From an uncultured Dehalococcoidia bacterium (GTDB lineage: Bacteria > Chloroflexota > Dehalococcoidia > Dehalococcoidales > UBA1222), in NCBI GenBank assembly GCA_903844845.1, contig CAIMVG010000029.1:1-38152 (forward strand): 38,152 nt of DNA. The letters are read 5' to 3'. How positions within the stretch are numbered: the first letter of the stretch is position 1; every line of letters starts with the position of its first letter. Positions 1-38,152 of the stretch are shown here, in pieces. A model generated the notes under the pieces. It made no database searches and had not been told where the DNA came from. It worked only from the letters and a program-made list of their open reading frames with translations. The translations under genes were made by a program, and so were the position numbers.

Positions 1-167
1 CCATACGCCCTACGGGTGGCTTCGTCGCCATAGTCATCGTGAAACTGAATTATCTCTAGGCGTTTTTCGATGGTAGTACGTTTGGGATTGTCGAGAACAT
101 CAATGACGTAATGCATGAAGCGAATATACCCGCTTCGGTAATAACTTTCTAGATAGATCTGCTTCAA
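1..167 (-). CDS. Integrase/transposase N-terminal fragment, cut by window edge
   Basis: The minus strand reads from a TTG at 167 through about 55 codons without a stop and runs off the left edge. It contains an aromatic stretch (ESYYRSGYIRF), then a segment like the first helix-turn-helix of DDE integrases (RLEIIQFHDDYGDEATRRAYG). As I recall, IS481-like and related DDE transposases share this pattern of a conserved HFD/HDD and an A-G before the recognition helix. Only the DNA-binding end is visible, so neither the catalytic triad nor the exact family can be assigned. The TTG overlaps the stop of the 33-codon ORF at 164-265, so the two could be translationally coupled. An internal ATG within the fragment (RFMHYV) is an alternative start. 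Confidence 0.55.
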   Translation of the reverse strand, partial: MKQIYLESYYRSGYIRFMHYVIDVLDNPKRTTIEKRLEIIQFHDDYGDEATRRAY

Positions 168-265
168 TCGGGCTCCCTGTCTTCACCCCCCAGAGAGTCC
201 AATATGTTTCTGAACTTTTTCACGGCGCTCGATCCACCCGGGATTTCAATTTCACAATCTCTCAT
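164..265 (-). CDS. Small ORF upstream of and overlapping the integrase fragment
   Basis: A 33-residue ORF (MRDCEIEIPGGSSAVKKF at the start) begins with ATG at 265. It ends in TGA at 164-166, overlapping the TTG of the integrase fragment. It has no recognised domain. The overlap suggests it is the first cistron of the element or a leader peptide, but a 33-codon ORF can arise by chance. Its start lies inside the pdxS promoter region, on the opposite strand. Confidence 0.25.
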   Translation of the reverse strand: MRDCEIEIPGGSSAVKKFRNILDSLGGEDREPD

Positions 266-279
266 TTTTGTGCTAGATT
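251..279 (+). promoter_or_regulatory. Sigma-70-like promoter for pdxS
   Basis: TTCACA at 251-256 and TAGATT at 274-279 are separated by 17 bp, and a TG at 271-272 gives an extended -10. Transcription would start near 286, about 30 nt before the pdxS ATG. The ribosome binding site AGGAG is at 304-308. Confidence 0.5.
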
Positions 280-315
280 ATAGGTCTCAGCAGCTACAAA
301 AACAGGAGAAAAACT

Positions 316-1200
316 ATGCAGGAAACAGGAACCTGGAAACTTAAAACCGGCCTTGCCCAGATGCTCAAAGGCGGCGTCATCATGGACGTCATCAACGCCG
401 AGCAGGCCAAGATAGCCGAAGATGCCGGAGCCTGTTCCGTTATGGCGCTGGAGCGCGTGCCGTCCGACATCCGCGCCGCCGGGGGCGTCGCGCGCATGGC
501 AGACCTCACCATCATCGAAAACATCATGAAGGTCGTCACGATCCCCGTTATGGCCAAGTGCCGTATCGGCCATTTCGTAGAGGCCCGCGTCCTGGAAGCC
601 CTCGGCGTTGATTATATCGACGAGAGCGAAGTGCTCACTCCCGCCGATGAGGCCCACCACGTATGGAAACATGATTTCAAGGTACCCTTTGTTTGCGGGT
701 GCCGCAACCTCGGAGAAGCGCTGCGCCGCGTCGGGGAGGGCGCCGCGATGATACGCACCAAGGGCGAAGCGGGGACCGGCAACGTAGTCGAAGCCGTCCG
801 CCACATGCGCACCGTCATGGACGATATCCGCAGGCTGGCCGCACTGCCCCAGGAGGAGATCCCCGCCTTCGCCAAAGAGATTCAGGCGCCGCTCGACCTG
901 GTCATCGAAGTTCATAATACCGGCAAGCTGCCGGTGGTCAATTTCGCCGCGGGCGGGATAGCCACCCCTGCCGACGCCGCCCTGATGATGCACCTGGGGG
1001 CCGAAGGAGTTTTCGTTGGCTCCGGGATATTTAAATCCAGCAACCCGTCCGCCCGTGCCAAAGCCATCGTTAAAGCCACCACGCACTATAAAGACGCCCT
1101 AATCATCGCCGAGGTGTCCAAAGACCTGGGCGAGGCCATGCCCGGTCTTGAAATCTCCAAGATCCCGCCGCAGGAACTCCTGGCGGGGCGGGGCTGGTAA
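316..1200 (+). CDS. pdxS: Pyridoxal 5'-phosphate synthase subunit PdxS
   Basis: This is the synthase subunit of the DXP-independent vitamin B6 pathway. It builds PLP from ribose 5-phosphate, glyceraldehyde 3-phosphate and ammonia supplied by the PdxT glutaminase. The protein has 294 residues, the usual family length, and forms a TIM barrel. Asp24 (VIMD) and the two active-site lysines, Lys81 (MAKCRIGHF) and Lys149 ([10 protein letters not shown]), are at the positions known from Bacillus PdxS. The C-terminus (LAGRGW) is typical. AGGAG sits 7 nt before the ATG. The next gene is purL, 80 bp away. pdxT is not adjacent and not in this window, so the glutaminase partner must be elsewhere if it exists. 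Confidence 0.97.
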
Positions 1201-1229
1201 CTAGAATAATGGAACGAAGATCTCAAGAT

Positions 1230-1261
1230 GTTTTCATGCGGAAAACCGCCCGACACGGGCG
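1230..1261 (+). other. Two tandem short hairpins between pdxS and purL
   Basis: GTTTTC (1230-1235) pairs with GAAAAC (1241-1246), and directly after it CGCCCG (1247-1252) pairs with CGGGCG (1256-1261) over a 3-nt loop. There is no U-tract, so this is not a standard terminator. It could stabilise or partly attenuate the pdxS-purL transcript. The function is inferred only. Confidence 0.35.
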
Positions 1262-1280
1262 CAGGCGCGCGGAGTAAGAA

Positions 1281-4139
1281 TTGATCTACAGCATCGAGGT
1301 CTGCCTCAAAGATGGCCAGCCCGACCCCCGAGGCTCAGGCGTTGCACGCGGCATCCACGACCTGGGGATCCATAAAAAAGATATCTCGGTCGGCGTAAGC
1401 GACTTCTACTGGCTCGACGGGACCCTGACGCCAAAAGAACTGGACAGTATCGCCCGCGAATTACTGGTTGATCCCATAACCCAGGAATTCAATTGCAGCC
1501 CCCTTCAGAATAACGATACCCCTGAAGCTCACAACATCACAGTCACATACAACCCCGGCGTGACCGACCCGGTTGAAGAAACGCTGATGAAAGCCCTGGC
1601 CGACATGGGCCTGTCAACGGTTCATTCTGCCAGGACAGCCCAGCGCTATCATATAAAAGGCCCGCTGGACCAGGGTGAACTGGATATCATATGCGCCAGG
1701 CTGCTGGTCAACCCCATCATCCAGCGCGTCGTGAAAGAAACCCCTAAAGCCTTCGCTGAAAGCCCCCGGTACACATTCAAACTTAAGCATGTTGACCTGC
1801 TGGGTTCCGTAGATGAGGAACTTGTGCGCATAGGCCGGGAATACAGCCTGAACAGGGCCGAAATATCCGCCGTCAAGGCGTTCTACGCCGGCCTCGAACG
1901 GAATCCCACCGACGCCGAAATGGAAACGCTGGGGCAGACCTGGAGCGAGCACTGCGTCCACAAAACTTTCAGGGGAAATTTCGAATTCGAAGGGCAAAAC
2001 ATCACCAATCTCCTGAAGAGCACGATAATGCGGGCTACACGGGAACTTTCTCCGCCGTGGTGCCTGTCCGTGTTCAAAGACAACGCCGGCGTCGTCGACT
2101 TCGACGGAGACTGGGCGGTCTGCTTCAAGGTGGAAACACATAACCATCCATCCGCCATCGAGCCCTACGGGGGCGCGGCCACCGGCCTCGGAGGCGTCGT
2201 CAGGGACGTCATGGGCACGGGCCTCGGGGCAAAACCGATAGCCAATACCGACGTATTCTGTTTCGGCCCTCCGGATTTTGATTTCAACCGGCTGCCGCCC
2301 GGCGTTCTGCACCCGCGCCGCGTTTTCAAAGGTGTGAGGGCCGGTGTGGCCGATTACGGCAATCGCCTCGGCATTCCTACCGTGAACGGGGCCATTTTAT
2401 TCGATGAACGTTACACGGCCAACCCTCTGGTTTTCTGCGGCACGGTCGGTATAATGCCAAAGCAGATGTCCCAGCAGGGCAAGCAGAAGCCGGGTGACAA
2501 GGTTGTTCTGGCTGGAGGGCGCACCGGACGCGACGGGATCCACGGGGTCACCTTCGCCTCGGAACAGCTGACAAGGGATTCCACCGAGCTTTCGTTCACT
2601 TCAGTTCAGATAGGGAATGCCATCGTCGAGAAAAAAGTCATCGACGGACTGCTCAAGGCACGCGATAAAAAATTGTTCTCCCGCATCACGGACTGCGGCG
2701 GCGGCGGGCTCTCTTCAGCGGTAGGCGAGATGGCCGAAGAAACAGGCGTCAAGGTATATCTCGACAGGGTCCCGTTAAAATACGCCGGGCTTTCCTACTC
2801 GGAGATATGGATATCCGAATCCCAGGAACGGATGCTAATGGCGGTGCCCCCGGCAAATGTCGAAGAACTCCTCCAGATTTTCGCCGACGAAGGAGCAGAA
2901 GCCACCGTCATCGGAGAGTTCACCGACGACAGGCGTCTGCACCTCTATTTTAACGACCATACTGTATGCGACCTCGAAATGGGGTTCCTCCACGGCGGCC
3001 GCCCCGAGATGAACATGGTAGCCGAGTGGAAAAAACCTCTGCACCCGGAGCCTGAAATCGCGCAAAAGGGCGATTTTAACGAAGTACTGCTCGGCCTTCT
3101 TTCAGCCTGGAATGTATGCAGCAAGGAATGGGTCATCCGCCAGTATGACCATGAGGTCCAGGGAGCCAGCGTGCTCAAGCCCCTGGTCGGCGAGACCGAA
3201 GAGGGACCCGGCGACGCCGCTATAGTCAAACCCGTTGCCACCTCTGCCCGGGGGTTGATAATAGGCTGCGGCATCAACACGCGTTACGGCGACATCGATC
3301 CCTACTGGATGGCCGCTTCAGCCATCGACGAGGCGCTGCGGCAAGTCATCGCAGTCGGCGGCAGCCTGCGGCATACGGCGCTCCTTGACAACTTCTGCTG
3401 GGGCAACGTGAAAGACAGGCAGAGCCTCGGGGCCCTGGTCAAGGCCTCCCGGGCTTGTTACGACATGTCGATAGCATTCAAAACACCTTTCATTTCCGGC
3501 AAGGACAGCCTTAACAACGAATTCGAACAAGACGGCAAACGGATATCGATCCCGCATACACTGCTGATCTCCGCGATGGCGGTCATGGATGACGCCGGCA
3601 AGGCCGTTTCGATGGATTTCAAAAAAGCCGGGAATCTCATTTACATCCTCGGGGCAACGTATGACGAGATGGGCGGCTCCGAATATCTCGCCAGGATGGG
3701 CTACATCGGGAATAAATCACCCATGGTCAATTTCGCGGCTTCCCGCAAACTGATGGAAGACCTGAGCGGCGCGACTTCACGCAGGCTCGTGCGCTCCTGC
3801 CACGATCTATCCGAAGGTGGATTGGGAGTCGCTCTTTCAGAGATGGCTTTCGCAGGCAACCTCGGCGCGGAGGTCTCCCTCGGCGCCGTTCCCCAGGGCG
3901 AAATCGCCGACCGCGATGACGTACTGCTGTTCTCCGAATCGAACAGCCGTTTCCTGGTTGAGATAGAACCGGGAAATCGCGAAGAATTCGAAATTACGAT
4001 GCACGGAAATATTTTTGCCGTCATCGGGAGTGTAAATACGTCGGATGTTCTCAGGGTCGAGGGACTCAATGGCGAAACCATAATTTCACTGCCCCTGAGG
4101 GCCCTCAAAGAGTCCTGGCAGAAGCCCCTGCGCTGGTGA
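1281..4139 (+). CDS. purL: Phosphoribosylformylglycinamidine synthase, PurS-PurS-PurL fusion
   Basis: The enzyme catalyses the fourth step of purine synthesis, converting FGAR to FGAM using ATP and ammonia from PurQ. The protein has 952 residues. Residues 1-70 and about 84-152 look like two PurS-like modules; each ends in a similar helix-plus-tail (ELDSIARELLVDPITQEF and ELDIICARLLVNPIIQRV). The PurL catalytic part follows, with the conserved TWSEHCVHK near residues 220-228 and the ATP/Mg segment VETHNHPSAIEPYGGAATG near 284-302. The start is TTG with GGAG 6 nt upstream. purQ follows after 4 bp. The fused PurS pair would replace a separate purS gene. Length lies between small PurL (about 740) and large PurL (about 1290, which also contains PurQ). 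Confidence 0.95.
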   Translation: MIYSIEVCLKDGQPDPRGSGVARGIHDLGIHKKDISVGVSDFYWLDGTLTPKELDSIARELLVDPITQEFNCSPLQNNDTPEAHNITVTYNPGVTDPVEETLMKALADMGLSTVHSARTAQRYHIKGPLDQGELDIICARLLVNPIIQRVVKETPKAFAESPRYTFKLKHVDLLGSVDEELVRIGREYSLNRAEISAVKAFYAGLERNPTDAEMETLGQTWSEHCVHKTFRGNFEFEGQNITNLLKSTIMRATRELSPPWCLSVFKDNAGVVDFDGDWAVCFKVETHNHPSAIEPYGGAATGLGGVVRDVMGTGLGAKPIANTDVFCFGPPDFDFNRLPPGVLHPRRVFKGVRAGVADYGNRLGIPTVNGAILFDERYTANPLVFCGTVGIMPKQMSQQGKQKPGDKVVLAGGRTGRDGIHGVTFASEQLTRDSTELSFTSVQIGNAIVEKKVIDGLLKARDKKLFSRITDCGGGGLSSAVGEMAEETGVKVYLDRVPLKYAGLSYSEIWISESQERMLMAVPPANVEELLQIFADEGAEATVIGEFTDDRRLHLYFNDHTVCDLEMGFLHGGRPEMNMVAEWKKPLHPEPEIAQKGDFNEVLLGLLSAWNVCSKEWVIRQYDHEVQGASVLKPLVGETEEGPGDAAIVKPVATSARGLIIGCGINTRYGDIDPYWMAASAIDEALRQVIAVGGSLRHTALLDNFCWGNVKDRQSLGALVKASRACYDMSIAFKTPFISGKDSLNNEFEQDGKRISIPHTLLISAMAVMDDAGKAVSMDFKKAGNLIYILGATYDEMGGSEYLARMGYIGNKSPMVNFAASRKLMEDLSGATSRRLVRSCHDLSEGGLGVALSEMAFAGNLGAEVSLGAVPQGEIADRDDVLLFSESNSRFLVEIEPGNREEFEITMHGNIFAVIGSVNTSDVLRVEGLNGETIISLPLRALKESWQKPLRW

Positions 4140-4143
4140 TGGT

Positions 4144-4911
4144 ATGAATAGCGTAAATGTCCTTATCCTGAGGGCCCCCGGGACCAATCGCGACGAGGAA
4201 ACGGCAGCAGCGTTCCAACAGGCCGGGGCTTCGACACGCCTTGCCACTATTAACGAGGTCGCGACGGCTTCTTTCCGCTTTTCAGACTCCCAGGTGCTGG
4301 TTTTTCCCGGCGGATTTGCGTACGGCGACGACCTGGGCGCCGGCAGGGTCCTTGCAAGCGAGTTGAATTTGAAACTCAGGGCCGACATGCAGCCCTTCAT
4401 AGATCGCGGAGGGCTGGTCCTGGGGATCTGCAACGGTTTCCAGACACTGGTCAAGGCCGGGATACTGCCGGGCCCCATGTCTAAAGGTCAAACGGTAACT
4501 CTTACGAATAACGACTCCGGGCGTTTCGAATGCAGGTGGGTCTACCTCACTGCCAACCCATCGAGTAAATGCGTATTCACCGCCGGCATCCGGACAATCT
4601 ACGTCCCCGTCGCGCATGGAGAGGGCAAGCTTGTCGCCGACCCGGCTGTGGTCGCCTCTCTGGACGTTGCACTTTATTACACCGGTGCTGAAGGAAACCG
4701 CAACCCGGGTTATCCTCATAATCCTAATGGCTCGACGAAGGACATCGCTGGCATCACCGACTCTACCGGCCGCGTCTTTGGTTTGATGCCCCATCCCGAG
4801 GACCATATCAGGGAAAGCCAGCACCCGCGCTGGACGCGCGGCGAGGCCACAAAAGAAAGCCTCGGTTCTTCCATCTACCAGAACGCGGTGAACTGGGTAA
4901 AAAAAATTTAA
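4144..4911 (+). CDS. purQ: Phosphoribosylformylglycinamidine synthase glutaminase subunit PurQ
   Basis: This class I glutamine amidotransferase supplies ammonia to PurL. The protein has 255 residues. The N-terminal LILRAPGTNRDEET and VLVFPGGFAYGDDLGAG motifs are typical of PurQ. The nucleophile is Cys96 in GICNGFQ, and the His217/Glu219 pair lies in MPHPEDH. The ATG lies 4 bp after the purL stop, so the two genes are translated from one message, consistent with their physical complex. The last 30 or so residues (TRGEATKESLGSSIYQNAVNW) end as in other PurQ proteins. No purM, purF or other pur genes are adjacent. Confidence 0.96.
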   Translation: MNSVNVLILRAPGTNRDEETAAAFQQAGASTRLATINEVATASFRFSDSQVLVFPGGFAYGDDLGAGRVLASELNLKLRADMQPFIDRGGLVLGICNGFQTLVKAGILPGPMSKGQTVTLTNNDSGRFECRWVYLTANPSSKCVFTAGIRTIYVPVAHGEGKLVADPAVVASLDVALYYTGAEGNRNPGYPHNPNGSTKDIAGITDSTGRVFGLMPHPEDHIRESQHPRWTRGEATKESLGSSIYQNAVNWVKKI

Positions 4912-4939
4912 CCTGGCAGTTCAAGCTCCACTTTCCCCT

Positions 4940-4969
4940 TTGAATTCTTGATAAGGCTTCCCCTATCAT
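4940..4969 (+). promoter_or_regulatory. Possible promoter for the LOG-family gene
   Basis: TTGAAT at 4940-4945 and TATCAT at 4964-4969 are 18 bp apart in the 83-bp gap after purQ. The ribosome binding site AAGGAAA follows at 4984-4990, and the ATG is at 4995. No terminator hairpin was seen after purQ, so read-through from the pur operon is also possible. Confidence 0.4.
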
Positions 4970-4994
4970 TTTAACTGACAGGCAAGGAAATCCC

Positions 4995-5693
4995 ATGCCG
5001 GAACAACAATCATTTGAATACGAGATCAGTGCACTGGCCAACAACGATTCCTGGCGCATGTTCCGCATCATCGGCGAATTTGTTGAGGGTTTCGAAGCCC
5101 TCGCCGATATAGAACCGGCTGTTACCATCTACGGTTCGGCGAGGGAACTGAAAGCCGAACACCCCCTTTATATCATGGCCGAGGAAATCGCCTTCAGGCT
5201 TGCCAAACAGGGGTTTTCCATCATAACCGGGGGAGGCCCGGGTACGATGGAAGCTGCAAACAAGGGCGCTATCCGCGGGGAAGCCCGCTCGATCGGGCTC
5301 AATATCAAGCTCCCGTTGGAACAGAAGCCGAATGATTTCACCACGGTTTCGCTCAATTTCAGGTATTTTTTCGTACGCAAAGTTATGCTGGTCAAATACG
5401 CGAGCGCGTTTGTCTTCATGCCGGGCGGACTGGGCACCATGGACGAACTCATGGAAGTGCTGGTCCTCATGCAGACCCACAAGATAAAACCCTTTCCGGC
5501 CATCCTGGTCGGCAGCGCTTACTGGAAAGGATTGCTGGATTGGTTGAAGAATACCGTCCTGGCGCAAGGATCCATATCTGAAGACGACCTCCATCTGTTG
5601 CGGGTCTGCGATACAGTCGATGAAGTTGTTGAAGCCGTCAGGATGTGGCACCACAAAGGAGAACTGGGCGGTAAAAGGGCGCTGAGCCGGTGA
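4995..5693 (+). CDS. LOG-family protein (nucleotide 5'-monophosphate phosphoribohydrolase type)
   Basis: The 232-residue Rossmann-like protein carries both LOG signatures: GGGPGTMEAANKGA near residues 77-90 and PGGLGTMDE near 143-151. Members of this family (lysine-decarboxylase-like by old annotation) hydrolyse the N-glycosidic bond of nucleoside 5'-monophosphates. In plants and some bacteria they release free cytokinins. In a bacterium like this one, nucleotide salvage or turnover is the likelier role, which suits its place after purL-purQ, but the substrate cannot be read from sequence. The ATG is preceded by AAGGAAA. The stop codon overlaps the GTG start of the next gene. Confidence 0.88.
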   Translation: MPEQQSFEYEISALANNDSWRMFRIIGEFVEGFEALADIEPAVTIYGSARELKAEHPLYIMAEEIAFRLAKQGFSIITGGGPGTMEAANKGAIRGEARSIGLNIKLPLEQKPNDFTTVSLNFRYFFVRKVMLVKYASAFVFMPGGLGTMDELMEVLVLMQTHKIKPFPAILVGSAYWKGLLDWLKNTVLAQGSISEDDLHLLRVCDTVDEVVEAVRMWHHKGELGGKRALSR

Positions 5694-6031
5694 ATGAAGC
5701 TGTCCCCCTAGAAAGGCTTTCTGCCCGCAGCCGGGCCCAGCGATTGTTGCTTGGCACCCTGTTCTGCCTGTCTGTCGCAGACGGAATTTTGACCCGCTTT
5801 ATCATCTCCAACGGTTTGGGCCGCGAAGGCAACTTCTGGCTTTCTGACCTAGCGGCCAGCGACGCCCTTATCGGTATTAAAATGCTGGGTACGGTGCTTG
5901 CGATTTACCTCCTGTGGCGCCTGCATTACATCAGGCCGAAAATCGTCATGGCTACCACGGTCTCATTTGTAGGCTGGTATACTCTGGTAGTATTCTGGAA
6001 TATAATAGTAATAGTAATCGGTTCTAAATAA
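5690..6031 (+). CDS. Small multi-pass membrane protein, DUF5658-like
   Basis: The protein has 113 residues and starts at GTG 5690, which overlaps the previous stop as GTGA. Three hydrophobic segments are visible: about 20-40 (LLLGTLFCLSVADGILTRFII), about 60-78 (ALIGIKMLGTVLAIYLL) and about 86-110 (IVMATTVSFVGWYTLVVFWNIIVIVI). The pattern ADGILT...GREGNFWLS...IKMLGT resembles the DUF5658 family as I remember it, where a short loop with E-x-N follows helix 1 and a conserved Lys starts the next helix. The function is unknown. The overlap suggests co-translation with the LOG gene. Confidence 0.7.
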   Translation: MNEAVPLERLSARSRAQRLLLGTLFCLSVADGILTRFIISNGLGREGNFWLSDLAASDALIGIKMLGTVLAIYLLWRLHYIRPKIVMATTVSFVGWYTLVVFWNIIVIVIGSK

Positions 6032-6119
6032 ACCGTATGAAAACGGGTTATTCCTTTCCGGGTTTCGTTGCAACAACTGCCTCGGAAATGGTTGCGACCA
6101 TCCGTCAATCTTCCCGCTC

Positions 6120-6148
6120 TTGATGACGGCGTGCCGGCATGTTATACT
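6120..6148 (+). promoter_or_regulatory. Promoter of the rpsB-tsf-pyrH-frr operon
   Basis: TTGATG at 6120-6125 and TATACT at 6143-6148 are 17 bp apart, and a TG at 6140-6141 forms an extended -10. The start would be near 6155, leaving a leader of about 37 nt with GGGAGG at 6180-6185. The leader is too short for an elaborate ribosomal-protein autoregulatory structure. Confidence 0.65.
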
Positions 6149-6191
6149 GATGTGTTAAAAACGAGCTCTAGAGGGATAAGGGAGGGTTTTC

Positions 6192-6947
6192 TTGGCTGAT
6201 ACTGCAACAATCAAAGAACTATTAGAGGCCGGTGCTCACTTCGGTCACCAGACCAGCAGGTGGCATCCGCGCATGAAAAAATACATTTTCACCAAGCGCA
6301 ACGGCATCCATATCATCGACCTGGAACAGACCGCCAGCATGCTCGGTAAGGCCAGCGAGTTCATCAAGAACATCGTCGGCGAGGGCGGCAAAATCCTGTT
6401 CGTCGGTACTAAAAAACAGGCACAGGCTATCGTTCAGGAAGAGGCCAAACGCGCTGGCATGTTTTATGTAAACCAGCGTTGGATCGGCGGGACGCTGACC
6501 AACTTTGCCGCGATTCAAAGCCGCATCGATTACCTGGTAAGGCTTGAAGACCAGCAGGCGAAAGGCGAGATGGCTCGCCTGCCCAAAAAAGAAGCCCTGA
6601 AACTTACCGAAGAGATCGAGGAGATGAACCTCCAGCTCGGCGGCATCAAGGAAATGACTACCCTTCCCGACGCACTCTTCATAGTTGACCCCTCCAAGGA
6701 GCGCATCGCCATCGCCGAAGCCCAGAGGGTCGGAATCCCGGTTATAGCTATGGTTGATACCAACTGCAATCCGGACGAGATTGATGCGCCCATCCCCTCG
6801 AACGATGACGCCATCCGTGCCATCAAGCTGGTAACCAGCAAGATTGCGAGTGCGATTCTCGAAGCCAAAGGCGGCATGACCGTAGCCGTGGAGAAGGGCG
6901 ATGTTCCCAATCCCTCCGCCGAGACTGCCCCGGCAACCGTAAAATAA
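6192..6947 (+). CDS. rpsB: 30S ribosomal protein S2
   Basis: This structural protein of the small ribosomal subunit is 251 residues long, the normal size. Recognisable S2 segments are [24 protein letters not shown] near the N-terminus, [11 protein letters not shown], the strongly conserved [11 protein letters not shown] near residues 96-106, and [26 protein letters not shown]. The start is TTG at 6192, chosen because GGGAGG lies 6 nt upstream and the S2 N-terminus aligns there. It is the first gene of the rpsB-tsf-pyrH-frr cluster common to many bacteria, with a good promoter just upstream. Confidence 0.98.
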
Positions 6948-6982
6948 TAATTCCCTTAACAAGGTAACCCGAGGAGATTCAA

Positions 6983-7498
6983 GTGGAAATTTCGACAGCC
7001 CATATCAAAGAGCTTAGAGAAACTTGCGGCGCAGGCATCATGGACTGCCGCAGTGCTCTGATCGAAACCAACGGAGACCTGCAAAAAGCGACCATATTGC
7101 TGAAGGAACGGGGCTGCGCCAAGGCGGCTAAAAAAGCCGACCGCGTAACTGCCCATGGGCTTGCGGAAACCTATGTTCACACCGGCGGCCGGGTGGCTGC
7201 GATGGTTGAACTTAATTGTGAAACCGATTTCGTGGCCCGCACGGACGAATTCAAGCGTTTGGCCCATGAAATCGCCATGCAGGTAGCCGCCATGAACCCG
7301 ACTTATGTGCTGGCCGAGCAGATCCCCCCGGGTACCATCGTCCCGGAAGGTGAAGTAATCTGCCTGCTGGACCAGTCTTTTATCAAAGACCCTTCCAAGA
7401 CCATCAAGGACCTGATCGTAGAAGTTATCGCCCGCGTTGGAGAGAACATCCGAGTCAGCCGGTTTGCACGTTTTGAAGTAGGCGTTTACCCGGAGTAA
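6983..7498 (+). CDS. tsf: Elongation factor Ts, short form
   Basis: EF-Ts is the guanine-nucleotide exchange factor for EF-Tu. The protein is only 171 residues, against about 280 in E. coli. It keeps the N-terminal UBA-like domain (IKELRETCGAGIMDCRSAL) and one core subdomain with the conserved TDFVAR motif near residues 82-87, but lacks the second core repeat. Short EF-Ts proteins are known in Thermus and, as I recall, in Dehalococcoides, so this is lineage-typical and not a truncation. The start is GTG with GAGGAG 6 nt upstream. It lies 35 bp after rpsB and 20 bp before pyrH. Confidence 0.96.
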   Translation: MEISTAHIKELRETCGAGIMDCRSALIETNGDLQKATILLKERGCAKAAKKADRVTAHGLAETYVHTGGRVAAMVELNCETDFVARTDEFKRLAHEIAMQVAAMNPTYVLAEQIPPGTIVPEGEVICLLDQSFIKDPSKTIKDLIVEVIARVGENIRVSRFARFEVGVYPE

Positions 7499-7512
7499 AC
7501 GCAAAGGACTGA

Positions 7513-8807
<1,295 letters not shown>

Positions 8808-8825
8808 ATTCCTTTAGCTTTTCTT

Positions 8826-8863
8826 AAAAGGCCTCCACGGCTCGACGGCCGGGGAGGCCTTTT
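8826..8863 (+). terminator. Rho-independent terminator after frr
   Basis: The 11-bp perfect inverted repeat AAAAGGCCTCC (8826-8836) and GGAGGCCTTTT (8853-8863) ends in a T run. It separates the translation operon from uppS. Confidence 0.85.
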
Positions 8864-8898
8864 AATATCCCTGAGACAAAAGGTTCTTGTGAGTTTGA

Positions 8899-8927
8899 TA
8901 GTCACTCCCGCCCGGTCATGATACAAT
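8899..8927 (+). promoter_or_regulatory. Promoter of the uppS-ispG operon, nearly leaderless
   Basis: TACAAT at 8922-8927 is a good -10. A weak -35, TAGTCA at 8899-8904, is 17 bp upstream (TTGATA at 8895 would be 21 bp away). The expected start near 8934 lies only about 4 nt before the ATG at 8938, and no SD is present. Confidence 0.5.
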
Positions 8928-8937
8928 GTACGTCAAT

Positions 8938-9636
8938 ATGCCTGAAACATCGCCTCTACCCCGCCATATCGCCATAATAATGGACGGCAACGGCCGATGG
9001 GCGACCCAGCGGGGGCTAACCCGCCTGGAAGGCCATCACGCCGGATTTAAAACCGTACACAGTGTGGTTAAATACCTAGGGGAACTAAAAATCGATTATG
9101 CGACTCTGTATGCTTTTTCTGCAGAAAACTGGAACCGCCCCAAAGAGGAAGTCAGCGGCATCTTCCGCTTGCTGAACCAGTTCATAGACAAGGAAACTGC
9201 CGATCTTCACAAGAATAACGTACGCATCCGCTGGCTCGGGCGCGAAGAGCACCTGTCGGCAGCCCTGCTGGCCAAGATGAACCGGGCCGTAAGTTTAACC
9301 GGCGGGAATACCGGCCTGACCCTGTGCCTGGCGCTTAATTACGGCGGGCAGCAGGAAATAGTGGATGCCGCGAAACGGTTGGTCGCCGATAAGATCGCTC
9401 CGGAATTGATAGACGAGAGATTATTCCAGAGTTACCTTTACACCGCCGACATGCCCGGCGTAGACCTGCTCATACGCACCGCCAACGAGTTGCGCATCTC
9501 CAATTTCCTTCTCTGGCAATCGGCTTACGCGGAATTCTACTTCACTCCGGTGTTATGGCCCGATTTCAACCGGGAGGATCTGGACCATGCGCTGGAAGCT
9601 TACAGCAGGCGCAATCGGCGTTTCGGAGGGTTATAG
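8938..9636 (+). CDS. uppS: Undecaprenyl (polyprenyl) diphosphate synthase, UppS-like
   Basis: This cis-prenyltransferase adds isopentenyl units to FPP to make the long-chain lipid carrier. The protein has 232 residues from ATG 8938 (MPETSPLPRH). The earlier in-frame ATG at 8926 lies inside the -10 box and would not be transcribed from that promoter. The signatures are IAIIMDGNGRWA (catalytic Asp and diphosphate-binding residues), TLYAFSAENWNRP, and the C-terminal LLIRTANELRISNFLLWQSAYAEFYFTP. The usual RTSGE or RTAGE reads RTANE here, an unusual Gly-to-Asn change next to the catalytic Glu. cdsA starts 1 bp after the stop. Confidence 0.95.
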   Translation: MPETSPLPRHIAIIMDGNGRWATQRGLTRLEGHHAGFKTVHSVVKYLGELKIDYATLYAFSAENWNRPKEEVSGIFRLLNQFIDKETADLHKNNVRIRWLGREEHLSAALLAKMNRAVSLTGGNTGLTLCLALNYGGQQEIVDAAKRLVADKIAPELIDERLFQSYLYTADMPGVDLLIRTANELRISNFLLWQSAYAEFYFTPVLWPDFNREDLDHALEAYSRRNRRFGGL

Positions 9637-9637
9637 G

Positions 9638-10438
9638 ATGCTGATGAAGCGGGCCGTCACCGCCGGTTTGCTGCTGGTATTTTTGATAGCCGTCCTCTGG
9701 GCAAACGGCAGAGTTCCGTGGTTTGCGATAGGCGGCGCGGTGGCCATCGTCCTGGGGCTCTATGAGTTTTACAACATGGTCTGCGCCAGCGGAAAAGGCA
9801 AACCGGTGATCTGGCTGGGGATCATTCTGGCGCTGATGTTCATTTTTCAGCCGCTGACGAACTGGGCAAATGACGGGGGCATCCTTCTCACGGCAAGCGT
9901 CATACTGCCCCTGCTATGGGTGATGCTCAGGAAAAACCGTGAAGGTGCCTGTTCCAGTTGGTCGTTCACCCTGGCAGGCATCCTGTACCTGGGATGGATA
10001 CCCAGCCGTTATGTCGCCCTGATCCAACTGCCGCACGGGCGGGACTGGGTCATACTGGCGCTCTTCTCTACGTTTGCCTGCGACACATCAGCTTATTTCG
10101 TCGGCCGCGCATTCGGGCGGCATAAAATGGCCCCCGCAATCAGCCCGGCCAAGACCTGGGAGGGAGCGGCCGGTGGGCTGGCAGGGGCCGTCATCGTCGG
10201 GCTTTGCGTCGCCGGGATTTTTAAATTGCCCATCGACACGCTGCAAACTTTGCTGTTAACCGCGGCGATCAGCATTTTCGCCCAGACTGGGGACCTGGTA
10301 GAATCCCTCTTCAAGCGCAATATGGGGGCCAAAGACTCCGGCACTGTACTCCCGGGGCACGGCGGCGTGCTGGACCGCATCGACGGCGTTGTCTTTGCCG
10401 GCCTTGTCGTCTATTATTACGTTATATGGCTGGCCTGA
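9638..10438 (+). CDS. cdsA: Phosphatidate cytidylyltransferase
   Basis: CdsA makes CDP-diacylglycerol from phosphatidate and CTP. The protein has 266 residues and many hydrophobic segments. The C-terminal catalytic region is clear: CDTSAYFVGRAFGRHKMAPAISPAKTWEGAAGG, then QTGDLVESLFKRNMGAKDSGTVLPGHGGVLDRIDG, which includes the family signature. I chose ATG 9638 because GGAGGG lies 7 nt upstream and the protein then begins with a basic residue followed by a membrane helix. A longer reading frame back to 9587 would overlap uppS. The 3' end overlaps dxr by 13 nt. Confidence 0.95.
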   Translation: MLMKRAVTAGLLLVFLIAVLWANGRVPWFAIGGAVAIVLGLYEFYNMVCASGKGKPVIWLGIILALMFIFQPLTNWANDGGILLTASVILPLLWVMLRKNREGACSSWSFTLAGILYLGWIPSRYVALIQLPHGRDWVILALFSTFACDTSAYFVGRAFGRHKMAPAISPAKTWEGAAGGLAGAVIVGLCVAGIFKLPIDTLQTLLLTAAISIFAQTGDLVESLFKRNMGAKDSGTVLPGHGGVLDRIDGVVFAGLVVYYYVIWLA

Positions 10439-11574
10439 CACAAAATCTGGCGGTTCTCGGTTCCACTGGTTCCATCGGTTGCCAGGCCCTCGAAATAGTG
10501 CGCGCTTTTCCTGAACGCCTCCGCGTGGTCGGGCTGGCTGCGGGTAATAATTTCAAGCGTTTCTCGGAACAGATACTGGAATTCAAACCCCGTTTTATCT
10601 ATTTTCAGGGAGACGTTTCCCGTCTGCCCGGCGGCAACCATGAATTCATGGGGCTCGAGGAGATGGCCGCCCACACGGATATCGATACCGTGATAGCGGC
10701 ATCTTCCGGTTCTTCGGGCCTGATGCCGCTTCTTTCGGCCATAAAAGCGGGTAAAATAATCGCCCTGGCCAATAAAGAAGCCCTTGTGACTGCCGGTGAA
10801 ATCGTGATGCCGCTGGCGCGCAGGCACCATGCCGAATTGAGGCCGGTAGACAGCGAGCACAGCGCGATATGGCAGTGCCTCAAAGGGGAAACCGGGGGCA
10901 TTTCGCGTATCATCATCACAGCCTCGGGGGGGCCATTCCGCGGTTATACGCGGGCGGAATTGGGCGGGGTAACCGCTGAACAGGCTCTCAGACACCCCTC
11001 ATGGAAGATGGGCCGCAAGATTACTATCGATTCCGCTACCCTCATGAACAAGGGGCTGGAGGTCATCGAAGCCCACTGGTTATTCAACACGCCTTTCGAA
11101 AATATCGAAGTGCTTGTGCATCCCCAGAGCATCATCCATTCCATGGTCAGATTCACCGACGGCGCCGTGAAAGCGCAGTTGGGAGCCACCGACATGCGCC
11201 TTCCCATCCAGTATGCCTTGAGCTACCCCGAAAGGTGGGGCAACGAGGGCCTTCCCGTGGTGGATTTCAGCCGCACGACCCGCCTGGATTTCGATAAACC
11301 GGATTATGAAAAGTTCCCCTGCCTCAAGCTCGCGTTGAAAGCCGGGAAAAATGGTGGAACGTACCCCGCCGCCCTGTGCGCCGCCGACGAGGCCGCAGTC
11401 GACCTGTTCCTGGGTGGGCGCATCAAGTTCAGCGACATCGCCTTACTGGTCGAGGACGTCCTCGACAGGCATTCTAATACTGCGCATCCTGACCTCGAAA
11501 GCATCCTGCATGCGGACAGGTGGGCCAGGGAGGCCGTCGGTGACGCCGTGAAACAGGAGAGGCTCCATTGCTAG
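10426..11574 (+). CDS. dxr: 1-deoxy-D-xylulose 5-phosphate reductoisomerase
   Basis: Dxr is the committed enzyme of the MEP isoprenoid pathway. It converts DXP to MEP with NADPH and a divalent metal. The protein has 382 residues. Visible motifs are the nucleotide-binding LAVLGSTGSIGCQALEIV near residues 8-25, ALANKEALVTAGE, the metal and substrate segment PVDSEHSAIWQCL near 143-155, the loop ASGGPFRG, and HPSWKMGRKITIDSATLMNKGLEVIEAHWLF. The start overlaps cdsA by 13 nt and has no clear SD, so it probably relies on coupling. The 3' end overlaps rseP by 7 nt. Confidence 0.97.
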   Translation: MAGLTQNLAVLGSTGSIGCQALEIVRAFPERLRVVGLAAGNNFKRFSEQILEFKPRFIYFQGDVSRLPGGNHEFMGLEEMAAHTDIDTVIAASSGSSGLMPLLSAIKAGKIIALANKEALVTAGEIVMPLARRHHAELRPVDSEHSAIWQCLKGETGGISRIIITASGGPFRGYTRAELGGVTAEQALRHPSWKMGRKITIDSATLMNKGLEVIEAHWLFNTPFENIEVLVHPQSIIHSMVRFTDGAVKAQLGATDMRLPIQYALSYPERWGNEGLPVVDFSRTTRLDFDKPDYEKFPCLKLALKAGKNGGTYPAALCAADEAAVDLFLGGRIKFSDIALLVEDVLDRHSNTAHPDLESILHADRWAREAVGDAVKQERLHC

Positions 11575-12617
11575 TTACCAGTGTCATCTCTTTCATCCTG
11601 GTGTTTTCGGGCATCATCCTGGCGCACGAACTGGGCCATTTCGTCACTGCCAAACTGTCCGGCGTCAAGGTAGAGGAATTCGGATTGGGGTATCCCCCGC
11701 GTATCTTCGGCGTGAAGCGCGGTGAAACAATCTATTCCCTTAACTGGCTGGTCTTCGGCGGGTTCACAAAGATGGCCGGTGAAGAAGATCCCGAAGCCCC
11801 CCGGAGCCTGGCGTCAAAAAGCCGTGCAGTGCGGGTGCTCGTGCTGAGCGCCGGTGCAATCGTGAATGCTCTCCTTCCTTTCATCCTGTTCTCGGTAGCG
11901 TATATCGTCCCCCATGCGGTTGTGACAGGCCAGGTGACCGTCCAGGAAGTAGCCTCATCGTCCCCGGCTGAAACCGCCGGCATCGTGCCGGGAGACATCA
12001 TCCTCTCGGTCAACGGGCACCAGCTGCAAAACCTGGGGGACCTTTCGCGTTACATCGAGATCTACCTGGGCAGGGAAACGGCCCTTTTAATAGAAACGCC
12101 TTCTGGTACACGGGAAACCCTGACAGTCGTTCCGCGCTGGAGGCCTCCCGCCGGCCAGGGGGCCATCGGTATCTCCATGGAACTGTTAAATCCGGTTACG
12201 TCTAAAAAGGGCGAACCGTTTTTCAGGAGTATCTCGCTGGGTGTCACCGAAACATTCCAGACGATGGTGCTTTTTAAGAATTCTATATTAAGCCTGTTCG
12301 TAGGAACCAATTCCCTGCAGCTCACGGGCCCGGTCGGCATCGCGCAGCTCACCGGCGAAGCCGCACAGGCAGGCGTCAGCCCTCTGCTGGAGTTCGCCGG
12401 GTTTCTCAGCCTCAGCCTGGCTATCATGAACCTCTTGCCGCTTCCCGCGCTGGACGGCGGGCGCATAGCCTTTGTCGTGATCGAGTGGGTAAGGCGCGGC
12501 AAGCGTATTTCGCCAAAAACCGAGGGAACGGTCCACCTCGTAGGTTTTCTCCTGCTTATAGGCCTCTCCCTGATCGTGACATACCAGGATATCCTCCGCA
12601 TTGCTGGGGGAGGTTAA
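11568..12617 (+). CDS. rseP: RseP-type site-2 intramembrane zinc protease
   Basis: This membrane metalloprotease cleaves transmembrane substrates such as anti-sigma factors or remnant signal peptides. The protein has 349 residues. HELGH at residues 20-24 gives the zinc ligands and catalytic Glu within the first membrane helix. A PDZ domain spans about 115-200 (VQEVASSSPAETAGIVPGDIILSVNG), and the second active-site motif NLLPLPALDGGR lies near 288-299. The start is TTG at 11568 with AGGAG 8 nt upstream. It overlaps dxr. Placement between dxr and ispG is common in bacteria. Its target here is unknown. Confidence 0.95.
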   Translation: MLVTSVISFILVFSGIILAHELGHFVTAKLSGVKVEEFGLGYPPRIFGVKRGETIYSLNWLVFGGFTKMAGEEDPEAPRSLASKSRAVRVLVLSAGAIVNALLPFILFSVAYIVPHAVVTGQVTVQEVASSSPAETAGIVPGDIILSVNGHQLQNLGDLSRYIEIYLGRETALLIETPSGTRETLTVVPRWRPPAGQGAIGISMELLNPVTSKKGEPFFRSISLGVTETFQTMVLFKNSILSLFVGTNSLQLTGPVGIAQLTGEAAQAGVSPLLEFAGFLSLSLAIMNLLPLPALDGGRIAFVVIEWVRRGKRISPKTEGTVHLVGFLLLIGLSLIVTYQDILRIAGGG

Positions 12618-12618
12618 G

Positions 12619-13671
12619 ATGTTCCCGAGAAGGGTCTCTAAACCCATAAAAATCGGGCGGGTCGCAGTTGGGGGCGGGGCGCCGGTCAGCGTCCAGTCAA
12701 TGACGAAAACCGACACCCGCGACGCCGATTCGACCATCCGTCAGATAAAGGAACTCGAAGGATTCGGTTGTGAAATAATCCGCGTGGCCGTTCCGGACGC
12801 TCAGGCGGCAGAGGCGCTTTCAACCATAAAAAAAGGTATCTCCATCCCGCTCATCGCCGATATCCACTTCGATTATCGTCTGGCGCTTCTTGCGCTTGAA
12901 GGCGGCGTAGACGGTTTACGGCTCAACCCGGGAAACATCTCCGAACCCGATAAAGTAGCCGCCGTGGTTAAAGCGGCCAAAATCCGGCAGGTCCCCATCC
13001 GCATCGGGGTGAATGCCGGCAGCCTCCCTGTTTCAGAAAACAAATTCCTCAGCCTGCCGGAACGCATGGTGGAGGCAGCCATGCACCATATCCGTCTCCT
13101 TGAGGACCTGGATTTTGACCTTATCAAGGTTTCACTCAAAGCGTTCGACGTCCCGACTACCATTGAAGCCTATTCGAAGATCGCCGTAAAAATCCCGTAC
13201 CCGCTTCATCTGGGCATCACTGAAGCGGGTACGCCCCGCACGGGCATCATAAGAAGCGCGGCGGGCATCGGGGCACTGCTCTGGATGGGGATCGGCGATA
13301 CCATCCGGGTCTCGCTCACGACGCAATCCAGGGATGAGGTGACTGCCGGGTTCGAGATATTGAAAAGCATGAATCTCAGGGAACGAGGGCCCGTGCTTGT
13401 GAGCTGTCCGACCTGCGGGCGTTGCGAGGTGGATGTGATAAAGCTTGCCTCAGAGGTAGAAGCCCGGATGCAAAAGATGGACAAGCCCATCCGGGTGGCC
13501 GTTATGGGGTGCGTGGTCAACGGCCCGGGGGAAGCCCGGGATGCCGATATCGGGGTCGCCTGCGGCAAAGGCAAAGCCGTACTCTTTAAAAAAGGGGTGC
13601 AGGTGGCCGTCATAGATGAAGCCGACATCCTGGATACGTTGATGCGGGAGATAGAGGGGATGGAAGTATGA
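12619..13671 (+). CDS. ispG: 4-hydroxy-3-methylbut-2-en-1-yl diphosphate synthase (flavodoxin or ferredoxin)
   Basis: IspG is the penultimate MEP pathway enzyme. It reduces MEcPP to HMBPP using a [4Fe-4S] cluster. The protein has 350 residues from ATG 12619, chosen because GGGGGAGG is 5 nt upstream. The N-terminal TIM-barrel part contains VSVQSMTKTDTRD and the NPGNI motif. The cluster ligands are Cys263 and Cys266 (SCPTCGRC) and Cys298 in MGCVVNGPGEA, with Glu305 as the fourth ligand at the same +7 spacing as in E. coli. It follows rseP by 1 bp and overlaps the next small ORF as ATGA. ispH is not in the window. Confidence 0.97.
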   Translation: MFPRRVSKPIKIGRVAVGGGAPVSVQSMTKTDTRDADSTIRQIKELEGFGCEIIRVAVPDAQAAEALSTIKKGISIPLIADIHFDYRLALLALEGGVDGLRLNPGNISEPDKVAAVVKAAKIRQVPIRIGVNAGSLPVSENKFLSLPERMVEAAMHHIRLLEDLDFDLIKVSLKAFDVPTTIEAYSKIAVKIPYPLHLGITEAGTPRTGIIRSAAGIGALLWMGIGDTIRVSLTTQSRDEVTAGFEILKSMNLRERGPVLVSCPTCGRCEVDVIKLASEVEARMQKMDKPIRVAVMGCVVNGPGEARDADIGVACGKGKAVLFKKGVQVAVIDEADILDTLMREIEGMEV

Positions 13672-13883
13672 GCGCTCAGTCGCTTGATTACGTTATTATT
13701 TTCGGGCAGGGGATAATCATCACTCTGCTGGGTTACAACTTCGTCACCCAGGGCCGCAACCTTCTTCAGCCTGAAGCGCGGGTCAAGTCAGGCTCACAGA
13801 TGATATATATGGGGTTGGCGCTGGTCGGGGTCGGATCTATTATAAGCTTGCTCTCCCTGGTGCTCGTCGTCCTCAAACGCTAG
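13668..13883 (+). CDS. Small two-helix membrane protein of unknown function
   Basis: A 71-residue protein whose ATG overlaps the ispG stop (ATGA), so it is very likely translated. It has two hydrophobic segments, about residues 7-24 (YVIIFGQGIIITLLGYNF) and 45-68 (MIYMGLALVGVGSIISLLSLVLVV). Between them is a polar loop with basic and acidic residues (TQGRNLLQPEARVKSGSQ). It ends in a short basic tail (LKR). I do not recognise the family. The position at the end of the uppS-ispG operon suggests an envelope role but gives no more. Confidence 0.65.
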   Translation: MSAQSLDYVIIFGQGIIITLLGYNFVTQGRNLLQPEARVKSGSQMIYMGLALVGVGSIISLLSLVLVVLKR

Positions 13884-13915
13884 GGTTTGCGTCGGTCTGA
13901 ATTGAGGTTACCGAT

Positions 13916-15304
13916 ATGAAAAGGTTCGTTCCGGCGATTTCTGCACTCGCCGGTTTTCTGTTAATAGCGTTTTTCATCCTGTGGGCTTTCAGCCTGCATG
14001 GGACGCTCGGCCTTTTCAGGGTGAACGGCCAGTTCCATTCCCTGTTCCTCTACGCAGGGGGTTTCGGCTTACTGTTGCTTCTGGGCTCAATTCTATATTT
14101 TGCAATTAAAACGAAGCTGCAAACGTCAAGCATCAAGTGGCTTGCGGCCATTCTCCTGCTTTTGTCGGTGCCCGGCATACTCGGGCCCCCACTCGCATTC
14201 CTTTATGCCGACGGAACTTTTTCCGGAAGTCTCGGCGCTACTCCTCCGCAACTTTTGATCGCCGACGGGAGCGGTAAAAATGGTATCCCGGACCTGGCCG
14301 TCACGTTCAACAGTGTTTCCCCTGAAAAAGACACCCTTACATGGGGGACCCCCGATAAAATGATAACCGACACCGAAAACGCTGCGCAAACAGGCCATGT
14401 CTTTATGCTCCGGGACCTTGAACCTTCGACCTCTTACAGCTACAGCATCAACAGCGGTAACCCTTATACTTTCACAACCCCGGCCGCCGGCGACGAACTG
14501 CATTTCGCGATGGGCAGCGATGCCCACTTCGGGGCAGGTGACAACCGCCCGGACCTCACGGCAAAGATGCTCGGAGAAATCGCGAAAAAGGCAAACGGCT
14601 TCGACCTCTTTCTGAGCGCCGGGGACCTCGTTGACCGCGGGTTCAGCGCCGGCCAGTGGGGCGAGGCGTTCAGGGCTTTCTCAGCGGCTTCTTCCGTGAT
14701 TCCAACCCGCTTCGCAGTTGGCAACCACGACACGCTATTTTCCGGGCTCAGCCGGTATGAAAGATATGCCTACCCCGCAGAAATAGTTGTTCAAACCGGT
14801 TCCCGGCTGTGGGACAGGATCGATGTCGGCAAAGTGCATTTCCTGGTCCTCGACATCGAATGGAGCGCCGAAAGCTATACCTCAGCACAAGCCAGCTGGC
14901 TGGAAGCCCAGTTGAAAGACATCCCCTCGGATGATTGGAAAATCGTAGTGAGCCACGGATTCTATTATTCTTCAGGTTCCGTGGTTGACGGCTGGGAATG
15001 GTACGACAACCACGAGACTATCTCTGCCCTGTCCCCCCTGTTTGAAAAATACGGGGTGAATCTTGTTTTGTCGGGCCATAACCACCAGATGGAGTGGCTG
15101 CAGCATAACGGGGTTTCCTATGCCATCTGCGGGGCTTTCGGGGGCCTGCCCGACGTCGCCCGCACCTATACTTCACCCGCCAGTCTCTGGTACCTGAACG
15201 GGGCCGATGGTTTTCTGGATGTTACGATAAAGGGCGACACATGCACGGTTACATTCAGGGACCCGGGTAATGCGGCGATAAAAACTTTCAGCATTTCCCG
15301 TTAG
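13916..15304 (+). CDS. Membrane-anchored purple-acid-phosphatase-like metallophosphoesterase
   Basis: The protein has 462 residues. Three N-terminal hydrophobic segments (about 8-28, 43-64 and 75-97) are followed by a fibronectin-like domain, about 115-195, as in purple acid phosphatases (ITDTENAAQTGHVFMLRDLEPSTSYSYSI). The calcineurin-type metallophosphoesterase domain comes next: GSDAHFG near 200, AGDLVDRG near 234, VGNHD near 267, VVSHGFYY near 344 and LSGHNH near 386. Together these give the full set of metal ligands. The catalytic part should lie outside the membrane. The substrate is unknown; phosphomonoesters or phosphodiesters are possible. GAGG precedes the ATG. The gene sits in an accessory block inserted between ispG and proS. 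Confidence 0.85.
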   Translation: MKRFVPAISALAGFLLIAFFILWAFSLHGTLGLFRVNGQFHSLFLYAGGFGLLLLLGSILYFAIKTKLQTSSIKWLAAILLLLSVPGILGPPLAFLYADGTFSGSLGATPPQLLIADGSGKNGIPDLAVTFNSVSPEKDTLTWGTPDKMITDTENAAQTGHVFMLRDLEPSTSYSYSINSGNPYTFTTPAAGDELHFAMGSDAHFGAGDNRPDLTAKMLGEIAKKANGFDLFLSAGDLVDRGFSAGQWGEAFRAFSAASSVIPTRFAVGNHDTLFSGLSRYERYAYPAEIVVQTGSRLWDRIDVGKVHFLVLDIEWSAESYTSAQASWLEAQLKDIPSDDWKIVVSHGFYYSSGSVVDGWEWYDNHETISALSPLFEKYGVNLVLSGHNHQMEWLQHNGVSYAICGAFGGLPDVARTYTSPASLWYLNGADGFLDVTIKGDTCTVTFRDPGNAAIKTFSISR

Positions 15305-15321
15305 GAGCGGACTGATTCGAT

Positions 15322-15507
15322 TTAATCGGTATCTTTGGTCCAGACGACTCCGCCGCGGCAGAATGCCGGGCATTTGATCTTGCCCGTTCCGCTGCACTGT
15401 TTGCATTTACGCATGTTCCACTGCGATTCGATTTCTTTTTTCCCGTGGCAAAAATCGCATTCGATAGTGCCCTGCCCGTGGCAGACTAAACATTCTTCCT
15501 GGTGCAT
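15322..15507 (-). CDS. Cys-rich DnaJ-type zinc-finger microprotein
   Basis: A 61-residue protein made almost entirely of four cysteine knuckles: CLVCHGQG (residues 6-13), CDFCHGKK (17-24), CKQCSGTG and CPAFCRGG. The spacing and the CxxCxGxG pattern match half of the DnaJ/Hsp40 zinc-binding region. It should bind two zinc ions with no J-domain. AAGGA lies 7 nt upstream of the ATG. Similar free-standing zinc fingers occur as small chaperone-like or redox proteins, but no partner is apparent here. It is convergent with the metallophosphoesterase gene, 17 bp away. Confidence 0.7.
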   Translation of the reverse strand: MHQEECLVCHGQGTIECDFCHGKKEIESQWNMRKCKQCSGTGKIKCPAFCRGGVVWTKDTD

Positions 15508-15619
15508 CTTATATTCCTTGTAGCGGATTTAAATTACACGGATACTCCCGGGTTTTTCGATAAACTCGGACAATCATATCAGAAAAGCTGACTCAAAGCC
15601 CGGGCCCTATGCCAAAATA

Positions 15620-15653
15620 ATATACGGCAGGGACTTGGGTCCCTGCCGTATAT
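15620..15653 (-). terminator. Strong hairpin terminator after the secreted repeat protein gene
   Basis: A perfect 15-bp inverted repeat (arms 15620-15634 and 15639-15653) with a 4-nt loop lies 24 bp past the stop of the gene at 15678-16100. On the minus strand the hairpin is followed by a T-rich tail (TATTTT). Confidence 0.8.
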
Positions 15654-15677
15654 GTTGCCCGAAAAAACTGGCGTTTG

Positions 15678-16100
15678 TTATTTGCTGTGTGCTGTTTCCC
15701 AGATCGTGATGATCTTTGCCGCCTGGTCCGCAGTGATCTTCTTGGCAGTGACGGCCTTGTCCAGGAAGGCTTTCAGTTTGGTTTCGTCTTTAACGCCGAG
15801 AACCCGCTGGAGTATCTTGGCCTTTGCAAACTGGACGTGATGTGCCGACCAAAACGCTTCAATCTTCGCCGCCTGTTCAGTCGTAAGCTTGCCGGCGGCT
15901 TCACCCTTGGCGATCAGGGCTTCAAGCTTGGCCTGGTCCTGGATGCTCAATATCCGTTTCAGCAATTGGCCTTTTCCTACCTGTTGCGTGACTGTAGTGG
16001 TAGCCGGCGGGCCATCGGCTGCGGCGACGGGTATGATACCGAAAAGTAAAACGGCCGACAGGATAAGTCCGCCCGCGATAACGATTATTTTCTTTTTCAT
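15678..16100 (-). CDS. Secreted helical protein with two tandem repeats (DUF2680-like)
   Basis: The protein has 140 residues from ATG 16100, selected because AGGAGG lies about 8 nt upstream and the product then starts with a typical signal peptide (MKKKIIVIAGGLILSAVLLFG...VAAAD). The mature part contains two repeats of about 50 residues. The first is LLKRILSIQDQAKLEALIAKG followed by KLTTEQAAKIEAFWSAHH; the second is ILQRVLGVKDETKLKAFLDKA followed by KITADQAAKIITIWETAH. The K-x-T/T-x-EQAAKI element resembles DUF2680-type secreted proteins as I remember them. Function is unknown. A longer frame upstream (to 16148) lacks an SD. The gene is monocistronic with its own terminator. Confidence 0.65.
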   Translation of the reverse strand: MKKKIIVIAGGLILSAVLLFGIIPVAAADGPPATTTVTQQVGKGQLLKRILSIQDQAKLEALIAKGEAAGKLTTEQAAKIEAFWSAHHVQFAKAKILQRVLGVKDETKLKAFLDKAVTAKKITADQAAKIITIWETAHSK

Positions 16101-16255
16101 TTTTCCGTCCTCCTGGTTACCACTATACCCGCCGATCATTGCCTCCATATTATCTCTTTGTAAATTATATGTAAAATAACATTTCTTCCGCCGCGGGAAT
16201 CTGCGCAGCGCTGATTCGTCACGCTCGAATCTGTAACATCATTGGGGCAGCCGCA

Positions 16256-16285
16256 TTGAAAGCCACGAGCATCTAAGCGTATGAT
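16256..16285 (+). promoter_or_regulatory. Promoter for the propeller lipoprotein gene
   Basis: TTGAAA at 16256-16261 and TATGAT at 16280-16285 are 18 bp apart. Transcription would start near 16292, about 58 nt before the TTG start. It lies in the 249-bp gap between two divergent exported-protein genes; no other feature was seen in that gap. Confidence 0.45.
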
Positions 16286-16349
16286 TTACATGGTCATTTC
16301 AGCAAGATGAAAATTGTAATGTCATATGTTAAAAGAGGGGAGCCGTCAA

Positions 16350-17285
16350 TTGAAAAATGCTATCCCTAATCCCGCTCTTTTGTTTTTTCTGGCAGCATTT
16401 CTAGTGTTTTTTCCGGCAGGCTGCAGGAACCATCGTACGCCGCCTTTGGTACCGGACGGCCCGGTATTTCCTGTTGGCAGGGGGCCCCTTGCCATTTGCT
16501 CGGACGGGACCAATATATGGGTTGCCAACTCCGACGGCGGATCAGTTTCGGAACTCCGGGGCGCGGACGGCGCGACAATCGGAACGTATCCAGTAGGAAA
16601 TGGCCCCACTGCGATTTGTTTCGACGGTGAAAATATCTGGGTAGCCAACGGTGACGATGATACGGTCACCGAACTTCGCGGAAACAGCGGGGCTGTCCTC
16701 GGAACGTATGTCGTCGGAACCGGCCCGAGCGCGATATGTGCAGACAGAACGCATATCTGGGTAGCCAACGCCGACGATAACGATGTGATGGAACTGGATA
16801 AAACGAATGGTAAACTCATAGGGACTTTCATGGTAGGAACAGGCCCCCTGGCGATTTGCTTCGACGGGGCCAACCTGTGGGTAGCGAACTCGGACGACGA
16901 CAGCATCACCGAGCTTAATACCGCAGACGGCACGTCTTTGGGCACCTTCGCAGCCGAGAGCGCCCCGGACGCAATCTGTTTTGACGGGACGAATATCTGG
17001 GTCGCCAACAGTTCAGCTGACACCGTGCACGAGCGCAGGGCTTCCGATGGAGGCCTTGTGGGCACTTTCGGCGTCGGTAATTTCCCCGACGCCCTCTGCC
17101 AGGGTAACGGAAGTATATGGTCCGCCAACCTGATGGGCGATGACGTGACAAGATTGATTTCAGCAGTCAATTCGCCTGCGAAACTAGTCAGCGGAAGCGG
17201 CCCCAGCGGGTGTGTCTACCTGGCGGGAAGCGTGTGGGTCTGTAACTATTTTGACGATAATGTTACAAGGCTGAACGCACAATAA
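16350..17285 (+). CDS. Lipoprotein with a seven-bladed beta-propeller
   Basis: The protein has 311 residues from TTG 16350. This start is preferred over ATG 16326 because GAGGGGAG is 7 nt upstream and the product becomes a clean lipoprotein signal (hydrophobic stretch, then FPAGC, lipid Cys25). The mature part is built from about seven repeats of 40 residues with the pattern GP-x-AICFDG-x-NIWVANSDDDSVTEL...G-x-x-GT-x-x-VG. This matches YVTN/NHL-type propellers. The last two repeats are more diverged and the seventh is incomplete, as expected if the ring closes. Such proteins usually bind ligands or partners on the outer face of the membrane. No catalytic residues are evident. It lacks a clear partner gene. 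Confidence 0.75.
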   Translation: MKNAIPNPALLFFLAAFLVFFPAGCRNHRTPPLVPDGPVFPVGRGPLAICSDGTNIWVANSDGGSVSELRGADGATIGTYPVGNGPTAICFDGENIWVANGDDDTVTELRGNSGAVLGTYVVGTGPSAICADRTHIWVANADDNDVMELDKTNGKLIGTFMVGTGPLAICFDGANLWVANSDDDSITELNTADGTSLGTFAAESAPDAICFDGTNIWVANSSADTVHERRASDGGLVGTFGVGNFPDALCQGNGSIWSANLMGDDVTRLISAVNSPAKLVSGSGPSGCVYLAGSVWVCNYFDDNVTRLNAQ

Positions 17286-17427
17286 TATTCATCCGTTGAT
17301 ATAAAAAGCGCCGGCCCGTTTTTGTGCGGAAATCCCTGGCAGGATACCTCCGGTCAGTGGCGCAAATCCCCGCGTTATGGTTTAATTCTTAACGGAATTG
17401 GGCACACCGGGAAGGAATTTGAATAAT

Positions 17428-19122
17428 ATGCGTATTTCTCAGTTATTCGGAAAAAGATTGCGTGAAATCCCGGCGGAAGCCGATACGGACAGCCATCGCC
17501 TGCTGCTAAGGGCAGGCATGATCAGCCAGCTGGCAGCGGGCGTGTATTCCTACATGCCGCTGGCCCTTCGTTCCCTGCGCAAAATAGAAAACATCGTCCG
17601 GGACGAGATGAACAAAACGGGCGCACAGGAAGTGCTGATGCCCACCCTCCAACCGATCGAACTGTGGCAGAAATCGGGCCGCGACCTGGCGATGGGGCAA
17701 ACCCTTTTTCACCTTGCCGACCGCAAAGACCGCAACCTGGTGCTCGGGCCGACTCATGAAGAAGTCGTCACCGACCTGGCAGGCCGTAACGTGCAGAGCT
17801 ATCGCGACCTTCCTTTTACCCTGTACCAGATCCAGACCAAGATGCGTGATGAACCGCGCCCGAGGGGCGGGCTCATCCGGGTGCGCGAATTCACCATGAA
17901 AGATGCATACAGCTTCGACGCTGATGAAGCGGGGTTGGACGTGACCTACAAGAAGATGGTGCAGGCTTACAAGAATATATACCGCAGGTGCGGCCTGCCC
18001 GCGATGATAATCGAGGCGGACAGCGGTGCCATCGGCGGCAAGGACTCGCAGGAATTCATGGCGGTCACCGATATCGGTGAAGACGAGATCATCATATGTG
18101 ATGCCTGCGGGCTGGGCGCCAACGTCGAGAAGGCCGTCAGTGTAAAAGCCGGGGCTGAAAACGGGCCCCCGATGGATATCGAGGAGATCGAAACCCCGGG
18201 CAAGGAAAGCATAGACGACCTGGCTGTCTTTCTTAAGGTCAAGACCGCCCAGACACTGAAAGCGGTCTTTTACACAGCGGACGGAGATCTAATTTTTACA
18301 GTTATCCGGGGCGACCTCGAGGTCAACGAGATCAAATTGAAAAAGGTATTGCATGCCGTCGACCTCAGGCTGGCGACGGACCAGGAGGTCAAAGCCAAAG
18401 GCATCGTTCCCGGTTCTGCTTCACCCGTCGGCATGCTTGGGGTCAGGGTCATAGCCGACATTTCGGTAACATCCGGAACCAACTTTGTGGCCGGGGCCAA
18501 CAAGCAGGGGCGCCACCTTAAAAACGTCAATTATCCCCGCGACTTCAAAACAGAAATTGTGGCCGATATTTCCAAAGCCAAAGCAGGTGATGCCTGCGCG
18601 GTCTGCGGGAGCGCGTTGCGGACCGTACGCGGTATGGAGATAGGCCACGTCTTCAAGTTAGGCACTTCTATCAGTGATAAATTAGGCGCCTGTTTCGTCG
18701 ACGAGAACGGGGCTTCCCACCCGATCATCATGGGCTGTTACGGGATCGGCATCGGGCGCCTCATGGCAGCCGTTATCGAACTGAACCATGACGATAAAGG
18801 CATCATCTGGCCCCCGGCTATCGCTCCCTACCAGGTCTATCTCTGCCCTCTCTATATGGACAATGCCGAGGTTGTAAAACAGGCGGACGGTCTTTATGAA
18901 ACGTTGACCGGGATGGGCATCGAAGTGCTTTACGATGACCGCGCCGAATCCCCGGGTGTGAAATTCAACGATGCTGACCTTTTGGGCATCCCGGTCCGCA
19001 TCACCGTCAGCCCCCGCTCGCTGGAAAAAGGCAGCGTCGAGGTAAAACTCCGCAGTGAAAAGAAACCCGAGCTTGTAGCCCTGGGTGACGCGATCGGCAG
19101 GGTAAAAACCCTGCTGGGATAA
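17428..19122 (+). CDS. proS: Prolyl-tRNA synthetase, bacterial type
   Basis: This class II aminoacyl-tRNA synthetase charges tRNA-Pro. The protein has 564 residues from ATG 17428 (MRISQLFGKRLREIPAEAD), which matches the family N-terminus. AAGGA lies 11 nt upstream; the TTG three codons earlier is less likely. Class II motif 2 appears as DEPRPRGGLIRVREFTMKDAYSFD near 148-171 and motif 3 as GCYGIGIGRLMAAVIE near 437-452. Between them lies the YbaK-like editing insertion (about 225-385) typical of the long bacterial form. The anticodon-binding domain is C-terminal. It is followed by a strong bidirectional terminator. Confidence 0.97.
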   Translation: MRISQLFGKRLREIPAEADTDSHRLLLRAGMISQLAAGVYSYMPLALRSLRKIENIVRDEMNKTGAQEVLMPTLQPIELWQKSGRDLAMGQTLFHLADRKDRNLVLGPTHEEVVTDLAGRNVQSYRDLPFTLYQIQTKMRDEPRPRGGLIRVREFTMKDAYSFDADEAGLDVTYKKMVQAYKNIYRRCGLPAMIIEADSGAIGGKDSQEFMAVTDIGEDEIIICDACGLGANVEKAVSVKAGAENGPPMDIEEIETPGKESIDDLAVFLKVKTAQTLKAVFYTADGDLIFTVIRGDLEVNEIKLKKVLHAVDLRLATDQEVKAKGIVPGSASPVGMLGVRVIADISVTSGTNFVAGANKQGRHLKNVNYPRDFKTEIVADISKAKAGDACAVCGSALRTVRGMEIGHVFKLGTSISDKLGACFVDENGASHPIIMGCYGIGIGRLMAAVIELNHDDKGIIWPPAIAPYQVYLCPLYMDNAEVVKQADGLYETLTGMGIEVLYDDRAESPGVKFNDADLLGIPVRITVSPRSLEKGSVEVKLRSEKKPELVALGDAIGRVKTLLG

Positions 19123-19134
19123 AACCCGGTTGAT

Positions 19135-19171
19135 AATAAAAAAGGCCCTGCTGCGCAGGGCCTTTTTTATT
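19135..19171. terminator. Bidirectional terminator between proS and the pheST operon end
   Basis: A perfect 16-bp inverted repeat (19135-19150 with 19156-19171) has an A-rich left flank and T-rich right flank, so it works for proS on plus and for the gene at 19183 on minus. Confidence 0.88.
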
Positions 19172-19182
19172 CCGTATCGTGA

Positions 19183-19557
19183 TTAAATCTCAAAGACCGA
19201 GAGTAAAACGAATCCCTCGGGCTTCAGGATGTCTTCGAAATATTTTACAGCGTGTTCCTTGAGATAAGCGTTGACGAATTTGTCGGGCGATCTTTCTCCC
19301 CCTTTCGCCATTTCCAGGCGGAAGAGTTTCGGCGCAGACTCGTCCCATTCCCGGGCAACAGTCACCGCGCTGCGCAGCATGTGAAGCATCTCGGAAGAGT
19401 GCTCGACCGATGTGCCCCCGTTGTTCGCCCATATTATTTTAGACGGTTGCCATGCTCCGCCCGGTGAATCGGCCTTTTCGATAATTACATCTGGACAGAG
19501 GATGCCGTGCAGCCTGATCTGCAAACGGCCCTTATCTAAAAGGATAGTTTTTCTCAT
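19183..19557 (-). CDS. Hypothetical protein at the end of the pheS-pheT operon
   Basis: A 124-residue soluble protein with no signal peptide or membrane segment. The start ATG has GAGG 6 nt upstream, 37 bp after pheT, and the gene ends just before the shared terminator, so it is probably co-transcribed with pheST. The N-terminal half looks beta-rich (ILLDKGRLQIRLHGILCPDVIIEKA, then WQPSKIIWANNGGTSVEHSSEM). The C-terminal half looks helical (SPDKFVNAYLKEHAVKYFEDILKPEG). I do not recognise the family and no catalytic motif stands out. Confidence 0.6.
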   Translation of the reverse strand: MRKTILLDKGRLQIRLHGILCPDVIIEKADSPGGAWQPSKIIWANNGGTSVEHSSEMLHMLRSAVTVAREWDESAPKLFRLEMAKGGERSPDKFVNAYLKEHAVKYFEDILKPEGFVLLSVFEI

Positions 19558-19594
19558 TTGTTGCCTCGACGCGGGGATCGGCCTGATGCGAGAT

Positions 19595-21991
19595 TTAACT
19601 TCTGAGTGTAGCGCCCAGTTCGTCAGCCAATTTCTTCAGTATGGCACTCAAAACTTTGTCCACCTCGGTGTCCGTAAGGGTGTGGTCGGCGGACTGAAAA
19701 GTCAACGAATATGCCAGGGATTTATTCCCGGCTGCCACCTGTTTGCCGGAGTACACGTCGAAGAGCACGGCTTTCTTTACGAGTGAAAACCCGTTAATAA
19801 TCCTGACTATCTGGCTGTGGCTGGTTCCCTCCCCGACTATCACCGCGAGGTCCCTCATGACCGCCGGGAACTTGGGCAGGGGTTCGTAATGCATAGTTCC
19901 CGTGGCGAGGGGAAGCAGGACATCTGCGTTTATCTCGAAAAGGCAGGTATTATCGGGCAGATCGAAAGCCTGGGTCACCCTGGGGTGAAGTTGGCCCAGT
20001 ACCCCCATCTGGAACTTGTTTTCCGCAATTACCGCCGCCTGCCGTCCAAGCCTTAAACCGGGGTCCTGGCTTTCAACAAAGTTGACGCCCACCCCGAGAG
20101 CGGCCATCAGGCCCTCGACTGCGCCCTTGGTGTCGAAGAAATCGACGGGTTCTTTGCGTCCCCGCCACACTTTTTCACTTCCGGTGCTCGTCAGCACTCC
20201 GCACAGCATTTCCGGCTCGACAGGCAGGTCACCCGGCTTCGGCAGGTAAACATGCCCGGTCTCGAAAAGGAATATCGCTCCTTCCTCGCGCCGGATGTTG
20301 GCCGCCAGGGCGGCAAGCACGTTACCCCGCAGGCTGGTTCGCAGGCATTCCTGCTCGCTGCTCATGGGATGTTCGATATGGAGCGGCTCCGGCGAAAGAG
20401 GGCTGTTCATGCCCTTTTCGAGGGTCGGGCGGTCGGTGAGCGCGTAGGTGATGACCTCCTGGAATCCGAAACCGGCCAGGACCTGCCGCATGTTCAGGCG
20501 CAAACCCAGCATGGGGTTCGGCTCCTGGTGCGGGATCGCCCCGGAGAGGAGGGTGTCGGGGATGCTCTGGTAACCCATGACACGGGCTATATCTTCGATG
20601 AAATCGGCGTTGAGCCGAAGGTCGCTCCGCCAGTAGGGCGGGATAACTTCGAAAGAATTCTCTGAAACCCGGGCCACCTTGCAGCCCAGGGAAACGAGCG
20701 TCTTTTCGATTTGAGCCGGCGGAACATCCAGTCCGAGGATCCGCTTGACCTCGGAAGTCGTGAGCAAAACAGCAGCGGCATCTTTCCGGCCCGGATAGCG
20801 GTCGATGAGCCCTTCGGCAGCTTTGCCGCCGCATACTTCTATCATCAACTGCACTGCCCGGCGCAATGCCGGCAGCGCCAGCTCCGCCCTGATCGACCTC
20901 TCGAACCTGGCGCTGGCTTCGCTGGGCATTTTGAGGCGCACCTGGGTGTTATGAACACTGGAGGGCTTGAAGTTAGCGGATTCTATCAATACTGCCGTTG
21001 TGCCCTGCGTCACTTCGCTGGTGGCTCCTCCCATTACCCCGGCGATGGCGATCGGCCGGTCCGGGTCGGCGATAATCAGGGTTTCGGCAGTCAGCTTGCG
21101 CTCGACCCCGTCCAGGGTCGTCATCGTCTCTCCGTCGTTGGCGAGGCGCACGATGATTTTTGAGCGGCTGATGTGGTCATAGTCGAAAGCATGCAAAGGC
21201 TGCCCGAACTCAAGCATGACGAAGTTAGTTATGTCCACCACGTTGTTGATGGAGCGGACGCCGGACGCGGTCAGCGCATCTTTCAGCCAGCGGGGAGATT
21301 CGCCGATCTTGACTCCGGTTACAATCCCCGCACAGTAACGGGGGCACAACTGGGCGTCGGTGATCTCTACGGAGATGCTTTCGTCGATCGACCGGCCTGC
21401 GGGGATAAAATCCAGGTTAGGCTCTCTTACAGCCGCGCCTGTAAGGGCCGCCGTTTCATGGGCTATACCCAGAACGGAGAGCATATCCGGGCGATTCGGC
21501 GTAACCTCGAGGTCGAAAATAACGTCGCCCATGTAATCCGCCAGCCTGGCGCCAAGCGGCGCATCGGGCGGGAGAACCAGGATGCCCTCGTGGCTCCTGG
21601 ACAACCCGAGTTCCATTTCCGAACAAACCATCCCTTCGGATAGGACCCCGCGTATCTTGGATGGTTTAAGCTTGATCTTCTCGCCGGTATGCCCGTCTAG
21701 GAGGTTGGCTCCGGCGCGGGCGAATGCGATCTTGTCTCCGATAACCAGGTTGGGGGCGCCGCAAACCACGGTGACGTTTTCTGCGCCGAGATTCACCGTC
21801 GCAAGGCGCAGGCGGTCGGCGTTGGGATGAGGTTCGATCACCGCGATCTGCCCCACGAAAACATTGTCCCACCCGCCGATTACTTCGACATGGGCGACTT
21901 CGGTGCCCGCCGCAGTGATAAGTTTGGCCAGGTCTGACGGGGGCAGGCTGATGTCAACGTATTGCCGCAGCCATTTAAGCGAGCATTTCAT
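19595..21991 (-). CDS. pheT: Phenylalanyl-tRNA synthetase beta subunit
   Basis: This is the large subunit of the (alpha-beta)2 PheRS. The 798-residue length is standard. Domains in order are: the N-terminal segment MKCSLKWLRQYVDISL, an EMAP-II-like tRNA-binding domain (about 40-150; VFVGQIAVIEPHPNADRLRLATVNLG), the B3/B4 editing domain (about 205-390), the B5 domain (about 400-480), the catalytic-like core, and the C-terminal FDX-ACB anticodon-binding domain (about 705-798; LPKFPAVMRDLAVIVGEGTSHSQI). The ATG directly abuts the pheS stop (TAA then ATG), with GAGG about 9 nt before the start, indicating coupled translation. Confidence 0.97.
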   Translation of the reverse strand: MKCSLKWLRQYVDISLPPSDLAKLITAAGTEVAHVEVIGGWDNVFVGQIAVIEPHPNADRLRLATVNLGAENVTVVCGAPNLVIGDKIAFARAGANLLDGHTGEKIKLKPSKIRGVLSEGMVCSEMELGLSRSHEGILVLPPDAPLGARLADYMGDVIFDLEVTPNRPDMLSVLGIAHETAALTGAAVREPNLDFIPAGRSIDESISVEITDAQLCPRYCAGIVTGVKIGESPRWLKDALTASGVRSINNVVDITNFVMLEFGQPLHAFDYDHISRSKIIVRLANDGETMTTLDGVERKLTAETLIIADPDRPIAIAGVMGGATSEVTQGTTAVLIESANFKPSSVHNTQVRLKMPSEASARFERSIRAELALPALRRAVQLMIEVCGGKAAEGLIDRYPGRKDAAAVLLTTSEVKRILGLDVPPAQIEKTLVSLGCKVARVSENSFEVIPPYWRSDLRLNADFIEDIARVMGYQSIPDTLLSGAIPHQEPNPMLGLRLNMRQVLAGFGFQEVITYALTDRPTLEKGMNSPLSPEPLHIEHPMSSEQECLRTSLRGNVLAALAANIRREEGAIFLFETGHVYLPKPGDLPVEPEMLCGVLTSTGSEKVWRGRKEPVDFFDTKGAVEGLMAALGVGVNFVESQDPGLRLGRQAAVIAENKFQMGVLGQLHPRVTQAFDLPDNTCLFEINADVLLPLATGTMHYEPLPKFPAVMRDLAVIVGEGTSHSQIVRIINGFSLVKKAVLFDVYSGKQVAAGNKSLAYSLTFQSADHTLTDTEVDKVLSAILKKLADELGATLRS

Positions 21992-23038
21992 TTAAAATTG
22001 CCTCAGGAAGCGCAGGTCGTTCCCATAAAACAGGCGGATGTCTTCGACTCCGGCGCGCAGGAGAGGTATGCGCTCGATGCCCATGCCGAAAGCAAACCCG
22101 GAATATTTTTTAGAATCGATACCCACGCCTTCCAGCACGTTCGGATGCACCATGCCCGCGCCCAGCACCTCGATCCAGCCGCTTCCGCCGCACAACCGGC
22201 AGCCGTCGCCGCGGCAAACGCCGCATTCGACGGCCATTTCGGCGCCGGGTTCGACATACGGGAAGAAGTCGCAACGGAAGCGGACCCTGCGGTCCGTTCC
22301 GAAAAAGCGCCGCGCGAATTCATGCAGAGTCCCCTTGAGGTCAGCCATACTGATGCCTTCGTCCACAGCGAGTCCTTCGATCTGGCTGAACATGGAGAGG
22401 TGCGTCGCGTCCGTAGCTTCATAACGGTGCACTATGCCCGGGACTACGATCCGGATGGGCGGCCTGTTCTTTTCCATCGTCCTGACCTGCATCGGAGAGG
22501 TATGCGTCCGGAGGAGCATCTTCCAACCCGCGTCATTTGGCGGGGCATCGAGCCAGAATGTATCGGTCGCCGCACGCGCCGGGTGCTCCTTGGGCATGTT
22601 GAGCATATCGAAATTGTAATAATCCCATTCCACTTCGGGCCCTTCCAGGACCTGGAAACCCATCGCGGTGAAGATGGAACTGATCTCACCCAGCGCCTGG
22701 CATACGGGATGCAGGTGCCCCCGGGGGAAAGGGCGCCCCGGAAGGGAAATGTCTATGGTATCTTTTGCATCGGCGGATGAAGCCGCGCGGGCCAGCAGCG
22801 TTTCTTCGGCTATTTTGAAAGCGGCATCAAGTTCAATCTTGAGGGTATTGCTGAGAGCGCCGACTTCTTTGCGTTCTTCGATAGAAAGTCCCGCTAGGCT
22901 GCGTAAAATCTCGGTCAACTGGCTTTTCTTGCCGAGATAACGCACCCGCCAGGCTTCGAGCGAAGCACCATCGCCGCCTGCGGCGAGTTCGCCCAGGGCC
23001 TTCGCTTTTAACTCTTCAAGTTGCGTTTTGATGTCCAT
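21992..23038 (-). CDS. pheS: Phenylalanyl-tRNA synthetase alpha subunit
   Basis: This is the catalytic subunit of PheRS, 348 residues. The N-terminal coiled coil is followed by the class II core. Recognisable parts are [25 protein letters not shown], motif 2 around [14 protein letters not shown] and [17 protein letters not shown], and motif 3 in [36 protein letters not shown] small cysteine cluster ([18 protein letters not shown]) precedes motif 3, as in many bacterial PheS proteins, and probably binds zinc. The strong promoter at 23055-23083 gives a leader of about 10 nt with no clear SD and no room for a T-box. Confidence 0.97.
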
Positions 23039-23054
23039 ATTGATCTGAATAAGG

Positions 23055-23083
23055 ATTATAGGTTATGCAGATTGGGTGGTCAA
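23055..23083 (-). promoter_or_regulatory. Promoter of pheS-pheT
   Basis: On the minus strand TTGACC (23078-23083) and TATAAT (23055-23060) are exactly 17 bp apart. The start would fall near 23048, only about 10 nt before the pheS ATG. It sits directly after the stop of the protease gene. Confidence 0.75.
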
Positions 23084-23085
23084 AC

Positions 23086-24219
23086 TTACTTCCCGTGCAG
23101 GTGGTCCACAGCCCATTGGACCTGGTCTACTGAAGGTTCGAGCGCAAAATCCGGCGTGATGCCGGTGCCTTCTATGAGGTGCCCGTTGGGGGTCAGCCAC
23201 CTGGCGATAGTGAGATAGATCGCCGAACCGTCCGGAAGAACGAAGAATTGGTCGACGCTGCCCTTGCCATAGGTCACCGAACCGGCTACCGCAGCCTTGC
23301 CGTAATCCTGAAGGCAGCCGGTCAGCACTTCGCTCGCGCTGGCGCTGTTTTCATTCACAAGGACAACCACCGGGAGTTCCGTGGTCTGGGCCTGCTTCGT
23401 GGCTTTCACGGTCTCTTCTGATCCGTCATTGTAACGCACGGTCAGGATCGTCCCCTTGGTGACAAAACGGCTTGCGACGTCTACTACTGTCGCTTCAGGG
23501 CCTCCCGGATTGTCCCGCAGGTCGAGGATTATGCCCTTGGCCCCGTCGGACACCATCTGCTGAAACACGGTCGCCAGTTCGTCGTTGGTCGTGTCGCTGA
23601 ACTCGGTTATCTGGATATCGGCTATGTCGCCGATCATCTGCAAAGAAACGCTCGGGGTTTTGATATCGGCGCGCGTGATTGTGAGCAGGACGCTGGTGGT
23701 TTCACCCTCGTGTTGGACCAGCATGGTCAGCTGGGTGCCGGCGGCGCCCTGCACTTTGGCCACGAGGTCCTCGACGGTCATTCCCGAAGTCGAAACGCCG
23801 TTTACTTCGATGATAACATCGCCCGGTTTAAGGCCCGAGGCCTCGGCAGGCGACCCTGGATTGACAGACACCGTCGTGATGTTGCCGTCGACGATGCTGA
23901 CTGACGAACCTATACCGCCATATTGCCCGGACAGGCTGTTCTGCAGCTGTTGATACATCTGGGCATCGAAATATGCAGAGTGCGGGTCATTCAGTTTGTC
24001 CATGAACGCCTGGATAGCGGCCTGGGACAATGCCGCGGAATCCACCAGCGAGGGGTCAACATATTCCTGGTGCAGGATCTTCCAGGCGTCCTCGATACTG
24101 GCCAGATTCTTGTCGGCAGACTGCGAGGCTGCCCCGTAGGTATAGCCTACGAATAGCGCCATCAGGATAACAAGCGCGGAAATGAACCCCAACCATATTC
24201 TTCGGGCGCTTGAAGGCAT
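23086..24219 (-). CDS. C-terminal processing protease (S41 family)
   Basis: The protein has 377 residues from ATG 24219, chosen because AGGAG is 7 nt upstream and the protein then starts with a basic tail plus one signal-anchor helix (about 8-30). A helical region comes next, then a PDZ domain (about 100-180; GGIGSSVSIVDGNITTVSVNPGSPAEASGLKPGDVIIEVNG), then the S41 catalytic domain. The nucleophile should be Ser294 in NSASASEV and the general base Lys319 in YGKGSV, with the same 25-residue spacing as E. coli Tsp. The position equivalent to the third residue, Gln459 of Tsp, is Asp323 here, with Gln at 324. It acts outside the membrane on C-termini of exported proteins. Confidence 0.92.
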   Translation of the reverse strand: MPSSARRIWLGFISALVILMALFVGYTYGAASQSADKNLASIEDAWKILHQEYVDPSLVDSAALSQAAIQAFMDKLNDPHSAYFDAQMYQQLQNSLSGQYGGIGSSVSIVDGNITTVSVNPGSPAEASGLKPGDVIIEVNGVSTSGMTVEDLVAKVQGAAGTQLTMLVQHEGETTSVLLTITRADIKTPSVSLQMIGDIADIQITEFSDTTNDELATVFQQMVSDGAKGIILDLRDNPGGPEATVVDVASRFVTKGTILTVRYNDGSEETVKATKQAQTTELPVVVLVNENSASASEVLTGCLQDYGKAAVAGSVTYGKGSVDQFFVLPDGSAIYLTIARWLTPNGHLIEGTGITPDFALEPSVDQVQWAVDHLHGK

Positions 24220-24262
24220 AACAAAACTCCTAGAGCGTGTTCCAACGCGGAAACTTATATCA

Positions 24263-24276
24263 GTGTACCAGTACAC
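24263..24276. promoter_or_regulatory. Inverted repeat GTGTAC-N2-GTACAC upstream of the protease gene
   Basis: A perfect 6-bp inverted repeat with a 2-bp spacer lies 44-57 bp before the protease ATG, in the 146-bp gap between the divergent protease and acetyltransferase genes. A TTGAAG and a TATAAG flank it on the minus strand at less than ideal spacing, so it may be an operator in a weak promoter. Confidence 0.35.
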
Positions 24277-24302
24277 CGGACTTCAAACAAAGCCGGCGCT
24301 TC

Positions 24303-24331
24303 TTGACGCCGCTGCCGGGCGGTCGTAGACT
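24303..24331 (+). promoter_or_regulatory. Promoter for the GNAT acetyltransferase gene
   Basis: TTGACG at 24303-24308 and TAGACT at 24326-24331 are 17 bp apart. The start near 24338 leaves a leader of about 28 nt containing GGAG at 24354-24357. Confidence 0.55.
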
Positions 24332-24365
24332 GAAACATCTCCATTTTGTACCCGGAGCGTGGCTG

Positions 24366-24794
24366 ATGCCTGAGATGCTTATCCGGCAGTATTCCGCCGA
24401 CAATGAAAATGCGATAATCGAGCTGTGGCAGCGCTGTGGCCTGACGCGTCCCTGGAACGACCCCCGCAAGGACATCGCGCGCAAGCTAAAGGTTAATCCT
24501 GAGTTATTTCTGGTCGGCTTCGTGAACGGAAAGGTTGCCGCCAGCGCCGTGGCGGGATACGAAGGGCACCGCGGTTGGGTGAATTACCTGGCGGTTGACC
24601 CGGATTTTCAGCGGAAGGGTTTGGGGAGGCAGATGATGCAAAACGTCGAGCAGGCGCTGGCCCGAATGGGTTGTCCCAAAGTCAACATCCAGGTGAGGAC
24701 AGGGAACCTGAATGCCATCGAGTTTTATAAAAACCTCGGTTACAAGATTGACGAGACTGTCAGCATGGGGAAACGGCTCGAAGAAGACATCTAG
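24366..24794 (+). CDS. GNAT-family acetyltransferase, YpeA-like
   Basis: A 142-residue N-acetyltransferase. From ATG 24366 it begins MPEMLIRQYSADNENAIIELWQRCGLTRPWNDPRKDI, which resembles YpeA of enterobacteria as I recall it (LWERCDLLRPWNDPEMDI). The acetyl-CoA binding motif A is WVNYLAVDPDFQRKGLGRQMM, with Q-R-K-G-L-G near residues 88-93. The C-terminal FYKNLGYKIDETVSMGKRLEED is also YpeA-like. The substrate is not known for this family. The reading frame is open further upstream to 24237, but that would cross the promoter. GGAG sits 8 nt before the chosen start. The gene is transcribed alone. Confidence 0.85.
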   Translation: MPEMLIRQYSADNENAIIELWQRCGLTRPWNDPRKDIARKLKVNPELFLVGFVNGKVAASAVAGYEGHRGWVNYLAVDPDFQRKGLGRQMMQNVEQALARMGCPKVNIQVRTGNLNAIEFYKNLGYKIDETVSMGKRLEEDI

Positions 24795-25082
24795 CTGTAT
24801 CAGGGGAAATCCATCCTGGGAAAGTGCATGGACAAAACGGCGACCGGATCAGCCATGCAATCTTTCCATCGCTCCCCAATTATTACCGCCATCATCAATG
24901 ATTTAGGCTTCTCCAGCTTCCGTCCGCTTAAATGTGGCAGAGACATTGGAAATTTCCGCTCGGCAGGAAACAGCTTTCAGTTTTCTAACTCATGGTCAAA
25001 TCGTGATATGTCGCACTTCGTTAAAATTCTATCCACTTCTACAATGACTCATGGAAACATGCTGATTCCGCCTCATTATCTA
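24795..25082. other. Intergenic region without a recognisable gene
   Basis: Between the acetyltransferase stop and the promoter of the large lipoprotein gene I see no gene, RNA or terminator. The stretch is clearly more AT-rich than its neighbours. A 110-codon open frame crosses it and the downstream promoter; it is judged spurious. Confidence 0.6.
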
Positions 25083-25111
25083 TTGTCACGCTCATTTTTC
25101 CATGTTACAAT
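25083..25111 (+). promoter_or_regulatory. Promoter for the large Tat lipoprotein gene
   Basis: TTGTCA at 25083-25088 and TACAAT at 25106-25111 are 17 bp apart. The leader is about 43 nt and contains the SD AAGGAG at 25149-25154, 6 nt before the ATG. Confidence 0.7.
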
Positions 25112-25160
25112 TCCCAGCAAAAATATTGAAAAAGAGTTATGGATAGGCAAGGAGATGTGA

Positions 25161-28100
25161 ATGTCACACAAGGGCGACAGAAACAAAAAGCTTGACACTC
25201 TATCGCGACGGGATTTTTTAAAAAAAGCGGGGGTCGTTTTAGGCGGTGCAACTTTCATTTCGTTGCCTTTTGCTGCCGCCTGTGGGAATATTTCTAAAAT
25301 TTTCACCAGTTCAAATGCAACTCTTCCTTCCGTTACAACAACCAAACCTTCAACAAACAACCCTCAGACTTCGTTGACTCCCGTTTCCTCCAGCCCCGCC
25401 ACTTCCTTCACATTTCCAACTGCGACTTCGATACCCAATCTTTTCGATTTGTCTTTGACTGCCTCGTCATCGTCTGGCAAGCCGGCGAATGTAAGCGGGT
25501 ACACAGTATCCGATCGTATGTTTATAGATTGGCATCTGGCTGACCAGACCCGGTGGTTCCGCTGGGGCCGTAAAAGCAGCGGTACCGTTAGATTGCTCTG
25601 GCAAGTTTCTATGATGCCATTTGATAACAGCACAGTGACTGCCTTAAATCCGCCGGGTCTGGTCGCGAGCGGTGTTCTGGAATCACGCTCGTCTGAATTC
25701 AGCGTCAACTTCGCCAAATTCTTGCCGGGGTCTAACCTTGTGAAGGCCAATTTATCCAACGCTTCTTTTTACACTGTTGTGAAACAAAATTCTTATATGC
25801 CGTCATGGTCGGCCTTCAACGTACCGAGTTCCCGCGGCGTATTGACTCTAAACACAGCGATATCCAGCCGCATCTCCAGTGTAAGCAATTTGAACTCCGG
25901 CAAGGTCTCCCTTCTTAAAAATTACAACAGCACACTTGGGAATCCATCGTCAATCCAAACGCCCGATTTCAGCAAGCCGGTTGTAGTTTCAGATGCAAAT
26001 CAATCCGCTTTGAAATCGGTTCTCGAAGCTACCGGCACGGTGAAACAATATAATTACTATATAAGGGTCGTTGCTTTGGATGCCAGCGACAACCCTGTCG
26101 GGACGCCCTCGAACACGATTGTAGCCTTATGCGGCGACCCGATTTTCGAGAAAGATATCAGCGTGTTGCCCCAAATGCTGAGGGCACAGCTTTTTGGCAC
26201 TGGGGATTTTCAGTATTCTGCCATTTTCAATCTGGACTGGACCACCGGGGCTGCCCTCAACAAGAAGTTTATAGCCCCGTTTACGGATACCAAGGACTAT
26301 GGGTACACATATTTTCAGGTGACCGCGGAGAACGTAGATCCGAATAGGCTCTCCGCGCTACATCCGCCGGGATTGGCAGCGACGGTTATTAGCTCGGAAC
26401 TGGGAAATGACAACCTTGGCGCTAAAGGTGTAATCGCACAGATAGATTTCCGTAATTTTGCTCCGGCCGCGGATGCCAAGAACCCTGTTCAGATACGCTA
26501 TTTTGTACGCGCCATACATGTTTATTCGGACACGGCTAACCCGGGGTACGCTCGCCTGGTTTTTTCACCCCCTGCGATCGTAAATTATGGCGACCCCAAA
26601 GCCATCGCTTACCAGAATCCCTACCTTGTCAATGTTGACATCGGGAGCCCTTCGGTAAGATTCGTCACATATTCTCCCCCTTATTTCGGAGACAACCCCA
26701 GTGATCACGTTATCGTGACCCAGGTTCCGGGCGCTCCTTTCGATTGGCTGAAGGTTGGGGAGCAGCGCACCGTCAGCGGCTTGAGGGACTGGCTTCTGGA
26801 TCAAAACCGGAACAAAGACAATAGCGTCTTGAACATGCTCATACAGGGGTTCAACGGGCTTTTCGGCGGGATTGCCAAGTTGATCAACTCGGTCAGCCAG
26901 GCATGGTCCCAAATACAGTCCGCTGTCGTAGCCGGGCTCGCCAGCGTAGGGATTCCCCCTGTGATCGGCGGGATGTTGTTGAACGCGGCGCTCATGGCAG
27001 CCGGCGTGCCGCCAACCCTCCCTAATTTTGACGATTTGAGCAACATGGCATCCGGCGAGCTGGCTGATATGCTTGTTGAACAATCGGGTGGTATCGTACC
27101 GAGCGATGTAGCTAAAGCGGCCGTCAATCAAGTGGTCGATCAGGCGAAAAAAGTAGCTGCCTCCACCATCGCCGGGCTCAACGGCGACTTAAGCGTTCTA
27201 AATGGATGCTTGAAACCCGATACGAGTTATGTGTGGAAACCTGCCATCATTTCACTGGAACTATACAATCCGCTCAAGACCCAGATCCCCTCGGGTAATT
27301 TCCTGCTCCGGTTTGTCGAGTCTACCGACTTTAGCGTCACTCCCACTTCGAAAAGTTATTTTTATCCTCAAACTGTTTCTTACCCCCCTGTCCCTGCGGG
27401 ACAAAAAGTTTCACTCGCCATTCCCCTGGATGAAGCCTGCTACAAAGTTATCGGCGGAGGTGAAAAACATTTCCCGGAGGATTATTCCGGAGGAACGGAC
27501 GACACAACGTGGAACAAACTTATATTGGGGCATAAGCAGCTGTCGGCGCTGGTCACCGATATCCAGCCGAATATCCCCGACCCCGGTGATTTCGAAAAAG
27601 AATTGGGCATGGGAGGGATAGTTTTCATACATCTGAATATACTTCCCAGTGTTTTGAATGTCCGCCGGGATTTAAGCGGCATAAAAACCGCATGGGCGTC
27701 GGGTTCTGACGACCGTTTCCCCGGGATGGTATACGTCTCGACGACGGGCAGCGATACAGGGACCGGGTCTTATTATCATCCGTATAAAACCCTCGATAAA
27801 GCCTTCTCTGTTTCTGTAAGCAACGATGCCATTCTGCTTGAACCGGGGACTTATCAGGCTAGCAACCTGAGCGTTACCAACCCTGGCCAATCTATCGGGG
27901 GTATCGCTCCCGGCGTAATCATCAAGGCTGGCACCGGTGTGGATTATTGCTTCAACGTCGGCAGCAAGGCCAACGATTTTACCATTAGAGGGATAGAGTT
28001 AGACGGCGGGTTATCGATAAACGGCGTCTCGGCAGTAAAACTCGAGGATTTGCGGATACTCAACCCACGAAGTGTGGGTTTACAGATGAACAACTGCCAA

Positions 28101-28877
28101 AATGCGGCAATAACCCGCTGCGAAGTAGGTAAAAGCGGGACAACGTCCGCCAACCCCACCCTTGGGGTCAACCTGAACAATTGCTACGCATTTTCCATGA
28201 CGGACTGCAGCATTCACAACATCACTAACGGAACCGGCCTTCAAATCAGCGGCGGTTCGCTGGGATCGGTCAAAAACAGCGTGGTTAGTTTTTGCCTGAC
28301 GGGGATCTCTTTGGGTGGTACCGGTAATACCGTGGACAACTGCTTCATCCATGATACCGACCTCTCCGGGGTAACATTTGTCGGAAGTACCAATTGTTCC
28401 TTAACCCGTTGCACTTTGAAGGACACTGCCATTGATGAGTTGTACGGATTCGCTCCCCTTTATTTTGACTTCGGCACCGGTGCCCCAAATAGTGTCACAT
28501 TGGTACAATCCCAGAATTTGGGATATTTTCCTCAAGTGTACTACGCTCAGTATTGCGTCTTTTCGGAAAAGGGCCACAACAATGATATCGCTATGGTGAA
28601 TGCCAGCAGCGATTTAACAAAAGTGGGGATCAGCAAAAATCAGCAACCATACATCTCTGATAATATATACTACTCCGCGTTGGGGAAAGTACGCATGGTT
28701 GACCTCCGAAATAACAAGTATTATCAATTCACCCCCGCGGCGACCATGCCGCCCGGGATTAACTCTTTCGCCTGGGCCGATATTGCCATCGACCGAAATT
28801 CCAAGGAACTTGATCCCAAAATCGATATTCTGGGGCATTCGGCGGTACCGGATTGTCTGGGCGAGGGGGTGCAATAG
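25161..28877 (+). CDS. Large Tat-exported lipoprotein with C-terminal right-handed beta-helix
   Basis: The protein has 1238 residues. It begins with a twin-arginine signal (SRRDFLKKAG, 15-24), a hydrophobic stretch and a lipobox ending at Cys41 (FAAAC), so it should fold in the cytoplasm and be lipid-anchored outside. A Ser/Thr/Pro-rich linker covers about 50-90. Two related beta-rich modules follow, marked by ALNPPGLVASG near 160 and CGDP near 324, then ALHPPGLAAT near 399 and YGDP near 476. A Gly/Ala-rich hydrophobic region with GVPPTLPNFDDL lies near 600-625. From about 857 comes YVSTTGSDTGTGSYYHPYKTLDKAF, the DUF1565-like entry to a beta-helix with many short repeats (ITRCEVG, MTDCSIHN, VDNCFIHD). 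Function is unknown; a surface carbohydrate-binding or adhesion role is plausible. The region is AT-richer than its neighbours. Confidence 0.75.
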   Translation: MSHKGDRNKKLDTLSRRDFLKKAGVVLGGATFISLPFAAACGNISKIFTSSNATLPSVTTTKPSTNNPQTSLTPVSSSPATSFTFPTATSIPNLFDLSLTASSSSGKPANVSGYTVSDRMFIDWHLADQTRWFRWGRKSSGTVRLLWQVSMMPFDNSTVTALNPPGLVASGVLESRSSEFSVNFAKFLPGSNLVKANLSNASFYTVVKQNSYMPSWSAFNVPSSRGVLTLNTAISSRISSVSNLNSGKVSLLKNYNSTLGNPSSIQTPDFSKPVVVSDANQSALKSVLEATGTVKQYNYYIRVVALDASDNPVGTPSNTIVALCGDPIFEKDISVLPQMLRAQLFGTGDFQYSAIFNLDWTTGAALNKKFIAPFTDTKDYGYTYFQVTAENVDPNRLSALHPPGLAATVISSELGNDNLGAKGVIAQIDFRNFAPAADAKNPVQIRYFVRAIHVYSDTANPGYARLVFSPPAIVNYGDPKAIAYQNPYLVNVDIGSPSVRFVTYSPPYFGDNPSDHVIVTQVPGAPFDWLKVGEQRTVSGLRDWLLDQNRNKDNSVLNMLIQGFNGLFGGIAKLINSVSQAWSQIQSAVVAGLASVGIPPVIGGMLLNAALMAAGVPPTLPNFDDLSNMASGELADMLVEQSGGIVPSDVAKAAVNQVVDQAKKVAASTIAGLNGDLSVLNGCLKPDTSYVWKPAIISLELYNPLKTQIPSGNFLLRFVESTDFSVTPTSKSYFYPQTVSYPPVPAGQKVSLAIPLDEACYKVIGGGEKHFPEDYSGGTDDTTWNKLILGHKQLSALVTDIQPNIPDPGDFEKELGMGGIVFIHLNILPSVLNVRRDLSGIKTAWASGSDDRFPGMVYVSTTGSDTGTGSYYHPYKTLDKAFSVSVSNDAILLEPGTYQASNLSVTNPGQSIGGIAPGVIIKAGTGVDYCFNVGSKANDFTIRGIELDGGLSINGVSAVKLEDLRILNPRSVGLQMNNCQNAAITRCEVGKSGTTSANPTLGVNLNNCYAFSMTDCSIHNITNGTGLQISGGSLGSVKNSVVSFCLTGISLGGTGNTVDNCFIHDTDLSGVTFVGSTNCSLTRCTLKDTAIDELYGFAPLYFDFGTGAPNSVTLVQSQNLGYFPQVYYAQYCVFSEKGHNNDIAMVNASSDLTKVGISKNQQPYISDNIYYSALGKVRMVDLRNNKYYQFTPAATMPPGINSFAWADIAIDRNSKELDPKIDILGHSAVPDCLGEGVQ

Positions 28878-28929
28878 GGCTTGGTCAAAAAGCCATAATG
28901 TGTCGGCATGTCGATGACTGCCTGATTTT

Positions 28930-28948
28930 AGAAAATACCCTCCCGGGT
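28930..28948 (-). terminator. Weak terminator after rnpB
   Basis: On the minus strand ACCC-GGGA-GGGT is followed by TATTTTC, about 35 nt beyond the mature 3' end of rnpB. The stem is only 4 bp, so the call is tentative. Confidence 0.35.
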
Positions 28949-28982
28949 CTGCTCGGTGAGTGGATGTGGTTCACAAAGAAGT

Positions 28983-29335
28983 GGCCAAGTAAACCTGTAA
29001 GCCGAGTTCTGTATCCGCCCGAAGGCGGACGACGACCATCTATCTAGCCCTCCCATTACTGGGAGGGTCGTGCGACCAACCCGGGGAAAGGCCGGGCACC
29101 AGGATCCCCCTATTTGGTCTTGCTCCGGATGGGGTTTGCCCGGCCGGCCGGTCACCCGGCGCGCCGGTGAGCTCTTACCTCGCCATTTCACCCTTGCCCG
29201 CCGAAGCGGGCGGTTTGTTTCTGTGGCACTATGCCGTAGGGTCACCCCTCCTGGACGTTATCCAGCATCCTGCCCGGTGGAGCTCGGACTTTCCTCCCAG
29301 AAATAAATCAGGGCGGTCGTCCGGTTTACTTGGCC
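28983..29335 (-). ncRNA. rnpB: RNase P RNA, bacterial class A type
   Basis: This is the catalytic RNA that removes 5' leaders from tRNA precursors. The ends pair perfectly over 13 bp as helix P1 (29323-29335 with 28983-28995). The universally conserved core is present on the minus strand: GAGGAAAGTCCG near the 5' end (about 29287-29298) and ACAGAA...GGCTTAC near the 3' end (about 28996-29015). GGTAAGAGCTCACCGG and a GC-rich P12-like arm lie between. The total is about 353 nt, normal for class A. A promoter with TTGACA lies directly upstream. It follows the RNase H-GNAT gene on the same strand but has its own promoter. Confidence 0.95.
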
Positions 29336-29341
29336 GTATAT

Positions 29342-29370
29342 ACTCTATCGGAGGGGGTGGTTTATGTCAA
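29342..29370 (-). promoter_or_regulatory. Promoter of rnpB
   Basis: On the minus strand TTGACA (29365-29370) and TAGAGT (29342-29347) are 17 bp apart. The predicted start, 7 nt past the -10, coincides with the first base of helix P1 at 29335. A 12-bp palindrome, TATTTGCAAATA (29387-29398), lies 17 bp further upstream. Confidence 0.8.
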
Positions 29371-29417
29371 CAATTGTCGAAATAACTATTTGCAAATATG
29401 CCGCGGAGGGCCCGTGA

Positions 29418-30323
29418 TCAAACATGCTTCCACATACGCCTGCTGACGGTCTTGTAACCCATTTTCTCGTAAAAAGCAGTGGCTCCCCGGTTGAAATCCC
29501 ATACATTCAGATCGATGGCTTCGATGCGGCGTTCCGCAGCCCAGTCCTCCGCTGCCGCCAGCAACGCCGTGCCGGCGCCGCTCCGGTAAAACCTTCTCGC
29601 CACGCAGAGGTAGCTTATCTTGACGAAACGCCGCGGGCGCAGCATTGAGCCAACCTCGGGTTCTTTTATTTTCAAAAGGATATATCCGAGAACCTCCGTT
29701 CCCCTTTCTGCGACCATAAGGACTGCATGTTCATCCGCCATAGCGGAATCAAACTCCTTTACCCTTTCCTCATGGGACATGGTCCTGAAGAAATCAGGAA
29801 CTCCTTCGACATGCTGCTTCTCGAGTTCAATGAAGATACTGAGCATGTCCGGGTAATCAGATTGTGTAGCGCGCCTGGATTTGATGGCAGGAGCCCCGGG
29901 TGGTTTTCTCCGTTGTTTGGGGGAATCCAGCGCCTGGTTGGCCAGCCTGTCGGCTTCCGAATTCTTTTCGCGCGGGATGTGATGTACTTTGAACGAAGTG
30001 AACCCGCGGCACAATTGCTGTGTTTTTAGATAAAGAGGGGTTAATGATGCGTTTTTTACTTTATATTCGCCTGAGAGCTGGCGTACCACGAGTTCCGAGT
30101 CAGAGCAGATTTCGACTCCGGTTGCCCCGATGTCCCGCGCTTTTTCCAGCCCGGCTATCATCGCGCGGTATTCGGCCTGGTTGTTAGTCGCTTTCCCAAG
30201 GCAAAGAGATATGGTTTCGAGGATTTGCCCGATTTCATCCTGGATAACGACCCCAATAGCGGCCGGCCCGGGGTTTCCGCGTGAGGCGCCATCGGTGAAT
30301 ATAACGACTTTCTTAGGAGCCAT
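29418..30323 (-). CDS. Fusion of RNase H type I and a GNAT acetyltransferase
   Basis: The protein has 301 residues from ATG 30323, two bases after the stop of the zinc-ribbon gene. Residues 1-135 form an RNase HI domain with all four acidic catalytic residues: Asp11 (FTDGAS), Glu51 (NNQAEY), Asp75 (CSDSE) and Asp125 (EADRLAN). It should cleave RNA in RNA-DNA hybrids. A basic, Pro-rich linker (SPKQRRKPPGAP) joins a GNAT domain (about 149-301) with the acetyl-CoA site YLCVARRFYRSGAGTALL and the C-terminal NRGATAFYEKMGYK. RNase H fused to other domains is known (actinobacterial RNase H-phosphatase), but I do not recall this pairing as described. The acetylation target is unknown. The gene lies between a zinc-ribbon protein and rnpB. 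Confidence 0.88.
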   Translation of the reverse strand: MAPKKVVIFTDGASRGNPGPAAIGVVIQDEIGQILETISLCLGKATNNQAEYRAMIAGLEKARDIGATGVEICSDSELVVRQLSGEYKVKNASLTPLYLKTQQLCRGFTSFKVHHIPREKNSEADRLANQALDSPKQRRKPPGAPAIKSRRATQSDYPDMLSIFIELEKQHVEGVPDFFRTMSHEERVKEFDSAMADEHAVLMVAERGTEVLGYILLKIKEPEVGSMLRPRRFVKISYLCVARRFYRSGAGTALLAAAEDWAAERRIEAIDLNVWDFNRGATAFYEKMGYKTVSRRMWKHV

Positions 30324-30325
30324 TT

Positions 30326-31018
30326 TTACTCGAAATACAGTATCCTGCTGCAGCTGGAGCACTGGGCCATTTTCCCGCTGCGGGCTTTTTGCAGTTCCGC
30401 GCTCGAGAGCGATATCCGGCAGCGCCCGCAGGTGCCCTTATCGATCTTAGCCACTGCGATACCGCGGCGGGTCTTTATCTCTGCGTAAAAGTTTAATTCT
30501 TCAGGAGGTATCGCTAAAATTATCTTCTTGCGGCCTTCTTTTAACTGAGCCAGTTTGACGGTAAGTTCTTCTATCTGCAGGTGCAGGCTCTTGTGTTCCG
30601 CGCCCAGACGGCTCTCCAGCGATTTCAGGTCATCCTCGAATTTCTTTATACGTTTCTGGGTGTCTTCGATCTTTTCCATATATCCCATGGCTGTTTCTTC
30701 CAGGGGGTCGCGCTGTTTTTTGAGGGATTCCAGCTCCTGTTGAAGGCTGCCCAACTCCTTGGGGTTACGGACGCGCCCGCTGTAAAGGGACTCGTTGGCG
30801 ACCGTCATCTTCCCGGTGATATCCGAGATAGACCAATCGTTTTCTTTTTGCAGTTTCAAGAGGGCATCGAGTTCTGATTGGGATTTGGCCAGCAGCGCTT
30901 TCGCACGGCGTAATTCTTCATTCTCGTTGAGTTTAGCTGTCGCCAGGGCTGATAGTTTATCTGTGGATTCTATTTCGAGGTCACAATCCTGTAGCTGGTT
31001 CAGTTGACGGACGCTCAT
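30326..31018 (-). CDS. Coiled-coil protein with C-terminal C4 zinc ribbon
   Basis: The 230-residue protein starts with a long coiled coil (about 10-170; NESLYSGRVRNPKELGSLQQELESLKKQRDPLEE is the typical hinge of this family) and ends in a zinc ribbon with CGRC and CSSC, near residues 198-201 and 221-224. The family has structurally characterised members in Helicobacter and is widespread next to RNase H genes; in Mycobacterium the homologue sits beside the RNase H-phosphatase fusion gene, as I recall. It probably binds nucleic acid or a nucleic-acid enzyme. The promoter places the transcript start at the ATG itself, so the mRNA seems leaderless. The stop is 2 bp before the RNase H-GNAT start. 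Confidence 0.88.
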   Translation of the reverse strand: MSVRQLNQLQDCDLEIESTDKLSALATAKLNENEELRRAKALLAKSQSELDALLKLQKENDWSISDITGKMTVANESLYSGRVRNPKELGSLQQELESLKKQRDPLEETAMGYMEKIEDTQKRIKKFEDDLKSLESRLGAEHKSLHLQIEELTVKLAQLKEGRKKIILAIPPEELNFYAEIKTRRGIAVAKIDKGTCGRCRISLSSAELQKARSGKMAQCSSCSRILYFE

Positions 31019-31024
31019 AAAACT

Positions 31025-31053
31025 ATTTTAGCCTTCGTGATATCGAATAGCAA
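31025..31053 (-). promoter_or_regulatory. Leaderless promoter for zinc-ribbon and RNase H-GNAT genes
   Basis: On the minus strand TTGCTA (31048-31053) and TAAAAT (31025-31030) are 17 bp apart. A start 7 nt beyond the -10 falls at 31018, the A of the ATG. Confidence 0.55.
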
Positions 31054-31090
31054 CGGAGGTTGGCGCCGCCTGGCGGAATAAAGGCCTAAC

Positions 31091-31345
31091 TTATTTATGA
31101 AACTCGTCCGCGCGCGCCAGGTTGTAGCAATCCAGGCACATGATCTCGCAGGACATGGCTGTCCCTTTCGCAGGGACAGTGATATAACGCGGGGCCCACC
31201 CCCCCGAGGTGCCCGCTCCGCGGTTTTCGAATACGAGGCGGTTGGTGCAGCGGGAATATATATGGCCGTGGGAAACACGGCGGCATTCACACTGGCCTCC
31301 GGCTTTCTCCCATGCCTGTAAAACGGATATTTCGGGGATTGCCAT
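31091..31345 (-). CDS. Small HNH-like zinc protein with altered catalytic motif
   Basis: An 84-residue protein from ATG 31345; the longer frame to 31405 would include the promoter. The layout follows small HNH nucleases: VLQAWEKAGGQCEC, H-x-H...RC, LVFENRG, then CEIMCLDCY. In relatives I remember, the core reads WEAHH, later SNCEI and a final DCH. Here these are WAPRY, MSCEI and DCY, so the catalytic His, Asn and His appear replaced while the zinc-binding cysteines remain. It may therefore be a nucleic-acid-binding protein without nuclease activity. It is divergent from the yqeY-like gene and 72 bp upstream of the zinc-ribbon gene on the same strand. Confidence 0.6.
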   Translation of the reverse strand: MAIPEISVLQAWEKAGGQCECRRVSHGHIYSRCTNRLVFENRGAGTSGGWAPRYITVPAKGTAMSCEIMCLDCYNLARADEFHK

Positions 31346-31357
31346 ATCTTCCCTATA

Positions 31358-31387
31358 ATTATGACAGCAATAAACGTGATAAAGCAA
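31358..31387 (-). promoter_or_regulatory. Promoter of the HNH-like gene, nearly leaderless
   Basis: On the minus strand TTGCTT (31382-31387) and CATAAT (31358-31363) are 18 bp apart. The start would be near 31351, about 6 nt before the ATG. It stands back to back with the yqeY-like promoter, with 11 bp between the two -35 boxes. Confidence 0.45.
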
Positions 31388-31398
31388 CATCCGGGCTA

Positions 31399-31427
31399 TT
31401 GACACCCCAATTTTTTGAGATTAAAAT
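31399..31427 (+). promoter_or_regulatory. Strong promoter of the yqeY-like gene
   Basis: TTGACA (31399-31404) and TAAAAT (31422-31427) are 17 bp apart. It gives a leader of about 115 nt, long compared with the other promoters here, containing a 27-codon ORF. Confidence 0.75.
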
Positions 31428-31451
31428 AGCTGCGTTTTCCCGGGATACAAG

Positions 31452-31535
31452 ATGAGCTGCTCCGGAGTGTCAGGAAAACGGCACCCGCCAGCAGGCAAGC
31501 AACCAGGTCTCCGCACGCAGATCCTAAACCGGTGA
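31452..31535 (+). CDS. Possible 27-codon upstream ORF in the yqeY-like leader
   Basis: An ATG at 31452 opens a basic 27-residue frame (MSCSGVSGKRHPPAGKQPGL at the start) that ends in TGA 13 nt before the yqeY-like ATG. No good SD precedes it. It could be a leader peptide or chance; there is no evidence of translation beyond its position. Confidence 0.25.
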   Translation: MSCSGVSGKRHPPAGKQPGLRTQILNR

Positions 31536-31548
31536 AGCAAGGATAAGA

Positions 31549-32106
31549 ATGGACAGTCCGCTCAAGCTAAAATTGAATGACGACCTGAAGCAGGCGATGA
31601 GGGCAGGAGACAGCCTGCGCTGTTCCGTCATACGCATGGTGCTGTCGGCCTTGAAATACAAGGAAGGAGCCAAGGTGCAGGCAATCCTGGCTTCGATGAA
31701 TTTCACCGAAGTCGCCAGGCAGGCCGAACTCCACGGTACCCCGATGCCCCCGGGCTTCGACCATGCCGAGATCGCCAAGCAGGTCACGATCACCGACGAC
31801 GATATCCGCGGCGTGATCGCCCGGGAGATAAAACAACGTAAGGAAAGCGTCGAGGCCTACACACAGGCGAAGCGCCCGGACCTGGCAGCGAAGGAAGATG
31901 CCGAGATGGCCATCCTGAAAGCCTATCTCCCGGAACAAATGAACAGGGAAGAGATCGTCACCCTTGTTCGCAAAATTATCGCCGAAACCGGCGCGCAGGG
32001 GCCCAGGGACAAAAACAAAGTCATGCCCAAACTCATGCCCCTGGTCAAAGGCAAAGCAGACGGCCAGGAAGTGAATGCCGTCGTTACCGAACTGCTCGGC
32101 TCATAA
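31549..32106 (+). CDS. GatB/YqeY-domain protein
   Basis: The protein has 185 residues and belongs to the YqeY family, whose fold is related to the tRNA-binding tail of amidotransferase subunit GatB. The N-terminal LKLNDDLKQAMRAGDSLRCSVIRMVLSALK and the segment IAREIKQRKESVEAYTQAKRPDLAAKEDAEMAILKAYLPEQM are diagnostic. The C-terminus (MPKLMPLVKGKADGQEVNAVVTELL) is typical. Compared with YqeY of about 148 residues there is an insertion of about 30 residues near 43-78 (ILASMNFTEVARQAELHGTPMPPGFDHAEI). AAGGA lies just upstream. The biological role of the family is unsettled. It has its own promoter and terminator. Confidence 0.9.
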   Translation: MDSPLKLKLNDDLKQAMRAGDSLRCSVIRMVLSALKYKEGAKVQAILASMNFTEVARQAELHGTPMPPGFDHAEIAKQVTITDDDIRGVIAREIKQRKESVEAYTQAKRPDLAAKEDAEMAILKAYLPEQMNREEIVTLVRKIIAETGAQGPRDKNKVMPKLMPLVKGKADGQEVNAVVTELLGS

Positions 32107-32120
32107 AACCACCTTCGGTT

Positions 32121-32157
32121 AAAAAAGGGGGATATTCCAGCCTCTCCCTTTTTTTGC
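32121..32157. terminator. Bidirectional terminator between the yqeY-like and radical SAM genes
   Basis: AAAAAAGGGGGA (32121-32132) pairs with TCTCCCTTTTTT (from 32143) with one G-U. A and T runs on either side serve both convergent genes. Confidence 0.75.
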
Positions 32158-32160
32158 AAA

Positions 32161-33720
32161 TCAGAGTTCGATGGAATCCCACGGCAACTTCTCATCCTCG
32201 CTCCAGTCCTCGATGATGTAGCGGGGGGAGTCCACGCCGGTTTTATTAACGGCCCTGCGCCAGGCGGCCAGCGAAACTTTTTCCATGTCCGCTAAAACCG
32301 GAGCCATGTCTTCACCCCCCCGCGACAGGGCAGCCTGGATCTGGCTCCACTCCGGGCTCTCGGCCTTGACGTCGATCCCCTCCCCGCGAAGGGAATCTTT
32401 GAGAAGGTTGATCCTCCGTTCCAGCGCAGGCAGGCCCGCCATACCCATGAGTTGGAATGATGTTCCTGCCTTAGGAACAAACGGAGCCAGGTTGAGTGTG
32501 AGCCGGCAGCCTTTTTGGCCTTTGTCGAGCAGTGCCTGTGATTTCAGCGCCAGGGCAACTATCCCTTCAACGTCCTCGTCCGTTTCTGTGGGCAGGCCGA
32601 TCATGAAATAGAGTTTGAGCTGCTTGAAAGGCCTTTCCGCGACCTTTGCCACCGCTTGCATTATGTCCTCTTCGGTGAAGTCTTTGCGAATGACTGCCCG
32701 CAGGCGTTCCGAGCCTGCCTCTGGTGCCAGCGACAGGCTGTGGGTGCCACCCAGCAGCATCAGGTCAAGCACCCGGGGCGCAAGTTTTTTCAGTCTGAGC
32801 GAACTGAGGGAAAATCCGGCGCCCATGTCCGCCAGACCTGAAAGCAGCTGCTCTATCTGCGGATGGTCGGTAACCACAGGGCCGACCAGCCCGATACGCC
32901 TCCTGAAGCGCAGCCCTTCCCGGGCCTGTTCGAGGAGTGAATCCAGTGGATGAAAACGCAAGGGGGAAAAGGCGCAGCTCACCAGGCAAAACTTGCAGCG
33001 GCCGCTGCATCCGCGCTCGACCTCGATCATGAATAGCTCGCCCATTTCTGTGTCGTGCGTTAGTACGGCGGAGTGGACCGGGGACCCGGCCAGCTTCGGC
33101 TGCCATTGCCGTTTGATTTTACGCCCCAGGGTGTAGCCGGGGACCCAGACGCCGGGCACATCCGAAAGAAGCTTGAATTTTTCGGTACGGGCATTGTCCG
33201 AAACCAGTATCGGGATCAGTGCCGGCAGGATTACCTCAGCCTCCCCGACGCAAAAAACATCGATGAACGGCAAAATGGGGGCGGGATTGGCGGTGATGCA
33301 CGGGCCTCCCGCGATGATGATGGGATGGGTTTCATCGCGCTCGCGGGAATAAAGCGGGACCCCGGACGCCCTCAGGATGGGCGCCAGGTTAAGGTAATCC
33401 AATTCGTAGGAAAAAGACAGTGCGAGGCAGGCATAATCCATCATGGGGCGCGAAGATTCCAGGCTTAAAAACGGGGACCCGTCATTCTCCCAGAAAACCC
33501 GTTCGCAGACTGTGTCGTTCCGTCCGTTCAACAGCCCGTAGATGTACTGTATGCCCAGGTTAGACATGCCGACGAAGTAGCTGTTCGGATATATAAGCGC
33601 AAAAGGGTAGCGCCCGCCCCAGTCCTTGATGATCGTGCCCTCTTCGCCCCCGAGCCTCCCCCCGCTGAAATAATCGGCGCGGCTCTGGGTAGAGAAGGAT
33701 TTAACTTTTTTTGCGCACAT
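32161..33720 (-). CDS. Radical SAM protein with N-terminal B12-binding-like domain
   Basis: The protein has 519 residues. Residues about 38-195 look like a cobalamin-binding Rossmann domain (YPFALIYPNSYFVGMSNLGIQYIYGLLN; HPIIIAGGPCITANPAPILPFIDVFCVGEAE). The radical SAM core follows with the cluster motif Cys238-x3-Cys242-x2-Cys245 (ERGCSGRCKFCLVSC), so it should bind one [4Fe-4S] cluster and cleave SAM. Later segments (SLAPEAGSERLRAVIRKDFTEEDI; KLYFMIGLPTETDEDVEGI) are typical of this class. It resembles the uncharacterised family often fused to or next to a DUF2344 protein, which is not found here. The reaction is unknown. The promoter at 33730-33758 leaves almost no leader. Confidence 0.85.
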   Translation of the reverse strand: MCAKKVKSFSTQSRADYFSGGRLGGEEGTIIKDWGGRYPFALIYPNSYFVGMSNLGIQYIYGLLNGRNDTVCERVFWENDGSPFLSLESSRPMMDYACLALSFSYELDYLNLAPILRASGVPLYSRERDETHPIIIAGGPCITANPAPILPFIDVFCVGEAEVILPALIPILVSDNARTEKFKLLSDVPGVWVPGYTLGRKIKRQWQPKLAGSPVHSAVLTHDTEMGELFMIEVERGCSGRCKFCLVSCAFSPLRFHPLDSLLEQAREGLRFRRRIGLVGPVVTDHPQIEQLLSGLADMGAGFSLSSLRLKKLAPRVLDLMLLGGTHSLSLAPEAGSERLRAVIRKDFTEEDIMQAVAKVAERPFKQLKLYFMIGLPTETDEDVEGIVALALKSQALLDKGQKGCRLTLNLAPFVPKAGTSFQLMGMAGLPALERRINLLKDSLRGEGIDVKAESPEWSQIQAALSRGGEDMAPVLADMEKVSLAAWRRAVNKTGVDSPRYIIEDWSEDEKLPWDSIEL

Positions 33721-33729
33721 CTGCTTTTG

Positions 33730-33758
33730 ATATTACAGCATGACAGGCGCGCGCACAA
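33730..33758 (-). promoter_or_regulatory. Promoter of the radical SAM gene, nearly leaderless
   Basis: On the minus strand TTGTGC (33753-33758) and TAATAT (33730-33735) are 17 bp apart. The start near 33723 lies about 3 nt before the ATG. The -35 box is 1 bp from the terminator hairpin of the upstream operon. Confidence 0.55.
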
Positions 33759-33759
33759 T

Positions 33760-33788
33760 AAAGGGCCCCTCTTGCGGAGGGGCCCTTT
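33760..33788 (-). terminator. Terminator after the NYN-domain gene
   Basis: A 12-bp stem (33760-33771 with 33777-33788) with a 5-nt loop lies 23 bp past the NYN gene stop. It probably ends the nrdR-nrdJ-NYN transcript. Confidence 0.75.
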
Positions 33789-33811
33789 TGCTCAAAACGA
33801 ACCGAAAACAC

Positions 33812-34522
33812 TTAAGCTTCGAATCTTGAGTCGTTCCAGGAGCTGGCGCGGGGTTCGACGACAGGCTCGATGCGTGTATTTTCCACAGGCATGCTGTGAG
33901 GTTCCGAACGTGGCTCTACCTGAGAGTTGGGCCGGCGTTCTATCCGCACTGTTCCGCGTATCTGGGGGGCATGCGAAGGCGGATTCGAGCCGGGCGGCGG
34001 AGGGCCTTTCCAGCAGCCTCGCAGGATGCGCCCGTCGAGAGCGATAACGCGGTCTGCCACGTCCCTGAGCTGCCGCGAGGTGCGCTCCTGACCGAACAAC
34101 GCGACTTCGACGTGCTTGCCGTTGTCCTTGACCGCCTGGATGGCCCCGACGTAATCGTTGTCTCCGGCCACGAGGATGGCTACGTCGTAGTTGTTCTTGA
34201 ACGCATGCGTGATCATGTCCGTGGCGAGCTGCACGTCCACGCCTTTTTCGAAAGGCGGGCTGCTCGGCCACTGGCTGGTGTAAACCAGCCTTCCCAGCCG
34301 CAGTTCGGTGTAAGGGATGGCCGCCACGCTTTTGAAGAACTTGTCCTGGTCTTTGAAACGCTCAGGCTCTTCCAGTTTGCCCACGAGGGCGTTGTAATAA
34401 TACATGCGAACCAGGCGGCGCTTCTCAAGGATCTTTTCGTTGAAGCACGCCAAGTCTATGTCGGTACGTTTGAAATAGGCCTTGAGCGAATGGTACATGT
34501 TGGAGCCGTCGATGAATATCAT
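33812..34522 (-). CDS. NYN-domain (PIN-like) protein with disordered C-terminal tail
   Basis: The protein has 236 residues. Residues 1-170 form a NYN domain, a PIN-like metal-dependent RNase fold: MIFIDGSNMYHSL with Asp5, the acidic GVDVQLATDM near 94-103, and VAGDNDYVGAIQAV near 117-130. These Asp residues are the expected metal ligands. The LabA/DUF88 group is closest. The last 65 residues are Pro-, Arg- and Glu-rich with no predicted fold. The ATG at 34522 has no SD nearby. A very strong SD (AAAGGAGGT, 34552-34560) lies 29 nt upstream, and the frame is open back to it, so translation may begin earlier at a non-standard codon (ATC at 34541-34543). It lies 61 bp after nrdJ and is probably in that operon. 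Confidence 0.8.
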   Translation of the reverse strand: MIFIDGSNMYHSLKAYFKRTDIDLACFNEKILEKRRLVRMYYYNALVGKLEEPERFKDQDKFFKSVAAIPYTELRLGRLVYTSQWPSSPPFEKGVDVQLATDMITHAFKNNYDVAILVAGDNDYVGAIQAVKDNGKHVEVALFGQERTSRQLRDVADRVIALDGRILRGCWKGPPPPGSNPPSHAPQIRGTVRIERRPNSQVEPRSEPHSMPVENTRIEPVVEPRASSWNDSRFEA

Positions 34523-34583
34523 TACCCTTTCGTTTCTGTCGATGTCCTTTTACCTCCTTTCTTTGAGATTTATACCGGATCGA

Positions 34584-37280
34584 TCAGCACTTGGTATACC
34601 CGCAGCTCGGGCACTTCAGGCAGCCTTCCTGGTATGCCAGGACGCTTGCGCACTCAGGGCATTGCCCCGCCACGTTCTTCACCAGGCCGAAATCCTGGGT
34701 TGCCCCTCCGTCAGCAGCCTCTTTGCCCGGGACAAGCCCTGCATGGCGTTCAAGGACCCCCGAGATGGCATCGGCGCATGAGAGTATGGACTTGCCGTTC
34801 TCCCAGGCTATCGAGGGACAGCGTATGCCTTTCAATTGCTTGACCAGGGAGGCCACATCGATACCTGAACGGAGCCCAAGCGATATGAGGCGGCAAGTGG
34901 ATTCAAGCTGGGCCGCGGCGCAGCCGCCTGACTTGCCGAGATGGGAAAAGACTTCGCATATCCCGTGTTCGTCGGAGTTCACCGTGACATAGATATAGCC
35001 GCAGCCTGTGGTTACACGCTCTGTAAAGCCGGATGTGACCTTGGCCCGGCGGCGCGGGGCCAGGACCGAAGACTTGGCTTCTTCTTTCTTCTCTTTGGGG
35101 GCGTCCTTGCCGGTCGTGAACACCTGCCCTTCACGGCTGCCGTCGCGGTAGATCGTGATGCCTTTCAAACGCTGTTCGTAGGCCATCATGTAGACATTGC
35201 CCACGTCGGCAGGAGTCGCATCTTTCGAGAAATTGACCGTCTTGGAAACGGCATTGTCCGTGTGGTGCTGGAAGGCCGACTGCATACGGACGTGCCACTT
35301 GACCTCGATATCGTGCGCGGTCACAAAAACACGTCTAACGGCTTCGGGGACGCTTTCGATGTCCTTAAGGTGCCCGCCGTCGGCGAGTTTCTGCATGAGT
35401 TCATCGGAATAGAAACCGCCGCTTTTCGCTGCATCCTCGAAGTACGGATTGACCTCGATGAACTTGGCGCCGTCCAGGATGTTGCGCACGAAGCTTAGTG
35501 CGAAAACGGGTTCGACTCCGCCCGAGCAGTTGGCGATGATGGAAAGGGTCCCGGTCGGGGCGATAGTGGTGCAGGACGCATTACGCATCGGGGGCGCCCC
35601 GGGGCGATCATAGACGCTGCCTTCAAAAGCCGGGAAAACTCCTCTTTCCGCTCCCAGTTCGGCCGAAGTTTTATGAGCGGTATCGTTGATGACACGCATG
35701 ACGTCTTCGGCGGTTTTAAGGGCCTCCTCGGAGTTATAAGGGACGCCCAGGCGCAGCAGCATGTCCGCAAATCCCATCAGCCCGAGACCGATTTTGCGCG
35801 TGCGGCGCGTCATTTCATCAATAGCAGGCAAAGGGAAGCGGTTGACGTCGATCACGTTGTCCAGGAAACGCACAGCCAGCTTCACGGTTTCCTGCAGTTT
35901 CTTATAATCTATCTCCGGTTTGCCGTCTTCTTTCAGCATGCGGGACATGTTGATAGAACCAAGGTTGCATGATTCGTAAGGCAGGAGCGGCTGTTCTCCG
36001 CAGGGATTGGTGCTTTCTATGCGTCCCAGCTTCGGGGTCGGGTTGTCCTCGTTGATGCGGTCTATGAAGATGATGCCGGGGTCGCCTGTCTTCCAGGCCA
36101 GCTCAACCATCTTGTCGAACACGGCTTTAGCGTTGAGTTTGCCGGCGAGTTCTTTGGTCCGGGGATTGACCAGGTCGTAATCTTTCCCGGCCCTGACGGC
36201 GTCCATGAATTCCGTGGTGACGGCGACCGATATATTGAAATTGGTAAAAGAGCACATATCTTCCTTGGAAGTGATGAAGTGCATGATGTCCGGATGCGTC
36301 ACGCTGAGGATGGCCATGTTTGCCCCGCGGCGGGTGCCGCCCTGCTTGATAACGTCAGTAGCCACATCAAAAGCCCGCATGAATGATACAGGGCCGCTGG
36401 CAACGCCGCCGGTAGTCCCTACCCTGTCAGTCTCGGGGCGCAGCCGGGTAAATGAGAAACCGGTCCCGCCGCCGCTCTTGTGTATCAGGGCGGTATTTTT
36501 TACAGCCTCGAATATGGACTCCATCGAGTCTTCGATAGGAAGCACGAAACACGCCGACAATTGGCCCAGGTCGCGTCCGGCGTTCATCAAAGTCGGAGAG
36601 TTGGGAAGAAACTCCAGGCTGGTCATAAGGGAATAGAACCTGTCTTCCCAGGCTTTAATATCCGCCTTGGGATCATGCTTTGATTCAGCCGAAGCGATGG
36701 TATGCGCCACCCGGCGGAACATCTCCTCGGGGGTCTCTATAACTTTGCCCTGTTTGTCCTTTTTCAGATAGCGCTTTTCAAGAACGCGAAGGGCATTTTC
36801 ACTCAGTTTGGCGGGGACGTCGCCTGTTTTGGTCTTGGCCGGCATGGCGGTCATCTCCTTTTTGGAACGTGATTTTGATTCTGTAATGGGTTTGATTTGA
36901 GGCATATCTTTGATTTCCGGCCGCCCGGATTCGACTACGATTTGAGGCTCTTTGACTTGCCCTGCGGGCGCCTCGATCGGAGCCTGGTCGTATTGTATGT
37001 CGGAAGGCTTTTCAACAGATAGAAATTCCTTCACCATGGCCAGGATATCTGATTCCGAAGCCGGCTGAAGGGGTTGTTTGATATTTTTGGGAACGAAATC
37101 TTCCATGCCGGGCAGGACGGGCGGCCGCTCCATGCGCCCGATAACCTGGGTGGTGATTTTATCTATGCGGTCCCGATCAGAGATTCCCATCGAGGCTGCT
37201 GCGTTGTAGATCGCCCGCGCTATCTGGGTCCTGTTGATCTGGTCGCCCGCTCCCGTTTTAATATCGCCCTGTTTACTCAT
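34584..37280 (-). CDS. nrdJ: Adenosylcobalamin-dependent (class II) ribonucleotide reductase
   Basis: This enzyme reduces ribonucleotides to deoxyribonucleotides, using adenosylcobalamin as the radical source, so it works with or without oxygen. The protein has 898 residues. The first 165 or so hold a degenerate segment that may be a remnant ATP-cone (ARAIYNAAASMGISDRDRIDKI) and a Pro-rich stretch. The catalytic barrel contains LSACFVLPIEDSMES near 243, GGGTGFSFTRLRPETDRVG, the active-site NPCGEQPLLPYESCNLGSIN near 427, and ASCTTIAPTGTLSIIANCSGG. A TSCPD domain follows (VFSHLGKSGGCAAAQLEST). The end has two CxxC pairs (CPECASVLAYQEGCLKCPSC) and a terminal KC, likely for reductant shuttling. 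AGGGG precedes the ATG. It is 31 bp after nrdR. Confidence 0.96.
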   Translation of the reverse strand: MSKQGDIKTGAGDQINRTQIARAIYNAAASMGISDRDRIDKITTQVIGRMERPPVLPGMEDFVPKNIKQPLQPASESDILAMVKEFLSVEKPSDIQYDQAPIEAPAGQVKEPQIVVESGRPEIKDMPQIKPITESKSRSKKEMTAMPAKTKTGDVPAKLSENALRVLEKRYLKKDKQGKVIETPEEMFRRVAHTIASAESKHDPKADIKAWEDRFYSLMTSLEFLPNSPTLMNAGRDLGQLSACFVLPIEDSMESIFEAVKNTALIHKSGGGTGFSFTRLRPETDRVGTTGGVASGPVSFMRAFDVATDVIKQGGTRRGANMAILSVTHPDIMHFITSKEDMCSFTNFNISVAVTTEFMDAVRAGKDYDLVNPRTKELAGKLNAKAVFDKMVELAWKTGDPGIIFIDRINEDNPTPKLGRIESTNPCGEQPLLPYESCNLGSINMSRMLKEDGKPEIDYKKLQETVKLAVRFLDNVIDVNRFPLPAIDEMTRRTRKIGLGLMGFADMLLRLGVPYNSEEALKTAEDVMRVINDTAHKTSAELGAERGVFPAFEGSVYDRPGAPPMRNASCTTIAPTGTLSIIANCSGGVEPVFALSFVRNILDGAKFIEVNPYFEDAAKSGGFYSDELMQKLADGGHLKDIESVPEAVRRVFVTAHDIEVKWHVRMQSAFQHHTDNAVSKTVNFSKDATPADVGNVYMMAYEQRLKGITIYRDGSREGQVFTTGKDAPKEKKEEAKSSVLAPRRRAKVTSGFTERVTTGCGYIYVTVNSDEHGICEVFSHLGKSGGCAAAQLESTCRLISLGLRSGIDVASLVKQLKGIRCPSIAWENGKSILSCADAISGVLERHAGLVPGKEAADGGATQDFGLVKNVAGQCPECASVLAYQEGCLKCPSCGYTKC

Positions 37281-37311
37281 AATGACCCCTGAACGGTTTA
37301 TACGCCTTGAA

Positions 37312-37800
37312 CTAGGAATTAATGGGCAACGTTAGCTGGGCTTCTGAAGGAGATTGATAGCTCAATAAAGTATCAACCTCATTCTTGAGATCGGTGATAT
37401 CCGTGAAATCGCGGTAAACGCTGGCGAAACGTATATATGCGATGTAATCGAGTTTCCTGAGATGGTTCATCACCATGTCGCCGATGTGGGAACTCGGGAT
37501 TTCGGGCTTGCCCATCTGCACAAGCTCAGCCTCGATTTCGTCGGCCACAGCCTCTATCGCACCGGCATTCAAAGGCCTCTTCTCGCAGGCTTTGCGCAAG
37601 CCTGTGAGCAGCTTTTCCTTATTGAATTCCTCGTGGCGCCCGTCCTTCTTGATAACATACAGGCTGACGGGTTGAAGGCGTTCGTAGGTCGTGAAGCGTT
37701 CCTGGCAATTGATACACTCTCGCCGCCGCCTGACACCATCGGTTGTGTCGCGGGAATCGACGACTTTCGAGTCTTCACTGCTGCAATAAGGGCACTTCAT
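37312..37800 (-). CDS. nrdR: Transcriptional repressor NrdR
   Basis: NrdR represses ribonucleotide reductase genes in response to bound (d)ATP. The protein has 162 residues. The N-terminal zinc ribbon uses Cys3, Cys6, Cys29 and Cys32 (MKCPYCSSEDSKVVDSRD and RRRRECINCQERFTTYE). An ATP-cone domain follows (about 47-135; VIKKDGRHEEFNKEKLLTGLRKACEKRP). Its own promoter overlaps one of two NrdR boxes just upstream, and nrdJ follows in the same operon, so it should regulate itself and nrdJ. The C-terminal tail after residue 145 is Ser-rich and short. Confidence 0.97.
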   Translation of the reverse strand: MKCPYCSSEDSKVVDSRDTTDGVRRRRECINCQERFTTYERLQPVSLYVIKKDGRHEEFNKEKLLTGLRKACEKRPLNAGAIEAVADEIEAELVQMGKPEIPSSHIGDMVMNHLRKLDYIAYIRFASVYRDFTDITDLKNEVDTLLSYQSPSEAQLTLPINS

Positions 37801-37807
37801 AACATAA

Positions 37808-37823
37808 CTACTATATATGGGGT
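37808..37823 (-). promoter_or_regulatory. NrdR box, promoter-distal copy
   Basis: The 16-mer centred on CTATATATGG matches the known NrdR-box consensus (acaCwAtATaTwGtgt) at about 11-12 of 16 positions. It lies 32 bp from the second box, an integral number of helix turns, downstream of the predicted transcript start. Confidence 0.65.
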
Positions 37824-37833
37824 TAATAAAGAT

Positions 37834-37862
37834 AGGCTACCACAATAGATAGTGGGAGTCAA
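37834..37862 (-). promoter_or_regulatory. Promoter of nrdR-nrdJ
   Basis: On the minus strand TTGACT (37857-37862) and TAGCCT (37834-37839) are 17 bp apart. The spacer (37840-37856) is almost entirely occupied by the stronger NrdR box. Confidence 0.6.
37840..37855 (-). promoter_or_regulatory. NrdR box within the promoter spacer
   Basis: The plus-strand 16-mer CCACAATAGATAGTGG is an imperfect palindrome that matches the NrdR-box consensus at about 13 of 16 positions. Binding here would block RNA polymerase directly. Confidence 0.75.
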
Positions 37863-38031
37863 TACATTTAGGAGTGGTTTTAGTTGTTTTTTTACAGTGA
37901 ATTTCCGCCCCTTCCAGAGCCAGCCCGCCTAGGCTAAGAGCATATTGTGCCCCATCGCATGTTAATCCACGGGCGCAGAGCCCCAGATTGTCATCACTCT
38001 CGTACCTGCGTTGTCATTGATTATATGAAAG

Positions 38032-38090
38032 GGCTGCAAAACCCCCTAAAATATCTTTAGCCAAAAAACACTGAAGGAGGAATTGCAGCC
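38032..38090 (+). promoter_or_regulatory. Inverted repeat enclosing the transposase ribosome binding site
   Basis: GGCTGCAA (38032-38039) and TTGCAGCC (38083-38090) are perfect 8-bp complements. The second arm ends at the base before the ATG. The loop contains the small CTAAA/TTTAG hairpin and the SD AAGGAGG (38074-38080). The structure could govern transposase translation or be part of the non-coding RNA; this is inference. Confidence 0.45.
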
Positions 38091-38152
38091 ATGAAATATT
38101 ATATAGGATGCGACGCCCACAAGAAATACTCCGTCTTCTCTGTCGTAAACGA
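38091..38152 (+). CDS. IS110-family transposase (recombinase), N-terminal fragment
   Basis: The first 20 codons are visible: MKYYIGCDAHKKYSVFSVVN. IS110-family DEDD recombinases start with this pattern, [YF]-x-G-[LIC]-D-[AV]-H-K, in which the Asp (here Asp8) is the first catalytic metal ligand of the RuvC-like domain. A strong SD (AAGGAGG) lies 10 nt upstream. The rest of the gene lies beyond the window, so intactness cannot be judged. Confidence 0.8.
   Translation, partial: MKYYIGCDAHKKYSVFSVVN

What the first reader, a model, noticed from the sequence alone, without database searches (positions are those of the whole stretch)
29418..31018. RNase H fused to a GNAT acetyltransferase, coupled to a zinc-ribbon protein and next to rnpB
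Seen: one uninterrupted 301-residue frame has a complete RNase HI catalytic set (Asp11, Glu51, Asp75, Asp125), a basic Pro-rich linker and a full GNAT domain with an intact acetyl-CoA loop. The gene is 2 bp after a coiled-coil zinc-ribbon gene and 82 bp before RNase P RNA. Known: actinobacterial RNase H is fused to a phosphatase and sits beside the same zinc-ribbon family. Inference: the RNase H of this operon is a platform that recruits different modifying domains, and acetylation (of protein or RNA) may be linked to R-loop or RNA processing.
Basis: partly seen in the sequence, partly recalled or inferred. Interest (0 to 1): 0.72.

Follow-up and report, generated by a model that had tools for sequence, protein, structure and literature searches.

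The report
RNase H fused to an acetyltransferase
One bacterial gene really does join an RNA-cutting enzyme (RNase H) to a small acetyltransferase in a single protein, but the join was found in no other genome searched and looks like a lineage-specific gene fusion rather than evidence that acetylation is tied to RNA processing.

Summary
Window 29418-30323 (-) is one 301-codon frame: a Rv2228c-type RNase HI (tetrad D11, E51, D75, D125), a short basic linker and a GNAT fold (Pfam, AlphaFold, Foldseek). There is no in-frame start codon between residues 105 and 159, so the GNAT cannot be made whole on its own. The gene starts 2 bp after a CT398-like zinc-ribbon gene and stops 85 bp before rnpB, but a good sigma-70-like promoter just upstream of rnpB makes an operon with rnpB unlikely.

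The fusion was found in no other of about 1,045 genomes searched, including its family, nor in phage or plasmid collections. Relatives carry zinc ribbon plus stand-alone RNase H. The same RNase H type does collect other C-terminal partners: CobC (known), PTPS and metallo-beta-lactamase (seen here). Published in vivo work on the CobC fusion found the two domains functionally dissociated. This genome also has a canonical RnhA, an RNase HII and a separate RimI.

Best reading: lineage-specific capture of a stand-alone BH1408/PaiA-like GNAT, with two largely independent activities. It is a new domain partner on a known fusion-prone enzyme, of modest interest.

The parts
29418..30323 (-). RNase H-GNAT fusion gene, 301 aa, ATG start, TGA stop
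29925..30314 (-). RNase HI domain (residues 4-133), Rv2228c type, tetrad D11/E51/D75/D125; no insertion corresponding to the basic protrusion
   Evidence: (3hst, E 9e-32)
29880..29924 (-). basic Pro-rich linker (residues 134-148, SPKQRRKPPGAPAIK); no ATG/GTG/TTG codon in frame
29421..29879 (-). GNAT domain (residues 149-301), BH1408/PaiA-like fold
30326..31018 (-). coiled-coil + C4 zinc-ribbon protein (CT398/Rv2229c-like), 2 bp upstream of the fusion
28982..29332 (-). rnpB, RNase P RNA class A
29342..29370 (-). promoter-like site TTGACA-17-TAGAGT just upstream of rnpB (10 of 12), consistent with separate transcription
31025..31053 (-). weak promoter-like site TTGCTA-17-TAAAAT upstream of the zinc-ribbon gene (9 of 12; about 1.4 such sites expected by chance in the scanned stretch)

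Best explanation
It is a genuine, lineage-specific gene fusion. The second RNase HI of this bacterium (Rv2228c type, in the conserved zinc-ribbon / RNase H / rnpB neighbourhood) has gained a formerly stand-alone GNAT acetyltransferase at its C-terminus. Most likely the two domains work as independent enzymes on one chain, translated from the zinc-ribbon-RNase H mRNA. The RNase H cuts the RNA of RNA/DNA hybrids; the GNAT acetylates an amine of a small molecule or protein that need not be linked to hybrids. The basic linker and the attached domain may add some substrate affinity that this protrusion-less RNase H lacks, as has been proposed for CobC in Rv2228c. Shown: one frame, both domains with conserved core residues, stand-alone RNase H in relatives, stand-alone GNAT relatives elsewhere. 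Inferred: both activities, their independence, co-translation with the zinc-ribbon gene, and the affinity effect.
For: Both domains are complete with conserved motifs; the GNAT alone folds confidently (pLDDT 81.5, pTM 0.81) with PaiA, BH1408 and RimI-like structures among the top matches. No in-frame start codon lies between residues 105 and 159, so the GNAT has lost its own start. Same-family relatives have the zinc ribbon and a stand-alone 139- or 152-aa RNase H (L043, L044), and in G004 the locus shares YqeY, radical-SAM and NYN neighbours with the window. In 11 further relatives rnpB begins 23-284 bp after the RNase H match, so the GNAT sits in what is normally a short spacer. The closest GNATs, in Chloroflexota (42%, 36%) and Clostridia (36%), are stand-alone. 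A canonical RnhA and an RNase HII exist elsewhere in the genome. Published in vivo work on RNase H-CobC finds the domains functionally dissociated (PMC7466739).
Against: No expression, read coverage or biochemistry is available. The fusion is known from one assembly, so there is no comparative evidence that the joined state is under selection. The Tyr in the acetyl-CoA loop leaves GNAT activity uncertain. The recurrence of different C-terminal partners on this RNase H could mean that fusion is functionally favoured.
Confidence: 0.62

Rival explanations
1. The fusion couples acetylation to hybrid or RNA processing: the RNase H domain brings the GNAT to R-loops or nascent RNA, where it acetylates the zinc-ribbon partner, RNA polymerase, ribosomal proteins or RNA.
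For: The zinc-ribbon-RNase H pair is conserved across phyla (14 of 76 loci from a DNA-pattern scan, in Omnitrophota, Actinobacteria, Acidobacteria, Planctomycetes and others) and often lies beside rnpB. RNase H of this type gains C-terminal catalytic partners repeatedly.
Against: The partners found (CobC, PTPS, metallo-beta-lactamase, GNAT) share no obvious RNA-modification theme; CobC and RNase H are dissociated in vivo; a separate RimI exists; the fusion is not conserved even within the family.
Confidence: 0.12
2. The GNAT domain is mainly a non-catalytic module that supplies nucleic-acid affinity or stability to an RNase H lacking the basic protrusion.
For: The RNase H lacks a basic-protrusion insertion, as Rv2228c does; full-length Rv2228c is faster than its RNase H domain alone (PMC7466739 introduction); the linker is rich in Lys/Arg; the acetyl-CoA loop deviates from consensus.
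Against: GNAT motifs (PRRF, LNVWDFN, FYEKMGY) are retained; stand-alone RNase H relatives manage without it.
Confidence: 0.18
3. Assembly or sequencing artefact: two genes joined by a missed stop or a chimeric contig.
For: Found in a single genome only.
Against: A missed stop would leave the GNAT without any start codon before its first helix. Both flanks of the locus are syntenic with relatives. The locus is inside a 38-kb contig of a 98% complete, 0.2% contaminated assembly. GC content is the same in both halves (0.531).
Confidence: 0.05

Closest known systems
Rv2228c / MSMEG_4305 / SCO2299 (bifunctional RNase H / CobC acid phosphatase, NF005567)
   Same: Same RNase H subtype at the N-terminus (best solved-structure match 3hst, E 9e-32; NF005567 RNase H part 148.7 bits), C-terminal unrelated enzyme, neighbouring gene Rv2229c (zinc-ribbon family, from my own knowledge)
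   Different: C-terminal domain is a GNAT, not a histidine phosphatase; the full-length NF005567 cut-off (326) is not reached
BH1408 (4e0a/4f6a) and PaiA-type (1tiq) small GNATs
   Same: GNAT domain: sequence match to BH1408 (E 5e-13) and high structural similarity
   Different: Those are stand-alone enzymes; here the domain has no start of its own
CT398/CdsZ/Rv2229c zinc-ribbon proteins (PF24481 + PF02591)
   Same: Adjacent gene; ordinary member by Pfam
   Different: NCBIfam CdsZ equivalog cut-off not reached (42.6 vs 275)
RNase H-PTPS (Coriobacteriia) and RNase H-metallo-beta-lactamase (Chloroflexota family f144) fusions seen here
   Same: Same RNase H with a C-terminal enzyme added in frame
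   Different: Different partner; found in 5 and 4 sampled loci respectively, whereas the GNAT fusion was found once

Membership tests
RNase HI (type 1, Rv2228c-like) | Pfam RNase_H / RVT_3 above the curated cut-off | tested here: met
   52.0 vs 25.8 and 90.1 vs 21.6 bits
RNase HI (type 1, Rv2228c-like) | D-E-D-D catalytic tetrad | tested here: met
   D11, E51, D75, D125 invariant among 21 sequences
RNase HI (type 1, Rv2228c-like) | No basic protrusion | tested here: met
   gap-poor alignment to Rv2228c; model goes from helix 77-83 through a loop to helix 95-105
RNase HI (type 1, Rv2228c-like) | RNA/DNA hybrid cleavage | not testable with these tools
   needs biochemistry
Bifunctional RNase H/acid phosphatase (NF005567) | C-terminal CobC/histidine phosphatase domain | tested here: not met
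   only residues 4-141 match, 148.7 bits vs cut-off 326
GNAT acetyltransferase superfamily | Pfam Acetyltransf_1 above cut-off and GNAT fold | tested here: met
   62.2 vs 20.7 bits; model and Foldseek
GNAT acetyltransferase superfamily | Acetyl-CoA loop Q/R-x-x-G-x-G/A | tested here: inconclusive
   both Gly present, first position Tyr instead of Q/R
RimI (TIGR01575) | Score above the equivalog cut-off | tested here: not met
   43-44 bits vs 86.4; another gene at C9:58286 reaches 90 bits

The most novel reading that the evidence does not exclude
The Rv2228c-type RNase H in the zinc-ribbon/rnpB neighbourhood is a docking platform, and this GNAT acetylates a component met at RNA/DNA hybrids (the zinc-ribbon protein, RNA polymerase or RNA), linking acetyl-CoA status to R-loop removal.
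Probability: 0.06. Interest if true: 0.75.

Novelty: new variant of a known kind. Interest (0 to 1): 0.33.

Why it matters
It adds an acetyltransferase to the enzymes found fused behind this RNase H (CobC known; PTPS and metallo-beta-lactamase seen here). Comparing these fusions could test whether the RNase H gains anything from them or whether the slot after it is simply tolerant of read-through fusions, as has been argued for CobC. If acetylation were coupled to hybrid processing it would be a new regulatory link, but nothing here shows that.

Tried and rejected
(1) Full-length fusion in relatives, class, phylum and Actinomycetota and in phages and plasmids: none. (2) A pre-fusion state with a separate GNAT gene downstream of RNase H: loci whose match ran past about residue 150 or carried extensions (L188-L194) gave RNase H only. 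(3) GNAT as RimI: below cut-off, and a separate RimI exists. (4) Foreign composition of the GNAT half: GC equal to the RNase H half, codon score somewhat lower (0.037 vs 0.120) but within the range of window genes, so inconclusive. (5) Literature for RNase H-GNAT fusions: none found in the open-access library. (6) A combined alignment with GNAT rows misaligned them to RNase H, so the GNAT was modelled separately. (7) The full-length model has low confidence past residue 133 and says nothing about domain packing.

Full report
What is there. On the minus strand the order is zinc-ribbon gene (31018-30326), 2 bp, fusion gene (30323-29418), 85 bp, rnpB (29332-28982). The fusion gene encodes an Rv2228c-type RNase HI (residues 4-133), a 15-residue basic Pro-rich linker, and a GNAT domain (149-301). 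The RNase H tetrad D11, E51, D75, D125 is invariant in an alignment with 20 sequences from other phyla. The GNAT keeps the PRRF, LNVWDFN and FYEKMGY motifs of its stand-alone relatives; the acetyl-CoA loop has both glycines but a Tyr where Q/R is usual. Modelled alone, the GNAT has mean pLDDT 81.5 and pTM 0.81, and it matches PaiA, BH1408, RimI and N-terminal acetyltransferase structures. The full-length model is confident only for the RNase H.

Is it one protein? Yes, by sequence. Between codons 105 and 159 there is no ATG, GTG or TTG in frame, while the GNAT's first strand lies at about 148-151. Even if a stop had been missed, the GNAT would have no start of its own. The locus is inside a 38-kb contig of a 98% complete assembly and its neighbours (zinc ribbon, YqeY, radical-SAM, NYN) are syntenic with G004 of the same family. 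Both halves have GC 0.531. No read data were available.

Is it conserved? No, as far as searched. The full protein was searched in 101 relatives, 393 genomes of the class, 400 of the phylum and 246 of another phylum (centred on a Solirubrobacterales genome), about 1,045 distinct genomes by handle count, in phages and plasmids, and by six peptide patterns in 84,980 species. Only the window's own genome matches over residues 1-301. The held genome set covers about half of GTDB species, the larger groups were sampled, the hit lists were truncated, and the pattern scan is not exhaustive, so rare relatives may exist. In the same family, G004 and G005 have stand-alone RNase H of 139 and 152 aa; the one other genome of the genus gave no zinc-ribbon match and no close match to this RNase H.

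Surroundings. In the 40 relatives, 11 besides the window have zinc ribbon, RNase H and rnpB in that order on one strand with RNase H to rnpB spacing of 23-284 bp. Four (G011, G022, G027, G037) have the zinc ribbon 53-121 bp from rnpB and no RNase H match between. The zinc-ribbon-RNase H pair is old: 14 of 76 loci from diverse phyla have it, and an Omnitrophota locus has all three together. However, rnpB in the window is preceded by TTGACA-17-TAGAGT, so it is probably transcribed separately.

Is this RNase H a platform? It is fusion-prone. Besides CobC in Actinomycetales (PMC7466739), I found in-frame C-terminal PTPS in five Coriobacteriia loci (L067, L068, L069, L071, L094) and a metallo-beta-lactamase domain in four genomes of one Chloroflexota family (L159-L162) (Pfam was run on L069 and L160, the others are alike by sequence). 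Inference from family knowledge: these partners share no single RNA-modification theme. In M. smegmatis the CobC domain serves B12 synthesis and its removal hardly affects RNase H function; the authors favour fixation by drift. In vitro, however, full-length Rv2228c is faster than its RNase H domain.

How it most likely works. RNase H of this sort cleaves RNA in hybrids; a canonical RnhA (C24) and an RNase HII (C6) also exist in this genome, so the fusion is not its only RNase H. The GNAT is not RimI, which is encoded elsewhere. Its closest relatives are stand-alone GNATs of unknown substrate at 36-42% identity. I favour two independent activities in one chain, with a possible affinity gain for the RNase H; this is inference. 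A coupling of acetylation to R-loops is not excluded but has no positive evidence.

Verdict.

Noticed in passing
L067, L068, L069, L071, L094 (RNase H frame starts near 3995 in L069): RNase H fused in frame to a C-terminal 6-pyruvoyl tetrahydropterin synthase domain (PF01242, E 9e-39 for L069) in five Coriobacteriia loci; the pterin link recalls the predicted GTP cyclohydrolase Rv2230c in the mycobacterial operon.
   Followed up: partly
L159, L160, L161, L162: RNase H fused in frame to a C-terminal metallo-beta-lactamase domain (PF12706) in all four genomes checked of one family in the window's phylum (f144), about 440 aa.
   Followed up: partly
L146 (G091) and L177 (G541): RNase H with about 90-100 residue C-terminal extensions that match no Pfam family.
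   Followed up: no
G011:C150:13835-14922, G022:C32:2822-3936, G027:C32:2555-3681, G037:C94:925-2095: Zinc-ribbon gene directly followed by rnpB with no RNase H match between: the zinc-ribbon/rnpB neighbourhood persists without RNase H.
   Followed up: partly
L058:3310-4841: Omnitrophota locus with zinc ribbon, RNase H and rnpB in the same order, 10 and about 17 bp apart.
   Followed up: partly
L046:3410-4036: The same-genus genome G001 carries a different RNase H with a C-terminal Cys/His-rich tail resembling a SWIM zinc finger, in what looks like a mobile-element setting.
   Followed up: no
window 24417-24749 (+): A second, separate GNAT (RimI profile 51 bits, below cut-off) about 5 kb away in the same contig.
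   Followed up: no
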